A stretch of DNA of 64,000 nt from Candidatus Gastranaerophilales bacterium (GCA_944325555.1 CALVAN010000008.1:1-64000); one strand, 5' to 3'; shown: positions 1 to 64,000, numbered from the stretch's first letter. Notes: a model not told the origin generated them from the sequence alone. Made by a program: numbers and translations.

Positions 1-85
1 TACTTTGTTTTTACTTACATATATATAAAAACAAAATAAATGTTCTATATTCAGTATATATCTATTTTGTTACATTTCGTTACAA

Positions 86-116
86 AAATACCCGCAGCCT
101 TACTGTGCGGGTATTT
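86..116 (-). terminator. Rho-independent terminator of the transporter gene
   Basis: An 11-bp perfect stem (86-96 with 106-116) has a 9-nt loop. Read on the minus strand it is followed by a T-rich run. It lies just past the stop codon of the minus-strand transporter. Confidence 0.8.
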
Positions 117-137
117 GAGGTTTGTAAAAAATCAGCG

Positions 138-1526
138 TTAGTCTATTTTTCTTTCTTTAATTAATGCTGTAATTGCAAGAGCTGTGAATAAAACTGCAGC
201 GCCTACGTAGAAGGAGTATTCCCAGTGATAGTTTATTAAGCCGCCTGTTAGTTGTATTTCGCATTGTGAGATAAACCAGGCAACTACGGTACAAACAAGC
301 ACCTGCGGGCCTGCTATAAATATATTAAATATTCCCATTACGGCACCTTCAGAACCTTTTTTTATGTATTCAGACAGCATAGCAAAAGGCAAAGATAGTA
401 TGCTAGACCAGCCAATGCCAGCAATACCCATTAATAACATTATTGCTTTTGGATTTTTGGTAAGTGCCATTAATAAATATGCTGCTGTCATTGTTAACAA
501 CGAAATCAGATGTACTTTTTTGTTCCCAAATTTTGTTGATAACAATCCAATGGGTATTGAAACAAGAAAACATACAAGATTAAGTATTGCAAAACAAATG
601 GAAGAAAAGTTTGTTGCGTCTGCCGTTGCATTTTCATATTGTAGAATCAATTCATCTGAAACACTTGTTAAATCAGGTACATTAAAAATTGTATGTATAG
701 AAAATTGTGTAAAAAAGATAAACATACACATAACGCCAATCCAGGTAAAAAATTGCATCATGCATATTTTATAGACTTCCGGAGATGATTTTAAGAATGT
801 TTTAAAATTATCTATAAAAGTTGGTTTTTTGGTTTCTTTTTTATCGTCGTCTTGCTGTTTATCGAATCTGCGTTCTTTAAAGGTTATGCAGGTCCACGTC
901 ATACCTAATGAAAAAGCCAGAGCGGCCATAATAAATTGAGCTTCAATAGACATTTGATAGTCGAAAGCCCAGTTTAAAAACGGTGCTGTGCCTGCCGCAA
1001 TAACTGAACCCAGCCCGATAGCAAAACTAAGATAAGAATTAGCTATAGAGTGTTGTTCCGGCACAATGTTGTCGGGAATTAATGCTCTATATGGGCCTTG
1101 TGCGGCGTTTACGCAAGCATCTATAATCCATATCATTATTGCTGCAATAATTAATGCACCAAATTCCGGCACTGCAATGTGCAGCTTTCCGGCTGTAATA
1201 TTGGCAATTCCCTCGGAATTAGGGAATGCCCACAATGCAATAGCAGCGAGGATAGCGCCAATCATAAGATAAGGTCTTCTTCTACCAAATACAGTGTGTG
1301 TGTTATCACTCATTGCTCCTATGATAGGTTGAACCACCATACCGGTTACAGGTCCTGCAAGCCATATCAATCCGAAAAGAAAAGGTGAAGCGCCCAGACC
1401 TTCCGTAACAGGTCCTGATAAAATAATTCTCATCTGCCAAGCAAATTGTAAACCGAAAAATCCTAAACAAAAGTTTAAGAGTTGTAGTGTGGTTAGTTTT
1501 CTCAATCCCGATTGTTCCTCTGTCAT
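138..1526 (-). CDS. MFS sugar transporter, SLC45/sucrose-symporter type
   Basis: 462 aa, a predicted 12-helix inner-membrane protein of the major facilitator superfamily. The N-terminal part has the stretch GPVTGMVVQPIIGAMSD followed by FGRRRPY in the loop after helix 2, the pattern typical of the plant SUT/animal SLC45 sucrose-proton symporters. A charged cytoplasmic loop near residues 220-235 (rich in K, D and E) separates the two halves. The likely role is proton-coupled uptake of a disaccharide or related sugar; the substrate cannot be read from sequence. It is transcribed alone, divergent from the serine dehydratase genes, and ends at a clear terminator. The genes for glucan enzymes further on fit a sugar-using cell, but there is no direct linkage. 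Confidence 0.8.
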   Translation of the reverse strand: MTEEQSGLRKLTTLQLLNFCLGFFGLQFAWQMRIILSGPVTEGLGASPFLFGLIWLAGPVTGMVVQPIIGAMSDNTHTVFGRRRPYLMIGAILAAIALWAFPNSEGIANITAGKLHIAVPEFGALIIAAIMIWIIDACVNAAQGPYRALIPDNIVPEQHSIANSYLSFAIGLGSVIAAGTAPFLNWAFDYQMSIEAQFIMAALAFSLGMTWTCITFKERRFDKQQDDDKKETKKPTFIDNFKTFLKSSPEVYKICMMQFFTWIGVMCMFIFFTQFSIHTIFNVPDLTSVSDELILQYENATADATNFSSICFAILNLVCFLVSIPIGLLSTKFGNKKVHLISLLTMTAAYLLMALTKNPKAIMLLMGIAGIGWSSILSLPFAMLSEYIKKGSEGAVMGIFNIFIAGPQVLVCTVVAWFISQCEIQLTGGLINYHWEYSFYVGAAVLFTALAITALIKERKID

Positions 1527-1671
1527 AAAAATCCCCTCTACTATTATAGATGCATTTCTATTATATTAAGAAATTTAAATAAAATCAAAACAAATTTTAT
1601 TATTGTTCTCATAGTAATTGACCAAACGAAAATATGATGTATAAAATTATATAAGAGGTTCAGGTATTTTT

Positions 1672-2349
1672 ATGGAAAAAGCCAAAACATTATTTGATGT
1701 AATAGGGCCGGTAATGGTAGGCCCATCAAGTTCACACACAGCAGGTGCTGTTCGTATAGGGTACCTTGCTGGGAAAATTTTCGGAGAAAAACCTGATAAA
1801 GTAACCTTCCGGCTTTATAACTCTTTTGCAAAAACAGGCAGGGGACACGGTACCGATAAAGGCTTGTTAGGCGGTGTATTGGGCTATGATGTAGATAACG
1901 AGAAGATAAAAACTGCTTATGAAGAAGCAGAAAAACGTTCAATTGCCTTTTACTTTGAATTTCGGGATGATTACACACGACATCCTAATTCGGTTGATAT
2001 TATTCTTGAAAATACAAATATCGGAAAAATGGAAATAAACGGTATTTCTGTAGGTGCAGGAGAAGTCGCAATCACAAAGATAAACGGGTATAAATTCAAT
2101 ATAAACGGTGATTATGACACATTAATCTTAATATATAAAGACAAACCGGGTATGATATATAGAGTAACAGCTTTGTTGCAGGGACAAAATATTAATATCG
2201 CATCAATGCATTGTGATAGAAAGGCTAAAGGTAAGCAGGCTTCTATGGGTATTTGTGTTGATGGCGCTATTCCCGATTATATTATTAATGAATTAAGTAA
2301 AATAGAAGAGGTCTATCTTATAAGAAATATAGAAGTGTTGAAAAAATGA
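1672..2349 (+). CDS. sdaAB: L-serine dehydratase, iron-sulfur-dependent, beta subunit
   Basis: 225 aa. The N-terminal domain has the diagnostic MVGPSSSHTAGAVRIG motif (residues ~15-30), and the C-terminal ~75 residues form an ACT-like domain (LILIYKDKPGMIYRVTALL) that is expected to bind serine. With the alpha subunit it deaminates L-serine to pyruvate and ammonia using an oxygen-sensitive [4Fe-4S] cluster. The stop codon overlaps the start of the alpha gene by 4 nt (ATGA), so the two are translationally coupled in the beta-then-alpha order usual for Firmicutes-type enzymes. The first ATG follows a weak GAGGTT ribosome site. Confidence 0.95.
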   Translation: MEKAKTLFDVIGPVMVGPSSSHTAGAVRIGYLAGKIFGEKPDKVTFRLYNSFAKTGRGHGTDKGLLGGVLGYDVDNEKIKTAYEEAEKRSIAFYFEFRDDYTRHPNSVDIILENTNIGKMEINGISVGAGEVAITKINGYKFNINGDYDTLILIYKDKPGMIYRVTALLQGQNINIASMHCDRKAKGKQASMGICVDGAIPDYIINELSKIEEVYLIRNIEVLKK

Positions 2350-3239
2350 CGGATTTAAAAAACTTTGCGGATATACTTGAAATAGCGAATAATAAAGGCA
2401 AAAGAATATATGAAATTTGTCAGATTCTGGAGTCAGAAAATACTGAAAAACCTGTATCAGATATAAGAAACAGGGTTAAGAATATTATTGCGGCTATGAA
2501 GTCTGCAATAAATGACGGATTAAAATCCGAAGAAAAATCAACAAGCGGTATGTGCGGTGATGATTGTGCAAAGCTGGTTTATATGTATAAAACAGGAAAG
2601 TCGTTATTTTCAACTTTGCAGCAAAAAATTCTTAAATATGCACTTGCAACAGTAGAACAAAATGCCAGAATGGGTAAAATTGCTGCCTGCCCTACAGCAG
2701 GTTCTTGCGGTATAGTTCCGTCTGTAATAATTGCTGTATCTGAAGAAATTGATATTGATGAAGAAAGAGAAGCGGATGCTTTAATAACTGCTGGATTAAT
2801 CGGAAAAATTGTTTCAAACAAACTTGCCCTTGCCGGTGCGGTTGCCGGGTGTCAAAGTGAATGCGGGGTTGCAGCTGCAATGGCTGCAGCCGCAGTTGTG
2901 GAATTATATGAAGGAACAAATGAACAAATTATAAATGCTGCTGCTTTGACTTTAAAAAATATTATGGGCTTGGTTTGTGACCCCGTAGCCGGTTTGGTGG
3001 AAATTCCTTGTGTAAAACGTAATGCTTTTCTTGCAATTTATGCCTTGGTTGGTGCGGAATTAGCTCTTGCCGGTGTAAAATCGATTATACCTGCGGATGA
3101 AATAGTTGATGCGATGAAACAGGTTGGTGAAATGATGTCTCCCAAACTTAAAGAAAGTTCTGAGGCCGGGCTTGCTACAACTCCTACGGGGTTAAAAATT
3201 ACATCAGAATTGGAAGAAAAGTGGAATAATCAGGAATAA
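2346..3239 (+). CDS. sdaAA: L-serine dehydratase, iron-sulfur-dependent, alpha subunit
   Basis: 297 aa, close to the usual length for the alpha chain. It carries the family motifs CPTAGSCGIVPS, CQSECG and CDPVAGLVEIPC; their cysteines include the ligands of the catalytic [4Fe-4S] cluster in characterised homologues. Glycine/alanine-rich helices (AAAMAAAAVVEL) are typical of the family. The start overlaps the beta-subunit stop by 4 nt, so expression is coupled. The enzyme supplies pyruvate from serine in anaerobic fermentation. No regulator is adjacent. Confidence 0.95.
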   Translation: MTDLKNFADILEIANNKGKRIYEICQILESENTEKPVSDIRNRVKNIIAAMKSAINDGLKSEEKSTSGMCGDDCAKLVYMYKTGKSLFSTLQQKILKYALATVEQNARMGKIAACPTAGSCGIVPSVIIAVSEEIDIDEEREADALITAGLIGKIVSNKLALAGAVAGCQSECGVAAAMAAAAVVELYEGTNEQIINAAALTLKNIMGLVCDPVAGLVEIPCVKRNAFLAIYALVGAELALAGVKSIIPADEIVDAMKQVGEMMSPKLKESSEAGLATTPTGLKITSELEEKWNNQE

Positions 3240-3448
3240 CACTCGATGTTTGAAGGACATCAAGCGAATTTTCGGCTGAGTCTTAGAATGACTAATTGTT
3301 TACTGCACCAAATGTCGTATTGCTAAATCCGACCGGCATTGTTGCTCTGACCGACAAAAACTTGTAAAAATAATAACTGCCAATCTCTTGCAATTTTGCG
3401 AGTTTTTGTTCATCATGAAAATAAATTAAAAGAAAGCCCGTCAAGTTT
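3240..3448. other. Intergenic stretch, nothing recognised
   Basis: About 210 nt between sdaAA and the pseudouridine synthase gene. I see no convincing terminator, ORF or repeat here; it probably holds the promoter of the next operon. Confidence 0.4.
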
Positions 3449-4219
3449 ATGTTTAACAAAAAGAATCAAAAAATAGAACAAATCAGACTTAATAAATTTA
3501 TTGCATCTACCGGACTTTGCTCAAGACGTAAAGCTGATGAGTTTATTGAACAGGGCTTTGTTAAAGTTAACGGCGTAATTGTTAAAGAGATGGGTTATCT
3601 TGTAACAAACAAGGATAAAATTACCGTAAAAAATCAACCGCTAAAAAAAACAGCACCGGTTTATATAAAATACTACAAACCGGCGGGATATATTACTACA
3701 ATGAGTGATGAAAAGGGAAGAAAAACAATATATGATATCCTGCCTGATGAGGTTAAAGACCTTAAACCCGTGGGAAGGCTGGATAAGGATTCTACGGGAC
3801 TTTTGATTCTTACAAATGACGGTGATTTTATAAACAAAATGACTCACCCTTCGGTAAAAATACCTAAAGTTTACAGGGTATCGGCAGAGGGTAAAATGAA
3901 TACTCAGCACCTGCTGCAAATGGCAAAGGGTATTGAAATAGAAAAGGGAAAAATGGCATACGCAGATGCGATGATTCTTGATTATGAAGGTAAAAATACA
4001 ATTCTTCAAATAGTTCTTTATCAGGGGATGAACAGGCAAATAAGAAAAATGCTGGACTCTTTGGGATTTCCCGTTATATCATTAAAAAGAATTTCTCACG
4101 GAACAATAAATATTCAAGGACTCAAAAAAGGGCAGTTTAAATACATAAAACCGAGGGAAATATCTGATTTGTTAAAATATATACAAAAGCTTGAAAAACA
4201 ACAAACAAAGGAAACATAG
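3449..4219 (+). CDS. rRNA pseudouridine synthase, RsuA/RluB/RluE family
   Basis: 256 aa. An S4 RNA-binding domain (residues ~8-65, with RLNKFIASTGLCSRRKADEF) is followed by the catalytic domain with GRLDKDSTGLLILTNDGDF. The aspartate at about residue 112 is the catalytic residue of this superfamily. It isomerises one uridine in 16S or 23S rRNA to pseudouridine; which position cannot be told from the sequence, and RluB-like is my guess. The stop lies 4 nt before the bioD start, so the pair is probably one transcript. Confidence 0.9.
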   Translation: MFNKKNQKIEQIRLNKFIASTGLCSRRKADEFIEQGFVKVNGVIVKEMGYLVTNKDKITVKNQPLKKTAPVYIKYYKPAGYITTMSDEKGRKTIYDILPDEVKDLKPVGRLDKDSTGLLILTNDGDFINKMTHPSVKIPKVYRVSAEGKMNTQHLLQMAKGIEIEKGKMAYADAMILDYEGKNTILQIVLYQGMNRQIRKMLDSLGFPVISLKRISHGTINIQGLKKGQFKYIKPREISDLLKYIQKLEKQQTKET

Positions 4220-4223
4220 CTAT

Positions 4224-4946
4224 ATGCAGGTTTTTGTTACAGGTACTGACACAGATGTGGGAAAAACAGTTGTTACTGCAGGTTTGGCTGCGGTAATGCA
4301 GTCATTAGGCTACAAAGCCGGTGTTTATAAGCCTTTTCAAAGTGGTGCAGAAGTAAAAAACGGGTTTCTTGTTTCTCCTGATTTGGCTTATGTAAAACAG
4401 TTTGATTTTTATATAGAGACTTTGTGTTCTTATTTACTTAAAGCTCCTACTGCTCCTTATATAGCAGCCGAACTTGACGGTATTGAAATTGATATGGATA
4501 CAGTTAAGCAGGAGTATAATTCGATAAAAGAAAATTGTGATGTTTTGCTTGTAGAAGGTGCCGGCGGTTTAATGGTACCGGTTACAAAAGAAGTATTAAT
4601 GATAGATGTAGCTAAAATGCTTGAAATTCCTTTGTTGATTGTCGCCCGTCCGGATTTAGGAACGATAAACCACACACTTTTGACAATAAATGCGGCAAAA
4701 CAGGCAGGCATTGATGTTGCAGGGGTTATAATAAACAGATATCCCAGAGGAACAAACGATATTGCAATAAAAACAGCTCCAAAACTTATAGAAGAATACT
4801 CGGATGCTAATATACTCGGTATAATTCCTGATATAGAAGATTTTAAAAATGCAAAGCCGGGGGCTCTTATTAATGTGTTTATAAACAGCCTTGATATTGA
4901 AGGTATTTTTAGGATAAAAATACCTAAACTAAATTTGTCATTATAG
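4224..4946 (+). CDS. bioD: ATP-dependent dethiobiotin synthetase
   Basis: 240 aa from this start. The P-loop GTDTDVGKT (residues 7-15) and VEGAGGLMVP are diagnostic for BioD, which closes the ureido ring of dethiobiotin from 7,8-diaminopelargonate, CO2 and ATP in biotin synthesis. An in-frame ATG exists 33 nt upstream inside the preceding gene, but the AAAGGA site at about 4207-4213 is correctly spaced for 4224, and homologues begin almost directly with the P-loop strand. No bioA, bioB or bioF is nearby, so the pathway genes are dispersed or incomplete. Confidence 0.9.
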   Translation: MQVFVTGTDTDVGKTVVTAGLAAVMQSLGYKAGVYKPFQSGAEVKNGFLVSPDLAYVKQFDFYIETLCSYLLKAPTAPYIAAELDGIEIDMDTVKQEYNSIKENCDVLLVEGAGGLMVPVTKEVLMIDVAKMLEIPLLIVARPDLGTINHTLLTINAAKQAGIDVAGVIINRYPRGTNDIAIKTAPKLIEEYSDANILGIIPDIEDFKNAKPGALINVFINSLDIEGIFRIKIPKLNLSL

Positions 4947-5053
4947 TATTTCTTTTATGCCAAAATACTTGTAAAGATTTTATAAAGGCTGTTTTGGTCA
5001 GTGGTAAAATTAAAGAATAGTTAGGAAGACGTATGTGGAAAAAGGAGAGTTTT

Positions 5054-6178
5054 ATGATTCCTATAGTTGATTTAAAAAGACAATACAAACAAACCGGGGC
5101 AGAAATAGAAAAAGCAGTTGTTGAAGTGTTACGTTCAGGTGCTTATATTTTAGGCCCTAATACAAAAGCTCTTGAACAGGAATTTGCTCAATATCTTGGT
5201 ACCAAACATGCTATCGGGCTTAATTCCGGTACAGATGCTTTGCACCTTGCTTTAAGAGCACTTGATATAGGAGCTGGTGATGAAGTTATTACTGTAGCAT
5301 TTACTTTTGTTGCGACTACTGAATCAGTCGAAATTGTCGGTGCAACTCCTGTATTTGTTGATATTGATCCTGATACCTTCAATATGGATGTAACTCAAAT
5401 AGAATCTAAAATTACTCCCCGTACAAAAGCAATTATGCCTGTACATCTTTATGGTCAGCCTGCTGATATGGATGCAATTATGGATATTGCAAAACGTCAT
5501 AACTTATATGTAATCGAAGACTGCTGTCAGGCTATCGGTGCCGAATATAAAGGTAAAAAAGTCGGTTCATTTGGAGATATCGGCTGCTACAGCTTCTTCC
5601 CGACTAAAAATTTAGGCGGTATGGGCGATGGCGGTATGGCTGTAACTAACAGCGATTACCTCAAAGACAGAATGATTGCTTTAAGAAACCATGGCGGTGC
5701 AATCAGATATCACCACGATGAAGTTGGCGTTAACAGTCGTTTAGATGAAATCCAATCGGCAATTTTAAGAGTTAAAATGAACTATATCGACGAATGGAAT
5801 AAAATGCGTCGTGAAGTTTCTCGCAGATATACTGAATTGTTCAAAGATTGCCCTGATGTACAAACACCTAAAGAACTTCCTGATACATATTGTGTTTATC
5901 ATCAGTACACAATCAAAGTTCCTCACAGAGATGAAGTTCAAAAAATGCTGCAGGAAAACGGCGTAGGTGCTATGCTTTATTATCCGATTCCGCTGCATAT
6001 GCAAAAAGTCCATGCTCATTTGGGTTATAAAATGGGTGATTTGCCTCATACAGAATATGATACACAGCATGTTATGAGCTTGCCGATGTTTGCAGAATTA
6101 ACTATGGAAGAACAAAAAGAAATTGTTGAAAAAGTTAAAGATGCTATAGCAAAATGCAAATCTAAAGCTTGCTGCTAA
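5054..6178 (+). CDS. DegT/DnrJ/EryC1/StrS-family PLP aminotransferase
   Basis: 374 aa. It starts MIPIVDLKRQY, the usual opening of the family, and contains GLNSGTDALHLAL and SFFPTKNLGGMGDGG, where the lysine at about residue 185 should form the Schiff base with pyridoxal phosphate. Members transfer an amino group to nucleotide-linked keto-sugars for surface polysaccharide or natural products. An upstream in-frame ATG at 5033 is less likely because AAAGGAGAG (5040-5048) precedes 5054 at a good distance. The C-terminus ends in a Cys-rich KCKSKACC tail. The gene stands alone with a strong terminator, so the sugar substrate is unknown. Confidence 0.9.
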   Translation: MIPIVDLKRQYKQTGAEIEKAVVEVLRSGAYILGPNTKALEQEFAQYLGTKHAIGLNSGTDALHLALRALDIGAGDEVITVAFTFVATTESVEIVGATPVFVDIDPDTFNMDVTQIESKITPRTKAIMPVHLYGQPADMDAIMDIAKRHNLYVIEDCCQAIGAEYKGKKVGSFGDIGCYSFFPTKNLGGMGDGGMAVTNSDYLKDRMIALRNHGGAIRYHHDEVGVNSRLDEIQSAILRVKMNYIDEWNKMRREVSRRYTELFKDCPDVQTPKELPDTYCVYHQYTIKVPHRDEVQKMLQENGVGAMLYYPIPLHMQKVHAHLGYKMGDLPHTEYDTQHVMSLPMFAELTMEEQKEIVEKVKDAIAKCKSKACC

Positions 6179-6195
6179 AATATTATTTCCTGTTT

Positions 6196-6238
6196 AAAAA
6201 CAAAACCCGTCCTATAATAGAGAACGGGTTTTGTTTTT
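6196..6238 (+). terminator. Strong Rho-independent terminator
   Basis: The stem 6196-6210 pairs with 6224-6238 (core AAAACCCGT/ACGGGTTTT, loop 13 nt) and ends in a T-run. It follows the aminotransferase gene. Confidence 0.9.
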
Positions 6239-6245
6239 TGTAAAT

Positions 6246-6419
6246 GTCTGAGTGGGACCTCGCTTGTAGGAGTGGTACACGGAGTGCGAGTGGCGCCGAG
6301 TCTAGCATCTTACGGAAGTGACCCCATGCACTTGTTGCGGGTACCCTTGTTGTATAGCCAATATTGTACTTGTTTATTGTACCCGTTCAATAAGTTGTCG
6401 GGGTCAGTTGACTATATGA
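6246..6419. repeat. 174-nt dispersed structured repeat, copy A
   Basis: This copy matches 60680-60853 almost exactly and 9963-10136 with about 20 differences. All three are 174 nt, begin GTC(T/G)GAG and end GACTATATGA. An internal hairpin runs from 6319 to 6406: TGACCCC/GGGGTCA (6319-6325 with 6400-6406), ACTTGTTG/CAATAAGT (6330-6337 with 6388-6395, one G-U pair) and CGGGTAC/GTACCCG (6338-6344 with 6379-6385). A smaller 5' stem CTCGC/GCGAG lies at 6259-6263 and 6286-6290. There are no clear terminal inverted repeats. The copy sits directly after a terminator and in front of the tandem-HTH gene. Confidence 0.9.
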
Positions 6420-6482
6420 AATATAACAAAAAATATTTTTAGGGGGTTTATGTATTTGTAGTTAATTAAAAGATTTTGTTCT

Positions 6483-7376
6483 ATGTATATAAATTCATTT
6501 TCATATCCGGTTAAAAACCTGAAAATAAGTTTTACATCACGCAAGCTTGATAATGGTTTTATCTCAAAGATACAATTAGAAGAAGAACTTAAAAATGGTT
6601 CTTCAATTGAAGAAATATCCCAAAAATATAATATTAGCTCTCAAAGAATCAGTGTGCTGTTAAGAGTTTTTGGGTTAACAACGCCTAATAAACGGCATTG
6701 TTTATCTGAGACGGAATTAAATTTGAGAATGCCCAAATTAATTGAACAGGGAGCAACAATCTCAAAAATGTCAGAATCTATCCCAAGATATCAGATAGAA
6801 AAATGGCTGAAAATTAACTTACCGCAAGGTCTTAGAGAATATAGGAAACAACAAAAAACTTTATTATATGCCTCAAGTCTTTCTAATGAAGAAATTGCAA
6901 AAATAAGCGGAGTAACTGTCAGGTCAATAAGAAGCAAACGTGCAAAATACGGATATTCATCAGCTAAACTAAAAGAAGAAAAGAATCTTGAATTAATAAA
7001 AAATGCAATGAATCATTCTTTAAAAATTAAACAGATAGCCCAAGAAGTTAATATGGCTGCAGGAACCTGCTCGAAATATATAAAAAAATACGGCTTGTTG
7101 GAAATTTTTTATCAAAAACTGGGACAGCAAATTATACAAAGAATACAAGAAGGGACAAACAAACGACAACTCGCTAAAGAATTAAATATTTCCCAGAATG
7201 CGTTGAAAACATTGATGAAAAAATGTGAAATAGAAGATGCCTTTGAAACACATAAAAAAGCGGTTATTGCAAAAGTACATATACTTTCTCGAGAAGGTTT
7301 TAAAGTTCGCCAAATAGCAGAAAAATTGGGAATAAGTTCACGAGCAATATTTTATTATCTTAAAAAATTTAATTAG
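6483..7376 (+). CDS. Protein of tandem helix-turn-helix units, function unknown
   Basis: 297 aa with no recognised family name. After a ~25-residue leader (MYINSFSYPVKNLKISFTSR) it is built from about five or six helix-turn-helix-like units, e.g. NGSSIEEISQKYNISSQRIS, SNEEIAKISGVTVRSIRSK, SLKIKQIAQEVNMAAGTCSK, TNKRQLAKELNISQNALKT and GFKVRQIAEKLGISSRAIF. Each resembles the short HTH found in resolvase or sigma-like proteins. It is basic and has no membrane segment, so DNA binding is the likely role. No effector domain is visible. The translated region starts 64 nt after repeat copy A. Confidence 0.6.
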   Translation: MYINSFSYPVKNLKISFTSRKLDNGFISKIQLEEELKNGSSIEEISQKYNISSQRISVLLRVFGLTTPNKRHCLSETELNLRMPKLIEQGATISKMSESIPRYQIEKWLKINLPQGLREYRKQQKTLLYASSLSNEEIAKISGVTVRSIRSKRAKYGYSSAKLKEEKNLELIKNAMNHSLKIKQIAQEVNMAAGTCSKYIKKYGLLEIFYQKLGQQIIQRIQEGTNKRQLAKELNISQNALKTLMKKCEIEDAFETHKKAVIAKVHILSREGFKVRQIAEKLGISSRAIFYYLKKFN

Positions 7377-7473
7377 CGGATTTGGCAATCATATTTCGTC
7401 GTTTTGATTTATTTATTCTGTTTTCGGCTTATGCTATTATACCTTCATACAGAATATTTATGAGGGGTGAATT

Positions 7474-9798
7474 ATGTTTTCTTTTTTGAAAAATCTAAAA
7501 GGTGCAAAAAAAGAAGAGAGAATTGATAAAGAAATTAATGAAATTTATACAAAGTTAAAAGAATTGTATGAAGTTGATTCTCTTGATGAAGCAAAAAAAG
7601 CAAAGCTAAAATCCTTAATAGAAGAAAACGGATATCTGCCTTACCCTTATATAAAAGCATTGGAAGATTTGTCACCTGCAGAGGTTCTTTACGGGCTAGA
7701 ATTAAAATGGAAACAAAACGGGGTGTTCTCCGCTCAGGATAATGCTTTTAACTTTGAAAACGAGAAGATTTCTCCCGCACAAAGAGCTGATTACAGAAAC
7801 GGAAATTGGCTGAAAAAAGAACAGCATAATATAAAATTAATCAACCTTGCAGGTCTGGGCAACGGTAATAATACTCAAGAAACCGGCAAACTTATAGACT
7901 GGCTCAGGCAGGTTCTTGTTCTGCCTGTTGGGTTGCCTGAAAAAGGTGTTTTGGGGACGACAATTTATCTTATTCCGTTTCACCCAAGAGAATTCGGCTG
8001 TGCATACCTGCCTGTCAGCAGCGAGGTAAGTCCTTTGCTTGAGGACAAAAAAATCACCAAAAATATTGGCTTAAATACAAAACAGCAGGTGCAGTTGTTT
8101 GTAAAATTGGCTCAGCTTGCTGGGCACTGCGTAATTTATGATGTATTGCCGCAAACTGGCAGATTCTCTAAAATGGTTCTTGCAAATCCTTCCATTGCAA
8201 GATGGTACGACATAAACGCTTTAATCTCCAAAATAGAAAAAGAAGTTGATAAAGCGTTTGATACCGTAAAAGAAGAATTTGACAAAGAAGATGCTGAAAT
8301 TGTAAGAGATATTTATAAATCAACTCTTAAAAAAGGCTCAAATGATCTTTCTGAACATTATCAAACTATTTATAACAGATATGAAGAACTTGTTGCGCCA
8401 AAGAAAAAAGAATTTTCCGATGAAATGACAAAAAGAAATTCTCTGGCGGAAATACACATCAGAGTTAAAGATATAACAGCAGAGATTAATGGCTTCAAAC
8501 CTTCAGAAAAGCTTACTGAAGAAGATATTACAAAACAGGGTGAAACAATACAAGCCCTGATAAAAGAAAATCTCTGGCCTGCACCCGGTGGTGCTTGGTG
8601 TTCTGCAGGTACTCCTGTATTTGACAAAATGTCAGAAACAGGAGATTATCCGGTATTCAAACATTTTGACTTCAAGGGCAATGATGTTACTCATTTTGCC
8701 AACCTTGATTGCCAGACTCCATATTACTTTGTATATTTGGAATCCGGTGAGTATAACAAACCTGTAATAGATGCTTATGTAGAATACCTTAAACAACTTC
8801 AAAAAGACTATAATTTTGACGGTTTTAGAGTTGATCATATTGACCATATTGTAGATGAGGTTTCTGAAAAAGACGGGGTGCCGATAAGTTATCGTGCTCC
8901 ACGTGAGGTTTTGGGGCGGGCTAACAAAGAACTTAAAGAAACAGTGCCTCATTTTGCAACCCTTGCGGAATATATGCTGTGGGATAAGTATTATAAAGAA
9001 TATCATGAGGATATGGCATTTGATGTACTTTGGGGAAATGATATAATTTCTCAGTTTTCAAAAAATCCGCAGGCAATTGTTACGGATAATCAGGAGCTAG
9101 AACAGTTTAATATCGCCAACCCTGATACAACATACGGAAACCTCTCAATTTTAAAAAGCTATAACAATCAAGACGGTGAATTTAGAGCTATAGACCAGTA
9201 TCCGGGGCAGCTTGGCGAGGACGGAGCATTGTTTAAATGGTTTAAATACAAATTTTTGCCGGGTGGAAGAAACGCACAGCGTCCTGTTATGTTTATTGAC
9301 GGAGATGAATCTTTTACAAAAACAGGTATTGAAAGTGTTATAGGCTCTGAAATTTCTATGCCGAGAACGAAGAATTACAAATTCTTTAATAAATTTAATG
9401 CAATTAATGATTTTGCGCTGAAGAATGTTTTGACAAGAGAAGGCGAAGCCGAAATTATTAATCAGGATGACGACGGTTTTGTTAGCTGGCTGATTTCCAA
9501 GGATCCGCTTAAGGAGTCTTTGCTTGTTGTTGCAAACTATAATGCACCGACGGAAAAAGTGACGGAAAACCATGATGACGGTTTTTCTAATACTTATATA
9601 AAAGAAGGGCAAAAAGTCTATGACAAAACCGTGCAAATGCCTTGCGATTATTCCATAGTTGCGGAATATATATATAAGGACACTGAAAAAATCGGCGAAG
9701 GAAAGTTTGAGGAAGTTAAATTTTCGCAACCGGAAAGCAGCTTGCATTTTGGTGAATTGCAGCCTTCTGAATTTAAAATTTATAAAGTGAAAAAATAA
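7474..9798 (+). CDS. Alpha-amylase superfamily (GH13-like) glucan enzyme
   Basis: 774 aa. The central barrel shows GH13-type conserved regions: VIYDVLPQTGRF (region I), GFRVDHIDH (region II, with the Arg, the nucleophile Asp at about residue 454 and the His at +4), LAEYML with Glu about 499 as the acid/base, and FIDGDESF (region IV, Asp about 611). In region IV the usual Asn-His before the Asp reads Asp-Gly. The N-terminal ~120 residues and the ~150-residue C-terminus are not recognised. The role is probably hydrolysis, transfer or phosphorolysis of alpha-glucan in the cytoplasm (no signal peptide). A GAGGGGTGA ribosome site precedes the ATG. Confidence 0.7.
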   Translation: MFSFLKNLKGAKKEERIDKEINEIYTKLKELYEVDSLDEAKKAKLKSLIEENGYLPYPYIKALEDLSPAEVLYGLELKWKQNGVFSAQDNAFNFENEKISPAQRADYRNGNWLKKEQHNIKLINLAGLGNGNNTQETGKLIDWLRQVLVLPVGLPEKGVLGTTIYLIPFHPREFGCAYLPVSSEVSPLLEDKKITKNIGLNTKQQVQLFVKLAQLAGHCVIYDVLPQTGRFSKMVLANPSIARWYDINALISKIEKEVDKAFDTVKEEFDKEDAEIVRDIYKSTLKKGSNDLSEHYQTIYNRYEELVAPKKKEFSDEMTKRNSLAEIHIRVKDITAEINGFKPSEKLTEEDITKQGETIQALIKENLWPAPGGAWCSAGTPVFDKMSETGDYPVFKHFDFKGNDVTHFANLDCQTPYYFVYLESGEYNKPVIDAYVEYLKQLQKDYNFDGFRVDHIDHIVDEVSEKDGVPISYRAPREVLGRANKELKETVPHFATLAEYMLWDKYYKEYHEDMAFDVLWGNDIISQFSKNPQAIVTDNQELEQFNIANPDTTYGNLSILKSYNNQDGEFRAIDQYPGQLGEDGALFKWFKYKFLPGGRNAQRPVMFIDGDESFTKTGIESVIGSEISMPRTKNYKFFNKFNAINDFALKNVLTREGEAEIINQDDDGFVSWLISKDPLKESLLVVANYNAPTEKVTENHDDGFSNTYIKEGQKVYDKTVQMPCDYSIVAEYIYKDTEKIGEGKFEEVKFSQPESSLHFGELQPSEFKIYKVKK

Positions 9799-9801
9799 AA
9801 G

Positions 9802-9825
9802 AGACGTATTTTGGCGTCTGTTTTT
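9802..9825 (+). terminator. Weak terminator after the GH13-like gene
   Basis: A 5-bp stem AGACG/CGTCT (9802-9806 with 9815-9819) is followed by GTTTTTGT. It is short but well placed just after the stop codon. Confidence 0.5.
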
Positions 9826-9903
9826 GTCAGAAAAACCAACCTGCAGCTAAAGTTTGCCCTGCAACTTTAACTGTGTTAAAGATACAACGACAAAAATTCA
9901 ATT

Positions 9904-9948
9904 GTCATCCTGAGGAGCGAGTGAAACGAGCGGGCTCAGAATCTTACC
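9904..9948 (+). repeat. Second repeat family, short unit (left arm)
   Basis: The unit starts GTCATCCTGAGG and ends TCAGAATCTTACC. The last 13 nt (9936-9948) are the exact inverse of 10152-10164, so repeat copy B lies between two oppositely oriented units of this second family. Related sequence occurs at 37122-37185. Confidence 0.7.
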
Positions 9949-9962
9949 AACAGTGAAAGATT

Positions 9963-10136
9963 GTCGGAGAGGGCCCTCGCTTGTAGAAGTGGTACACGGA
10001 GTGCGAGTGACGCCGAGTCTAGAATTTTACGGAAGTGAACCCATGTACTTGTTGCGGGTGCCCTTGTTATATAGCCAATATCGTACTTGTTTATTGCACC
10101 CGTTCAATAAGTTGTCGGAGTCAGTTGACTATATGA
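9963..10136. repeat. 174-nt dispersed structured repeat, copy B (divergent)
   Basis: Same length and ends as copies A and C but more diverged. The inner hairpin arm changes from CGGGTAC to CGGGTGC (10055-10061) and its partner from GTACCCG to GCACCCG (10096-10102), so pairing is kept. The outer TGACCCC/GGGGTCA stem is broken here (GAACCC with GGAGTC). An overlapping 67-codon frame is open but accumulates mainly amino-acid-changing differences, so I do not call it a gene. Confidence 0.88.
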
Positions 10137-10150
10137 AAAATAAACAACAC

Positions 10151-10212
10151 CGGTAAGATTCTGAACACACACGCTTGAAAAAGACTACAAAAGACTGGCG
10201 CTTCAGAGTGAC
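10151..10212 (-). repeat. Second repeat family, long unit (right arm)
   Basis: About 60 nt. Its reverse complement begins GTCACTCTGAAGCGCCAG and ends TTCAGAATCTTACC, and aligns along its length with 37122-37185; a decayed relative is at 23385-23440. It is the inverted partner of the unit at 9904-9948. Confidence 0.7.
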
Positions 10213-10219
10213 AACCTTC

Positions 10220-10291
10220 GTCATTCTGCGGCTTTAGCCGAAGAATCTATTATGGATTCCTTCATAGATTCTTGGTTTCGCTCAGAATGAC
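10220..10291. repeat. Palindromic intergenic repeat
   Basis: The outer arms are GTCATTCTG (10220-10228) and CAGAATGAC (10283-10291), and the inner arms AAGAATCTA and TAGATTCTT flank a short centre, so the whole 72 nt can fold on itself. Sequences of this GTCATTCTGAG...AAGAATCT kind are common intergenic palindromes in bacteria. Confidence 0.75.
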
Positions 10292-10439
10292 AGTTTGATT
10301 TTTGCCTGCGGGCAAAAATTGTTGTCGGCAGACTAAAGCATATCCTGCAACTTTGTACAAAAAATCTTAAAAACAGGCATGATTTTTTTGTTAAAATTTA
10401 AAATTTAGTGTATAAAAAACATCTTAAAACCCTGATATA

Positions 10440-10658
10440 TTAACAAATGTTACATGAAGCAAAATCATGGAAACCATGATGTAGAGCGGATGTACATGAT
10501 TGTAAATAAATCGTTACTTTAAAGAATAATCAAAATGCTGTACAAATCACACTTTCAATGGTTTAATAATATCAATAAATAAATTGTTGAGAAAAATTTT
10601 TGGGAGGAGATTTGGACGGATTTCCAAATCTAAAAAGCCGGTAATTATCCGGCTTTTT
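10440..10658 (+). ncRNA. Candidate small RNA ending in a terminator
   Basis: There is no credible ORF for about 800 nt, yet a strong terminator ends this stretch. In front of it lie two further perfect stems: ATCATGG/CCATGAT with an AAA loop (10464-10480) and GATTTGG/CCAAATC (10609-10630). The 5' end is not defined. No known RNA family is recognised. The terminator stem is also T-rich on the other strand, so part of the signal could serve the minus-strand gene. Confidence 0.35.
10632..10658 (+). terminator. Strong terminator with no gene before it
   Basis: The perfect 10-bp stem AAAAAGCCGG/CCGGCTTTTT (10632-10641 with 10649-10658) has a 7-nt loop and is followed by TTATTTT. Confidence 0.85.
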
Positions 10659-10679
10659 TATTTTGTATTGATTATAAAA

Positions 10680-10707
10680 AACAGGCAGCTTTATAATGCC
10701 GCCTGTT
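10680..10707 (-). terminator. Terminator of the glyoxalase gene
   Basis: The stem AACAGGC/GCCTGTT (10680-10686 with 10701-10707) has an inner GGCA/TGCC alternative. It is followed on the minus strand by a run of Ts, 25 nt after the glyoxalase stop codon. Confidence 0.8.
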
Positions 10708-10732
10708 AAAATTTAGTAAACCTTTTTGTAGT

Positions 10733-11110
10733 TTATAACTTTTGAATAATTTCTATTTCGTTGCCGTCAGGGTCTTTGATAAAGGCAATTTTTGATTGTG
10801 CTTCGTCCATAACATACGGTTCGTACATGTATTCTCCGCCAAAGTCCTTGAATTTTTTATCAAACTCGTCCATATCTTTTGTTTCCACGGCAAAATGTCC
10901 GAAGGCATTTCCGTTTGTGTATCCGTTTTCGGGGTTTTCAAAGTTTTGAGTCAATTCTATTTCAAAATCTCCGTCCTCGCCTTTTAAAAAGTGCAAAATA
11001 CAATCGTCTAATTTTATTTCATGAGTCTTTTTTAATCCTAAAAGCTCTGTATAAAATTTCATTGAAGCATCTATGTCTTTTACCCTTATCATTGCATGTA
11101 AAATTTTCAT
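10733..11110 (-). CDS. gloA: Glyoxalase I (lactoylglutathione lyase)
   Basis: 125 aa, a single vicinal-oxygen-chelate domain of normal GloA length. The pattern LHAMIRVKDIDASMKFYTELLG, FEIELTQN, FGHFAVE and KDPDGNEIEIIQ places the expected metal ligands His5, a Glu near 55, His near 76 and the Glu of NEIEI. It turns the methylglyoxal-glutathione hemithioacetal into S-lactoylglutathione. It is divergent from gshB-gshA with a ~100-nt shared promoter region, so its cofactor is made by its neighbours. A AAGGAGAT ribosome site precedes the ATG. Confidence 0.9.
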   Translation of the reverse strand: MKILHAMIRVKDIDASMKFYTELLGLKKTHEIKLDDCILHFLKGEDGDFEIELTQNFENPENGYTNGNAFGHFAVETKDMDEFDKKFKDFGGEYMYEPYVMDEAQSKIAFIKDPDGNEIEIIQKL

Positions 11111-11213
11111 CGTAATCTCCTTAAGTTTGTAAATAACCGTACGGGTTAATCATAACATATCATTGTTTTTTTTACTTGAATTGATATATTTTATTATAAA
11201 CGGGGATCAATTT

Positions 11214-12212
11214 ATGACACAATTACAACAGACTGTTTTATTTGTTATCGACGACTTGGAACTCAAATATTTTGAGTTTAACGACCTTGTCACAAACTTC
11301 TGGCTAATCAAAGAGCTTTTGCAAAGAGATTATGAAGTGTTCATTACTGTAAAAAACAAACTGTTTACAGAAGATGATGTAGCAAAAACTATTTGCTGGG
11401 AAGCCTATGTTAAGGATAACAATATTTTTTATAAAAAAGATAACCCGAAAGAATACATTATAGAACACTTTGATGTCGTCTTTTTCAGACCTGACCCGCC
11501 CGTGGATATTGACTATATCAATGCTTGCAATGTTTTTGATTATGTTGATACGGAAAGAACTGTTATGATAAACAACCCCGTTGCAATCAAAAACTTTAAT
11601 GAAAAATTTCATTTAAATTACTTCAATCGTTTTGCCCCAAAAAATATTGTTACTGCTGATGCAGACAAGATAAAACAATTCGTCAGAGAACATAAAAAGG
11701 CTATCATAAAACCTCTTAACAGATGTTTCGGCAGCGGCGTGTATTACCTCGATACGCAGGAACGTAATATTAACGCAATAATTAAAAACCTGACAAATGA
11801 AGGTAAAACTATGGTTATGGTGCAGGAATACTTAGAAGGCGCCGTACACGGGGATAAAAGAATTTTAATACTCGGTGAGCACGTTTTTGATGAATGTATA
11901 ACCAAGCTCCCCGGTAAAGATGATTTTAAATTCAGTGTCCATTCCGATAAGTATTTTGAAACTTCAAAACTTACGGAAGAAGAAAAGAAAATGGCTCAGG
12001 AGGTTGCAAAATATCTAAACTCCGTGGAACTTTATATGGTAGGGTTGGATGTTGCGGACGGAAAGATTATGGAAGTTAATGTAACAAGCCCCTGCTACTT
12101 TATCAGAGAAATCAATGCACATAACTGCGAAAAATTTCAGGATGTGCTTATGGATAAACTGATAGAACTTATTGAACTCAAACAAGGAAAAATACCTGCA
12201 TCTATATGCTGA
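11214..12212 (+). CDS. gshB: Glutathione synthetase
   Basis: 332 aa, ATP-grasp fold. It shows the prokaryotic GshB pattern: FFRPDPPVDIDYI, NNPVAIKNFNEKF, AIIKPLNRCFGSGVYYL (ATP loop), VQEYLEGAVHGDKRILI and IMEVNVTSPCYF (metal-binding Glu and Asn). It joins gamma-glutamylcysteine and glycine to give glutathione. The reading frame is open 17 codons further up, but the conserved region begins with the ATG at 11214, preceded by GGGGATC. The start of gshA overlaps its end by 7 nt. Confidence 0.9.
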   Translation: MTQLQQTVLFVIDDLELKYFEFNDLVTNFWLIKELLQRDYEVFITVKNKLFTEDDVAKTICWEAYVKDNNIFYKKDNPKEYIIEHFDVVFFRPDPPVDIDYINACNVFDYVDTERTVMINNPVAIKNFNEKFHLNYFNRFAPKNIVTADADKIKQFVREHKKAIIKPLNRCFGSGVYYLDTQERNINAIIKNLTNEGKTMVMVQEYLEGAVHGDKRILILGEHVFDECITKLPGKDDFKFSVHSDKYFETSKLTEEEKKMAQEVAKYLNSVELYMVGLDVADGKIMEVNVTSPCYFIREINAHNCEKFQDVLMDKLIELIELKQGKIPASIC

Positions 12213-13576
12213 AACAATCATTGAAAAATATTGAAGGAAATATACTTTGCGACGAAACACAGCTTACGGAAATATTTTTTTCTGGCTGCAAAACTCCGGA
12301 GGTGATGGCGCAAAAGCGTGTCGGTGTGGAGTTTGAAAAACTTCCGGTATGCAAAAAAAATTTAAAAGCCGCAACATATCCTAAGGTTGCAAGGTTTTTA
12401 AATTCTTTAAAAAATAATCAACTGCAATGGACAGACGGGGTTTATGAGAACAATGCGCTGCTCGGGCTGAAGTCCGACAACGGTGTTATTACCCTTGAAC
12501 CCGGGTCGCAAACGGAATTGAGCCTGCGTCCCGTAAGCAGCATAAATAGTGTTTATAAAATTCTTAAAAGTTATAATAAAATAACGGCTCAAATTGCAGA
12601 AGAACAGGGGATTATTTGGCTCGGCTGCGGCATACAGCCTGTTTCGACTTACGGAAATATTAATATTATTCCTAAAAAACGCTATGAGTATATGACAAAA
12701 TACCTGCCAACAGTTGCCAAAAGGCCGCTTGTTATGATGAGAGAAACCGCCGGCATACAGGCAAGCTTTGATTATGCAAACGAAGAAGACGCAATGAAAA
12801 AGTTTTCATTTGCGCTAAAATTGTCGCCCTTTATCAGTGCGGCTTTTGCAAACTCGCCAATTCGAAACGGCAGACTTACAAAATTTAAATCTAATCGTGC
12901 TGCAAGCTGGCTGGAAACGGATAATGACCGCTGCGGACTTGTAAGCTCAAAGGTTTTTAGCGGTGATTTTTCGTTTGAGCAGTATGCTCAAATTCTGCTT
13001 GATGTTCCGATGATTTTTATCGAACGAGTTATAAACGGAGTTAAAACAGCTATAAGGGTCGAAAATTTGACATTTCGGCAGTTTATGAAGCAGGGTTATG
13101 AAGGATTCAGCGCACAAAAAGATGATTGGGAAACGCACCTGAGTTTGTATTTCCCTGACGTTAGATTTAAGTCATATATAGAGATAAGAAACCACGATAA
13201 TCAGCGTGAGAATTTGATATGTGCAGTACCTGCCTTGTGGAAGGGGCTTTTGTATAATGACAATGCAATGTCCGCTGTTTTGGATATATTAAAAGGCTTT
13301 ACGTATTTTGATTTTGAATATGTCAGACGCAAAACACCCAGCTGCGGTTTGGATATGAAAATAAAGGGTATTGCCGTTGCGGATATTGTTAAAGAAATTG
13401 TGGATATCTCTTATCAAAGTCTTAAAGAGTATAAACAAGATGAAGAAAAGTATCTTGAATCGTTTAAGGAATATATAGGCAAAGGTCTGACTCCTGCTGA
13501 TGTTATTATAAAAAAATATAATAATGAGTGGCGGGGTGATTTGTTTAAATTTGCTGATTACTGCAGTTTAGAATAG
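12206..13576 (+). CDS. gshA: Glutamate-cysteine ligase, GCS2 (plant/proteobacterial) type
   Basis: 456 aa. The motifs RVGVEFEKLPV, LEPGSQTELSLRP, GCGIQPVS, RETAGIQASFDY and NSPIRNGRLTKFKSNRA match the GCS2 family found in plants, many alphaproteobacteria and cyanobacteria, rather than the E. coli GshA type. It makes gamma-glutamylcysteine, the rate-limiting step for glutathione. It overlaps gshB by 7 nt, so the two are coupled, in the less common gshB-first order. Together with the divergent glyoxalase it forms a compact thiol/methylglyoxal defence module. Confidence 0.88.
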   Translation: MLKQSLKNIEGNILCDETQLTEIFFSGCKTPEVMAQKRVGVEFEKLPVCKKNLKAATYPKVARFLNSLKNNQLQWTDGVYENNALLGLKSDNGVITLEPGSQTELSLRPVSSINSVYKILKSYNKITAQIAEEQGIIWLGCGIQPVSTYGNINIIPKKRYEYMTKYLPTVAKRPLVMMRETAGIQASFDYANEEDAMKKFSFALKLSPFISAAFANSPIRNGRLTKFKSNRAASWLETDNDRCGLVSSKVFSGDFSFEQYAQILLDVPMIFIERVINGVKTAIRVENLTFRQFMKQGYEGFSAQKDDWETHLSLYFPDVRFKSYIEIRNHDNQRENLICAVPALWKGLLYNDNAMSAVLDILKGFTYFDFEYVRRKTPSCGLDMKIKGIAVADIVKEIVDISYQSLKEYKQDEEKYLESFKEYIGKGLTPADVIIKKYNNEWRGDLFKFADYCSLE

Positions 13577-13813
13577 ACAATTTTGTTTGATATACACAAA
13601 TTTTGTTTTTGAACCTTTGTTCTGTCTTGATATTAAATACTGTAAACCCCCGTTGTTATATAGTTTTGTAAATATTACCCATTAGGATTAACTCTAGGGG
13701 GTTATGTTTTATAAACAATTATGATATAACTATATATAATACAAACCTTAAAGGGTTGATAATATATAAAATGCGTCACAACGCAAAATCAAGACGAAAA
13801 AGGAGAGATTTTT
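13577..13813 (+). promoter_or_regulatory. AT-rich leader region of the GH57 gene
   Basis: This 237-nt gap holds an inverted pair AACCCCC (13645-13651) and GGGGGTT (13697-13703) enclosing about 45 nt, then a strong ribosome site AAAGGAGAG before the start codon. A structured leader is possible, but no known riboswitch is recognised. Confidence 0.3.
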
Positions 13814-15535
13814 ATGACAGTTGGTCAATTCGTGTTCATGTTACACTCCCACCTTCCGTATTACAGAAAAGCAGGTATGTGGCCATTCGGTGAAGAAAAC
13901 CTTTACGAATGTATGGCAGAAACTTATGTACCTTTGCTTAATGCAATTTCGGAATTATATGAGGATGAGGGGATTAAAGCAAAATTGACAGTCGGTATAA
14001 CACCGATTTTGGCAGAGCAATTAAATGATGAACACCTTCAAAATGGATTTATTGAATATTTGGATACACGTATTAAAGCGGTTTCTAAGGATTTGGAAAG
14101 ATATCCCGATCCTGAGGTTGCTCACTCGCAGCATTTAAAATATCTCGCAAAATACTATTTTGACTGGTTTAATCACATTAAAGATTGCTTTGTGAATAAA
14201 TATCACAAGGATTTAATCAGTGCATTTAAAAAATACCAAGATTTGGAATGTATTGAAATCACTACATCAGGTGCTACTCACGGTTTTTCTCCGTTGTTGG
14301 CTACAGATACAAACCTCAATGCACAGTTTAAAGTAGGTTCTGATACAACCAAAAGACTATTTGGCAAAAAAGCCAAAGGTTGCTGGCTGCCGGAATGTGC
14401 ATACAGACAGGGTTATGAATACATTGGCAAAGACGGTCAGAAAAAATGGCGCCCTGCTATCGAAGTAACTCTGCAGAATAATGATATAGAATATTTCTTT
14501 ACTGAATCTCATGTAATAGAAGGCGGCAACTCTATCGGAAACAGACGTGTAATAGGTATATACGGTAATATCGAATATATTCCGCTGCCGGAAAGAGAAC
14601 CAACCGGATATGATACATATTCAGCTTATTGGCTGCCTGATGCACAGGTTGCTGTTATGGGCAGAAACGACCGTGCAGGGTTCCAGGTTTGGTCTGCTGC
14701 TGACGGATATCCTGGCGACGGTTGTTACAGAGAATTCCATAAAAAAGATGATAAATCCGGTGCTCACTATTGGAGAATTACTTCTTCAACAACTGACCTC
14801 GGTGATAAAATGCTTTATGATCCGGTGCTTGCTATGTCACAGGTTAATCTGAACTCAGACCACTACACAACTTTGATTTATCACTTATTGAATGATTACA
14901 AACTTTCTCATAACAAAGAAGGTCTTGTAATGGTATCCTTTGATACAGAGTTGTTTGGTCACTGGTGGTTTGAAGGTGTTGAATTTATAAAACAGGTAAT
15001 CAGAAAATTCAACAACTATCTGCCGCAGGTTGAAAGAATGACTGCAGGTGAATACCTCAAGGCTCATCCTCCGACCGAAGCTATTCAAATTCCTGAATCA
15101 TCCTGGGGACAGGGCGGACACTTCTATGTATGGCAAAACCACCTTACAGAATGGATGTGGCCTATTATACACGGCTGTGAAAAACGTATTATTGATATTG
15201 TTTCTAAATACGAAAAAATCCCTGAGGATAAACTTTTGCACAGAGCTTTGAATCAGCTTGCAAGAGAAAATCTGCTGTTGCAAAGTTCTGATTGGCCGTT
15301 CCTCATTACAACTTGGCAGGCAAAAGATTATGCAACAGACCGATTCAGAGAACATGTTGAAAGATTCGAGACTATTGCGGATATGATTGATGCAGGCAAT
15401 ATTGATGAAAATAAACTTCAAGAAATCGAATCTATTGATAATTGTTTCCCTGTAATCGATTATAGAGTTTATCTTCCTATTGAAGAAGGTAAAATTCCTC
15501 AGCAAGAAGAAAAACTTAAACCTCTGTATGAATAA
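13814..15535 (+). CDS. Glycoside hydrolase family 57, probable 1,4-alpha-glucan branching enzyme
   Basis: 573 aa. GH57 regions are visible: FMLHSHLPYYRKAG (region 1), ATHGFSPLL (region 2), GCWLPECAY with the nucleophile Glu at about residue 194 (region 3), and VSFDTELFGHWWFEG with the acid/base Asp at about 377 (region 4). WLPECAY and FDTELFGHWW are the forms seen in TK1436/AmyC-type branching enzymes that add alpha-1,6 branches in glycogen synthesis. No signal peptide, so it is cytoplasmic. It is monocistronic between a long leader and a strong hairpin, and may act with the GH13-like enzyme in storage-glucan turnover. Confidence 0.85.
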   Translation: MTVGQFVFMLHSHLPYYRKAGMWPFGEENLYECMAETYVPLLNAISELYEDEGIKAKLTVGITPILAEQLNDEHLQNGFIEYLDTRIKAVSKDLERYPDPEVAHSQHLKYLAKYYFDWFNHIKDCFVNKYHKDLISAFKKYQDLECIEITTSGATHGFSPLLATDTNLNAQFKVGSDTTKRLFGKKAKGCWLPECAYRQGYEYIGKDGQKKWRPAIEVTLQNNDIEYFFTESHVIEGGNSIGNRRVIGIYGNIEYIPLPEREPTGYDTYSAYWLPDAQVAVMGRNDRAGFQVWSAADGYPGDGCYREFHKKDDKSGAHYWRITSSTTDLGDKMLYDPVLAMSQVNLNSDHYTTLIYHLLNDYKLSHNKEGLVMVSFDTELFGHWWFEGVEFIKQVIRKFNNYLPQVERMTAGEYLKAHPPTEAIQIPESSWGQGGHFYVWQNHLTEWMWPIIHGCEKRIIDIVSKYEKIPEDKLLHRALNQLARENLLLQSSDWPFLITTWQAKDYATDRFREHVERFETIADMIDAGNIDENKLQEIESIDNCFPVIDYRVYLPIEEGKIPQQEEKLKPLYE

Positions 15536-15550
15536 ACAAAAATAAAACTC

Positions 15551-15591
15551 ATAGCACAAAGCGTTACCAATTAGGTAACGCTTTGTGCTAT
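15551..15591. terminator. Bidirectional terminator between convergent genes
   Basis: A perfect 18-bp stem (15551-15568 with 15574-15591) has a 5-nt loop and serves the converging GH57 and kinase genes. The TAG stop of the kinase (15588-15590) lies inside the stem. Confidence 0.9.
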
Positions 15592-16709
15592 TTGTAAGCC
15601 ATATTACAATCAGAATTAATTTGTTTTTTAAATGGAAGCTTTACAATTACTTCGCTCCCGTGATCCGGAATGTTTTTTATTGTAATAGATCCATTATGAG
15701 CCTCAAGTATTTTTTTACTTATAAACAATCCTAGTCCGGAGCTTACTTTCTTAAAGCGTTTGTTATACATTTCTGGATTTGTCAAAAGAGCTGATATCTT
15801 TTCTACATCTATTCCTTTCCCTTCATCTTTAATAGAAATAGTTATGTTATGCAAAGAATTTTTTATTGTTATGTAAATAGTAGAGTTTTTTGGAGAATAT
15901 TCCGATGCATTTGTTAAAAGATTCTTTAATACTAGCTTTATTGTTTCTTCATCATATACAAATAAGTCATCCTGTAATTGAGAGTTTACTTTTATTGTTT
16001 GATTGGAGGATTCCAGCATATATTTTATGTCATTAATACAAGATTCAACGCATTGTTTTACCGAATTCAAACGTTTTGTTAAAACAAGACCTTCTGTTTC
16101 CAATTTTAATTTTGCTAAAACGTTATCTGTCATTCTGACCATGTATCTTGAAGAAACCAGAATTTCTTTTAGCATTTGCATTTGTTCTGTATTAAATTTG
16201 CCCAAAGCTCCTTCACATAGCAGTTCTAATGCCCTTTCTCCCGCTCGTGCCGGTGTTTTTAGGTCGTGCATTAAGGTATCAATAAAATATTCTTTCTCTC
16301 TTAGACGGACAACTTCTTGCGTATAATCGTTCATAACAATAAGGTATCCGCATAATTGATTTTTACAGAATCTTTTTGTTATTTGAACTTTAATGTATTT
16401 CCCTTCAGGTAGGACAAGCCTTAGAGCTATGTTTTGTGTTTTGCTTAATGTATATTTTTCAATAAAAAGTAGTTCTTCAAAAAGTTTTCTTTTTTTTAAT
16501 AAATCCAAAAAGTTTTTTACATTATCACTTTTGTTAATAAATACTTTAAAATTTCTCGTCTGTATATTAAAGTTTTTATCAGTAAGAATAAACTCCTCAT
16601 TTGATAAAGTAAATAATGAGGCAAGTAAATCAGAATCAACAATTCCCTCTTCATACAGCATAGTATTTAAAGATTTCAATCCTAATTTGCGTGTTTTAGT
16701 CTTTTCCAT
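15588..16709 (-). CDS. Orphan cytoplasmic sensor histidine kinase
   Basis: 373 aa. The N-terminal ~135 residues look like a degenerate PAS-type sensor (EEFILTDKNFNIQTRN and later GYLIVMNDYT). A HisKA domain follows with the phosphorylated His in MHDLKTPAR, and then a HATPase domain with the N box LLTNASEYSP, DEGKGI and SSGLGLFISKK. There is no transmembrane helix, so it senses an internal signal. No response regulator is adjacent, so its partner is elsewhere. It lies 87 nt downstream of the sugar permease on the same strand and could share its transcript. Confidence 0.85.
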   Translation of the reverse strand: MEKTKTRKLGLKSLNTMLYEEGIVDSDLLASLFTLSNEEFILTDKNFNIQTRNFKVFINKSDNVKNFLDLLKKRKLFEELLFIEKYTLSKTQNIALRLVLPEGKYIKVQITKRFCKNQLCGYLIVMNDYTQEVVRLREKEYFIDTLMHDLKTPARAGERALELLCEGALGKFNTEQMQMLKEILVSSRYMVRMTDNVLAKLKLETEGLVLTKRLNSVKQCVESCINDIKYMLESSNQTIKVNSQLQDDLFVYDEETIKLVLKNLLTNASEYSPKNSTIYITIKNSLHNITISIKDEGKGIDVEKISALLTNPEMYNKRFKKVSSGLGLFISKKILEAHNGSITIKNIPDHGSEVIVKLPFKKQINSDCNMAYK

Positions 16710-16796
16710 TCGTACTTCACCGTTAAGATAGGATTTTCATATTAAACCGATTTAAAAAAAATAATAATTACCCAACCGGCTATTTTTATTTTTAAT

Positions 16797-17621
16797 TTAT
16801 TCTTTAATACCGCCGGAAAGCATATCGCTTATAAAATATTTCTTACCGAGTAAATACACAATTATAACAGGCAATGCGCATACTACAGAACAAGCTGTTA
16901 ACTCTCCCCACATAATGGTTTCTCTAAAAGTTCCCTTAAATTGTGCGATTGCAACCGGTAATGTTGTAATGTCCACAGAGTTTGTTACAATTAGCGGCCA
17001 CATAAAACTGTTCCAGGTTGTAATAAATGTAAATAAAGCCAGTGTAACTGCTGCCGGCGTAGCCAGTGGCAAAGCAATCGTAAAAAATGTGCGCAAAATA
17101 CCGCAGCCGTCAATTTTTGCCGCTTCTTCAATTTCCGTTGACATAGACATAAACCATTGGCGCATTAAAAATACCCCGAGTCCGCCAAATATTCCGGGGA
17201 CAATCAGAGCCTGATAAGTATCTATCCAGTGAAGTTCTCTCATGAGAAAAAACAGGGGGATTATGTTTACCTGAGGCGGTATCATCATTGTGACAAGAAA
17301 CATAAAAAATAATGCATCTTTATATTTAAATTTGCTTCTGGCAAACGCATATCCCGCCATCGAAGAAAATAAAACCTGAAAAACAGTCGTAACAATAGCA
17401 ACCAAAAGACTGTTCATAAAAAAACGGAAAAGAGGCAGCGTTGTAAATACATTCAGGTAATTGTCCGCTATAAACGGAGCAGGTATAAACGAAGGCGGAT
17501 AAGAAAAAATTTGTGACTCTTTCATAAAGGAAACGGCAATGAGCCATAAAAACGGTACAAGCATTGATAAGGCACCAATAACAAGTATCAAATATCCTAT
17601 AAAAACAATAGCTTTTTTCAT
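16797..17621 (-). CDS. Carbohydrate ABC transporter permease, MalG/UgpE type
   Basis: 274 aa with six predicted helices. The cytoplasmic EAA loop that docks the ATPase reads EEAAKIDGCGILRTFFTIALPLATPA in outline, with EEAAKIDG and the conserved later Gly and Pro visible. The N-terminus MKKAIVFIGYLILVIGALSMLVPFLW is typical of MalG-like subunits of CUT1 sugar importers. The partner permease, binding protein and ATPase are not in the neighbourhood: upstream is the divergent HNH gene. It therefore works with distant subunits, or is a leftover of a larger operon. Confidence 0.88.
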   Translation of the reverse strand: MKKAIVFIGYLILVIGALSMLVPFLWLIAVSFMKESQIFSYPPSFIPAPFIADNYLNVFTTLPLFRFFMNSLLVAIVTTVFQVLFSSMAGYAFARSKFKYKDALFFMFLVTMMIPPQVNIIPLFFLMRELHWIDTYQALIVPGIFGGLGVFLMRQWFMSMSTEIEEAAKIDGCGILRTFFTIALPLATPAAVTLALFTFITTWNSFMWPLIVTNSVDITTLPVAIAQFKGTFRETIMWGELTACSVVCALPVIIVYLLGKKYFISDMLSGGIKE

Positions 17622-17815
17622 ATTTAAATTTTAGATAAAAATTGTGGCTAATACAAATATTCTATTTTATACTCAGACAATTCTTAAATCTGCAAAAAAT
17701 CAGTGATTATAAGGCAAAAGAATACTTTATATTTGTTTACAAAATGTGTATTAGCACTTATTTTTTTTATAAAAATATGTTATACTACAAATGTAGCAAC
17801 AAGAAAGAGTAATAT

Positions 17816-18331
17816 ATGAATCGGGTGCTTTTGCTTAATCACGAAAACGAACCGCTTCGGATATGCAGTTGGAAGCGGGCACTGAAATTATTGTTGAAGG
17901 GTAAAGCACAATGTGAAAAGAGTATTACAAGCATAGAGGATTATATCAGTATAAATAATACTGAAATTCCTAAAGTTATAAAGCTTAACTATGATGTGGC
18001 AGTTCCTTACAAGGAACTGCCATTTTGTCGAATAAATGTTTATGTAAGGGATGATTATACCTGTCAGTATTGCGGCAAAAAGCTTCCGCCATCGGAATTA
18101 ACACTTGATCATGTATATCCAAAATCCCGTTTTGGACCCGATATATGGGAAAATATCGTAACCTGCTGCAAAGAGTGCAATCAGTACAAAGCTGATAAAA
18201 CTCCGAAGGAAGCCGGTATGAAACTTCTCAGGCGTCCTTTTCGACCAAAGGAATACTTTGAATATGAAATGAAAAAATATTCAAATTCAGAACAAATATA
18301 CTGGCGTAAATGGATGTACAAATCGGCATAA
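17816..18331 (+). CDS. HNH endonuclease-domain protein
   Basis: 171 aa. The C-terminal half has a zinc-type HNH nuclease motif: CQYCGKKL, LTLDHVYPKSRFG (catalytic His), WENIVTCCKECNQYKADKTP. The N-terminal half (VLLLNHENEPLRICSWKRALKLL) matches the free-standing HNH proteins common in cyanobacteria and other phyla, whose biological role is unsettled. It is not linked to a restriction system, intron or phage here. TATACT at 17781-17786 could be its -10 element. Confidence 0.88.
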   Translation: MNRVLLLNHENEPLRICSWKRALKLLLKGKAQCEKSITSIEDYISINNTEIPKVIKLNYDVAVPYKELPFCRINVYVRDDYTCQYCGKKLPPSELTLDHVYPKSRFGPDIWENIVTCCKECNQYKADKTPKEAGMKLLRRPFRPKEYFEYEMKKYSNSEQIYWRKWMYKSA

Positions 18332-18501
18332 TAAAATACCTTATTGTGTTTGCTCCGGTTATTTTTATACTTGTGTCAGAATTAGTAAATTGTGCGTTTG
18401 TTTTTTGAATACTATTACTTAATAAATTGTAAATATCTTTGTCTTTATTTTATATTTTATATATAATTTAGATAATAAATTAAAAGTAAAGGTTTAAAAA
18501 A

Positions 18502-19212
18502 ATGGCAGAAAATAAACTTCCTTCAGGCGTTGGCAAAAAAATTGTTCAAGCACTCAAAAAACAAGCAGAGATTGAAATTCAGCCGGTGGCTGAAAAAAAA
18601 GAAAATGTTGTTGCTCTTGAAGATGAAGCAGCAATTCAACCTGAAATATATGATAGTGTTGTAAACGATGATGTCAGCTTGGATGATGAATATTCTGATT
18701 TTTCAGGGAATGATAATTCAGAGATAAATAATCTGCCTGACATGGATTTGTCATTGGATAATTCTTCTAATGATAGTTTTGAAGATACATTTCCTACATC
18801 ACCGAATATTAATTTTGCAGAAACGGAAACACCTATGTTTGAAGAAAAAGAAACATTTACTACAACACAAAAACTTAATATGACGCAGCCGCAAAACAAT
18901 TATTCCATGCCGGCTAATGTTGCTGTATTGAAAAGGCTCATTATGCAGTTACCTCAAGGCGTTTCAAAACAAACAGGCGCTCAAATTATTCGCCAGACAA
19001 TGGAAGCACTCGGCATTTCTATGAACAGTGTTTTAAAAGAAGCTCAACAGGGACAAGACAGTATTACTGCCAGTGCAAAAGCTTGCATGTCAACGATTGC
19101 TGAATACAGAAATCATATTAAAAATCTTGAAAAACAGGTTCAAGATTACAAAAAACAAGCTGTTGCGCTAAATGACCTTATCAGTTTGTTTGTTATGACC
19201 GACAAGCATTAA
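18502..19212 (+). CDS. Unknown acidic protein with C-terminal coiled coil
   Basis: 236 aa, not recognised. A short basic N-terminus (residues 1-22) is followed by a long acidic, probably disordered segment (~30-115, rich in D, E, N and S), then a conserved-looking helical domain beginning MPANVAVLKRLIMQLPQGVS and a coiled coil near residues 200-225 (RNHIKNLEKQVQDYKKQ). There is no signal peptide or membrane helix. The architecture (basic tip, acidic linker, helical end) resembles adaptor or cytoskeletal scaffold proteins, but that is only analogy. It is monocistronic with its own terminator. Confidence 0.65.
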   Translation: MAENKLPSGVGKKIVQALKKQAEIEIQPVAEKKENVVALEDEAAIQPEIYDSVVNDDVSLDDEYSDFSGNDNSEINNLPDMDLSLDNSSNDSFEDTFPTSPNINFAETETPMFEEKETFTTTQKLNMTQPQNNYSMPANVAVLKRLIMQLPQGVSKQTGAQIIRQTMEALGISMNSVLKEAQQGQDSITASAKACMSTIAEYRNHIKNLEKQVQDYKKQAVALNDLISLFVMTDKH

Positions 19213-19237
19213 TTAAAAATTTATTAAATATTATTTT

Positions 19238-19273
19238 AAAAACTGCCTTTTGTCATATTTAAAGGCAGTTTTT
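19238..19273 (+). terminator. Rho-independent terminator
   Basis: The perfect 13-bp stem (19238-19250 with 19261-19273) has a 10-nt loop and a terminal T-run. It follows the acidic coiled-coil protein gene. Confidence 0.9.
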
Positions 19274-19307
19274 GATTATTCTTTTTCTTCTTGTAACATT
19301 TTCTAAA

Positions 19308-19338
19308 ACAAAGCCTGTCTTATGCAGACAGGCTTTGT
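19308..19338 (-). terminator. Rho-independent terminator of the prepilin gene
   Basis: The perfect 13-bp stem (19308-19320 with 19326-19338) has a 5-nt loop. On the minus strand it ends in TTTTAG. Confidence 0.85.
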
Positions 19339-19360
19339 GATAAATAATTTTTGTTGAATT

Positions 19361-20038
19361 TTAGTTAAATGTCGGACAGTTGGTTGATGGAGCAAGGAAT
19401 GGAGCACAGCTTGTGTATTTACCGGGTTCTCTAAACCAGGGCATTTTACCTTCCCTAATAGCATATGCAGTACAAGCAAAATTAGTAGATCCGTCATTAC
19501 AACCATCACCCATTGCGTAAACACCAAAGGCCGCAGCTTTGCATGAGCGGTGTCCGATAATAAAGCCATGAACATCTATACCAACAGTATTTGGCTGTTT
19601 GGAACCATTGGTATCAACTAAAATTTTACCACCCTTATTACCGCACCCGTTGTCTGGAGTTGTTAATTGCCAAGCCATTCCATCTGCCGTCCATAAAGAA
19701 GGAGTAAAAGTTGTGTAAGTGTTGCCGTCAATAGTAACAATTGTCCAGGAAGTGTGTGCTGGATCAGGGTTTGGTATAGTATTAACAACTTCGTTATACC
19801 ATCTTAGAGTTTTTGCATCCGTAAAATTCCAGAAATAAGATTCCGTATGTTTTGCTTCTACAGCTTGCGTTGCATTTGTTACTGCTGCGTATGCTTTTTT
19901 AGCTGCAGTAACATACTGCACCTCATCAGAATGATCCTTTAATGTAGGAATTGTCATAACAGCAATTACACCAATTACCATAAGAGTGATAAGTGTTTCT
20001 GCAAGAGTGAATGCTTTAAGTTTTTGATTTTTTTTCAT
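19361..20038 (-). CDS. Type IV prepilin-like / pseudopilin protein
   Basis: 225 aa. The N-terminus MKKNQKLKAFTLAETLITLM is a class III prepilin signal: a short basic leader, cleavage before Phe in A-FTLAE, the conserved Glu at mature position 5, then a hydrophobic helix. The globular part is unusual for a major pilin, being long and rich in Trp, Cys and Thr, with six cysteines that could form disulfides (e.g. DNGCGNKGG, GHRSCKAAA, DGCNDGSTNFAC). It is probably an extracellular pilus or type II-like secretion component. The assembly ATPase and peptidase genes are not in this window. Confidence 0.88.
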   Translation of the reverse strand: MKKNQKLKAFTLAETLITLMVIGVIAVMTIPTLKDHSDEVQYVTAAKKAYAAVTNATQAVEAKHTESYFWNFTDAKTLRWYNEVVNTIPNPDPAHTSWTIVTIDGNTYTTFTPSLWTADGMAWQLTTPDNGCGNKGGKILVDTNGSKQPNTVGIDVHGFIIGHRSCKAAAFGVYAMGDGCNDGSTNFACTAYAIREGKMPWFREPGKYTSCAPFLAPSTNCPTFN

Positions 20039-20059
20039 ATTCTATCCAATCTTTACTAA

Positions 20060-20860
20060 TTAACCTGCGTTTAGTGTTGAGAAAAGTTCGTTTGCTTTTT
20101 CTAGAATGCCATCTCTGCATCCCATTATTTCATTTGTTTCCAAACAAAGCTGTTCTTTTACAATTGCTTCGTCATATACATCCGGTTCATCGTGAGCAAG
20201 TGCGTTCGCTAAATAAACCAGGGTTGCTATCTCCGGCATTGAAGAGGAAAGCGGATCGTGGTGGTATTTTATGCAGTTTGCCAGCATAACGGAAAGTTTC
20301 CATTTTTTTGCAAGCAAAAAGCCTAAATCTGCATGATTTGTATTGAAAACGGAATTTTCCGCTTCTATAATATCCGTACCGTATTTGACCATTTCTCTTA
20401 CTTTTTGGTATGCTGTTGCATCACAAATATTTAATAAAATTTTTCCAATGTCGTGCAAAAATCCGATAGTAAAAGCATCTCCCGCATCAGCAAGGTCAAC
20501 CATTGATGCTAATGTTTCACAGGCAACTGCGCATCTAAGGGAATGTTTCCACATTTCTTTTCCTCCGTTTGACGTCAGCATCGGTTTCATTGCAACGGTT
20601 ATAATAATATTTTTGGTCTGGGACATACCCAACAGCGCAAGAGCTTTTGACACCGAAGTGATTTCTTGAGCAAACCCGTAGTATGCCGAATTGACAAGTT
20701 TTAAAACCTGAGAGGTTAAAGCCTGGTCATAGGCCATAATTTCACCGAGTTCTTTTGTTCCAGACTGGTCGTCTTTTATTATCCCGAGAGCCTTTACAAT
20801 AACATTAGGCATTGCTGGAATATCTTTTATTCTGTCTATAAAATCGTGAGCATTCGTCAT
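20060..20860 (-). CDS. HDOD-domain signalling protein
   Basis: 266 aa, essentially one HDOD domain. Visible are IPAMPNVIVKALGIIKD near the N-terminus, the helix region with LKLVNSAYYGF and ALALLGMSQTKNIII, and the partial HD motif GFLHDIGKILL. HDOD proteins are regulatory relatives of HD phosphohydrolases, usually without catalytic activity, and act in motility, biofilm or cell-cycle signalling. It sits 15 nt after ftsX, so it is probably in the same transcript as tagA-ftsE-ftsX. Confidence 0.88.
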   Translation of the reverse strand: MTNAHDFIDRIKDIPAMPNVIVKALGIIKDDQSGTKELGEIMAYDQALTSQVLKLVNSAYYGFAQEITSVSKALALLGMSQTKNIIITVAMKPMLTSNGGKEMWKHSLRCAVACETLASMVDLADAGDAFTIGFLHDIGKILLNICDATAYQKVREMVKYGTDIIEAENSVFNTNHADLGFLLAKKWKLSVMLANCIKYHHDPLSSSMPEIATLVYLANALAHDEPDVYDEAIVKEQLCLETNEIMGCRDGILEKANELFSTLNAG

Positions 20861-20875
20861 TGATTTTTCCTTACT

Positions 20876-21790
20876 TTAAACCTGTAAATGTTTTTTTATT
20901 GAAATCAAACTCCCGCCGGCTCCAAAGAATACAGCAATTACGAACAATGCGAGTATTACGGTATTATTGGCAAGTATCGGCGATGCAACAACAAAAAATT
21001 CATGTACTTTTAACAGCCCGTTGTTAACCGCATTTAAGGGGAATAAAGAAATTAATGCGCCTAAAAAACCGTATATTGCCCCTTGCAAAATCAAAGGGAT
21101 TTTTATATACCAGTTGCTTACACCCATCAGACGCATGATTTCAATTTCTTCCTTACGTGATTGAATAACCAACTGTATTGTATTATTTATTATGGTAATT
21201 GTCAAAATTGCCACTAATACAACAACGACAAGGGTTATAGAGTGCACAACATTGTTGAACATCTGCATTTTTTTGGCAATATCCTGTGCGTAGTTCAAAT
21301 CTTCAACCCCTGTATATGTTTTTATTTTGTTAAATACTGCATTGATGTTTTCCGGTTTGTCAACTTTCACATGCAGTGTATCCGGCAGAGGGTTTTCCAT
21401 ATCAGGAACATCAATCTCTCTTTGCATATCCGCCCAGGATTTTTCCTTAGGGATAATTTTCACCCTTTCAACGTGTTCTATTGTTCTTATCTCTTTTGCC
21501 ACCGCATCGGTATTTGCGGATTCTTTAAGATAAACCGATATCTCCAGCACATTGCCGAGTTCCTGAACAAAAGATGTTATGGAAAGCGTTGTTCTGAACA
21601 ATGAACCGAAAATCGTTAAAATAGCAGCCATGGTAGTGATAATTGCCAGATTAATCCAGCCGGTTCTTTTTATGCCGTAGATTGTTTCAAGCCCTATACG
21701 GTAGACTATTCTTAACTCTTTAAGCCAGTCTTTTGGTATATGGGGTTTAACTTTCTTTTTTATTATCTCTTTTGTTGACTCATCACTCAT
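20876..21790 (-). CDS. ftsX: Cell-division ABC transporter permease FtsX
   Basis: 304 aa. A charged ~25-residue cytoplasmic N-terminus is followed by a first helix (INLAIITTMAAILTIFGSLF), an extracellular domain (residues ~75-180), and three further helices with QLVIQSRKEEIEIMRLMGVSNWYI between helices 2 and 3 in outline. With FtsE it forms a mechanotransmission complex at the septum that activates peptidoglycan hydrolases from the inside. It is 24 nt downstream of ftsE on the minus strand. Confidence 0.93.
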   Translation of the reverse strand: MSDESTKEIIKKKVKPHIPKDWLKELRIVYRIGLETIYGIKRTGWINLAIITTMAAILTIFGSLFRTTLSITSFVQELGNVLEISVYLKESANTDAVAKEIRTIEHVERVKIIPKEKSWADMQREIDVPDMENPLPDTLHVKVDKPENINAVFNKIKTYTGVEDLNYAQDIAKKMQMFNNVVHSITLVVVVLVAILTITIINNTIQLVIQSRKEEIEIMRLMGVSNWYIKIPLILQGAIYGFLGALISLFPLNAVNNGLLKVHEFFVVASPILANNTVILALFVIAVFFGAGGSLISIKKHLQV

Positions 21791-21814
21791 TTATTTTACT
21801 CTCAATCAGCTTGT

Positions 21815-22489
21815 TTATTCGTATGTACCTGCCTGAACATCTCTGATGATTTGTCCGTTTTCAAGAGTCAGCACTCTTTTTCTGAAATAATCAACCATAG
21901 CGTGGTCGTGTGTAGAAACAAGAACCGTAATGCCTTTTTGGTTAATTTGTTCCAGAATCTGCATAATTTCCATAGAATTTTTTGGGTCTAAGTTGCCGGT
22001 TGGTTCGTCTGCTATCAAAAGCGGCGGGCCGTTTACGATTGCACGTGCAATGGAAACTCTTTGCTGTTCACCGCCGGAAAGCTCGGAGGCTTTTGCTTTC
22101 ATTTTATTAACAAGCCCTACAACTCTCAGTGCGCCTGTGACTCTTGCTTCTATTTCTTTAGAACTCATACCCAGTGTTCTGATAACATAAGCGCAGTTGT
22201 CGTAAACACTTTGATTCATCAAAAGTTTGTAATCCTGAAAAACTATGCCCATACATCTTCTAAGGTTAGGTACTTTTTCCGAAGGCAGATTCGCTATGTT
22301 TATTCCGCCTATCATTACGCTTCCGGCTGTCGGGGTTTCTTCTTTATAAAGAAGTTTCATCAGGGTTGATTTTCCTGCACCCGAGGAACCGGTAATAAAC
22401 ACAAATTCTCCTGACATTATGTCTAGATTTACATTTTTAAGAGCATAATTGTTTTTATATTTTTTTGTTACACCACGTAATTGAATCAT
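21815..22489 (-). CDS. ftsE: Cell-division ATP-binding protein FtsE
   Basis: 224 aa ABC ATPase. It has Walker A GSSGAGKST, the signature LSGGEQQRVSIARA, Walker B LLIADEPTGNLD and the switch His in VSTHDH. The FtsE-like start MIQLRGVTKKYKNNYALKNV and direct linkage to ftsX give the assignment. It overlaps the upstream glycosyltransferase stop by 4 nt, so the three genes are co-translated. Confidence 0.95.
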   Translation of the reverse strand: MIQLRGVTKKYKNNYALKNVNLDIMSGEFVFITGSSGAGKSTLMKLLYKEETPTAGSVMIGGINIANLPSEKVPNLRRCMGIVFQDYKLLMNQSVYDNCAYVIRTLGMSSKEIEARVTGALRVVGLVNKMKAKASELSGGEQQRVSIARAIVNGPPLLIADEPTGNLDPKNSMEIMQILEQINQKGITVLVSTHDHAMVDYFRKRVLTLENGQIIRDVQAGTYE

Positions 22490-23247
22490 CTTATTTTTAC
22501 CAAACTCTCGTGTACAGTTTCCATTATAACCCGAATAAGGAACAATGGCAAAGCAGGGAAAATGCGTTTAAATCTTGCTGGTTCTTTGATTGTTCTGTAC
22601 AACCATTCGAGTCCCATTTTGCGGTAAATTTCCGGTGCACGTTTAACTTTTCCGGACCAAACGTCAAAACTTCCGCCGACGCCCACAAAAATTGTATGCG
22701 GCATTTCCTGTTTCAGTTGAGCAATAAAAAGTTCCTGTTTAGGTGCGCCGAGTGCAACAAAAACCACTCTGGGGGCAATGTTTTTGATTTCTTCACCGAT
22801 AATTTCCTGCTGTGAGTCATCAAAGTATCCGTTATGAATATATGTTATATTCAGATTTTCAAATTCTTTTCTTAAATTTGCTGCTGCCTGTTGTACAACT
22901 TCTTCTTTTGCACCGATAAGCCCAATTGTGTAACCTTCGAGTGCACACAGGGATATTAATTTTTTTGAAAATTCAATCCCCGGAATATTTTCCTGTTTTA
23001 TACCTTTGATTCTCAGCGCAAGTTTTATCCCTACACCGTCAGGGATAGAAAGATCCGCCTCGTTTAAAATTCTTCCGAATTCACTGTTTTTATTCCCCAT
23101 TGAAATCATTTCGGGGTTAATTGTGACGATGTGCAGTCCTCTGTTTTCTTTAAGGTGTTGATGGACAAAAATCATCGCCTCGTTAAAATCAAATAAATCA
23201 ACCTCAAACCCAAGTACAGGTTCTGTTATTCTTTGCATTAATTCCAT
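22486..23247 (-). CDS. WecG/TagA/CpsF-family glycosyltransferase
   Basis: 253 aa from this ATG. It has the hallmarks of the GT26 family: HIVTINPEMISMG, ADLSIPDGVGIKLA, the GLIGAK loop, and VFVALGAPKQELFI followed by VGVGGSFDVWSGKVKRAPE. Such enzymes add N-acetylmannosamine(-uronate) or a similar sugar to a lipid-linked disaccharide in wall or envelope polymer synthesis. The frame stays open to a TTG at 23286; neither start has a clear ribosome site, so the N-terminus is uncertain. Coupling to ftsE suggests envelope synthesis linked to division. Confidence 0.85.
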   Translation of the reverse strand: MELMQRITEPVLGFEVDLFDFNEAMIFVHQHLKENRGLHIVTINPEMISMGNKNSEFGRILNEADLSIPDGVGIKLALRIKGIKQENIPGIEFSKKLISLCALEGYTIGLIGAKEEVVQQAAANLRKEFENLNITYIHNGYFDDSQQEIIGEEIKNIAPRVVFVALGAPKQELFIAQLKQEMPHTIFVGVGGSFDVWSGKVKRAPEIYRKMGLEWLYRTIKEPARFKRIFPALPLFLIRVIMETVHESLVKIR

Positions 23248-23286
23248 AATGTATTTAATTATATAGGGCAAAGGTTCATTTATCAA

Positions 23287-23462
23287 GACTCTGTTAAAGT
23301 GTTGTTTTGGTTTGTTTTTTCTTTTTGCATAGCAAACAAAAAGAAAAAATGAACATAATAAAGAAATAAAAAACTATCAAGCAACATCGGCAAGATTCCG
23401 AACACATACGATTGAAAAAGATTTCAAAAGCTCTGCTGACTCTTTTGCACAAAGATGAAAAA
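23287..23462. repeat. Intergenic hairpin and decayed repeat unit
   Basis: A perfect 13-bp hairpin TTTTTTCTTTTTG/CAAAAAGAAAAAA lies at 23315-23327 and 23337-23349. A decayed unit of the second repeat family follows at about 23385-23440, related to 10151-10212. The hairpin resembles the one at 37212-37247. Confidence 0.55.
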
Positions 23463-24050
23463 TCACATAAAAAGCAACTTTACCTTTTTTTGCAAAACAA
23501 ACTCAAGTAAATCTTTTTTTCCCTCTGCCATTTTTAAATTTGGTTTAAATCCTATTGTTTTTAAGTAAAGTTCAACGCTATCTTCCGTTTCTTCGGCTTT
23601 CAGACGCAGTATCAAATTTTTATGCGGTTTGTCCAACCCGTCCGCCAATCTTAAAACAGCCCCCAATTTGCTTACAAGGACTTGTGCATTTTGAGAAAGT
23701 CCGGCAAATTTTTCGTGCTTATTTATATCGGGGAAAGAGCCTCTGTGGTATCTTGCTATATTTGCAATAATCAAAATTTCTTCTTTTGAAAAGCCATCTA
23801 TACCTTCATCTATAATTATGTTCATAGCATGTTTGTGGTGTGATTTTTTTTCAACAGCATAGCCGATGTCGTGCAGCAAGGCTGCGTATTCAAGATACTC
23901 AACGGATTTTTGCGGCAGATTTTCAAAAACTTTAACACCCCGAGCCAGTGCATTCAAAATCATCACTGCGTATTTTTTTACCTCCTGAGCGTGTTCTTTG
24001 TTTTTGCAATATTTTTCGTAAAGGTTAGTCTGTTCCATTGTTTTATTCAT
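23463..24050 (-). CDS. HD-domain protein, Ppx/GppA C-terminal type
   Basis: 195 aa. An HD motif reads AALLHDIGYAVEKKSHHKH, and later conserved histidine and aspartate residues appear in IARYHRG and LRLADGLDKPH. This is the arrangement of the C-terminal HD domain of exopolyphosphatase/GppA proteins, here without the N-terminal actin-like ATPase domain. It may hydrolyse or bind a nucleotide or polyphosphate. Its start overlaps the cheA stop by 8 nt (another ATG lies 12 nt downstream), so it belongs to the chemosensory operon. Confidence 0.82.
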   Translation of the reverse strand: MNKTMEQTNLYEKYCKNKEHAQEVKKYAVMILNALARGVKVFENLPQKSVEYLEYAALLHDIGYAVEKKSHHKHAMNIIIDEGIDGFSKEEILIIANIARYHRGSFPDINKHEKFAGLSQNAQVLVSKLGAVLRLADGLDKPHKNLILRLKAEETEDSVELYLKTIGFKPNLKMAEGKKDLLEFVLQKKVKLLFM

Positions 24051-27000
24051 GTTTAAGAAGTTTTTCTATAACATCGAGCAGGTAATCCTGATTGAAGTTT
24101 GATTTTTTGATAAACGCATTAACATCAGGCATGTCTTTGGTCAGATGTTCCGTGTCATAAGACGTAATTAAGATAATCGGAATATCCTGCAATTTTCTGT
24201 GGTTTTTAAGCTCTTTAACAAACATTCTACCGTCCATTTCAGGCATTTCCATATCGGAAAGTATTAAGTCAAAGTCATCTTTATAAAGAGCTTCAAAAGC
24301 TTCTCTGGGGTTTTTAACCATTTCAAAGCTGTAGCCCCAGTGTACAAGAATATTTTTCAACAATTCTCGTGTAGTCATTGAATCGTCAACAATAAGAATT
24401 TTGTAGTCCTTGTTTGTTTTAGGCTGCAATTGGTATTTTGAAACCGGTGCCAGAGGTTTTTCAGCAGGTACGTATGTGCTTTTATAAAGCTCCGGAATAT
24501 TCAAAATCAGACATACATCACCGTTAGCAAGTGTTGTAATGCCGGAAATATTTTTCAGTTTCATAATAGGGGGTTCAAGTTTCTTTTGTAGTATATTCTG
24601 GTCGCCCAGTATTTTATCTACAATAATACCCATAAGGCTGTTTTCGACATCTATTAATATAATGGTTTTTTGTTCGTTGTCCCTGTAATCCATATCCGGA
24701 GAAAGCTTCATTAAGTCGCTGAGGTAGAACAAATTGACAGTCTTGCCTTCAATGATTATAGATTTACTGTTGTTCCTTACATATATATCTTTATTGTTAA
24801 TCCACATTACTGTTTTTATTGCGGTCATCGGCATAGCAAATAACTGTTTTGCCGCCTGAACAATAAAGGCTTTTAGTGTTGACATTGTAACAGGCAGTTC
24901 TATTGTGATTTTTGTACCCTGATTGGGCACAGAAAATACTTTTACGCTACCGTTAAGCTGGGTGATTTTTGTTTGTACGATATCAAGCCCGACGCCTCTG
25001 CCGGATATTTCAGTAACAACTTTTTCCGTAGAAAATCCGGGCCAGAATATTATGTTCATAATCTGTTCTGCAGATAGATAATCGGCTTCTCTTTTGGATA
25101 TAAGATTTTTTTCTAAAGCACGGTCTAATATTTTTTGTAAGTCGATACCTCTGCCGTCATCATGAATTTCTATTATGATTTTATTTTGCAGGCTTTTGGC
25201 AATGAGATAAATTTTTCCTTTAGGCGGCTTGCCTGCAGCAATTCTCTCTTGCGGGGTTTCTATGCCGTGGTCAATGGAGTTTCGTATAATATGCATTAAA
25301 GGTGCTTTTATTTCTTCAATAACTTTTTTATCGGCGCTTGTTTCACTACCGGAGATAAGAAGCTCTATTTCTTTGCCGGTATCTTTTGAAATATCTCGTA
25401 TCATCCTCGGAAACATGTGGAATATTGTGGCAAGAGGCAGTACTCTTATGTTTTTAACCATACTTTCCAACTGGGTGATGATGACATTCAGTTTTGTGTC
25501 TTCCTCGTCCACTGATTTTTGAAGGCTTAAGATTCTGTTTGTGAGTTTTAAAATCTTTGAGGAGTTTTCCTGAAAAATTGAATAAATCTGTTTGCTGAAG
25601 ACAGACAGTGTGGAATAATCGATTTTGTCATCATTGTTAAGATATTTTCGGTCATAATACTTTATAAAGCTTTGGGATTTGTGGTTAAAATTGCGCCATT
25701 CATTTAAATCAACCAGAATCTGCTCAAGCTCGGAAACATTTTTTTTGTGTTTTATTCTGCCGATAATCAGTTCGCCCATCTGGTTAACAAGGCGGTCAAG
25801 CTTTTTGGAATCTACACGCAGTGTTCTTATTGATGTTGTTTCAAAAGAATTGAAGAAATCTTGAGCTTTTTTTACGGGAAGCGGTGATTTGTCTATTGTA
25901 CTGCTGAGGTTTGCCAGCGGATTAACCGAGGAGTTTAAATCCAGCATTTGTTTTATAATATCGAGCCTTTGTAATACAAGCGAGATGTCCTCTTGCTGGT
26001 CATTGTCTTCCAGTGCCATTTTTTCGGCGGAAGAAAAGCACTGCTTCATTACAGCAATAATTTCTTTTTCGGGGAGCTTTTTTGTGTTTTTTAGAATTTC
26101 TAAAATCTCATCTAACTTTTTGGCAAGGCTCGTAACTTCGCTTTTGGTGTTTGATTCGGTTATTTCTTTTATTGCTTCCTGTATTTTAGGAATTTGCGAC
26201 AGGTTGGTTTCGAGGTGTCCCAATTCGTCTTTTATATAGTTAATTTTATCAAGCAGTATTTTTGATTCATTACTATGTTCTTGTGCTGCTTGGCTTTCTG
26301 CTTCGTGGTTGGATTCCTGCTCATCGTGTATTTTTTTTGAAATTAAGCCTTTAATATCCAGTTTTGGGATATTTTGGGTTTCGTAAATATTGTTTAAATT
26401 GTTGAGTATGATAACCAACTTTTGGTTTAGCTCTTCTACCTCATCTCTGTTAACAATATTTGAGCTTTGCATTACAAAGTCTATTTTTTGTTCAATTTCG
26501 TTGAGAGCCTTTTTTATTTCTTTATAATCAGTTTCGTCAAATTCTTCTTTAAGCTGTTTTATCAGGTCCGCAAAAGTTTCTATGTATGAAGAGCCTTCTT
26601 CTCCAGTCATATTGTTCAGCAAAAGGTAGCTTTCCGAGAGCATTGCGTTTATTTTATTTATGCTTTTTTGCTGCTCTTCATCAAGTTCGCTTTTTTCTTG
26701 TTCGCTTTTTTGGGGGGCAAGCGTTTGTGAAATAGGTGCTGTTTGTTCTTTTTTTACTGAAGATGTTTCATTTTTTTTCAGGATTTCATCGATTTTGTCA
26801 ATTTGTTTTTGAATATCATCGGTATAATATTCTTTTTTTAATTTGACGGATTCCTGTATAAGCTCTGACATCAAATCAATTGCGTTATATAATGCATCTG
26901 AAATTTCACGGTTGATTTTGATTTTTTTTTCTTTTGCAAGGCCCAGAACATCTTCTGCCTTGTGGGCAAGTCTTTGAATATTGTTAAAACCTATCATCCT

Positions 27001-27171
27001 TGCTGCACCTTTAAGAGAGTGCGCATCTCTGAAAAGATATACTAGCAAATCTTCACTATCCGGATTCGATTCAAGCTGAAGAAGGTTGTTATTGAGTTTT
27101 TGAACGATTTCTTCAGTTTCTCCTCTGAATATATTTAAAATTTCGTCAAACTCTTCCGGTGAAAAATCCAT
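24043..27171 (-). CDS. CheA-type hybrid histidine kinase with fused receiver
   Basis: 1042 aa. Domains in order: Hpt (His51 in FRDAHSLKGAARMIG), a long Lys/Glu-rich linker of ~350 residues with coiled-coil character, dimerisation and HATPase core (DHGIETPQERIAAGK, HDDGRGIDL, GRGVGLDIV), CheW-like domain (~residues 750-890), and a C-terminal receiver (LIVDDSMTTRELL, phospho-acceptor Asp in DLILSDMEMPEMDGR, Lys in FIKKS). It transfers phosphate from receptor-controlled autophosphorylation to its own or another receiver. Such CheA-REC hybrids are typical of the cyanobacterial Pil-Chp/Hik pathways controlling type IV pili. No separate CheY, CheR or CheB is seen. Confidence 0.92.
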   Translation of the reverse strand: MDFSPEEFDEILNIFRGETEEIVQKLNNNLLQLESNPDSEDLLVYLFRDAHSLKGAARMIGFNNIQRLAHKAEDVLGLAKEKKIKINREISDALYNAIDLMSELIQESVKLKKEYYTDDIQKQIDKIDEILKKNETSSVKKEQTAPISQTLAPQKSEQEKSELDEEQQKSINKINAMLSESYLLLNNMTGEEGSSYIETFADLIKQLKEEFDETDYKEIKKALNEIEQKIDFVMQSSNIVNRDEVEELNQKLVIILNNLNNIYETQNIPKLDIKGLISKKIHDEQESNHEAESQAAQEHSNESKILLDKINYIKDELGHLETNLSQIPKIQEAIKEITESNTKSEVTSLAKKLDEILEILKNTKKLPEKEIIAVMKQCFSSAEKMALEDNDQQEDISLVLQRLDIIKQMLDLNSSVNPLANLSSTIDKSPLPVKKAQDFFNSFETTSIRTLRVDSKKLDRLVNQMGELIIGRIKHKKNVSELEQILVDLNEWRNFNHKSQSFIKYYDRKYLNNDDKIDYSTLSVFSKQIYSIFQENSSKILKLTNRILSLQKSVDEEDTKLNVIITQLESMVKNIRVLPLATIFHMFPRMIRDISKDTGKEIELLISGSETSADKKVIEEIKAPLMHIIRNSIDHGIETPQERIAAGKPPKGKIYLIAKSLQNKIIIEIHDDGRGIDLQKILDRALEKNLISKREADYLSAEQIMNIIFWPGFSTEKVVTEISGRGVGLDIVQTKITQLNGSVKVFSVPNQGTKITIELPVTMSTLKAFIVQAAKQLFAMPMTAIKTVMWINNKDIYVRNNSKSIIIEGKTVNLFYLSDLMKLSPDMDYRDNEQKTIILIDVENSLMGIIVDKILGDQNILQKKLEPPIMKLKNISGITTLANGDVCLILNIPELYKSTYVPAEKPLAPVSKYQLQPKTNKDYKILIVDDSMTTRELLKNILVHWGYSFEMVKNPREAFEALYKDDFDLILSDMEMPEMDGRMFVKELKNHRKLQDIPIILITSYDTEHLTKDMPDVNAFIKKSNFNQDYLLDVIEKLLKHE

Positions 27172-27190
27172 TTATATAACCATTTATTTT

Positions 27191-28201
27191 CTATATATTT
27201 TTTAATTCATTGATGTTGTCTATGTTGTCATTAAAGGTGGTGAGCATTTCAGACAGGTTGTTCACATTTTCTTTTATATCTTTAACAATGTCGCCGGAAA
27301 GTTTTTCTTGATTTTCCGAATTAAAAGATACATTTTCGATAAATTTCATTAGTGTAGACATTGTATTATTTAAGACATTAAAGTTTTCCTCGATATTTCC
27401 GGCCAGTTTTACACCTGATTCAATTTCTTTGCTGCCCTCTTCCGTAGCCATAACGGTCGAGTTGGTTGTGTGTTGGATATCATTAATAAGGGATGCTATT
27501 TTAGTGGTTGCTTGCTTTGATTCATCTGCCAGTTTTCTGATTTCGCCGGCAACTACGGCAAAACCTTTACCGTGTTCGCCTGCTCTTGCAGCTTCAACAG
27601 CTGCGTTAAGTGCAAGCATGTTTGTTTGTTCAGCAATATCTTCTACCAAACCGATTATGGAGCCGATTTGTTGTATATATTCACTCAATTCAAGGATTAA
27701 TTCCGCTATGATTTGTATGCGTTGTTTAAGTACAATCATTTTATCTATGTTTGCCTGTACGGGTTTTTGTTCTATTTCCACATTTTTTAGGGATTGGGTT
27801 GCTTTGTATAAAATTTCTTTGGAATTTTGTTTAAGTGCGAATGACAAAGATTTTAATTTTTCAACATTATTTGCTGCCATTAAAAAAGTATGTTCATATT
27901 TTGAAATTTCATTTTTTTGATTAACAGTGATTTCAAGTATTTTTGCTGCGGAATCAGAGGTGAGTTTTTCTTTGTTTTTTATATCGCTTTTAAGTTCTTT
28001 CAACAACCAGTTTTTAGACCACATGTATTGTGATATATAAGCGGCAAGTAAAAGCACGATAGTTATTACAGAAACAATTGACCATATCTGTTTAACGGAA
28101 ATAGTAGTTATGAGTCCAAGGAGTATAAAAAAGAAAATTATATCCATAATCAACTTAATATCTGATTTCTTTTTATAATTAAATTCATTTCCGTTATTCA
28201 T
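27191..28201 (-). CDS. Methyl-accepting chemotaxis-type receptor without periplasmic sensor
   Basis: 336 aa from the ATG at 28201, which has AAGAGGA at the right distance; an upstream in-frame ATG at 28237 is less likely. Two closely spaced helices near residues 16-58 leave a loop of only a few residues, so no external sensor domain exists. The rest is a cytoplasmic coiled coil with the conserved signalling tip [20 protein letters not shown] and [18 protein letters not shown]. It probably senses membrane or internal state. It lies 19 nt upstream of cheA in the same operon. Confidence 0.9.
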
Positions 28202-28326
28202 AATAAATCCTCTTAACTCCCTGTTAATTTTCCTCAAAATGCAATATAATTATTTTAGTACAAATTTTAATTTATGTCGATGATTTAGCACATCGACTGT
28301 AAGCACTAAATTGGAAAAAACAAAAA

Positions 28327-29376
28327 ATGGAATATAAAACACTTCTTTTAACTATTAATGATCCTGAGAACCTTCATTTATGTTTTTCGCTTGATGATAA
28401 TGTCTATGCATTGAATGCACAAAATATCCTGGAGGTAACGGCTCTTCCTATGTTAAACGAGCCGCAAAAGCTCCCTGAATACATAGTCGGCATATTAAAT
28501 TATAATGACCTGTTTATAAAAGTTGTGGATATAAGAAAAATCTTTGCGCTTCCTCAAAAAAAATATGATCTTAATAACAAAATTATTATTGTAAAAGGTG
28601 ATGAGTCGTTGATTGCAATAATAGTTGATGAGGTAACCGACTTTTTTACTGCATTGCCTTCTAAAATACAAAGAGTAATGGGGGAAAATTTTAACAACAT
28701 AACACGAACTTTTTATAAATTAGACGATAAAGTCATTAATATCATTGATATATTGAATCTTGAAAAAGTTATAAAAAAAGCTCAATTTAGTGAGAATACA
28801 ACGCATTACACAAATTTATTTCCGGATGATGAAGAATCTGTATGTATTTTAGACAAACGCAGAAATGAAATTGCCAAAATCCCGAATATGAATCTGGATT
28901 CCAATATATACGGAAAAGATCAATATGTGATTTTTACAGTTGCATCTCATACATACTGTATTTATTCTCTCTTTGTAAAAGAACTTATTAATATGAAAAA
29001 TTATTCTATTACAAAAATTCCTTATACTCCGGATTTTGTAAAAGGTATTATAAATCTTAAGGGAAATTTTTACAGCATAATTGAGCTTAAAAAACTTATT
29101 GGTTTAGATGACGACAATAAAGACGAAAAAAGAGAAACATCTTTTGAGGGAAAGGCAATTGTTATAGATTCTTCTGAGTTGAAACTTGCTTTGCTTGTTG
29201 ACGAAATAAACAATATAATTAATATTTCCAAAGAATGTATCGAACCTAAAAATGATATGAATCTTGATAATTTGTTTATAAGTGCAGAGGCTTTTATTGA
29301 TAATAAGGTCTATAATATTTTGAATCTTGATAAATTAATAAATGATGAAAGACTTTATATAGATGTTTCAATCTGA
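28327..29376 (+). CDS. Tandem double CheW-domain coupling protein
   Basis: 349 aa. Two CheW-like modules are visible at residues ~15-150 (CFSLDDNVYALNAQNILEV, LPEYIVGILNYNDLFIKVVDIRKI, IIVDEVTDF) and ~195-340 (YVIFTVASHTYCIYSLFVKELI, FVKGIINLKGNFYSIIELKKLIG, LLVDEINNI). CheW modules bridge receptors and CheA. A doubled version could link two receptor arrays or add regulation. It is divergent from the receptor gene, with about 125 nt between the starts that should hold both promoters. Confidence 0.88.
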   Translation: MEYKTLLLTINDPENLHLCFSLDDNVYALNAQNILEVTALPMLNEPQKLPEYIVGILNYNDLFIKVVDIRKIFALPQKKYDLNNKIIIVKGDESLIAIIVDEVTDFFTALPSKIQRVMGENFNNITRTFYKLDDKVINIIDILNLEKVIKKAQFSENTTHYTNLFPDDEESVCILDKRRNEIAKIPNMNLDSNIYGKDQYVIFTVASHTYCIYSLFVKELINMKNYSITKIPYTPDFVKGIINLKGNFYSIIELKKLIGLDDDNKDEKRETSFEGKAIVIDSSELKLALLVDEINNIINISKECIEPKNDMNLDNLFISAEAFIDNKVYNILNLDKLINDERLYIDVSI

Positions 29377-29558
29377 TAAATAAGAAAAACCGTCGGATAC
29401 TTATACCGGCGGCAATAAAGTAAACAGTTTACGAGTGAGAGTGGAATATGCACAGTTTTATATTAGAAAATTGTTTGCTTTTTGAAAACTGCCCGAGTGT
29501 ATAAATTTCATTCTTATTTAGTATATAATTTGAGAGGTAACAATAACGGAGAGGGAGT

Positions 29559-30706
29559 ATGTTGTTTTTAATATCATTACTTATGGTGTTTGTATCTTCA
29601 TATATGTTATCTTGCGTGGCAGCCCCCAAGAATGAAGAAAACAGGTTATACGGACCGGCCCCGTTTTTGTATACATTGCTTACAATGTTTTCACAGGTAG
29701 TGTTGACATTCGAGATATTATCCCTGTTTAAGGCAATAAATGAGCCAAACGTACTTGTATTAAACGTAATATTTTTAGTAATAGCAGGAGTTTTGTGGTT
29801 TAAAAAAGGGAAGCCTGTATATATACCGGCAATAAAGACAAAGATGACGCAAATATGGACAGCATTAAAGCGTGATAAAATCCTGATGATAATGGCATTT
29901 GGCTTTGTTTTTCTGATGTTTACCGTCATCGTATTGGATGCTTTTCTTCCTGTTACCGGAGGTGATGCTCTTGCTTATCATTTGAACAGAGCTTCTTACT
30001 GGATGCAGCAGGGCAGTTTAAACCATTTTGTTATTGCAGATGACAGAAATCTCGTAATGCCGATAAACTCAGAGATATTGTATTTGTGGAATTTGTTGTT
30101 TTATAAAACAGATATAGGGTTGTACTTTATATCATTTATCGGTTATATAGTGTCAATATTCAGTATTTATAACATACTTGAGTATTTTAAATTTACGCAG
30201 AGACGGATATTGTGGAGTATATTTATATTATCATCGTTCGCCTCGGTAATAGTAGAATTGTCGAGTTTGGAAACGGATGTATTAATAGCGGGATTGGTTC
30301 TTTCCTCAATAACGTTATTTTTGAATGCGATAAAAGAAAGAAAGACGGGAATGCTGTGTTTTTCGGCATTGGCATATGCGTTGGCAATGGGAACGAAATC
30401 ACCGGCAGTAATAGCATTTCCGGGAGTATTTTTGTTAATGACCTATTTTGCATATCAAAGAGAGAAAAAAGAGTGTTATAAACCGCTATTGGCATATTTG
30501 TTGTTTTTGTTTGTAACGTTTATGATCTTTTCAAGTTATAACTACATATTAAACTTTATAGATTTTGGCAATCCCCTCGGCAGTGAATCGGCACGTGCAG
30601 TGCATGGATTCAGAGGCGGAATTAAGGCATTTGTAGCCAATTATATAAAATACATATTTATGTTGTTTGATTTTTCCGGTTTCAGATACAGCGAATATGT
30701 CGGAGA
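29559..30706 (+). repeat. 1148-bp exact direct repeat, first copy
   Basis: The same sequence recurs at 31800-32947. The identity starts at the start codon and ends within the codons for YVGE/YVGD; beyond this the two genes differ at many synonymous and replacement sites. Confidence 0.85.
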
Positions 30707-31754
30707 ACATATTATGAATGCCCGTGAGGCAATACTTTCGTTTTTGAAAATTCCTGCAGATCTTGGCGTTTCTATGGCCGATGACAATACAGTAAACAAT
30801 CATTTATATTCAACTGTTTCTTGTGCCGGCATTTTAGGCTTTCTTGTTTTCTTGCCATCATTGTTTACATCGATTGTATTGAGTGTAACTAAAAGGGACA
30901 GTAAAAAATACAATGTTATATCTGCATTTGGTGTGATGTTCTTGATAAATGTTGCTTGTCTTTCTTTTTCAATTGCATATATGTCATTTAGCGTAAGATT
31001 TTTAATGTTTTTAATTATTATTTCTGCTCCGCTTCTGGCTGTTTCGTATATTAAAAAGACAAATATAATAAAACTGTTGATATTATTTTTTGTAATGTCA
31101 TATTTTACAATTATTAGCGTAAATCTTATAGGACGAGATTTTAGCAGTATATGGAAAACATTAAAAAGGACGCAGACGCTTAACGAGGCTAGAGAACAAA
31201 TAAGATGTGCTTTATTTGACGGTTTTTACGGAACAAATTCATATTGCTTTATGAGAGATGAATTTATAACAAAACTTCCGCAAGAAACTAAAATTGCTCT
31301 TTTTCCGGATTATGTGGATAAAACATACATACTTGATTTGTTAAACAGCCATGGATACAGAATAGATACGCTTATGGCTGAAAATGCGCCTAATTATAAA
31401 TACGATGATTATGATTATATAATTACTACAAAGGAAAATTATATAGTAAGCTCCTTGCTGCTAAATATGACTAAAAACGTTAAAACCACATATGAAACCG
31501 ATAAAAGCGGTTCAAAGGCCTATGTTCCTAAAAATGTGTATTTTCAGTGTATATATGGTACTGAGAAAAGTAAATTTTTTGTAAGTTCTCAAAATAATAA
31601 TGAAGGAACAATAATAAATACTCAGTGTTATATAAGTGAAGAATTCTTTGCGGATAGAGGGTTCGAGTTGTATCGAATATATGATTTTCCCAATCAGAAC
31701 GGAATATATAAAAATTTTGTGAGAATTTACAAAAATAAAAACAGGAATAAATAA
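29559..31754 (+). CDS. Polytopic membrane protein, GT-C glycosyltransferase-like (paralog 1)
   Basis: 731 aa with about 11-13 predicted helices over residues 1-540 and a soluble C-terminal domain (~190 aa). An early loop after helix 4 reads TGGDALAYHLNRASYWMQQG. The acidic residue and YH(L) near the start of a large first loop resemble the catalytic Asp loop of GT-C enzymes (ArnT/PMT-like), which use lipid-linked sugars. This is fold-level inference only. The first 1148 bp (29559-30706) match the next gene base for base as far as I can see; the remainder is clearly diverged. Confidence 0.65.
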   Translation: MLFLISLLMVFVSSYMLSCVAAPKNEENRLYGPAPFLYTLLTMFSQVVLTFEILSLFKAINEPNVLVLNVIFLVIAGVLWFKKGKPVYIPAIKTKMTQIWTALKRDKILMIMAFGFVFLMFTVIVLDAFLPVTGGDALAYHLNRASYWMQQGSLNHFVIADDRNLVMPINSEILYLWNLLFYKTDIGLYFISFIGYIVSIFSIYNILEYFKFTQRRILWSIFILSSFASVIVELSSLETDVLIAGLVLSSITLFLNAIKERKTGMLCFSALAYALAMGTKSPAVIAFPGVFLLMTYFAYQREKKECYKPLLAYLLFLFVTFMIFSSYNYILNFIDFGNPLGSESARAVHGFRGGIKAFVANYIKYIFMLFDFSGFRYSEYVGEHIMNAREAILSFLKIPADLGVSMADDNTVNNHLYSTVSCAGILGFLVFLPSLFTSIVLSVTKRDSKKYNVISAFGVMFLINVACLSFSIAYMSFSVRFLMFLIIISAPLLAVSYIKKTNIIKLLILFFVMSYFTIISVNLIGRDFSSIWKTLKRTQTLNEAREQIRCALFDGFYGTNSYCFMRDEFITKLPQETKIALFPDYVDKTYILDLLNSHGYRIDTLMAENAPNYKYDDYDYIITTKENYIVSSLLLNMTKNVKTTYETDKSGSKAYVPKNVYFQCIYGTEKSKFFVSSQNNNEGTIINTQCYISEEFFADRGFELYRIYDFPNQNGIYKNFVRIYKNKNRNK

Positions 31755-31799
31755 ATTTAGTATATAATTTGATAGTAAATCGTAACGGAGAGAGAGAGC

Positions 31800-32947
31800 A
31801 TGTTGTTTTTAATATCATTACTTATGGTGTTTGTATCTTCATATATGTTATCTTGCGTGGCAGCCCCCAAGAATGAAGAAAACAGGTTATACGGACCGGC
31901 CCCGTTTTTGTATACATTGCTTACAATGTTTTCACAGGTAGTGTTGACATTCGAGATATTATCCCTGTTTAAGGCAATAAATGAGCCAAACGTACTTGTA
32001 TTAAACGTAATATTTTTAGTAATAGCAGGAGTTTTGTGGTTTAAAAAAGGGAAGCCTGTATATATACCGGCAATAAAGACAAAGATGACGCAAATATGGA
32101 CAGCATTAAAGCGTGATAAAATCCTGATGATAATGGCATTTGGCTTTGTTTTTCTGATGTTTACCGTCATCGTATTGGATGCTTTTCTTCCTGTTACCGG
32201 AGGTGATGCTCTTGCTTATCATTTGAACAGAGCTTCTTACTGGATGCAGCAGGGCAGTTTAAACCATTTTGTTATTGCAGATGACAGAAATCTCGTAATG
32301 CCGATAAACTCAGAGATATTGTATTTGTGGAATTTGTTGTTTTATAAAACAGATATAGGGTTGTACTTTATATCATTTATCGGTTATATAGTGTCAATAT
32401 TCAGTATTTATAACATACTTGAGTATTTTAAATTTACGCAGAGACGGATATTGTGGAGTATATTTATATTATCATCGTTCGCCTCGGTAATAGTAGAATT
32501 GTCGAGTTTGGAAACGGATGTATTAATAGCGGGATTGGTTCTTTCCTCAATAACGTTATTTTTGAATGCGATAAAAGAAAGAAAGACGGGAATGCTGTGT
32601 TTTTCGGCATTGGCATATGCGTTGGCAATGGGAACGAAATCACCGGCAGTAATAGCATTTCCGGGAGTATTTTTGTTAATGACCTATTTTGCATATCAAA
32701 GAGAGAAAAAAGAGTGTTATAAACCGCTATTGGCATATTTGTTGTTTTTGTTTGTAACGTTTATGATCTTTTCAAGTTATAACTACATATTAAACTTTAT
32801 AGATTTTGGCAATCCCCTCGGCAGTGAATCGGCACGTGCAGTGCATGGATTCAGAGGCGGAATTAAGGCATTTGTAGCCAATTATATAAAATACATATTT
32901 ATGTTGTTTGATTTTTCCGGTTTCAGATACAGCGAATATGTCGGAGA
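31800..32947 (+). repeat. 1148-bp exact direct repeat, second copy
   Basis: Second copy of 29559-30706, in direct orientation, 1.09 kb after the end of the first. Confidence 0.85.
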
Positions 32948-33983
32948 TTATATCTTAAGGGCAAGAGAAGCAGTGCTTGCATTTTTGCATATACCGATGG
33001 ATCTCGGTGTGGAAATGTCCGATAATAACGAAATCAATAACAGGTTGCTGAACGTGAAAACAGGTGCGGGAATTTTAGGATTCCTTGTTTTCTTACCGTC
33101 ATTGATTGCATCGGTTGTGTTGAGTATAACAAAAAGACACAGTAAAAAGTATAATGTTATATCCGCATTTGGTGTGATGTTTTTGATAAATATTGCATGT
33201 CTTTCTTTTTCAATTGCATATATGGTATTCAGTATAAGATTTGTGACATTTTTGATTGTGATTTCGGCACCTCTGCTTGCTGTTTCATATATTAAAAAGA
33301 CAAATATAATAAAACTGTTGATATTGTTTTTTGTGATGTCTTATTTTGTTATTATCAGTGTAAATCTTTCGGGTAGAGGATTTGTAGATATTTTTAATAC
33401 AATTTTAAAAACACCGACGCTCATGCACGCACGTGAACGGATAAGATGTGCATTATATGTGGGTTTTGAAGGGAAAAATGCCTATTGCTATATAAGAGAC
33501 TATATACAGCAAAAAACTCCCAAAGGTGCACGAATTGGCTTGTTTGCCGATGCTTTGGATAATATTTATATTGTAAATATTATGAACAATCAGGGATATA
33601 AGATTGATACATTGCTCCCTGAAAATGCACCGAATTATAAATATGATGATTATGACTATATCTTTGTTACAAAGCAGGTTTTAACAAGTACGGTATTATT
33701 AAAAGAAACTAAAGATATAAAAACAGAGTATAAAATTGCCCCGAACGGCAATGCATATTATCCGAAATACAGACCTTTTTCTTGTGTATATGAAAAACAC
33801 GGCGGAGGGTTCTATACATCTGATCAGTATAAGGATGGGGCGATTGTAATGGATTCTCGCTGCTATATTGACCATAATTTCTTTGAACCTAAAGGTTATG
33901 CTGTCAAACAAATTTATGATTTTCGTTCGGAAAACATACGTTATCAAGGGTATGTGACAATATATGAAAAAGTAAAGAAATAA
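31800..33983 (+). CDS. Polytopic membrane protein, GT-C glycosyltransferase-like (paralog 2)
   Basis: 727 aa, tandem copy of the preceding gene at an offset of 2241 nt. The first ~382 residues are identical; afterwards the helices stay similar (e.g. GAGILGFLVFLPSL, SYIKKTNIIKLLILFFVMSYF) while the C-terminal soluble domain differs widely. Conserved landmarks in both are LPENAPNYKYDDYDYI / MAENAPNYKYDDYDYI. The upstream 45 nt of the two genes are related but not identical, so the exact match begins at the ATG. The probable role is the same membrane sugar transfer with a different acceptor or donor specificity; this is inference. Confidence 0.65.
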   Translation: MLFLISLLMVFVSSYMLSCVAAPKNEENRLYGPAPFLYTLLTMFSQVVLTFEILSLFKAINEPNVLVLNVIFLVIAGVLWFKKGKPVYIPAIKTKMTQIWTALKRDKILMIMAFGFVFLMFTVIVLDAFLPVTGGDALAYHLNRASYWMQQGSLNHFVIADDRNLVMPINSEILYLWNLLFYKTDIGLYFISFIGYIVSIFSIYNILEYFKFTQRRILWSIFILSSFASVIVELSSLETDVLIAGLVLSSITLFLNAIKERKTGMLCFSALAYALAMGTKSPAVIAFPGVFLLMTYFAYQREKKECYKPLLAYLLFLFVTFMIFSSYNYILNFIDFGNPLGSESARAVHGFRGGIKAFVANYIKYIFMLFDFSGFRYSEYVGDYILRAREAVLAFLHIPMDLGVEMSDNNEINNRLLNVKTGAGILGFLVFLPSLIASVVLSITKRHSKKYNVISAFGVMFLINIACLSFSIAYMVFSIRFVTFLIVISAPLLAVSYIKKTNIIKLLILFFVMSYFVIISVNLSGRGFVDIFNTILKTPTLMHARERIRCALYVGFEGKNAYCYIRDYIQQKTPKGARIGLFADALDNIYIVNIMNNQGYKIDTLLPENAPNYKYDDYDYIFVTKQVLTSTVLLKETKDIKTEYKIAPNGNAYYPKYRPFSCVYEKHGGGFYTSDQYKDGAIVMDSRCYIDHNFFEPKGYAVKQIYDFRSENIRYQGYVTIYEKVKK

Positions 33984-33999
33984 AATTGACACTGGCTTT

Positions 34000-34195
34000 T
34001 GTCAAAAGTAAAATTTAAAAAAGAGGGAACAGGGGTGAAAATCCCCGGCTGAGCCGCAACCGTATAGCCGGAATACTCTTTGTCATTGTTAATGGCAAAC
34101 AAAACCATTGCTTCGGGATTTAGGCATGGAGTCATATTTTAAGCAGAGCTTATTGTATCCTTGTTTATTCCGCAGCACAGAGGAATTAAGAACAG
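34000..34195 (+). promoter_or_regulatory. Probable cobalamin (B12) riboswitch
   Basis: The core at about 34022-34070 reads GAGGGAACAGGGGTGAAAAT, then CCCCGGCTGAGCCGCAAC and CGTATAGCCGG. It fits the cobalamin aptamer: conserved GGGAA, a GGTG-AAA-TCC stem, the CCGCAAC loop and the closing CCGG stem. Downstream is a variable arm (34080-34115), a degenerate GGAGTC segment in place of a full B12 box, and a hairpin ATTCC/GGAAT (near 34168-34187) just before the ribosome site, which could form the kissing-loop expression platform. It lies in the leader of the gene at 34208. Confidence 0.78.
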
Positions 34196-34207
34196 GGATA
34201 ATTTTTT

Positions 34208-34918
34208 ATGGCAGCAACGCTTTCAAGAGCAGCTAATAACAACAGAATAGGAACCTGTCCGCATGGTTTACCTTTGGGGGCGTGCCCTATTTGCAACGGT
34301 ATGGGCGGAGGCGGAAGCGTAAAAAAAGACAACAAACCTAAAGAAATGACATGGAATGAATGTTATGCTATCGGGCAGATGCTTAAAGCTCAAAAAGAAG
34401 CAAGGCTCCATACACAACAGATGTTTGCTGCACAAACTCTGCAGGCTCATCTTGATAACATACAATCGCAAATTAACGCAATGAAACTGGCTATATTAAA
34501 TTCCTCCCTACCCAAACCATTAGCAAAGGCTTTAACAGTTGCATTGGATGTTATAGTGACACCTGCAGCTAAAGCATTACAAATGATAAGCAACACCGTT
34601 CAAAACTTTGCCAACAATATAACAAAGGCTGTTGATTCTTTCAAACAAAAGATAATCGACATAGCAGACAAGATTACGGCAATGTTAGGCGAAGCCAAAG
34701 CTGCCATAGAAAAGAAAATTTCAGACAAGCTCAAAGATGTTAAAAAGAAAATTTTCTCCCTTTTTGGCATTGCGGGAGCAGACAACGAAGAAGATGAAGA
34801 AGTAAAAAGAATAGAAGAACAAAAGTTAATACACGAAGAAAACACAACAAAAGAAACACTGTTTCAAAACAAAAACTTCCCCGAACAAACTGTCACCCAA
34901 CAAGAAAGCGAAGACTAA
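34208..34918 (+). CDS. Unknown protein with CxH..CxxC motif, first gene after the B12 riboswitch
   Basis: 236 aa, not recognised. Near the N-terminus is GTCPHGLPLGACPICNGMGG, a compact Cys-His/Cys-Cys cluster (residues ~17-29) that could bind a metal, followed by a Gly-rich hinge. Residues ~70-185 are long amphipathic helices with alternating Ala/Ile and Lys (KAVDSFKQKIIDIADKITAM), apolipoprotein-like, and the C-terminus is acidic and disordered. There is no signal peptide or true membrane helix, so peripheral membrane association is possible. It is followed 3 nt later by the next gene, and the pair must be co-transcribed under the riboswitch. Confidence 0.7.
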   Translation: MAATLSRAANNNRIGTCPHGLPLGACPICNGMGGGGSVKKDNKPKEMTWNECYAIGQMLKAQKEARLHTQQMFAAQTLQAHLDNIQSQINAMKLAILNSSLPKPLAKALTVALDVIVTPAAKALQMISNTVQNFANNITKAVDSFKQKIIDIADKITAMLGEAKAAIEKKISDKLKDVKKKIFSLFGIAGADNEEDEEVKRIEEQKLIHEENTTKETLFQNKNFPEQTVTQQESED

Positions 34919-34921
34919 TTA

Positions 34922-36481
34922 ATGAGTTATATAAAACCGTATCAGGATCTGGAAACCCAAAAACAATACAGAAATCATACACAAACACAAAAAAAGAATA
35001 TATCAGAGTTAAAAGAAGGTGTTGTTGTCAATAACCTTATAAAAGACAGAGATGTGTTCTCAACGTCTTTAACAGCTGATATTGATAATATGTATGATAA
35101 CCTTGTTATTCCCGACAAAACAATAAAACCATCAACATTTGATAACAGAGATTTTAAACAGCAAAAGGAAAAATCTCTGCAACATTCTCTCACCCCGCTT
35201 CTGGTCACTACTGTCGGAGTTTTTGCATTGCTTGCAGGCTCAATGTTCGGTTTGAGAAAAGCGGCCGAAATTAAGAAAAATCTTAAGCCTTGGCAGACAC
35301 TGCAAGAGGTGACAAAACATGTTTCCGTAAACGATGAACCTCACCTTGCAATGCTTTTAATGATTCGTGACCCTAATTACCGTAATGTAATGGGGGCGCT
35401 GGGTGTCTTTGTACTCAGTTCAATAGGCTTTGTTGCTAAAAATTTTGTTGACGGCGTTAAGGAAATATGGGTAAGAAAAAAACAGGCTGATGTGCAAAGA
35501 AACCTTCAAGAACAGCTTATTGAAGTTGAAACAAAAAGCTTTTCTGGCAAAATGCAAATTTTAAGAAATATGCTTGCTGAAAAAGCTAAAGAATTAAACT
35601 CCGTGCTTCATAAAAATAACGTAGGTAATGAAAATACCACATTTAAAAAGTTTATTTCCTTTAAAAATTCACAAAATGCAATTTCAAATTCTGCTTCGGA
35701 TAATGAAAAACGCAATAATTTGCTTGCCGCGGCAGGTGTAGGACTCAGTGCTGCTATCGTTGCCGTTCTTGGCGTTTTGTCGATGAAAAATCTTTCCAAG
35801 GCGGCAAAAACATGTGAAGATATAGCTGCTACAACATTAAAGGAATTTGGCGGTAATTTTTCAAAGATAGAAAATCCCTCGCAAAATGTGCTTGAAAAAC
35901 TGAAAAACAGAATCGTTTCTCTGAATTTGAACAAAAAAGAACTTGACGAGTTCTTTGCTGATTTAACCAATCTGCCAGCAGGTGAATATACTGCATTTAA
36001 CGGGGAAACATATAAAAATTATAAAGATTATGTTGTCAGAGAAGTGGAAAAACTCACGGATGAAGGTGCCGAAGCAATTGCGGGCAAACCGTCCAATAAA
36101 CCCGTTTTATTTTCTTATACGGGAGATTTGTGCTCGCATCTGTACAATATGATAGTTAATCCTCACAGTCCTCTTCTAAAAATGGTGTTTGGCGGTATGG
36201 CTGCTGTAACTACCGTGGGTTATGTCGGTGCAAAAACAGTTGAAGCGGTGAAAGAGGCAGAGGTAATAAAAGAGAATGCAAAAACGGAACTTGAACTGCA
36301 AAAACGTCTTGTCAGTGTTGAGTTGAAAAACTTTGAAACAAAAAAACGCAGTGTAATTGAGCCTTTGATGGATGAATTCAGAGTGCAGGCAATGAACGGT
36401 AAAGATAAGACTGAGCTTAAAACAAGAGCCGAAAATATTCTGTACGAAATCAAAAACGGGCCGCCGTTTGTTTACTCGTAA
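34922..36481 (+). CDS. Unknown membrane protein with coiled coils, second gene of the B12-linked operon
   Basis: 519 aa, not recognised. A polar N-terminus (~95 residues) precedes about four hydrophobic segments: LLVTTVGVFALLAGSMFGLR (~99-118), VMGALGVFVLSSIGFVAK (~160-177), AAAGVGLSAAIVAVLGVLSM (~267-286) and MVFGGMAAVTTVGYVGAKT (~426-444). After the second and fourth segments come charged helices with similar layout (VKEIWVRKKQADVQRNLQEQ and VKEAEVIKENAKTELELQKR), suggesting an internal duplication: paired membrane segments followed by a coiled coil. It contains a free Cys-His pair (GDLCSHLYN) near residue 405. Confidence 0.7.
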   Translation: MSYIKPYQDLETQKQYRNHTQTQKKNISELKEGVVVNNLIKDRDVFSTSLTADIDNMYDNLVIPDKTIKPSTFDNRDFKQQKEKSLQHSLTPLLVTTVGVFALLAGSMFGLRKAAEIKKNLKPWQTLQEVTKHVSVNDEPHLAMLLMIRDPNYRNVMGALGVFVLSSIGFVAKNFVDGVKEIWVRKKQADVQRNLQEQLIEVETKSFSGKMQILRNMLAEKAKELNSVLHKNNVGNENTTFKKFISFKNSQNAISNSASDNEKRNNLLAAAGVGLSAAIVAVLGVLSMKNLSKAAKTCEDIAATTLKEFGGNFSKIENPSQNVLEKLKNRIVSLNLNKKELDEFFADLTNLPAGEYTAFNGETYKNYKDYVVREVEKLTDEGAEAIAGKPSNKPVLFSYTGDLCSHLYNMIVNPHSPLLKMVFGGMAAVTTVGYVGAKTVEAVKEAEVIKENAKTELELQKRLVSVELKNFETKKRSVIEPLMDEFRVQAMNGKDKTELKTRAENILYEIKNGPPFVYS

Positions 36482-36501
36482 ACTTATAAGGAGAGCAGCT
36501 T

Positions 36502-37056
36502 ATGCATATACAGCCTGTTGTTTTTAAAAGCTTTTATTCAATGTCCTCAACTCCAGCTGTTTCCAAAAGGCAGGAACCGTGTCAAATGGTTGAAGATTTC
36601 AAAAAAACATTTGTATTGCCCGACGAAAAAATTAACCATGCAGTTTTTGATGAAAAACTTGCTCAAAAAATTGCTTCTTATAAAGAAAAGTCTGTTAATC
36701 CCGTTTTGGATATGCTTAAAAACACCAATGACGAAAAAGATATAACGGCGGGGTTGTTCCTGTTAAACAGAATAATAGATGCAGGTGCAAAAAATGTTGG
36801 GGATACATATCCTGTTATTTCCAGGTTTAATTATTCAAAATCACATAACGTTCAGGTAATGCTTGCGGGTATTTACAGAAAAACTCTGGTTCCTGATGCT
36901 TTTGGACCTTTGATGACAATGTTTTTGAAAAATTCACAAAACCCGGTGCAAATACCTTTTGATCCTAATGAAGAAGTCGGTGGTGCAATACTTGAATATT
37001 TACGAAATAAAAATGCATCAGAGGCCTACGGCTCTATTTTGCAGCTGCGAGCATAA
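36502..37056 (+). CDS. Unknown helical-repeat protein, third gene of the B12-linked operon
   Basis: 184 aa. A leader MHIQPVVFKSFYSMSSTPAV is followed by all-helical sequence resembling HEAT-type repeats: VNPVLDMLKNTNDEKDITAG, LFLLNRIIDAGAKNVGDTYP, VMLAGIYRKTLVPDAFGPL and VGGAILEYLRNKNASEAYG. Such folds usually mediate protein binding. AAGGAG is 9 nt before the ATG. It is 20 nt after the previous stop, so it is the likely last gene of the transcript. Confidence 0.65.
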   Translation: MHIQPVVFKSFYSMSSTPAVSKRQEPCQMVEDFKKTFVLPDEKINHAVFDEKLAQKIASYKEKSVNPVLDMLKNTNDEKDITAGLFLLNRIIDAGAKNVGDTYPVISRFNYSKSHNVQVMLAGIYRKTLVPDAFGPLMTMFLKNSQNPVQIPFDPNEEVGGAILEYLRNKNASEAYGSILQLRA

Positions 37057-37731
37057 TATTCTCGTTCTTTGGAAGGAAAACAGTGCATCTAACAATCTTC
37101 ACCTGCAGGAAAAAATCTTGCCGTCATTCTGAAGCACCAGACTTTTGATGTCTTTATAAATCTTGTATGTTCAGAATCTTACCCGCATTGTTGGTATTTT
37201 TTATAGGTTCATTTCTTTCTCTTTTTTGCAACCAAAAGAGAAAGAAACGAACCAAAGAAAGAGAAAAGAACGCAATTAAAACAGACTCTAAAATATTTAT
37301 CTTCAAAATTTTCTAACCGCTCCGCTTAACGAAAATTTTGTGCGTAAATACTAAGAGTCTGTAATCGTATTCCTGCGGCAAAGCCGCTTTACTGCTTACG
37401 CAGTTTTTATTCTCTGACAAAAAGTGGCGTAGGTTGGGCTTTTATCACAATAGAAAAAATCGGTCATTGCAAAGGAGAACAGTAGGTTAGACTATAGTCT
37501 ACAGATAACGGTCTACACCCGAATACAAAAAACTTTCCGTCAATGCATTTTGTAATGATTCTGCTTGCATCATAGTTGTTTTGTAGGGTTCAGTTTATTA
37601 TATGAAAAATAGTCCTCTTTTTAGTTTGTAACAGAATATCTTAACAACTGAACAAATCGGCGCTTTTTTCGTTATATAATATGTGTACTAATATAATATA
37701 TTTATTACGTGTGAGAAGGAGAAATTATTAC
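37057..37731. repeat. 675-nt repeat-rich intergenic region
   Basis: No convincing gene. It contains a unit of the second repeat family at 37122-37185 (GTCATTCTGAAGCACCAG ... TTCAGAATCTTACC), a perfect 14-bp hairpin TTTCTTTCTCTTTT/AAAAGAGAAAGAAA at 37212-37225 and 37234-37247, and a 14-nt palindrome TAGACTATAGTCTA at 37488-37501. Near 37590-37608, GTAGGGTTCAGTTTATTATATGAAA faintly recalls the 3' end of the 174-nt repeat and may be a decayed copy. The region ends with the promoter of the secreted protein. Confidence 0.55.
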
Positions 37732-38217
37732 ATGAAAAAATTATTTGCTATACTGACGGTTTTTATAATTGCAGGAATAAGTCTTGCTGCTAATGCTGCA
37801 ACTACTACCCCGGAACAGGTTCTTGCGTTTTTTAATAAATATGTTGATGCTGCAAATTCATACAGCGAAACAATTACTGATTATTATTCACCAAATGCTA
37901 GAATCATAAGAGTGGTTATGAAACCTGACGGAACAACTGCAACAGTTACTGCTAATACAAAACAATATTTTAATCAGATGAGGTTGGGTGCAAACCTTGC
38001 AAAAATTAACAAATATAAAAACTACTATACTGAACGAAAGATTACCAAACAAGGCGGTGATTTTAAAATTACTTGTTTAAGACAGCCCTCAACCAGTGAT
38101 TACAAAATTCCCGCACACTTTGTAATAGGGCTTGATGCAAACGGTAACTTGAAAATTAAAGAAGAAATGATGTACACAAAACAACAAAAATTTTTAAAAT
38201 ACGCTAATAAAAAGTAA
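37732..38217 (+). CDS. Secreted small protein, possibly NTF2/SnoaL-like
   Basis: 161 aa from the ATG at 37732, which follows GAGAAGGAG; the frame is open 17 codons further up but without a start signal. MKKLFAILTVFIIAGISLAANA is a Sec signal peptide with cleavage after ANA. The mature part (PEQVLAFFNKYVDAANSYSE, YYSPNARIIRVVMKPDGT) has the helix-then-cone layout of the NTF2-like superfamily, which binds small ligands; this is inference only. The stop abuts the end of the convergent ABC ATPase gene. Confidence 0.7.
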   Translation: MKKLFAILTVFIIAGISLAANAATTTPEQVLAFFNKYVDAANSYSETITDYYSPNARIIRVVMKPDGTTATVTANTKQYFNQMRLGANLAKINKYKNYYTERKITKQGGDFKITCLRQPSTSDYKIPAHFVIGLDANGNLKIKEEMMYTKQQKFLKYANKK

Positions 38218-39177
38218 TTATTTATAAAGTACACAACGCACATAATGAGAGTCTGAAATTTTAGTTATTTCAGGCTCTTTTTGTTTGCAAACTTCTTTTG
38301 CATATGGGCAGCGTGTGTTAAATCTGCAGCCAGAAGGCGGATTTTTAGGAGAAGGCAGTTCCCCCTGCAGCTTTATTTCTTCTGAGTCTTTTTTGTGTAT
38401 GGAAGGTACTGCGCTTATCAAAGCCTGTGTATAAGGATGTTTCGGATTTTTAAACAATGCGTCTGAATCCGACAACTCGACAATATCCCCGAGATACATT
38501 ACTGCAATCCTGTCGCACAGGTATTTTACAACACCCAAATCGTGAGATATAAACAGTATTGTGAGGTTAAGCTTTTCTTTTAAATTTTTTAAAAGAGTTA
38601 TTATTTGTGCCTGAATACTTACATCCAAAGCAGAAACAGGCTCATCCGCAACAAGAAAATCCGGCTTTAAGATTAACGCTCGTGCAATGGCAATTCTTTG
38701 TCTTTGTCCGCCGGAAAACTCATGCGGATATCGTTTTAAGTCTTCGTCGTTTAAGCCTGTGAGATTTATTATCTCATGTATTCTAGTGTTTATATCATTT
38801 TTATCACGGATTCCATGTACAACAAGAGGTTCTCGCAAAATTTTGTATATAGTCATCCTCGGATCAAGGCTTGAATAGGGGTTTTGAAAAATCATCTGGG
38901 ATTTTTTTCTGAAGTCTTTCAGTTCTTTATTTTTAAGTTCCAGCACGTTTTGTCCGTCAAAGTTGATTGTGCCCTGCGGATCAATAAGCTTTAATACAGC
39001 TTTACCAAGTGTTGATTTGCCGCAGCCTGATTCTCCAACGAGTCCGAGGATTTCTCCTTTTTTAATTTCAAGATTTATATTATTCAGTGCGTGTATATAT
39101 TCTTTTTGGGCGCTCCAGCTGCCCGAGAATATCCTGTAATACATATTTAAATTTTTTATATCAACAAGTGTGTGCAT
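38218..39177 (-). CDS. Oligopeptide/dipeptide ABC transporter ATP-binding protein, OppF/DppF type
   Basis: 319 aa. It has Walker A GLVGESGCGKST, Q-loop IFQNPYSSLDPRMTI, signature FSGGQRQRIAIARAL, Walker B FLVADEPVSALD and the OppF/DppF C-terminal extension with the cysteine cluster of GCRFNTRCPYAKEVCKQKEP, which in relatives binds an iron-sulfur cluster or stabilises the domain. It energises peptide or nickel-type import together with a second ATPase and permeases, none of which are here. It stands alone downstream of no partner gene, so its subunits are encoded elsewhere. Confidence 0.92.
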   Translation of the reverse strand: MHTLVDIKNLNMYYRIFSGSWSAQKEYIHALNNINLEIKKGEILGLVGESGCGKSTLGKAVLKLIDPQGTINFDGQNVLELKNKELKDFRKKSQMIFQNPYSSLDPRMTIYKILREPLVVHGIRDKNDINTRIHEIINLTGLNDEDLKRYPHEFSGGQRQRIAIARALILKPDFLVADEPVSALDVSIQAQIITLLKNLKEKLNLTILFISHDLGVVKYLCDRIAVMYLGDIVELSDSDALFKNPKHPYTQALISAVPSIHKKDSEEIKLQGELPSPKNPPSGCRFNTRCPYAKEVCKQKEPEITKISDSHYVRCVLYK

Positions 39178-39281
39178 AAAAATATTATAGCCGTTTATTT
39201 GCCAAATGCCTATAATCAGTTTGTCGCATTTTTATAGCCGACATCGCTCATAAAGGGTATTACATACAGGCAACCATAAGT

Positions 39282-41315
39282 CTAATAAACATTAAGGTAA
39301 ACCCAGTAGCTTCTGAAAACTTTTTTGATATATTCAGCTGTTTCCGGATAGGGTATATTCTCCACAAATTCATCAAAATTTTTATAGCTGAGTTTTTCTT
39401 TCCAGCTTTGTACAGCATTTGGACCGCCGTTATATGATGCGACAACCAGCAAATCATCGTTATGCAAGGTCGTTTTAACATAATGGAGATATGCGCTGCC
39501 GATATTTATGTTTGTTTTTGGGTTGTACAAGGAAGACACTCCTGTGTAAGGTATGCCGTTTTTGTTTGTAATATATCGTGCTGTTGAGGGCATAATCTGC
39601 ATTAAGCCTGCAGCTCCGGCTATGCTTCTGGCATTTTTGTTAAAATAACTTTCTTCTCTGATTATTGAAGTGACAAGATAAGGGTCAAGTTTGTAGATTC
39701 TTGTTGTGTTATTGATAATGTCCTGATAATGCAGCTGATAGGCAAGTTTATAGATACTGTCTTCGAAATCCGGTTTCTGCTCAAGCGAATCTATAAAATC
39801 ACGGGCCAGCACTGCTGAGGTTGCGTATTCACCCTCTTTGTACTTAATCCAGCTTAAAAGAGCTTTGTTATTTTCGTCAATTTCTTGTATAAGTTTAAAA
39901 TCATTAAGTTTTATGATTGTATTCACAACGCTTAAATTGTCGTCAGTAACCTTTGTATATTTAGCAGGAAACTCAATATATACAGATTTTTCAGGCAATC
40001 GGTGTGAGGGCTTTGTTTTCCAATCGTTTGTCTGCATATGCCCGTATAATTTAGATGCTCTATATGCATAATAGCTGTCAGGATATTTTTCAATAACTCT
40101 TTGATACAAGGCTTTTGCATCGTTTTTACGCCTTTCTTGAGATGCAATTTTTGCAGACCAAAATAAAACTTTAGGTGCCGAATTTGTATATGGATAATCT
40201 CTCATATGTATATTACCAAGGATTTTGGCTTCCTGATAGTCACCTCTTTTATATGCATCCCAAAACAGATTAGCTACAGCATCAGCTGCATATTTACCGC
40301 TTTCATACTGTGTGAATATTTGTCTGTTTAGTCTGTTTTTTTCTTCTCCGGTTACCAGTTTGGCTAGTCTGTATAATATAAAGTCTTCCCCTTCGGCTCC
40401 GTATGTTTGAGCCAGTGACAGAGCTTTGTACCAGCCGTCTTTCATTCCGACAGGGCTTAGTGAAGCATAGTTTTCAAGCACTGCAAGAAGATCATCCGGA
40501 TTAATACTTTTGGAATATTTTATATAATTGGTTTCAAAAATTTCTCTTGCTTTTAGATATTCGCCTCTTTTTGTGTAAAGAATACTTAAATACCCCCAGG
40601 CTAGCTGCATATCCGACAAGTTAAAATTATTGAAGGCTCTCTGGTATTGTCCTGTCTTAAAACAGGTTTGACCGATTAAAAAGTATTCGTACGGGGTTAT
40701 TGGCAATCCGAGAGCAGCAATTTCATTTATACAATCCGTTGCAAAACGTCCGTCCGGTGTTGTTGCAAGATATTGAACAAAAAGTGCTTTTGCTTTAAGT
40801 TTTTTTTGTAATATCTCTTTTTCATTATCGTTTTCTTTTATTTTTTCTTTTTGTATTAAGCCCAGATAATAATCTGAAGCCTTTGCATAATCACTGTCTT
40901 TAAAGAGCTTTCTGATATCATTAAAAGTTTTTTCTGCTCTGTTGTAGTCCTTTTCTTTAAAACTGTTTTGTGCCAGTGAGTAATATGCTTTTTCTATAAA
41001 GACGGATTCGGGGTATTTTTCAATAAACATTCGATATTTTTTTGCAGCAGTTTGAAAATCATTCAACTTATCTGCACTCATTGCCTGACGCAAAAGAGCT
41101 ATTTCATATATACCTGATGTTTTTGACACATTTGAAAAATTAAAATATGCATTTTCAAAATCACCCTGTATTACGTATTGCAGCCCCTGATTATAGGCTT
41201 TTAGATCTTTTTCAGACACTCTTGTCATTTTAAAAACATTTGTCAGTACTATTAAAATTAATACTGCAAAAGCTGAGGATATAAGTATAAATTTTAATTT
41301 TTTTTTCCAGTCCAA
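39282..41315 (-). CDS. Membrane-anchored soluble-type lytic transglycosylase with TPR repeats
   Basis: 677 aa. An N-terminal helix (KFILISSAFAVLILIVLTNVF) anchors it, residues ~40-480 form TPR-like superhelical repeats, and the C-terminal SLT domain reads YLVTSIIREESYFNKNARS with the catalytic Glu of the ES motif, then GAAGLMQIMPSTARYI and VASYNGGPNAV. It cleaves peptidoglycan glycan strands to 1,6-anhydro products in wall turnover. It is monocistronic on the minus strand. Confidence 0.92.
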   Translation of the reverse strand: MDWKKKLKFILISSAFAVLILIVLTNVFKMTRVSEKDLKAYNQGLQYVIQGDFENAYFNFSNVSKTSGIYEIALLRQAMSADKLNDFQTAAKKYRMFIEKYPESVFIEKAYYSLAQNSFKEKDYNRAEKTFNDIRKLFKDSDYAKASDYYLGLIQKEKIKENDNEKEILQKKLKAKALFVQYLATTPDGRFATDCINEIAALGLPITPYEYFLIGQTCFKTGQYQRAFNNFNLSDMQLAWGYLSILYTKRGEYLKAREIFETNYIKYSKSINPDDLLAVLENYASLSPVGMKDGWYKALSLAQTYGAEGEDFILYRLAKLVTGEEKNRLNRQIFTQYESGKYAADAVANLFWDAYKRGDYQEAKILGNIHMRDYPYTNSAPKVLFWSAKIASQERRKNDAKALYQRVIEKYPDSYYAYRASKLYGHMQTNDWKTKPSHRLPEKSVYIEFPAKYTKVTDDNLSVVNTIIKLNDFKLIQEIDENNKALLSWIKYKEGEYATSAVLARDFIDSLEQKPDFEDSIYKLAYQLHYQDIINNTTRIYKLDPYLVTSIIREESYFNKNARSIAGAAGLMQIMPSTARYITNKNGIPYTGVSSLYNPKTNINIGSAYLHYVKTTLHNDDLLVVASYNGGPNAVQSWKEKLSYKNFDEFVENIPYPETAEYIKKVFRSYWVYLNVY

Positions 41316-41479
41316 TTTGTTCCGTTCCCTTGATTATTTAAATTTAAATTTAAAAAAATGTTTTAAGTATTCCTCTGATTGGTATAAGTGAGTAAGGTTA
41401 TTTATCAATAAATATAGCATATATAAAGTGTAGTTGTTAATGCACTAAAGCGAAATATTTACAAAGAGAGGGTGAAAAT

Positions 41480-41635
41480 ATGCACATTTATTCTTTAGAA
41501 AAATTTGAACAAAAACAAAAGAAAAATATTGCAAAAAATATGTATAAACCTGTTTTGCTAAAACAGTATCTTCCCAAAAACAGGGTGATAAAAAACTATG
41601 TCTATTATGATGAACCGTATATTATCAAAAAATAA
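41480..41635 (+). CDS. Small basic protein, 51 aa
   Basis: ATG at 41480 after GAGAGGGTG at a proper distance, TAA at 41633-41635. The protein starts MHIYSLEKFEQKQKKNIAKN and ends VYYDEPYIIKK. It is highly basic (about 14 Lys/Arg), lacks membrane segments, and is rich in Tyr near the C-terminus. It is not recognised. The good ribosome site, the position between two minus-strand genes and a free upstream region support a real gene, but its size keeps confidence moderate. Confidence 0.5.
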   Translation: MHIYSLEKFEQKQKKNIAKNMYKPVLLKQYLPKNRVIKNYVYYDEPYIIKK

Positions 41636-41652
41636 AAACAGTATATGTATTG

Positions 41653-41925
41653 TTATGTCGTTGCCGTGTTTTTAGTGTATGAATCCACAAGCTCTTCTTT
41701 TTGTTTACGTGTGAGGTGTTTAATACGGTATTCCTCTTTCATTGCTTCTGATTTTGTTTCAAATTCTTTTACGTAAACCATTTTTAAAGGTTTGTGAGCC
41801 CTTGTGTATTTTGCCGCAATTCCTGCTTTATGTTTTTCAAAACGTTTATCTATATCGTCCGTATAACCGCAATAGAGCTTGTTATCAACAGTTAAAATTA
41901 TGTAAGTATAAAACTTTTTGTCCAT
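41653..41925 (-). CDS. GIY-YIG domain protein (UPF0213 type)
   Basis: 90 aa, the full length for this small family. The motif FYTYIILTVDNKLYCGYTDD carries the YII...YCGYT form of GIY-YIG, with the conserved HKAG and YTRAHKP after it and a Glu in KEFETKSEA. GIY-YIG proteins of this size are probable structure-specific nucleases whose role in the cell is unclear. The start is 3 nt after the stop of dus, so it is in the same operon. Confidence 0.92.
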   Translation of the reverse strand: MDKKFYTYIILTVDNKLYCGYTDDIDKRFEKHKAGIAAKYTRAHKPLKMVYVKEFETKSEAMKEEYRIKHLTRKQKEELVDSYTKNTATT

Positions 41926-41928
41926 AAA

Positions 41929-42966
41929 TTATAAAACCTGAGAGATTTTGTTTAATTCTTCAACAATAACCCCGTAATCCGTTGTGCTCATAAGCTTGCC
42001 TCTTACTGCAGCGGCATTTTGAATGCCCTTTATGTAATAGGGGTAGAATTTTCTCATAAACGGGATTGCGTTCTTAACGCCTCTAAGTTCAACCTCTGTG
42101 TCCAGATGCTCTATTGCCCATTCTACTTTGGTTTTTATGTCAGCTTCTTCAAGCAGTTCGCCTGTTAAAAGATAGTGTTCGATGCGGTGAAGCAATTCAG
42201 GTGCCCCAAGGGTTGCACGTCCAACTGCAACGCCGTCTGCCCCGGTTATTTCAAGACATTCTTGTGCCTTTTGGGGGGTTGTTATATCTCCGTTTGCAAA
42301 TACAGGGATGTCTATTTCTTTTTTTATACCTGCAATAGCGCTCCAGTCAGCTTCGCCAGAGTACATTTGAGAACGTGTTCTGCAATGGATTGTTAATGCG
42401 TCAGCACCTGAAGTCTGCATAAGTTTTGCAAACTCTAAAAAGTTTTTTTCCGTTGAGGTGTAACCCAGACGGAATTTTACACTGACCGGAACATCAACGG
42501 CAGCTTTTACGGCTTTAACTATATCCGATGCCAGCTCGGGTGTGCGCATAAGAGCGGAACCATCACCGCCGCAGACAACCTTGCGCACGGGACAACCCAT
42601 ATTTATGTCAATGATTGATGGCTTTCTCTCCAGTTTCATAAGCTTTTTTGCTGCTGTTGCCATCATTTGCGGCTTGTGCCCCGAAAGCTGATAAGAAAGA
42701 GGAAATTCATTTTCTCTGTTTTCGAGTATCTTATCGCCGTCTTTTCTGTTTTGCATAAGCATTTCAGAGCTTATCATCTCTGTTGTCAAAAGGCTGTCTT
42801 TAGAGAATCTTCTTATTAACTGTCTGTATGGCAAATCCGTAATACCGGCCATAGGGGCAAGCATTACGGGACTTTTTAGCAAAACATTACCGATTTTTAT
42901 CTGAAATTCTTTATTATTTTTTTGAAGCGGCGGGTTTTGCGGTTGTGTTTGATACAGGTTTGTCAT
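41929..42966 (-). CDS. dusB: tRNA-dihydrouridine synthase (DusB-like)
   Basis: 345 aa. A TIM-barrel flavoenzyme with VMLAPMAGITDLPYRQL, ELSGHKP-type region (YQLSGHKPQMM), DINMGCPVRKVVCGGDGSALM with the catalytic Cys in GCP, FRLGYTSTEKN, IHCRTRSQMYSGEADW and FANGDI. It reduces uridine to dihydrouridine in tRNA using FMN and NAD(P)H. Its start overlaps the end of the TPR gene by 53 nt; I keep the long start because no other Met occurs before the first barrel strand. Confidence 0.92.
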   Translation of the reverse strand: MTNLYQTQPQNPPLQKNNKEFQIKIGNVLLKSPVMLAPMAGITDLPYRQLIRRFSKDSLLTTEMISSEMLMQNRKDGDKILENRENEFPLSYQLSGHKPQMMATAAKKLMKLERKPSIIDINMGCPVRKVVCGGDGSALMRTPELASDIVKAVKAAVDVPVSVKFRLGYTSTEKNFLEFAKLMQTSGADALTIHCRTRSQMYSGEADWSAIAGIKKEIDIPVFANGDITTPQKAQECLEITGADGVAVGRATLGAPELLHRIEHYLLTGELLEEADIKTKVEWAIEHLDTEVELRGVKNAIPFMRKFYPYYIKGIQNAAAVRGKLMSTTDYGVIVEELNKISQVL

Positions 42967-45148
42967 AGGCTTTCAGTTCCTGTATTCTCTTTTGAGAATA
43001 TCTGGTATAGTCATTTGTTTCGGCAACCTTTTTGGTTTCTGCCAGATACTTTTTGTAGTATGAAAGCGCATTTGTGTATTGAGCAAGATAATCATAATCA
43101 ATTGCAATCGAGTAGTTTGTGATTGTCAATTTGGGATTATATTGCAGCGCTTTTTTATAATCGTTTATTGCTTGTTGGTATTTCTTTTGTGCGTCATAGA
43201 CAGTAGCTCTGTAATAATAAGCGTCAGCATTTTGAGGGTCAGATTTTACTACGTTGTTTAAGACATTCAATGCTTCGGCATATTGTTGTTTTTCTATCAT
43301 AGAAAGAGCCTTATCCATTTGTGCCGTGGACTCTTGTTCTGTTACATAAGCAAGTAAATCTTTTGTTGCTTTGTGTTCTGGATTTAGAGCAAGTGCTTTT
43401 TTCGCATAGGTTCTTGCGTTTGCATAATCGTTTGCGTTAGCATAAGCAAGTGCCGTAAAGTAAGCTGTTTCAATATTTTTAGGGTCAAGCTGCAAAGATT
43501 TTGCATAAGACTGTGCAGCTGTCTTATTGTTTCCGAGAGCCTGATAACAAGCTCCGATACCTAAAAGTGCTTCAGGTGTCGTCGGTATAATTTTGTTGTA
43601 GACATTTATTGCTTCCTGATATTTCTTTTCCGCATAAAGCTTAGAGGCGTCGTTATAGAGAAGTGATATAGTTTCTGCATCAATAGAGGCAAGTTGTTTT
43701 TTTATTGTTTGATTTTCAGGGAACAATCCCTGTGCATCTCCAAGCACTGAACGTGCTTTATCATAGCTGCTTTGCTGCATATAAGCTTGCGCAAGGTTAA
43801 TGTATGCATTTTCATTTTTCGGGGCTAATTTGATTACCTGATTGTAATAAGGAATTGCCTCTGCAATGCGGTTGGCTTTGTGAAGTTCATATGCGTAGTT
43901 GTATAAAAGTCCTGCATTTTTGGGTTCTTCTGTTATCTGTTTTTTCAGGTAGGCAAGTCTTTCTTCAGGTGTCATGGTCGTTTCGTACATATTGTACAAT
44001 TCATTTTTTATATCCTGATTTGAAGGGTCAAGATTGAGAGCAAGTTTGTAGTTTTCAATAGCTGCATCTTTTTTTCCCATAGCCTTGTAGCATTGAGCTT
44101 TATATAAGTATGCAAGCATAAAATTAGGATTGAAGTTAGTTATTGTATCATAAGCTTCAATAGCTGTTTCGTAATCTTTTTGTTCCTGATACAGTGTGCC
44201 CATATTTAATCTGGTAGTTGTGTTTGACGGGTTAATGGATTCGGCTTTTCTGTATTCAGCCAGTGCTCCTTGATAATCCTTTTTCTTTTGCAAGACCGCA
44301 CCGAGATTTGCGTGAGCCTCTGCATCCTGCGGATTGTCTGAAACTTTTTGGCGCCAGATATTTTCTAAAGACATAAGAATGTCGTCATTGCTACCGGTTT
44401 TAGACAGAGCAAGGTTATATTCTTCTGCCGCCAGATCTATCTTTCCCAGCCTTTCATAGGCGCCGGCCAGTTTTAAATGAAGATCACTGTTTTTTGCATC
44501 CAGAGCTATCGCTTCTTTTAAATTATCTACTGCAAGATTATTTAAATTTAATATGTAATAAATAGAGCCTATATTGGCAAGAGCTTCTTTTCTGCAGGGA
44601 GTATCATTAACCGCTTTTTGAAATTCAGTCATAGCTGCTGCAAATTCTCCCTGAGCACGCAGAGATTTGCCCATTGTCAGATGACCTTTTGGAGTTTGGT
44701 CTGCATTTATTGCATACAAAATGGTTTCAAGATTTTCTTCCATTGTATTTATATCTGAAACATATTTTGCTTCTGTAGGTTCATTATTGTAATATTTCAT
44801 ATAGAAAATTGCGGAGCGCAGATCATTCGCTGCCTTATTGTAGTCCATTGCCTTGTTATTATAGTATTGAGCTCTTTCAAGATATGTGTTAACAAGCTGG
44901 ATTCTTGCCGATTTATCTGTCGGATTTTCTCTTAAAGCTTTTCTAAACTCGGCAATTGCTTCCGTATAGTTATTGGATTTTAAAAGTTCAAGTCCTTTGT
45001 TGTAATAAACGGAGCCGAGCTGTGAGTAGTTGTTGTTGTCATAGTTTACGTTTACTACATTGTCTTCTGCGAAAACAGCCGGCGAATTCATTATTGCAAG
45101 TAAAAAAAGTACAGTTAATATTTTTTTTGTTCTGGCTTGTTTATGCAT
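42914..45148 (-). CDS. Secreted/periplasmic TPR-repeat protein
   Basis: 744 aa. Signal peptide near residues 7-28 (KKILTVLFLLAIMNSPAVFA-ED). The rest is about 15 tetratricopeptide repeats such as YYNKGLELLKSNNYTEAIAE, AEAHANLGAVLQKKKDYQGA and AYYYRATVYDAQKKYQQAIN, ending in a Lys-rich tail. TPR arrays scaffold protein complexes; here probably envelope or secretion machinery, but no partner is evident. The last 53 nt overlap dusB on the same strand, so the genes are coupled. Confidence 0.88.
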   Translation of the reverse strand: MHKQARTKKILTVLFLLAIMNSPAVFAEDNVVNVNYDNNNYSQLGSVYYNKGLELLKSNNYTEAIAEFRKALRENPTDKSARIQLVNTYLERAQYYNNKAMDYNKAANDLRSAIFYMKYYNNEPTEAKYVSDINTMEENLETILYAINADQTPKGHLTMGKSLRAQGEFAAAMTEFQKAVNDTPCRKEALANIGSIYYILNLNNLAVDNLKEAIALDAKNSDLHLKLAGAYERLGKIDLAAEEYNLALSKTGSNDDILMSLENIWRQKVSDNPQDAEAHANLGAVLQKKKDYQGALAEYRKAESINPSNTTTRLNMGTLYQEQKDYETAIEAYDTITNFNPNFMLAYLYKAQCYKAMGKKDAAIENYKLALNLDPSNQDIKNELYNMYETTMTPEERLAYLKKQITEEPKNAGLLYNYAYELHKANRIAEAIPYYNQVIKLAPKNENAYINLAQAYMQQSSYDKARSVLGDAQGLFPENQTIKKQLASIDAETISLLYNDASKLYAEKKYQEAINVYNKIIPTTPEALLGIGACYQALGNNKTAAQSYAKSLQLDPKNIETAYFTALAYANANDYANARTYAKKALALNPEHKATKDLLAYVTEQESTAQMDKALSMIEKQQYAEALNVLNNVVKSDPQNADAYYYRATVYDAQKKYQQAINDYKKALQYNPKLTITNYSIAIDYDYLAQYTNALSYYKKYLAETKKVAETNDYTRYSQKRIQELKAYDKPVSNTTAKPAASKK

Positions 45149-45414
45149 AGGTCCGCCTTTCTGTTTTTGATGGACAAAATATGTATATATTATAAGTCAA
45201 ATTAAAAAAAAGGGTAAATATAGCTTAGTTACGTTACAAAATATTACCAATTGTATTGCGTAAAAAAAATTACCATGTATGATAATAATGTCAGAAAAGT
45301 TACCCGACAATTTAATATACACCCGGCGGATATTTTCCTGCCTTATTTTTGTTGTTAAATTGTCTTTAATATTTACCCAAAAAATTTACAATTACACTAA
45401 GGAAAGGTAATAAA
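45149..45414. promoter_or_regulatory. Divergent promoter region before rpsE
   Basis: 266 nt of AT-rich DNA between the minus-strand TPR gene and rpsE. It should contain promoters for both; I do not recognise a ribosomal-protein autoregulatory leader by eye. The ribosome site AAGGAAAGG precedes the rpsE start. Confidence 0.4.
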
Positions 45415-46068
45415 GTGGAAGAAAAAGAAATTCAAGAAGTTGAAGCAGTTGAAACTGAACAAGCAGCAGAAGCTGTTGAAACAACTGAACAAGCAACAGA
45501 AGAAAAACCTGCTCCTGCTAAAAAAGGCAGAGGTCAGGCTAAAGGCAAAGGCAGAAAAAAAGTAGAAACAGTTGAAAACGCTCCTCAATCCGAATGGAAA
45601 GAAAGAGTTGTTCAAATCAGCCGTGTAACAAAAGTTGTTAAGGGCGGTAAAAAATTGAGCTTCAGAGCTATCGTTATCGTAGGCAACGGCAAAGGTCAGG
45701 TAGGCGTAGGCTGTGCTAAAGCATCCGAAGTTATTATCGCTATTCAAAAAGCTATTGCAGAAGGCAGAAAAAACCTTATTACGGTACCTATTTTCAAAAC
45801 AACTATTCCTCACCCTATCACAGGCCGTTCAGGTGCGGGTGCTGTAATGTTGAAACCTGCTTCTCAAGGTACAGGTGTTATTGCAGGCGGTGCTGTTCGT
45901 GCAGTATTAGAGCTTGCAGGTATCGAAAATATCCTGAGCAAATCATTGGGTTCAAAATCTCCGCTTAACGCAGCTAATGCAACAATGGAAGCATTAAAAG
46001 GTTTAAGAACATTCAATGATGTTGCTAAAGTAAGAGGTTTATCTCTCAACCAAATGCTCAACGCATAA
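45415..46068 (+). CDS. rpsE: Ribosomal protein S5
   Basis: 217 aa with a GTG start preceded by AAGGAAAGG. The core begins [18 protein letters not shown] and continues [20 protein letters not shown], the S5 RNA-binding fold, with [19 protein letters not shown] in the C-terminal domain. S5 in the 30S subunit guards decoding accuracy and helps helicase action at the mRNA entry. A ~60-residue N-terminal extension, first acidic ([19 protein letters not shown]) then Lys/Gly-rich, is longer than usual. It is the first gene of this small ribosomal cluster; rplR and rplF, its normal upstream neighbours, are absent. Confidence 0.97.
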
Positions 46069-46112
46069 TGTGTAAGTTTTAATCAGAACAATAAGAAAAG
46101 GAAATAATAAAA

Positions 46113-46304
46113 ATGGCTAAAGATAAATTAGAAAAAGTTTCGATTAAACTTACAAGAAGTTTAATCGGCTCTACAAAAGACCAAATTAAGGTTGTTAGAG
46201 CACTCGGTTTGAAAAAAACTAACGATGTAGTTGAACACTTTGCAAGTCCTACTATAATGGGTATGGTTAACAAAGTACCTCATCTTGTTACTGTAATAAA
46301 ATAA
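46113..46304 (+). CDS. rpmD: Ribosomal protein L30
   Basis: 63 aa, full length. VSIKLTRSLIGSTKDQIKVV and ALGLKKTNDVVEH are the bacterial L30 pattern. It is a 50S component placed, as usual, between rpsE and rplO. From memory, cyanobacteria lack L30, so its presence separates this genome from true cyanobacteria despite the cyanobacterial look of S5. Confidence 0.95.
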   Translation: MAKDKLEKVSIKLTRSLIGSTKDQIKVVRALGLKKTNDVVEHFASPTIMGMVNKVPHLVTVIK

Positions 46305-46343
46305 ATTAAGTTAAGTAGATAATAAATTAAAGGACAATATAAA

Positions 46344-46796
46344 ATGGCAGAAAGAATAACATTAGAAGACTTAAGACCTGCTGACGGTGCTACTCACAGA
46401 ACAAAAAGAGTAGGCAGAGGCAGATCATCAGGTCGCGGTAAAACATCTTGCCGTGGTCACAACGGTGAAGGACAGCGCTCAGGCAGCTCTCAAAAGAGAG
46501 GTTTTGAAGGCGGACAGATGCCGTCTTACAGACAAATGCCTAAATTAAAAGGTTTTACAAACTTTGCTGCTCTTAACTGTGCACAAATCAACGTTAAAGA
46601 TATAGAAAAACTTGACGCATCTGAAATTGATTTGACATGGTTAATTCAAAACGGCAAAGCTCATCCGAGCTCAGAAGTATTGAGAGTTCTCGGTAACGGT
46701 GAAATCTCTAAAGCCGTAACCGTTAAAGCCAGATACTTCACTCCGTCGGCTAAAGAAAAAATTGAAAAAGCTGGCGGTAAAGCTGAATTAGTTTAA
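46344..46796 (+). CDS. rplO: Ribosomal protein L15
   Basis: 150 aa. The Gly/Arg-rich N-terminal tail (KRVGRGRSSGRGKTSCRGHN) that threads into 23S rRNA and the FEGGQMPSYRQMPKLKGF motif are diagnostic. It is an assembly protein of the 50S subunit. Standard position between rpmD and secY. Confidence 0.97.
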   Translation: MAERITLEDLRPADGATHRTKRVGRGRSSGRGKTSCRGHNGEGQRSGSSQKRGFEGGQMPSYRQMPKLKGFTNFAALNCAQINVKDIEKLDASEIDLTWLIQNGKAHPSSEVLRVLGNGEISKAVTVKARYFTPSAKEKIEKAGGKAELV

Positions 46797-46951
46797 AAGT
46801 TGATACTGCAAGCCGATTTATAAGGCTTGCAGTTAACTTATATTCTCCGTACTGATGTTTTGGGGAAAATTTATCAGGCGGGAAAGTACAGAGGGCTGAA
46901 TTTCAAAAATCTTGAATTCCCTCTATTAAAAGGAATATGGAGAAAAAATAA

Positions 46952-48304
46952 ATGCAAAATGCAAGAATGAAACCCCCGTCAATGGATGATGTGGTTTCTA
47001 TGTTTCAGGCTTCAGGGCTGAAGTCAAAATTAATATTTACTTTTGCAATGATTGTAATTTTTAGACTTGGTGTTGCGCTTCCTTTATATGGTATCAATAA
47101 CGAAGTTTTTTCTAAAATTGCACAGGGAAACAACATAATCGGTTTTATCGATTTGTTTTCGGGCGGTGCTTTGGCTAACGTTTCAATACTTGCTTTAGGT
47201 ATCGGACCTTACATCACCGCTTCAATTATTATGCAGCTTTTAACGGTAATCATTCCGCATCTTGAACAGCTGCAAAAAGAAGAAGGCGAAGCCGGAAGAA
47301 GAAAAATTTCTCAATATACAAGATACTTTACAGTATTTATTTCTTTCTTTCAGGCATGTATTTTCCTTTTGTATCTTTTGCATCAGGCACCGGCTGCAAT
47401 TTTGCCCGGCGTATCACATGTTGCATTCTTTATCGGGTCTGCAATTATCCTTACTGCAGGTTCCGTGTTTGTAATGTGGCTGGCTGAATTGATGACAGAA
47501 AGAGGTATAGGTAACGGCGGTTCCATGTTGATTTTTGTAGGTATTATTTCAAGAATCCCGTTCTATTGTGAAAAAACAGGACAGCTTGTTGTAAACGATA
47601 CTTCTTTGCAATTATCGCTGCTTGTTTTGCTTGCAATCTTCTTTGCCACAATGGTATTGATTGTAATTATGCAGGAAGCAATAAGAAAAGTTCTTATTGT
47701 AAACCCGAAACGTCAGGTTGGTAACAAAATTTACGGCGGCGTAAACACATACATTCCGTTTAAGATGAATCCGGGCGGGGTTATGCCTATCATCTTTGCT
47801 ATTGCTATTTTGTTGTTCCCGACCACCGTAATAAGCATTATCGGTCAGGCTAATTTACCTGCCGGAGCTCTTAAGGATACTATCACATGGCTGGCTAATT
47901 TCCTGAATCCGTCGGGATGGGTGCATTATGTACTGTACTTCCTTTTGATTGTTTTCTTAACTTTCTTTTACGCTTCTATTATGCCTAATATGCAGCCTAA
48001 AGAAATTGCGAACAATCTTAAAAAGTATGGTTCTTCAATTCCCGGCATAAAACCCGGAAAACCGACTGCGGAAGCTCTTGATAAAATTATTTCAAGACTT
48101 ACTCTGCTCGGTGCGCTGTGCTTGGGTATAGTTGCTCTGATTCCGTCAGGTGCTTCTTATATCACAAACATCACAACTCTTCAGGGGATAGGGGCTACGT
48201 CTTTAATCATTATGGTTGGTGTTGCGCTTGACTTTATCAATCAGATTAAGACTCAGCTTCTTGCAAGAAATTACGAAAGCTTCCTGAAAGAACCTAATAA
48301 GTAA
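46952..48304 (+). CDS. secY: Preprotein translocase channel subunit SecY
   Basis: 450 aa with ten predicted helices. Landmarks: FAMIVIFRLGVALPLYGIN (helix 1), DLFSGGALANVSILALGIGP (plug/helix 2 region), ITASIIMQLL, TERGIGNGGSMLIF, and the cytoplasmic loop PKRQVGNKIYGGVNTYIP. SecYEG carries signal-peptide proteins across or into the membrane. It closes this ribosomal cluster at a terminator; adk, map and infA, which commonly follow, are not here. Confidence 0.97.
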   Translation: MQNARMKPPSMDDVVSMFQASGLKSKLIFTFAMIVIFRLGVALPLYGINNEVFSKIAQGNNIIGFIDLFSGGALANVSILALGIGPYITASIIMQLLTVIIPHLEQLQKEEGEAGRRKISQYTRYFTVFISFFQACIFLLYLLHQAPAAILPGVSHVAFFIGSAIILTAGSVFVMWLAELMTERGIGNGGSMLIFVGIISRIPFYCEKTGQLVVNDTSLQLSLLVLLAIFFATMVLIVIMQEAIRKVLIVNPKRQVGNKIYGGVNTYIPFKMNPGGVMPIIFAIAILLFPTTVISIIGQANLPAGALKDTITWLANFLNPSGWVHYVLYFLLIVFLTFFYASIMPNMQPKEIANNLKKYGSSIPGIKPGKPTAEALDKIISRLTLLGALCLGIVALIPSGASYITNITTLQGIGATSLIIMVGVALDFINQIKTQLLARNYESFLKEPNK

Positions 48305-48323
48305 ATAATCATTTTGTAAAAAT

Positions 48324-48360
48324 AAAAAGCTCTCTTGATTTATGTTAAGAGAGCTTTTTT
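48324..48360 (+). terminator. Strong terminator after secY
   Basis: The perfect 13-bp stem AAAAAGCTCTCTT/AAGAGAGCTTTTT (48324-48336 with 48347-48359) has a 10-nt loop and a T-run. Confidence 0.92.
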
Positions 48361-48459
48361 ACATATCTTTATAAATTTTCGATTTAAGGCAATTCTGAAG
48401 TTTGTTTTGTTTTCTTAAGTTTACTACGGAAGTGTGAATACAGGAGTGTTAACGATTCT

Positions 48460-48990
48460 ATGGTAAACGGGTATAATTCAAGTGTTCATTCAAGTTATGT
48501 ACAGCAGGGTAACGTAATGCCTATGTATTCACGGTATGGCACTGCTGATACAGACCGCAGAAATGTTCCGGCTCAAAATATTAGTATGCCGCCGGTGAAT
48601 GTTGCTAAAAGAACATATAATACGACGGTGCATCAAACAGTGCCAGGTCCGCAGTATAATGTGCTACAAAAACAAGTGCCGCAGCAGCCTTTGCAGCAAA
48701 ATAAAAATGTTGAACATACTGAAGAAAAAGAAAATCTCTTGTGGAAAGCAATTAAAAACGATAAAACTGCCATAGCAGTCGGCACCGTTGTGTCAGCAGT
48801 TGCAATACTGGCAATGATTTTGTCACCTAAATCAGTAAAGAATATACAAAAAGGTTCTAAAAAATGCTTTATTAAAAGATTTGCAGACTCTGTAAAAACA
48901 AAATGGCAAAATTACAGAGCGGATTACAAGGCTCGTATGGCAGCAAAAGCGCCGGAACGCAACCATTTGACTCCATATTTAATTACATAG
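48460..48990 (+). CDS. Unknown single-span membrane protein with Q/P-rich N-terminus
   Basis: 176 aa, not recognised. Residues 1-95 are low-complexity (Gln, Asn, Pro, Tyr, Val), probably disordered and possibly surface- or periplasm-exposed. One hydrophobic helix follows (TAIAVGTVVSAVAILAMILS, ~residues 106-125), then a strongly basic tail (KSVKNIQKGSKKCFIKRFAD) that by the positive-inside rule would be cytoplasmic. It has its own short promoter region after the secY terminator and is convergent with the next gene. Confidence 0.6.
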   Translation: MVNGYNSSVHSSYVQQGNVMPMYSRYGTADTDRRNVPAQNISMPPVNVAKRTYNTTVHQTVPGPQYNVLQKQVPQQPLQQNKNVEHTEEKENLLWKAIKNDKTAIAVGTVVSAVAILAMILSPKSVKNIQKGSKKCFIKRFADSVKTKWQNYRADYKARMAAKAPERNHLTPYLIT

Positions 48991-49002
48991 TTTAAATTTT
49001 TG

Positions 49003-49809
49003 TTATTCTTCCGCAATTTTTGATTTTGATTCAATAAACAGGTTCATAATCTCTATATCGTCATAATCTACATAAGCAGTTTGAAAAAGGTTTTTTCCTG
49101 CTTTTATTGTAAGCTGATTTTGTCCGATTCTGATAAGGCTGCGGGGAATTTTTATCTGTTGGTTGTCACCGTTGAGGTTTAACTCAGCAATCATATTGCC
49201 GTTAAAATATATCTGCGGCGGGGCTGCAAATGAGGTTGTAACTTTTGACTGTCCCATATCTCTAGCCATTTTTGTGTCAATTCCTATGACAGATCCTATA
49301 ATAAGATACATATCGCCATCTGATGCAATTTTTTTTATATTAAAATTTTTTGTGTAAAAAGGTCCGATTGCTTTTATCCTAAAATCAGCAGCGTTTGCGG
49401 AGCGTTCTGAATAGTTGTCATCCCCTATGTGGTAAAGATCTTTGTCTATGATAATGTCATGAGGATTTGTTTTTTCAATACCTATAACTAGCGGTTTGCT
49501 TGCCGACTGTCCGTCAATAGTTAGAGAAAAAGGTTTATATCCTTCTTTTTCCACGGACATTATTGTAGGTGCATCTATTTTTGCACCAAGCGAAAAACGC
49601 CCCTGCTCATCGGTTTGTGTTTTATATCCTCTTGAGGGCAGTGTAACATCAGCCTGACTTATCGGGGCCTGGGTTTTGGAATCAATTACCTGATTGTAGT
49701 CACCTGAAATTCCGCTTTTTTCAACATTACCGTTTATTGCCGCAAAACAGATTGTAGTGCTTAAAATCAGACTGAGGCTTGTTATTGCAATAGTTTTAAA
49801 TTTGTTCAT
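49003..49809 (-). CDS. Secreted protein with carboxypeptidase-regulatory-like domain
   Basis: 268 aa. Signal peptide MNKFKTIAITSLSLILSTTI-CFA. Residues ~30-100 form a beta-sandwich of the CarboxypepD_reg type (SGDYNQVIDSKTQAPISQAD, TDEQGRFSLGAKI, VEKEGYKPFSLTI). The C-terminal half is predicted beta-rich without a recognised family. It is probably an exported envelope or adhesion protein. It lies convergent to the Q/P-rich membrane protein and is monocistronic. Confidence 0.7.
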   Translation of the reverse strand: MNKFKTIAITSLSLILSTTICFAAINGNVEKSGISGDYNQVIDSKTQAPISQADVTLPSRGYKTQTDEQGRFSLGAKIDAPTIMSVEKEGYKPFSLTIDGQSASKPLVIGIEKTNPHDIIIDKDLYHIGDDNYSERSANAADFRIKAIGPFYTKNFNIKKIASDGDMYLIIGSVIGIDTKMARDMGQSKVTTSFAAPPQIYFNGNMIAELNLNGDNQQIKIPRSLIRIGQNQLTIKAGKNLFQTAYVDYDDIEIMNLFIESKSKIAEE

Positions 49810-49911
49810 TTTATAAATCCTCCATATCTGCTAATTATCAGGCAGATTTGTCAGATTATATTTTTATTTAAAACTAAAAAACAAACCATACGACAATTTG
49901 GCTAAGTCTGT

Positions 49912-51204
49912 TTAGGCCGGACCAATTTTTCGTCCGTCTACGGGTTCATTGTTATTTTTATTGGCAAGTGATTCAACCGTTTCTAATCCAGGTTCTATGA
50001 ATTTTTTAATTATGTATTTATGTACAAAATTATCAATAGGAACTGCGAGCAAGCCAAGAGCAATAAAGCCGCCTGCTGTTTTTAATAATCCGAGTTTAAT
50101 ACTTTTGCCTTTTATATAATTTCTTAGGGCCGTACGTGCTATTTCTAATCGGGTTGCATAGTTTTCTATAGAAGCTTTGTATTCAGGATTTTTTAGCAGT
50201 TCTTTAACAACCCTTGCTGAGTCTATTTTGTCTTTTACAAGTATTCTTCTTTTTTCGACGCTGTCATAATTTTTGGTTATTGCCTGAATTAATGTTTTTT
50301 GCGCTTTATCTTCGGAATTTAATATTTTTTTGACAAGATAATCAGGAGATTTTTCAATAAGCAGTTTTGCTCTTTTTTCTGAATTTTTGATTGCCTTGTC
50401 ATAGAGTTTTAAAAGCTCAGGGTGGTCTGATGCAATTTGTTCCCTTGTAGAATTTTCAAGAATCGTTTGTTTTTCAAAAAGTTTTTTGGCTTGATTTTCA
50501 AAGAATGTCAGAACATCGGATTCGTCCGCTTTGGCAGAAGCAACCGGACGTTTTGTATGTCCGAAAAATCTTACGATTTTTGAGAATATACCTTCTGTTT
50601 TCAGGTCTTTTCTCGTTGAGGCAAGAGCCGGCTTTAATTTTTCGTCTATAATTCGTTCCTTGACTCTTTCAAAACCTGTTTTTACTGTGCCGTCAGATGC
50701 TACAACAGAACCTTTTGCAAAGTTTTTGTTATCAAATTCGTCTAAAAGTCTGTTGAAGGTTTCTTCCTTGGCTGTGGCGCTCAGGTTGGAGCCGTCAAAT
50801 TTTGCGGTATAGCCTGCAATATTTTGTCCTACTTTAACTGCAGTAGTAGGTAAGATTACACTTGCAAGAGCCTGAAATATAGCCTGCTGAACAGCAGCAG
50901 CTGCTGAAGCACGGGTGTAATCGCCTTCTTTGCCACGTCTGTACTTGTCATAAATATCAGCACCGAGATACATAAGTGCAGGTATCCACAATAACAGCTC
51001 TGCAGCCTTTCCCCATACCGGCATGGCAGAAACTGCTGCACCGACTTCATTTGAGTAGGCAAACGCCCTGAGCGGATATTGTGCAAGAGGGTCATCAGGA
51101 TTTTTTATAATCTCTTTTATCTCTTCCTTTTTTGTTTTCTGCTTAATAGGTGTTAGTTTTACCTTTGGCATTATTACAGAATATGTTGTACTGAATTCTG
51201 ACAA
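49912..51204 (-). CDS. Unknown membrane-associated helical protein
   Basis: 430 aa, not recognised. A basic N-terminus (MPKVKLTPIKQKTKKEEIKE), a hydrophobic patch (GKAAELLLWIPALMYLGADI, ~residues 64-83), a central Lys/Glu-rich helical region (~150-360) and a second hydrophobic segment (LLKTAGGFIALGLLAVPIDN, ~residues 375-394). In layout (hydrophobic pairs around charged helices) it resembles the proteins at 34922-36481 and 57510-58418, and all three may belong to a lineage-specific group. No catalytic motif is seen. Confidence 0.6.
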   Translation of the reverse strand: MSEFSTTYSVIMPKVKLTPIKQKTKKEEIKEIIKNPDDPLAQYPLRAFAYSNEVGAAVSAMPVWGKAAELLLWIPALMYLGADIYDKYRRGKEGDYTRASAAAAVQQAIFQALASVILPTTAVKVGQNIAGYTAKFDGSNLSATAKEETFNRLLDEFDNKNFAKGSVVASDGTVKTGFERVKERIIDEKLKPALASTRKDLKTEGIFSKIVRFFGHTKRPVASAKADESDVLTFFENQAKKLFEKQTILENSTREQIASDHPELLKLYDKAIKNSEKRAKLLIEKSPDYLVKKILNSEDKAQKTLIQAITKNYDSVEKRRILVKDKIDSARVVKELLKNPEYKASIENYATRLEIARTALRNYIKGKSIKLGLLKTAGGFIALGLLAVPIDNFVHKYIIKKFIEPGLETVESLANKNNNEPVDGRKIGPA

Positions 51205-51474
51205 TGTTACTTCCCTTTAAAATAACAGACGATAGTTGTTTATCCATAAACATTTTTGCAAGGAATTTTATCATAATCTAAAGATTCCGCTAAGTAAACA
51301 ACCGTGAAAAAAAATTTTTGCTATTATTATAAATTTTGTTAACATTGTTAAAATGACACCAATGAGAGGGATTTGTTTTAATGAAAAAATGTTATACTGA
51401 TTCCCCTACGCCATAAAGATGAAAGCCGTATAAATTAATTGAATTATTGTTAAAATTCTAATAGAATAATTACT

Positions 51475-53085
51475 ATGGAAAATCTTTCTGAAAAAATTAC
51501 AACTCTGCAAAAAAACTTTTATGACTTGAACAGTCTGTTTGAATTAAGCATTATTGCAACACAGGCGGATTCCATAGAAGATTTGATAGAAAAAGTTACG
51601 GATTTTATTACTCAGGGCTTGGATATATCTGATGTTAGATTTTTTATTAACCATGACAGAGTTTATTACATGGTTGCAACAAGCAGTAATGATTCTCAGG
51701 AATATTTTCAGTTTGAAAATGATGACGAGGGCTTTTGGGAAGTATTAAATAAAAACGAATTTATCAAGGTTTCTGATGCCTCCGGAAAACCGATATATCG
51801 TTCTTTTTGGGAAAAATATGATCTGGAAAATTTAAAAAGCTGTTATTTCAAACTTTTCCAAAAAGATAACATGCCTTATTTTATTTGTTCTCTTGGAACA
51901 AAAGATAATAATTATGAATATTCGGATGAGGATTTAAGATATTTAACAAAAATATTTAACTATGTGGGGCCTATCCTTATAAAATATATTAAACGCAGAG
52001 AACAGGAAAATGACCTTAAGCGTCTGCAAAAGTCGTTGCATAATATTTCTATTCTGTATAATATTTCTCAGGCGGTTAACTTTATTGATGACTTAAAACG
52101 CCTTTTGAGAGTGATTTTAAACAAAGCTCTGGAAACAATTGATGCGGAAAAGGGCTCTTTGATGCTGTACAACTTTACGGAAAACGTACTGCAGACAAAG
52201 GTTGTTTACGGTCTTGCGGATAAAAACCTTGAAACAGAAATTAACAACGGTCTTATAGAATGTTCAAAAATTAAGGTTGGTGAAGGTATAGCAGGTACTG
52301 TTTTTGTAGAAAAAAAATCAATTATATCAAACCTCGGGCAAAATGACCCCAGATTTATCGATAATGGTCAGGAGCTTAATGTAAACTCTCTATTATGTGT
52401 GCCATTGATTGCTAAAGGCGAGCCTATCGGGGTAATAAATATTACAAACAAACTCAACGGTAAGCTGTTCAATAAACAGGATTTAGAGTTTATAGAAGCT
52501 CTTGCTAATCAGGCAGCTATTGCAATTGATAACGCAAAATTATATGAGCTTGCAACAAAAGATGGTTTAACCAAACTCTATATTTACAGACATTTCTACA
52601 CATTGCTTGAAAACGAAATCAAACGTTCTTCACGCTACAACCATGAAATGACTCTTTTAATGATGGATATAGATAATTTTAAACAGGTTAACGACACCTA
52701 CGGTCACCCTGTAGGCGATCAGGTGTTGAGAGAAATTGCAAACTGCATACAGCAGACCATAAGAAAAATAGATATAGCGTCAAGATACGGCGGTGAAGAG
52801 TTTACAGTTATTCTGCCCGAGACAAATATCAAAGATGCAAAGATTATTGCAGAGAGAATCAGAAAAAATATAAGTAAAATTAAAATTAATGTAAAAGAGG
52901 ATATTTACATCTGTCCGACGGTCAGTATTGGTATGAGCGAATATCCGTCTTGCGCACTGGATGAGCAAACCCTAATAGAGCTTGCCGATGTTGCTTTATA
53001 CAACGCAAAAAATAACGGCAAAAACTGCGTTTGTGAATACAACCCTAATACAGGGTGTATTCTGCTTCCTAAAAGCGAGGATTAA
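51475..53085 (+). CDS. GAF-GGDEF diguanylate cyclase
   Basis: 536 aa, soluble. The N-terminal ~170 residues look like a first, diverged GAF-type sensor; a clear GAF domain follows at ~195-355 (AEKGSLMLYNF, GEGIAGTVFVEKKSIIS, LLCVPLIAKGEPIGVINITNK); the GGDEF domain is at ~370-530 with the active site RYGGEEF and an RKID inhibitory site exactly five residues before GGEEF. It should make cyclic di-GMP from two GTP and be feedback-inhibited. No effector or phosphodiesterase is adjacent. The stop overlaps the convergent gene by 4 nt. Confidence 0.92.
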   Translation: MENLSEKITTLQKNFYDLNSLFELSIIATQADSIEDLIEKVTDFITQGLDISDVRFFINHDRVYYMVATSSNDSQEYFQFENDDEGFWEVLNKNEFIKVSDASGKPIYRSFWEKYDLENLKSCYFKLFQKDNMPYFICSLGTKDNNYEYSDEDLRYLTKIFNYVGPILIKYIKRREQENDLKRLQKSLHNISILYNISQAVNFIDDLKRLLRVILNKALETIDAEKGSLMLYNFTENVLQTKVVYGLADKNLETEINNGLIECSKIKVGEGIAGTVFVEKKSIISNLGQNDPRFIDNGQELNVNSLLCVPLIAKGEPIGVINITNKLNGKLFNKQDLEFIEALANQAAIAIDNAKLYELATKDGLTKLYIYRHFYTLLENEIKRSSRYNHEMTLLMMDIDNFKQVNDTYGHPVGDQVLREIANCIQQTIRKIDIASRYGGEEFTVILPETNIKDAKIIAERIRKNISKIKINVKEDIYICPTVSIGMSEYPSCALDEQTLIELADVALYNAKNNGKNCVCEYNPNTGCILLPKSED

Positions 53086-53909
53086 TTCCCTTTACGTTGT
53101 TTCCTTAGTTCTGCAGCAACGGTCATTTTCATTTGTGCAAATTCTTTTGCGTATTCCGGATATTCACTCCAAAAAACACCAAAACGTTCTTTGCCGTTGG
53201 TTCGTGATGATACTTCGGAAAAAGCTTCTTTGATATGAGGAAGCCTATCCCAGGCAATTTTGGAAATTTTTTGATTTAACTCTTTATATTTTTGGCTTAA
53301 GCTGCGGTTATGAGAAACAATAATTTCTCTATGGGCAGCGTTAAAAGCTTTTGTCTTTTGGGCAATTTGGCTGTTAAGTGTTTCATCAGTTGCGCTCAAA
53401 AGCTTGTGATAGTTTGCGCCGAAATCAGGGATTCTTATTTTGTCCATAATCCATGCAAGAGCGCTTCTGCTTTTTAATCCCAGCTCTTTTGCTATTTCAT
53501 CAATTGTTTTTAGCTTACCCCAGCGCTCTTTTAAAAGAACAAGCGACAAGTCTTCCAGAGGTACGGTTTCCATTATTTTCTTTACGTTAGGGGATTTATG
53601 TTGTATGGCAATATGTGCCGGCAAAACATCTCTGAATTCATAGAATATATTTTGTGCCTTGCCAAGAGTCTTACAGTTTAAAAGCGGAGCATAAGTTTTT
53701 AAGTGAATATCTCTCAATGGTTCAAAAATATTGCCGTTATTTTCAACCGCATTGATTACTTTCTGCCTCATTCGTTGAGGCAGCAGCCTTAGACGATTTT
53801 CGTATATGTATTTAAGGTTTATGTCACGTGCTCCCTGAAAAGACGGAGCAGTAATGCGTTTTGAAGGAATTGTATTATATTTGTATTGCGGATTGAATTG
53901 TATATTCAT
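53082..53909 (-). CDS. Unknown protein, possible DNA-binding
   Basis: 275 aa, not recognised. The leader MNIQFNPQYKYNTIPSKRIT ends in APSFQGAR, similar in style to the leader of the tandem-HTH protein at 6483. Near residues 135-155 a helix-turn-helix-like segment reads KTIDEIAKELGLKSRSALAW. The rest is basic and helical with no signal peptide or membrane span. A regulatory or nucleoid role is possible but unproven. Confidence 0.55.
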   Translation of the reverse strand: MNIQFNPQYKYNTIPSKRITAPSFQGARDINLKYIYENRLRLLPQRMRQKVINAVENNGNIFEPLRDIHLKTYAPLLNCKTLGKAQNIFYEFRDVLPAHIAIQHKSPNVKKIMETVPLEDLSLVLLKERWGKLKTIDEIAKELGLKSRSALAWIMDKIRIPDFGANYHKLLSATDETLNSQIAQKTKAFNAAHREIIVSHNRSLSQKYKELNQKISKIAWDRLPHIKEAFSEVSSRTNGKERFGVFWSEYPEYAKEFAQMKMTVAAELRKQRKGN

Positions 53910-53998
53910 ACCCTGTTAATACAGCTGAAAGAAAAATTTTGTTATTAATTATTTTTAAAATTTACAATATTTTATAAAGCAGGTATTGTCAGATGCAA

Positions 53999-55111
53999 TC
54001 AAACGTTTGCCGGAGTTTCTTCCTTCTGTTCAATTGCTGCCGGCTCGGGTATTTGCTTGTTGCTTTTTGCACCAAGTTCATTAAGCCGTTCGCAATGACG
54101 TATGAGGTTGTCACGTCCCGAAAGTTTTGTCATTGCCCGTGATAAATTGACCTGCACATTGTTAAGGTCTTTTACCATGTCCGCAAATTTATCTATCATT
54201 TTCCCTGCAAGGGTAGCAATCTCCTGCGCATTTTTGTTTTGTCTGTTTGCCATGTTAAAACTGTTTATGATTTTTAAAGCTGCAAGCAATGTTGAGGGAG
54301 AAACAGGCATGATTTTATTTTTCCAGGCAAGCTCCCACAATTCGGCATTGTTCGCAAATAAAAGAGAATAGCAGCTTTCTACGGGTATAAACATAAGTAC
54401 ATATTCAGGTGATACAAAATTTTCTATTTCAAAATATTCTCTTTTTGTAAGTCCTGCGATGTGTGCTTTAATCGAATCTTTAAACTGTTTTAAAGAGGTT
54501 TGTGCTTCTTCTTCGCTTTGTGCGTTCAGATAAGCATCGTATGATGCCAGAGAAGTTTTTGCGTCTATAAAGACAGCTTTGTTGTAAGGAAGCAGAATTG
54601 TTGCATCAGGCTTTTTGGAGTCGAAATTTGCCTGCAGCAAGTATTCTTCTCCTTTTCTTAAACCTGAAAGTTCAAGAACTTTTTCCAGTATAAGTTCTCC
54701 CCATTTGCCCTGCTTCATATTGTCGCCACGCAGAGCCGAGGCAAGGGCGTTTGTGTCGTTAGAAATTTTGGTTCCAGTCTGGATTACGTCTTTTATATGC
54801 AAATCCAGTTGTGCAAACTGTTGATTATTAAAGGCGGATTGCTTTTTAAGCTCTTCAAATTTTTCTTTAAACGGTTCAAGAATCTCGTTTATTCGTTCTT
54901 TTGATGTGTTCGAAAAATCCTGAGTAGTTTCTTTAAAAATTTTGTTTGATAAATTTTCAAATTGCAGCTGCATTTTTTCGTAAATGTCATTGTAAGCTTT
55001 GTGCAGTGCATCTGCTTTGCTGTTTTGAAGGTTTTGCATTACCAAAAATACGAGAACCGCACCGGTGATTAGTCCGGCTAAAAATATGGAAACCATAAGA
55101 ATTATGCTCAT
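53999..55111 (-). CDS. rmuC: DNA recombination protein RmuC
   Basis: 370 aa from the ATG at 55111, which has GCGGAG upstream and begins directly with the membrane anchor SIILMVSIFLAGLITGAVLV. A coiled coil (~residues 30-110) leads into the RmuC domain with MKQGKWGELILEKVLELSGL, DATILLPYNKAVFIDAKTSL and ALKIINSFNMANRQNKNAQE. The PD-(D/E)XK-like core suggests a nuclease; in E. coli RmuC limits inversions at short repeats. An in-frame ATG lies 45 nt further up. Confidence 0.92.
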   Translation of the reverse strand: MSIILMVSIFLAGLITGAVLVFLVMQNLQNSKADALHKAYNDIYEKMQLQFENLSNKIFKETTQDFSNTSKERINEILEPFKEKFEELKKQSAFNNQQFAQLDLHIKDVIQTGTKISNDTNALASALRGDNMKQGKWGELILEKVLELSGLRKGEEYLLQANFDSKKPDATILLPYNKAVFIDAKTSLASYDAYLNAQSEEEAQTSLKQFKDSIKAHIAGLTKREYFEIENFVSPEYVLMFIPVESCYSLLFANNAELWELAWKNKIMPVSPSTLLAALKIINSFNMANRQNKNAQEIATLAGKMIDKFADMVKDLNNVQVNLSRAMTKLSGRDNLIRHCERLNELGAKSNKQIPEPAAIEQKEETPANV

Positions 55112-55235
55112 TTTAAAATTTGCTCCGCAATTGACTGTATGAGATAATTTTATCATAATTCCTTAACACATTTGTATTTTGTAAAAAAAGAAATATAATA
55201 TTAAATATATTTACGGTTTTGCGGGGAGAACTTCT

Positions 55236-55559
55236 GTGGAAAACAAACGCTGGTATGATAAACATAAAGAAACAAGAAGAGCACTGGATATTTTGAGAAC
55301 GCTTTCACCCGCATTAAGAAAAAAACTTTTGGAAGATATAATTAATGTTGCCGGCGCAATAAAGACCGTACACAGAGAAAACAACACTGCTCCTTTAAGT
55401 ATCGGGTTGGAAAGAGTGCTCGGACTTTATCAGACTAATAAAGGACGCCGCTGGTATGACAAACAGCAGGATTTGTCCGTAGCAATAAAAACGGTTTCTA
55501 CTTTGCCTGAAAGTGATTATGTTAATATCATGGAAGGCATTTGTATGTCTTTGAAGTAG
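55236..55559 (+). CDS. Small protein with duplicated RWYDK unit
   Basis: 107 aa with a GTG start after GGGGAGAAC. The sequence is an internal duplication: KRWYDKHKETRRALDILRTL (residues ~4-23) and RRWYDKQQDLSVAIKTVSTL (~71-90), each followed by a helix ending in ED/EG-I. It is helical, soluble and not recognised by me. It lies 7 nt before tcdA and should be co-transcribed with it. Confidence 0.7.
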   Translation: MENKRWYDKHKETRRALDILRTLSPALRKKLLEDIINVAGAIKTVHRENNTAPLSIGLERVLGLYQTNKGRRWYDKQQDLSVAIKTVSTLPESDYVNIMEGICMSLK

Positions 55560-55566
55560 GCTTAAA

Positions 55567-56319
55567 ATGAAAAATTTAACGGATTTCAGCCGCAACGAAC
55601 TTATATGGGGAAAAGAAAAACAGGCTTTGCTCAAAGACAAAGTTGTATTTGTTTTCGGGCTTGGCGGTGTGGGCGGCTTCGCTCTTGAAGCGCTTGCAAG
55701 AAGCGGTGTGCGCAATTTTACCATTATTGATTTTGATGAAGTTTCAAACTCAAATATCAACCGCCAGATTATTGCGCTTAATTCAACTGTCGGGTTAAAA
55801 AAAACTGATTTGTTTGAACAGCGCTTAAAGGATATAAATCCCGATATAAATGTTGGGTGCGTTTGTGATTTTTACGGTGAAAAACTCGAAGATAAGGTTT
55901 TTAACATAAAACCTGATTTTGTTGTTGATGCGATAGATACTATGCGTTCAAAAATTGATTTGCTGGTTTATTGCAGGGAAAATGATATTCCCGTAATTAC
56001 GTCAATGGGTGCTGGTAACAGATTTGATCCCACGCAGCTTTATATTACGGATATCAAAGATATTGAAAACAAAAAATGCACCTTTACCAAAAATGTACTT
56101 TATCAATTGAAAAAAAGAGGGATAGAATCCGGCATAACTGCCGTGTGCAGCAGAGAAAATCCAAATGTCCTTGAAAAAATATCTTCCGTGGAAAATATAC
56201 AAACACAAGCCGGTGAACATATTGAATTTACTAAGATAACGCCGGGGTCGACACCTTTTGTACCTGCGGTAGCCGGTTATTATATGGCTTATTTTGTAAT
56301 AAAAGAGTTTTTAAAATAG
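55567..56319 (+). CDS. tcdA: tRNA threonylcarbamoyladenosine dehydratase (TcdA/CsdL)
   Basis: 250 aa, E1-like ThiF fold. VFGLGGVGGFALEALARSGV is the ATP-binding loop, IDFDEVSNSNINRQIIALN the Asp/Arg segment, and DAIDTMRSKIDLLVYCREND carries the conserved region with a Cys. The length and the N-terminal FSRNELIWGKEK fit TcdA, which cyclises t6A to ct6A in tRNA, better than MoeB or ThiF. It is convergent with the following HD gene. Confidence 0.88.
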   Translation: MKNLTDFSRNELIWGKEKQALLKDKVVFVFGLGGVGGFALEALARSGVRNFTIIDFDEVSNSNINRQIIALNSTVGLKKTDLFEQRLKDINPDINVGCVCDFYGEKLEDKVFNIKPDFVVDAIDTMRSKIDLLVYCRENDIPVITSMGAGNRFDPTQLYITDIKDIENKKCTFTKNVLYQLKKRGIESGITAVCSRENPNVLEKISSVENIQTQAGEHIEFTKITPGSTPFVPAVAGYYMAYFVIKEFLK

Positions 56320-56322
56320 TTA

Positions 56323-57129
56323 TTACAGGTAACATTTTCTTTCCTGACCAGCAACTCCCGCATAAAGTTCAACGTACTGCTTTGCAGGGCTGGAATCTAT
56401 CTTCGTTAAAAGCACTTCTTCTATCTGGAAAAAGCCTACCTCGGCAGACATTTCTATATCAATTTTTATTGGTTTTTTTTCGCCGTGATGAATGCCGATA
56501 CGGTTTATGGCATTTGCGGAATATTTGTGTATATCTCCGACTTTGGGCGTGTTGTTTATAGCAAGCGGTATTCTTGCACGTCCTTTTGTCATATCGCAGC
56601 CGTCCGCAATAAGTATTATGCCTGCTTCCGTGGAATGAATTTTGCGTGAACACATGTGTCCGATTATAGCTTCTGTTGCGATTGCTTTTATAATTACACG
56701 TTTGTGTAAATTATCGGGAAATACTGCCTGTAGTGCTCTTTCTATAATAGGCTGCGCAAGGATTACGGACATTTCTTCGTGACCCTGCCGTCCTATTGCC
56801 ATACCAAGATCGTGCATCATGCCTGCGAGAATTACGCCTGACATACTGTCCTCGAAGGTGCCTATTTCTTCTTTTTCAAGCGAGGTTTGTATGCCAGAAT
56901 CGTGCAAAATATTGAGCATTTTTATTGCATTGCCAACAACCTGACGCATATGCACTGGGCCGTGGTCATTGTATCCAAGTCTTTTTATTGAAACATTGTT
57001 TGCGTATTCCTGCATTTCCTGCAGTTCTTCGTCCTCAAACAGGTATTGAACAAGCTTAAGACACTGAGGTGTGTTTTTTAATCTATCTAGTATTTTTGAT
57101 TCCGTTACTACTTCTTTTACTGATTTCAT
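56323..57129 (-). CDS. HD-domain phosphohydrolase
   Basis: 268 aa. The metal site is visible as YNDHGPVHMRQVVGNAIKML, then AGMMHDLGMAIGRQGHEEMS (HD), and later HMCSRKIHSTEAGIILIADG CDM in two pieces. This is the pattern of cytosolic HD phosphohydrolases acting on nucleotides, and relatives occur widely in archaea and bacteria. The substrate is unknown. No partner gene is in the operon. Confidence 0.85.
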   Translation of the reverse strand: MKSVKEVVTESKILDRLKNTPQCLKLVQYLFEDEELQEMQEYANNVSIKRLGYNDHGPVHMRQVVGNAIKMLNILHDSGIQTSLEKEEIGTFEDSMSGVILAGMMHDLGMAIGRQGHEEMSVILAQPIIERALQAVFPDNLHKRVIIKAIATEAIIGHMCSRKIHSTEAGIILIADGCDMTKGRARIPLAINNTPKVGDIHKYSANAINRIGIHHGEKKPIKIDIEMSAEVGFFQIEEVLLTKIDSSPAKQYVELYAGVAGQERKCYL

Positions 57130-57202
57130 ATATATAACCTTTGCCTGACCTTTTAAATAATTTGTTTGATTTAATAATATTATACATTAAGTATTTTAAC
57201 GC

Positions 57203-57230
57203 AAAAAAAAGCTCTAATTTTCATTAGAGC
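57203..57230 (-). terminator. Strong terminator with no gene before it, minus strand
   Basis: The perfect 8-bp stem GCTCTAAT/ATTAGAGC (57211-57218 with 57223-57230) has a TTTC loop and, on the minus strand, a following run of eight Ts. Confidence 0.8.
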
Positions 57231-57395
57231 AATACTTTTAATAGGAAGGGAAGGTTAGGAAGTTAGGTAGGTTAGTTAGTGTTAGTGTGAAAGTCTCATC
57301 TTATTTAAAATGTTTTATGATGTTTGTTTTAGTTTCTCGTTTTGTTTATTTAATGCTTACATATATATAAAGTATATACTAAGTTCAAAATTTCA
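57203..57395 (-). ncRNA. Candidate small RNA with CTAAC repeats, minus strand
   Basis: The minus strand has a terminator at 57203-57230 but no ORF in front of it. The preceding ~50 nt (57253-57285) read on the minus strand as repeated CTAAC/CTAACT units (GTTAG on the plus strand: five or six copies in about 33 nt). AT-rich promoter-like sequence (TTGAAC, TATACT) lies at about 57370-57390. A transcript of about 150 nt is plausible. No known RNA family is recognised. Confidence 0.35.
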
Positions 57396-57411
57396 CGTTT
57401 GAGTATATACT
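57371..57411. promoter_or_regulatory. Paired palindromic sites AGTATATACT
   Basis: The 10-bp perfect palindrome AGTATATACT occurs at 57371-57380 and 57402-57411, with centres 31 bp apart (about three helical turns). This spacing suits a dimeric repressor pair between the candidate RNA and the downstream gene. Confidence 0.4.
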
Positions 57412-57509
57412 GTTACAATTCTTTACAATTTGTCTGTAAGCTGGCAAAAAAATATATTTTGAGGGTTAATAATATTTGCACAGCGAGTTTACGAGCCGTA
57501 CGCATCAGT

Positions 57510-58418
57510 ATGCCTCTGGATAAAAACGAGGTCCAGCTCAGACAACATATGAATATAAAACAGGTATCAAAAGTAATAACCAGCCCGAGATTTTTGGCTC
57601 CGACCGTGTTCCTTGCCGTGAGCACGGGTAAAACGCTGCATGATTATGAAAGAGCCAAACCTAATAAAAAGAATACGGTATTTGTTAAAGATACTGCAAT
57701 GTTATCAGGCTCTTTGCTGGGGTTTATAGCAACAAATCCGATTGCCAAAGTGTTATGCAACAAAAATCATTTTAACAAAGTTGTACTTAAACAAACTGAA
57801 TATATTGCAAGACAAACAATCGGTGCGCTTACTGTTACTTTAGGCGGGATACTTGGCGCTGTTTGGGCAAATTCTTTGGCTCATAAGTTTATTCTTAGCA
57901 GACCTTATTTTAAAAAACAGGAAGAGATTGACAGACAAGCTGAAAAAAACAAAATACTTGTTGAGAGCAATGTCTTTAAAAATTTTAATTATGTAAACGA
58001 TCAATTTAAGCAAACTGCTTTTACTGTGTTGTCTCTGCCTAATATGAGTTTGTTGACCGCAGCTCCTATGTTAGCTTTAACAGGCATGTCCGTTGCCAAA
58101 ACAGAGGGCTACAATAACAAAATTAAAAGAACCGCAAAAGAGCTTATTGCAAATTCTCTGGTGCCAACAGTGTTGACATCAGGAGTTTCGTTGGCTGTTG
58201 AGCATAAAAAATGGTATATTAAATATCCTGCTCTTTTTGGGGCTTTAACTGCAGGTTCTTATGCAGGCAGGAAAGTTTCAGAAAAATATCATGACAAATG
58301 GGATGATGCTATTGATGCTATTGATTTTCAGAATATAAATATCAAGCAGGCTTTTAATTTTAAAGGAATAAAAAGCACAGCGGAAGCAACCCCTCAGCCT
58401 GACAACTCAAACACCTAA
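57510..58418 (+). CDS. Unknown membrane protein
   Basis: 302 aa from the first ATG in the conserved frame; the frame is open further up to a TTG at 57399, and an internal ATG at 57549 is also possible, none with a clear ribosome site. Hydrophobic segments include FVKDTAMLSGSLLGFIATNP (~residues 56-75), TIGALTVTLGGILGAVWANS (~100-119) and MSLLTAAPMLALTGMSVAKT (~168-187), with shorter ones later, and a charged stretch KKQEEIDRQAEKNKILVESN between the second and third. It is not recognised. It overlaps the convergent ffh gene by 4 nt. Confidence 0.6.
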   Translation: MPLDKNEVQLRQHMNIKQVSKVITSPRFLAPTVFLAVSTGKTLHDYERAKPNKKNTVFVKDTAMLSGSLLGFIATNPIAKVLCNKNHFNKVVLKQTEYIARQTIGALTVTLGGILGAVWANSLAHKFILSRPYFKKQEEIDRQAEKNKILVESNVFKNFNYVNDQFKQTAFTVLSLPNMSLLTAAPMLALTGMSVAKTEGYNNKIKRTAKELIANSLVPTVLTSGVSLAVEHKKWYIKYPALFGALTAGSYAGRKVSEKYHDKWDDAIDAIDFQNINIKQAFNFKGIKSTAEATPQPDNSNT

Positions 58419-59791
58419 AACGGAAGTTTGCTGTGTTTGCCAAAACCCTTCGGCAGCTTAGGCATTTTAATTTTGCCTGATTTTACACCGTCAGAGATTT
58501 TAGTAAATCCCTGCATCATTTTGCGCATTTGTTCAAACTGTGTGATAAACTGATTTATTTCTTGCAGCTCCATCCCGCAGCCTTTTGCAATACGTTTTTT
58601 GCGGCTTGAGTTAATCAAAGACGGATTATCCCTTTCTTCAGGAGTCATACTCTGTATAAAGGCTTCTATTCTTTTCATATGTTTTTCGCCTTCGTTTGCA
58701 ATAAGCTGTCTGTCGTCTTTTTTTAGCCCCGGAATAGGCAGCATACCGAGTAACTGGTCTAAGGAACCGAAGTTTTTCATGGTCTTTTGCATATTTAAAA
58801 AGTCGTTGTAGGAAAACTCTGCCTTGCGCATTTTTTTCTCAAGCTCTTCGGCTTTTTTGGCGTCAAAATTTTCCTGAGCTTTTTCAACAAGAGAAACAAT
58901 ATCACCCATACCGAGTATTCTTGTTGCCATTCTGTCGGGGTGGAAGTCTTGCAGTGCATCGATTTTTTCACCCACACCCGTTAATTTAATCGGCTTTTTG
59001 GTACAGTAAACAACGCTCAGCGCAGCACCGCCTCTTGAATCACCGTCTAGTTTTGTAAGCACAAGCCCTGTAATTTCCAGCTGTTCGTTAAAGTTTTCGG
59101 CAACGTTAACAGCCTCTTGACCTGTCATTGCATCTATTACAAGCAATTTTTCCTGCGGGTGGAAGACTCTGTCTAACAACAAAAGCTCTGCCATCATCTG
59201 TGTGTCTATTTGCAAACGTCCGGCAGTATCTAAGATAACAACGTTGTAACCGTTATTTTTTGCGTGTTCAAGGGCGTCCGTTGCAATTCTTTGTACATCC
59301 GTGCAGCCGTCTATTGTAAAAACTTCGGTTCCTATCTGTTCGCCCAAAGTTTTTAACTGGGTAATTGCAGCAGGTCTGTAGACGTCGCAGGCAACAAGCA
59401 GGGGATTTTTGCCTTCTTTTTTTAGTTTAACGGCAAGTTTTGCACTCGAGGTTGTTTTACCGGAACCCTGAAGGCCGAGCATCATAATTATGGAAGGATG
59501 TCCGCTTAGGTTGAGGGGGTCATTTTTTTCACCGAGTAATTTTACCAGTTCATCATTTACTATTTTTATAAGCTGTTGAGCAGGATTAACGCCCTGTACA
59601 ACATTTTCGCCTTCTGCTCGTTCTCTTATTGAGGCAACAAAAGCTTTTACAACCCTAAGGTTAACATCTGCTTCCAGAAGCGCACGACGGATTTCTCGCA
59701 GGGCGTCTTGCATATTGTCTTCGGTTAATTTATCGTTACCCGATGTTTTTCTTATTATTTCCTGTAATTTATCAGATAAACTGTCAAACAT
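58415..59791 (-). CDS. ffh: Signal recognition particle protein Ffh
   Basis: 458 aa. N domain (~1-85), GTPase G domain with G1 GLQGSGKTTSSAKLA, DVYRPAAITQL, G3 ILDTAGRLQID, LVIDAMTGQEAVNVA and G4 TKLDGDSRGGAAL, then the Met-rich M domain (MQKTMKNFGSLDQLLGMLPI, GCGMELQEINQFITQFEQM) that binds 4.5S RNA and signal peptides. It targets nascent membrane proteins to FtsY and SecYEG. It is monocistronic here. Confidence 0.97.
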   Translation of the reverse strand: MFDSLSDKLQEIIRKTSGNDKLTEDNMQDALREIRRALLEADVNLRVVKAFVASIRERAEGENVVQGVNPAQQLIKIVNDELVKLLGEKNDPLNLSGHPSIIMMLGLQGSGKTTSSAKLAVKLKKEGKNPLLVACDVYRPAAITQLKTLGEQIGTEVFTIDGCTDVQRIATDALEHAKNNGYNVVILDTAGRLQIDTQMMAELLLLDRVFHPQEKLLVIDAMTGQEAVNVAENFNEQLEITGLVLTKLDGDSRGGAALSVVYCTKKPIKLTGVGEKIDALQDFHPDRMATRILGMGDIVSLVEKAQENFDAKKAEELEKKMRKAEFSYNDFLNMQKTMKNFGSLDQLLGMLPIPGLKKDDRQLIANEGEKHMKRIEAFIQSMTPEERDNPSLINSSRKKRIAKGCGMELQEINQFITQFEQMRKMMQGFTKISDGVKSGKIKMPKLPKGFGKHSKLPF

Positions 59792-59980
59792 TCTTTATTC
59801 TCCCTGCAAGTCTGAAAATGACTTTATAATTACTATATTGATTGTTCAGATTATAGCATAAAAGAATTCTGGCAAAAATATTCGTATCTTGAGGATATTT
59901 ATATTTTTGCTTGACTTATAGTAACTCTAAGGTTGTATCCTAAAATAGTAGTAAGAACTTACAGAGTATTAAAATAGAAT

Positions 59981-60622
59981 ATGGACAGACGAAATTTTAT
60001 AAAAAATACAATTATTGCCGCTGCAGGTGCTGTTGTTATTGGTGCGTCAGCAGGGTGTGCAGATAATAGAATCATAAAAGGAGATAAACATATGAAGATA
60101 CTTGTGATTACCGGAAGTCCGAGAAAAAACGGAAATTCCAATACGCTCGCTGACAATTTTATAAAAGGTGCGCAGGAAGCAGGACATAACGTAGTGCGTT
60201 TTGATTCCGCCTTCAAAGATGTTCACCACTGCGTTGCCTGCAACAAATGCGGTATGAACGGACAATGCGTATTTAAAGACGACTTTGAATTTGTAAAAGC
60301 AAATATCGTTGATGCGGATGCTGTAGTATTTGTCACTCCTATGTATTATTTCGGCATTTCTGCGCAGATTAAAGCTGTAATAGACAGATTTTATGCTATT
60401 AACGGACAAATCCATGTTCCTAAAAAGGCCGTGTTGCTTATGACATATGCTGATACCTCAACAAAAGAAGCACAGCCTATCATAAACCATTATGAAGCGT
60501 TGTTAAATTACCTCGGCTGGTCTGATGCTGGAAAAGTTATAGCTTCTGGTGTTTGGACGGCAGGGGATGTAAACAATACCCAATATCCAAAACAGGCTTA
60601 TGAGTTAGGCAAAAATATATAA
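59981..60622 (+). CDS. NAD(P)H-dependent FMN oxidoreductase with Tat-type lipoprotein leader
   Basis: 213 aa. The N-terminus MDRRNFIKNTIIAAAGAVVI then GASAGC combines a twin-arginine motif (RRNFIK) with a lipobox-like AGC, so the protein should be exported folded with its flavin and perhaps lipid-anchored. The body is flavodoxin-like: ILVITGSPRKNGNSNTLADN (FMN phosphate loop), HHCVACNKCGMNGQC (four-cysteine segment of the iron-sulfur-flavoprotein relatives) and FVTPMYYFGISAQIKAVIDR. It probably reduces quinones or other small acceptors outside the cytoplasm. It is followed 9 nt later by the truncated leader gene. Confidence 0.85.
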   Translation: MDRRNFIKNTIIAAAGAVVIGASAGCADNRIIKGDKHMKILVITGSPRKNGNSNTLADNFIKGAQEAGHNVVRFDSAFKDVHHCVACNKCGMNGQCVFKDDFEFVKANIVDADAVVFVTPMYYFGISAQIKAVIDRFYAINGQIHVPKKAVLLMTYADTSTKEAQPIINHYEALLNYLGWSDAGKVIASGVWTAGDVNNTQYPKQAYELGKNI

Positions 60623-60631
60623 GGTATGTTT

Positions 60632-60685
60632 ATGGCGAAAAAAGTTATAAATATTTTACTTTTAGCAGTTTTAATAATTGTCTGA
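60632..60685 (+). pseudogene. Severed signal-peptide start of the cyclophilin-like gene
   Basis: After AAGG, ATG at 60632 opens MAKKVINILLLAVLII, a typical signal peptide or anchor, but translation hits TGA three codons into the inserted 174-nt repeat. If the repeat plus a 4-nt AATT flank is removed, the frame continues directly into IAGFALHNGISSN and the cyclophilin-like domain downstream. Confidence 0.8.
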
Positions 60686-60853
60686 GTGGGACCTCGCTTG
60701 TAGGAGTGGTACACGGAGTGCGAGTGGCGCCGAGTCTAGCATCTTACGGAAGTGACCCCATGCACTTGTTGCGGGTACCCTTGTTATATAGCCAATATTG
60801 TACTTGTTTATTGTACCCGTTCAATAAGTTGTCGGGGTCAGTTGACTATATGA
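60680..60853. repeat. 174-nt dispersed structured repeat, copy C, inserted in a gene
   Basis: Nearly identical to copy A (6246-6419). It is flanked by AATT on both sides (60676-60679 and 60854-60857), a possible 4-nt target duplication. The hairpin arms CGGGTAC/GTACCCG are at 60772-60778 and 60813-60819. The insertion point lies inside the hydrophobic stretch of a signal peptide. Confidence 0.92.
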
Positions 60854-60932
60854 AATTATTGCAGGATTTGCCTTACATAACGGAATCTCTTCAAATTCAG
60901 AACCTTTGTATGCGCAGGAAGGGAACACAAAA

Positions 60933-61292
60933 ATGAAAGTAAAAATGAGTTTTAACAATAACGAAGTAATTATTAACATGTATGACAATCCTGCATCTGA
61001 GCAGGTTATTGCACTTTTGCCGGCGGAATTTCACTTCAGTGATTTTGCGGGTGAAGAAAAGATTACTAATTTTTCTAAACCTCTAAGCCTTGATAATGCA
61101 CAGAGAGGAATGGTTGCAACTGCTGGAAAAATGTTCATTTATGCACCGTGGGGCAATATGGGTATTTTTTATAAAGACCACGGGCATACAATGGATAAAA
61201 GTCTTATTCCTCTCGGCGAAGTTGAAAGCGGACTTGAATATTTAAGGTCGCAAAAAAGTGATTTCAAGGCAAAGTTGGAGATAATAAAATAA
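60933..61292 (+). CDS. Cyclophilin-like fold protein (leader removed by repeat insertion)
   Basis: 119 aa from the internal ATG at 60933, which has AGGAAGGG upstream at a workable distance; the frame is open back to the repeat. The domain (MSFNNNEVIINMYDNPASEQ, LPAEFHFSDFAGEEKI, PWGNMGIFYKD, IPLGEVESGLEYL) matches the small bacterial cyclophilin-like family, which lacks proven isomerase activity and is often found beside flavodoxins and aldo/keto reductases. The domain is intact, so a cytoplasmic form may still be made, while the original version was exported. Confidence 0.75.
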   Translation: MKVKMSFNNNEVIINMYDNPASEQVIALLPAEFHFSDFAGEEKITNFSKPLSLDNAQRGMVATAGKMFIYAPWGNMGIFYKDHGHTMDKSLIPLGEVESGLEYLRSQKSDFKAKLEIIK

Positions 61293-61314
61293 GGCGTAAA
61301 AAACGCCTTATTTT

Positions 61315-61316
<2 letters not shown>
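61288..61316. terminator. Bidirectional terminator
   Basis: The 10-bp stem AATAAGGCGT/ACGCCTTATT (61288-61297 with 61303-61312) has a 5-nt loop and a T-run. It includes the TAA stop of the cyclophilin-like gene and faces the convergent aldo/keto reductase. Confidence 0.88.
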
Positions 61317-62420
<1,104 letters not shown>

Positions 62421-62437
62421 CTGGCTTCAATACCGTT

Positions 62438-63367
62438 TTACAGGAAGTTTCGTTGTTTTAAAGTAAAGCCGTTTGTTCCGTCTGCGGCTTCGGGTTGTCT
62501 GATTATTACTTTTCCGCTGCAGGGCATAATAGCGTCTTCTTCAATAATTTCTCCTACGCTGTCTGCAACAATTGTACCTGATTTAGGATTTTTAACCGAA
62601 TCTATATGGCCTATAATATCTGCATCTGCATCCGAGTATTCAAAAGCCAAGTCAGTATTTTCCATAGTGCAGTTTACAAGTTTTAAGTTTTTGCAGTAGC
62701 ACAGGGGCTGAGTGCCGATAATTCTGCAATTTATCAACGTCAGGTTTTCGGAAAACCAGCCTAAATATTCACCTTTTACAACGGAATTTTCCACAAGAAC
62801 GTTTTTGCTATGCCAGAAGGCATCTTTTGTATCGAGGTTAGAATCCGTTATATGAAGATTATTCATATACTGAAACGAATATTTGCCTGTCATTGTCAGG
62901 TTTTTTATTTCGACATTATTGGTTTCAAACAAAAAATACATTGAATCAATTGTCGAATCCTCAATTTTTATATCACTGCATTTCCAGCCGAATTCCGGAG
63001 AAACGATATTGCTGCCTTTTACCAGTATGTTTTTGCATTCTCTGAGACATTTTACACCGTCTATTTTGCAGCCGTTTATCTCGCCGTCCGTGCAGTACCA
63101 CAGAGGTGCCCTTGTTTTATCATCCATTGATGAATTTATGAGGCTGAATTTTTGTGCGTGCCACATGGGATAGCGCAATGAAAAAGAACAGTTTTTTACT
63201 TTGTAGTTTCTTCCTTCTTTAAGGACTGATTCACCGTCGGCTTCGCCTGCAAATGTGCAGTTTATAACCTCTGTATCTTTTATGTTGTACAGGGCTCGTT
63301 CTTCATCGAAGGTTTGATTTTCTATTTTTTTTGTTTTTAGTTCTTTTGTTATCGGAGTAGGCTGCAT
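62438..63367 (-). CDS. DUF3737 beta-helix protein
   Basis: 309 aa from the ATG at 63367, which has AAAGGAGG 7 nt upstream; the frame is open further up without a signal. It has ~18 short right-handed beta-helix rungs, e.g. VINCTFAGEADG, VKNCSFSLRYPMWHAQKFSL, INGCKIDGVKCLRECKNILV and LINCRIIGTQPLCYCKNLKL. This matches the DUF3737 family, of unknown activity, frequently next to aldo/keto reductases and alpha/beta hydrolases in gut bacteria. No signal peptide, so it is cytoplasmic. Confidence 0.88.
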   Translation of the reverse strand: MQPTPITKELKTKKIENQTFDEERALYNIKDTEVINCTFAGEADGESVLKEGRNYKVKNCSFSLRYPMWHAQKFSLINSSMDDKTRAPLWYCTDGEINGCKIDGVKCLRECKNILVKGSNIVSPEFGWKCSDIKIEDSTIDSMYFLFETNNVEIKNLTMTGKYSFQYMNNLHITDSNLDTKDAFWHSKNVLVENSVVKGEYLGWFSENLTLINCRIIGTQPLCYCKNLKLVNCTMENTDLAFEYSDADADIIGHIDSVKNPKSGTIVADSVGEIIEEDAIMPCSGKVIIRQPEAADGTNGFTLKQRNFL

Positions 63368-63383
63368 ATAATAATCCTCCTTT

Positions 63384-64000
63384 TTATACTGCTTCAGCAA
63401 GACAAAAGTGATTTTGAACACAGTCAAGGATTGTTTTGGCGTATTCATTGTGCTTTCCATAGAAAATGTGCGAGGCATTTTCTACCTCTATTACCTGATT
63501 GTGCTTAGGATCCTTTGTCCAAGAGTTTAGTGTTTCCATAAACCCTTTCGGGCTGTCGCCCGTTACGGAATCTTTTGAGCCGATAATAAAGGAGCCGTTA
63601 GGCTTTATGTTGTAGAGCGAATCTGTCTCACCTTCTCCGCTTAATACGGGGCAGTTTTTTAGGTTATCCGCATTGTAAAAGCCTAAAACAGTATTAGCTG
63701 TCATCGGTGAAAAACCGCCGAACATAAACGGCAGAATGTCATCACCTCTGCCTGCTTCAACCCGGCTCTTTGCCGTTTCAAAACAGGTGTTGATATTTGG
63801 CATAACGTTCCACCAGTGCATTATGTCCACCGGAGATGAAACAATAAAATAGTCCACAAAATTATCAGGTGTATTGCCAAGATAGTGTATAATTTTGTTC
63901 GACCCGAGCGAATGTCCGGCAAGGATTATGTTTTTAAAGCCCATTTTTTCTTTTGCGTATTTAACATAGCTTTCGACATCCTCGTAAACCATGTTGAAAT
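63384..64000 (-). CDS. Alpha/beta hydrolase, 5' end outside the window
   Basis: At least 202 aa; the frame stays open to the window edge, so the N-terminus with the first strands is missing. It has the nucleophile elbow GHSLGS (Ser), FIIGSKDSVTGD for the acid and ENASHIFYGKHNEYA with the catalytic His, and resembles DUF1749-type esterases. Possibly carboxylesterase activity on small esters. It is 17 nt upstream of the DUF3737 gene and in one operon with it. Confidence 0.85.
   Translation of the reverse strand, partial: FNMVYEDVESYVKYAKEKMGFKNIILAGHSLGSNKIIHYLGNTPDNFVDYFIVSSPVDIMHWWNVMPNINTCFETAKSRVEAGRGDDILPFMFGGFSPMTANTVLGFYNADNLKNCPVLSGEGETDSLYNIKPNGSFIIGSKDSVTGDSPKGFMETLNSWTKDPKHNQVIEVENASHIFYGKHNEYAKTILDCVQNHFCLAEAV

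Follow-up and report, generated by a model that had tools for sequence, protein, structure and literature searches.

Cobalamin riboswitches have the synthesis, transport and use of B12 as their targets (PMC9600662). What does such a switch control when it stands before three genes of no recognisable kind? This question is raised by a locus in a 64,000-nucleotide stretch of DNA (the window) from a genome of Candidatus Gastranaerophilales (gut Vampirovibrionia), labelled G000 here. The Gastranaerophilales, relatives of cyanobacteria, are common in the gut, and most have yet to be cultured. A preliminary description had proposed that a cobalamin-type riboswitch in this window precedes an operon of three proteins that could assemble in the envelope, for example to take up or store corrinoids. 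The features of the locus are as follows.

34006..34086, + strand: AdoCbl-II (class II cobalamin) riboswitch aptamer, from the RF01689 match and P4 covariation in 40 orthologous aptamers
34105..34129, + strand: short hairpin 3' of the aptamer, CCAT...ATGG around GCTTCGGGATTTAGGC, candidate P13, from sequence comparison; kept in the genus
34156..34207, + strand: predicted expression platform, a hairpin (34156-34200) and six U abutting the start codon, from leader comparison and complementary arms
34208..34918, + strand: ORF1, 236 aa, a CPHG-x5-CPxC motif followed by long amphipathic helices, from sequence, alignment and model
34922..36481, + strand: ORF2, 519 aa, about four hydrophobic spans, two long helices and an internal duplication, from sequence, hhalign and model
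36502..37056, + strand: ORF3, 184 aa, a small conserved helical-looking domain, from sequence comparison

An AdoCbl-II aptamer and a predicted OFF switch

Scanning the 64 kb window against all of Rfam with cmscan returned a single family above its gathering threshold, the AdoCbl-II riboswitch RF01689 (39.1 bits against a threshold of 36.5, E = 9e-6), with a full-length match (positions 1-81 of 81); RF00174 scored 24.2 bits at the same site, under its own cut-off. The claim of a cobalamin-type riboswitch thus stands. Forty distinct aptamers from operon leaders gave a good alignment, in which four of the five pairs of P4 carry compensatory changes, with both sides altered and pairing kept; these changes occur in 8 to 21 sequences per pair, and breaks are few except at the outermost pair. 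In a test of L5-L13 kissing, the window's own L5 scored no better than the L5 of other genomes. Because the class II aptamers of Rfam can differ in the upper ligand that they prefer, we grade AdoCbl only as the likely ligand of this riboswitch.

The aptamer ends 121 nt before ORF1. The arms of the platform hairpin in the window are TATCCTTGTTT and GAACAGGGATA, and the Shine-Dalgarno stretch lies within the 3' arm. Other leaders carry hairpins with arms GTCCTCT/AGAGGAT, ATCCTGTG/CACAGGAT and GTCTTTTTTG/CAAAAAAGGC; the arms vary between lineages and their complementarity is kept. For 27 of the 68 distinct leaders, no more than 5 in 100 dinucleotide-shuffled versions reached the hairpin score, compared with about 3 such leaders expected. 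This layout suggests an OFF switch, with a concealed ribosome-binding site and possibly a terminator too, and since the hairpin would conceal the ribosome-binding site before ORF1, we predict that B12 represses the operon. In a published survey, the cobalamin riboswitches that were functional in in vivo reporters acted by repression (PMC9600662). A short ORF after the aptamer (about 34093-34143), considered as a uORF, was missing in the neighbours read by eye and was dropped.

Three proteins outside known families

The three genes lie close together, with 3 nt between ORF1 and ORF2 and 20 nt between ORF2 and ORF3. No match to any of the encoded proteins was found in Pfam, NCBIfam, PADLOC, PDB or Foldseek searches. 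The preliminary description of the three proteins was right in outline. An anti-phage defence system was discarded, as no PADLOC model fits ORF1-ORF3.

In ORF1, residues 15-36 are near-invariant (GTCPHGLPxGACPxCxGMGGG), and C17, H19, C26, C29 and C52 are invariant in 58 of 58 aligned orthologues; the CxH..CxxC motif noted earlier in this protein, together with amphipathic helices, is accordingly an invariant C-P-H-G-x5-C-P-x-C. Beyond the N-terminal motif ORF1 is helical by prediction, at low confidence (pLDDT 58), and it has no apparent signal peptide and no clear membrane span. The single match in PHROGs was a weak one, of the helical part of ORF1 to a tail-lysozyme family (E = 4e-4). Weak matches scattered over apolipoprotein, SctB2, hemolysin BL L1 and cobalamin adenosyltransferase (E 0.015-0.07) were set aside because this level is expected for helical, low-complexity proteins. 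An N-terminal FxG motif was also rejected as a lineage feature, showing no enrichment (2.2% versus 3.3% in internal windows).

ORF2 had been described as a four-span membrane protein with an internal duplication, and this agrees with its approximately four spans, its long helices and the homology of its halves (hhalign probability 96.9%); some orthologues have just two or three hydrophobic spans above threshold. Its C-terminus, KNGPPF(V/I)YS, is invariant. The ORF2 model is of low confidence (pLDDT 59.5), and Foldseek with this model gave no match below E 0.09. ORF3 has a conserved core with PDAFGPL and FDPNE motifs, and a HEAT-like character is plausible.

The make-up of ORF1 bears on one explanation of the operon, corrinoid storage or trafficking, in which CPHG-CPxC would bind a corrinoid or cobalt and deliver it to an adenosyltransferase or to NrdJ, the AdoCbl-dependent class II RNR. 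An invariant N-terminal Cys/His cluster in a protein lacking a signal peptide is consistent with this idea, as are the two BtuR copies of NrdJ genomes. However, zinc is the metal more usually bound by a CxH-CxxC cluster, the equally conserved membrane protein ORF2 is left unexplained, and high B12 would be expected to switch storage genes on rather than off. We therefore hold storage or trafficking to be quite improbable.

Linkage of switch and operon across the family

Relatives of ORF2 in GTDB were sought with two exact peptide patterns, a scan that is weak on distant relatives outside the order; it returned 309 encoding stretches, the best 79 of which were taken for reading. The records give these relatives as Candidatus Gastranaerophilales or Melainabacteria, or in some cases under other names, and as far as a scan insensitive to distant relatives can tell, the operon appears confined to Gastranaerophilales. 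The family sample comprised 191 genomes from 41 genera; they are mostly or all metagenome assemblies, in which single-genome absences may represent gaps. Statements of presence or absence in G000 itself come from single-query searches.

A profile search found ORF1 in 167 of the 191 genomes (38 of 41 genera); ORF2 is present in 161 and RF01689 in 176. Counted per genome, ORF1 and the switch occur together in 166, ORF1 without the switch in 1, the switch without ORF1 in 10 and neither in 14 (Fisher p = 4.6e-14, which overstates independence because the genomes are related). Both are missing from all 8 genomes of genus g26, from two genomes of g41 and from one genome each in the genera g16, g17, g31 and g39. 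For at least 118 of the 150 ORF1 genes listed, an RF01689 site precedes the gene on its own strand at a distance of 52-226 nt (median 84). Within the genus of the window it is present in 23 of 23 genomes, one or two copies each, and in loci of other genera a cobalamin riboswitch precedes the operon in 15 of 15 cases (13 RF01689, 2 RF00174). The pairing of switch and operon is a family-wide feature, far beyond chance. Our literature search found no published account of an ORF1-ORF2-ORF3 operon, and the earlier suggestion of an undescribed B12-regulated operon is supported by a riboswitch that is both found here and kept before orthologues.

The same data bear on the idea that B12 does not control the operon, the aptamer having arisen by chance or been left behind by a lost gene. 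ORF1-ORF3 have no known B12 link, as this idea would have it, but it is refuted by the family-wide linkage, the joint loss and the compensatory changes in P4, and we give it next to no weight.

Reading of 76 loci found ORF1, ORF2 and ORF3 in 76, 76 and 73 of them, respectively, amid flanking genes that change; the constant genes are ORF1-ORF3 only, and the neighbours across these loci offer no functional clue. A gene starting MGMAASQARFLGLTAR, of 330-460 aa, lies 3' of ORF3 in 29 loci (L099 among them), mostly 50-160 nt away. In g25 and g30 (L179, L180, L181, L183, L186 and L187) ORF2 is missing and ORF1 is followed by two ORF3-like genes. In one genome of the window's genus (L021, G003:C1:121641-123413) the riboswitch operon has an NrdJ gene immediately before it. 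The window itself carries, just 5' of the riboswitch, tandem PMT_2-type glycosyltransferase genes (29559-31754 and 31800-33983) that are identical over their first ~390 residues and differ in their C-terminal parts, which reads as a recent duplication or gene conversion.

Other genes under the same switch

G000 has only one other RF01689 site, G000:C1:134356-134430, directly before nrdD, a class III RNR (L001, L007). Across the family, we read 40 switch loci, almost all of which precede the operon, nrdD-nrdG or btuB-btuC-btuD-btuF (NrdD, NrdG and Btu identities by sequence inspection), with nrdD-nrdG the commonest second target. Six of the ten genomes with a switch and no ORF1 were read: the next gene is btuB in three (G074, G100 and G124) and nrdD in the other three (G082, G127 and G193). 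In g18, ORF1 is absent from all five sampled genomes and BtuC is present in four; the switch precedes btuB-btuC in G074, G100 and G124, and the fourth, G039, carries both genes. An exception to the three classes is the RF01689 site at G033:C7:7656-7733 (L197, 44 bits), which may have yet another undescribed target: the genes after it encode an unrecognised protein of 94 aa, a small secreted protein and a QueD-like protein.

That nrdD-nrdG, a B12-independent stand-in for NrdJ, should be the commonest second target favours an explanation of the operon as a B12-sparing substitute, which would do the task of a B12-dependent protein without B12 and come on when B12 runs out; the targets of cobalamin riboswitches, moreover, fall into two standard classes, and metabolic substitutes make up one of them. 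Against this, ORF1-ORF3 have no enzyme resemblance and no recognisable catalytic motif, and the distribution of B12 enzymes, given below, also weighs on the question.

B12 need and supply

NrdJ scored over cut-off in 126 of 191 genomes, G000 included (730 bits), and MetH-type B12-binding proteins were found in 23 of 191, with G000 among those without. Two BtuR/CobA adenosyltransferases are encoded in G000 (G000:C2:6592-7182 and G000:C18:23044-23583), as in most NrdJ-bearing genomes searched. Joined queries (E. coli QueG, CobS, CobT, CobU and BtuR, and a BtuB from the family) were run against 28 genomes; QueG, CobS, CobT and CobU were found in none of them, at a sensitivity limited by the E. 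coli queries. BtuB was present in only four of the 28, and G000 has no BtuB-like receptor. Only 15 of the 191 genomes, G000 not among them, gave a BtuC-like permease; BtuC and ORF1 occur together in 11 genomes, and strict mutual exclusion of BtuC and the operon was rejected, the anticorrelation over the family being non-significant (p = 0.10). G000 has NrdJ and BtuR and gave no hit to the queries for BtuC, BtuB and CobS/T/U, the last of these for the nucleotide-loop pathway; it therefore seems to be an AdoCbl user that neither makes cobalamin nor has a BtuBCDF importer.

Four genera, g9, g21, g24 and g29, keep switch and operon in sampled members that, with rare exceptions, lack NrdJ, BtuR and MetH, so the operon is not simply the partner of NrdJ. 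These four mostly have one or more B12-binding-domain proteins of ~470 aa, probably B12 radical-SAM proteins, which are also found in g26, a genus with neither switch nor operon. In another genome, seven consecutive B12-binding-domain proteins of ~530 aa each are encoded at G174:C1:354517-364439.

A B12-sparing substitute would be expected to have a B12 enzyme as its counterpart, and no single one is obvious, because the operon is kept with or without NrdJ and with or without MetH. We consider a substitute unlikely on balance.

The persistence of the switch in genomes with little apparent B12 metabolism, among them G042, which has the highest-scoring aptamer of the family (54.4 bits), lends weight to another explanation: B12 might serve as a cue for a structure of the envelope or cell surface (for remodelling of membranes, for secretion, or for contact with neighbours or the host) outside B12 metabolism. 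Hydrophobic spans and long, amphipathic helices do suggest a membrane assembly, and M. tuberculosis offers a parallel in ppe2, whose function is uncertain and which follows a B12 riboswitch (PMC11260477). Yet ORF1-ORF3 contain no signal peptides and no adhesin or secretion domains, and both other targets of the switch in the family are B12-economy genes. To our minds such a cue is about as improbable as a B12-sparing substitute.

A candidate system for corrinoid acquisition or handling

The explanation that we prefer, at a probability of roughly 40%, is that the operon encodes a cobalamin-repressed, membrane-associated system of three proteins for corrinoid acquisition or handling, which would take the place of BtuBCDF. 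We favour it because it would serve a genome that uses AdoCbl without BtuC, BtuB or CobS/T/U, and because the switch is shared with nrdDG and btuBCDF. A bolder form, that ORF1-ORF3 are a new corrinoid uptake system unrelated to BtuBCDF, ECF and BtuM and the main B12 importer of the whole order, is more doubtful. Against the preferred explanation, ORF1-ORF3 have no sequence or fold similarity to transporters or corrinoid-binding proteins, in comparisons that include models of low confidence. Two further points weigh against it: BtuC and the operon do not strictly exclude each other, and g9, g21, g24 and g29 retain the operon with the B12-binding, radical-SAM-like proteins as their sole B12 candidates. 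The envelope assembly first proposed for this locus, with a role in taking up or storing corrinoids, holds in part: it fits an AdoCbl user with no recognised importer, but ORF1-ORF3 resemble no transporter, and the envelope location comes from hydrophobicity only.

Under the preferred explanation, scarce B12 would leave the aptamer empty and the ribosome-binding site of ORF1 free, and ORF1-ORF3 would be made; with ample AdoCbl, the hairpin before ORF1 would form and shut the operon. ORF2 would reside in the inner membrane, ORF1 could bind metal or corrinoid in the cytoplasm and attach to the membrane by its amphipathic helices, and ORF3 may act as a helical scaffold. Jointly, they would raise the supply of corrinoid to AdoCbl enzymes, for example NrdJ.

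The riboswitch marks ORF1-ORF3 in ~85% of sampled genomes, making them a concrete candidate for the missing B12 step, and from this linkage the operon would be a so far undescribed part of how the family acquires B12 or copes with it. ORF1-ORF3 represent three new protein families whose context is predicted. They would be relevant to modelling how gut bacteria compete for B12, and would be a case in which an RNA element points to the role of proteins that resist placement by sequence and fold searches.

Comparison with known systems

The M. tuberculosis ppe2 gene, like the operon, combines a B12 riboswitch with uncertain function, but PPE2 belongs to an unrelated protein family and its riboswitch is atypical, with translation of a uORF (PMC11260477). 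The nrdD-nrdG genes share the riboswitch class and, at G000:C1:134356, the genome; they differ in encoding a known B12-independent enzyme, whereas the ORF1-ORF3 operon contains no enzyme such as MetE or NrdD. The btuB and btuBCDF operons have in common with it a cobalamin riboswitch leader and, by analogy, repression by B12, and the same switch is found before btuB-btuC in g18 and in a few further genomes of the family; however, ORF1-ORF3 include no TonB-dependent receptor, FecCD permease, ABC ATPase or periplasmic binding protein. B12 importers other than BtuCDF do exist: BtuM and ECF-CbrT are small, unrelated inner-membrane proteins, and in BtuM a cysteine is a ligand of the cobalt. General family and fold searches, as distinct from a head-to-head comparison, found no similarity between them and ORF1-ORF3. 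BtuM and ECF-CbrT set a precedent for B12 uptake by small, unrelated proteins of the inner membrane.
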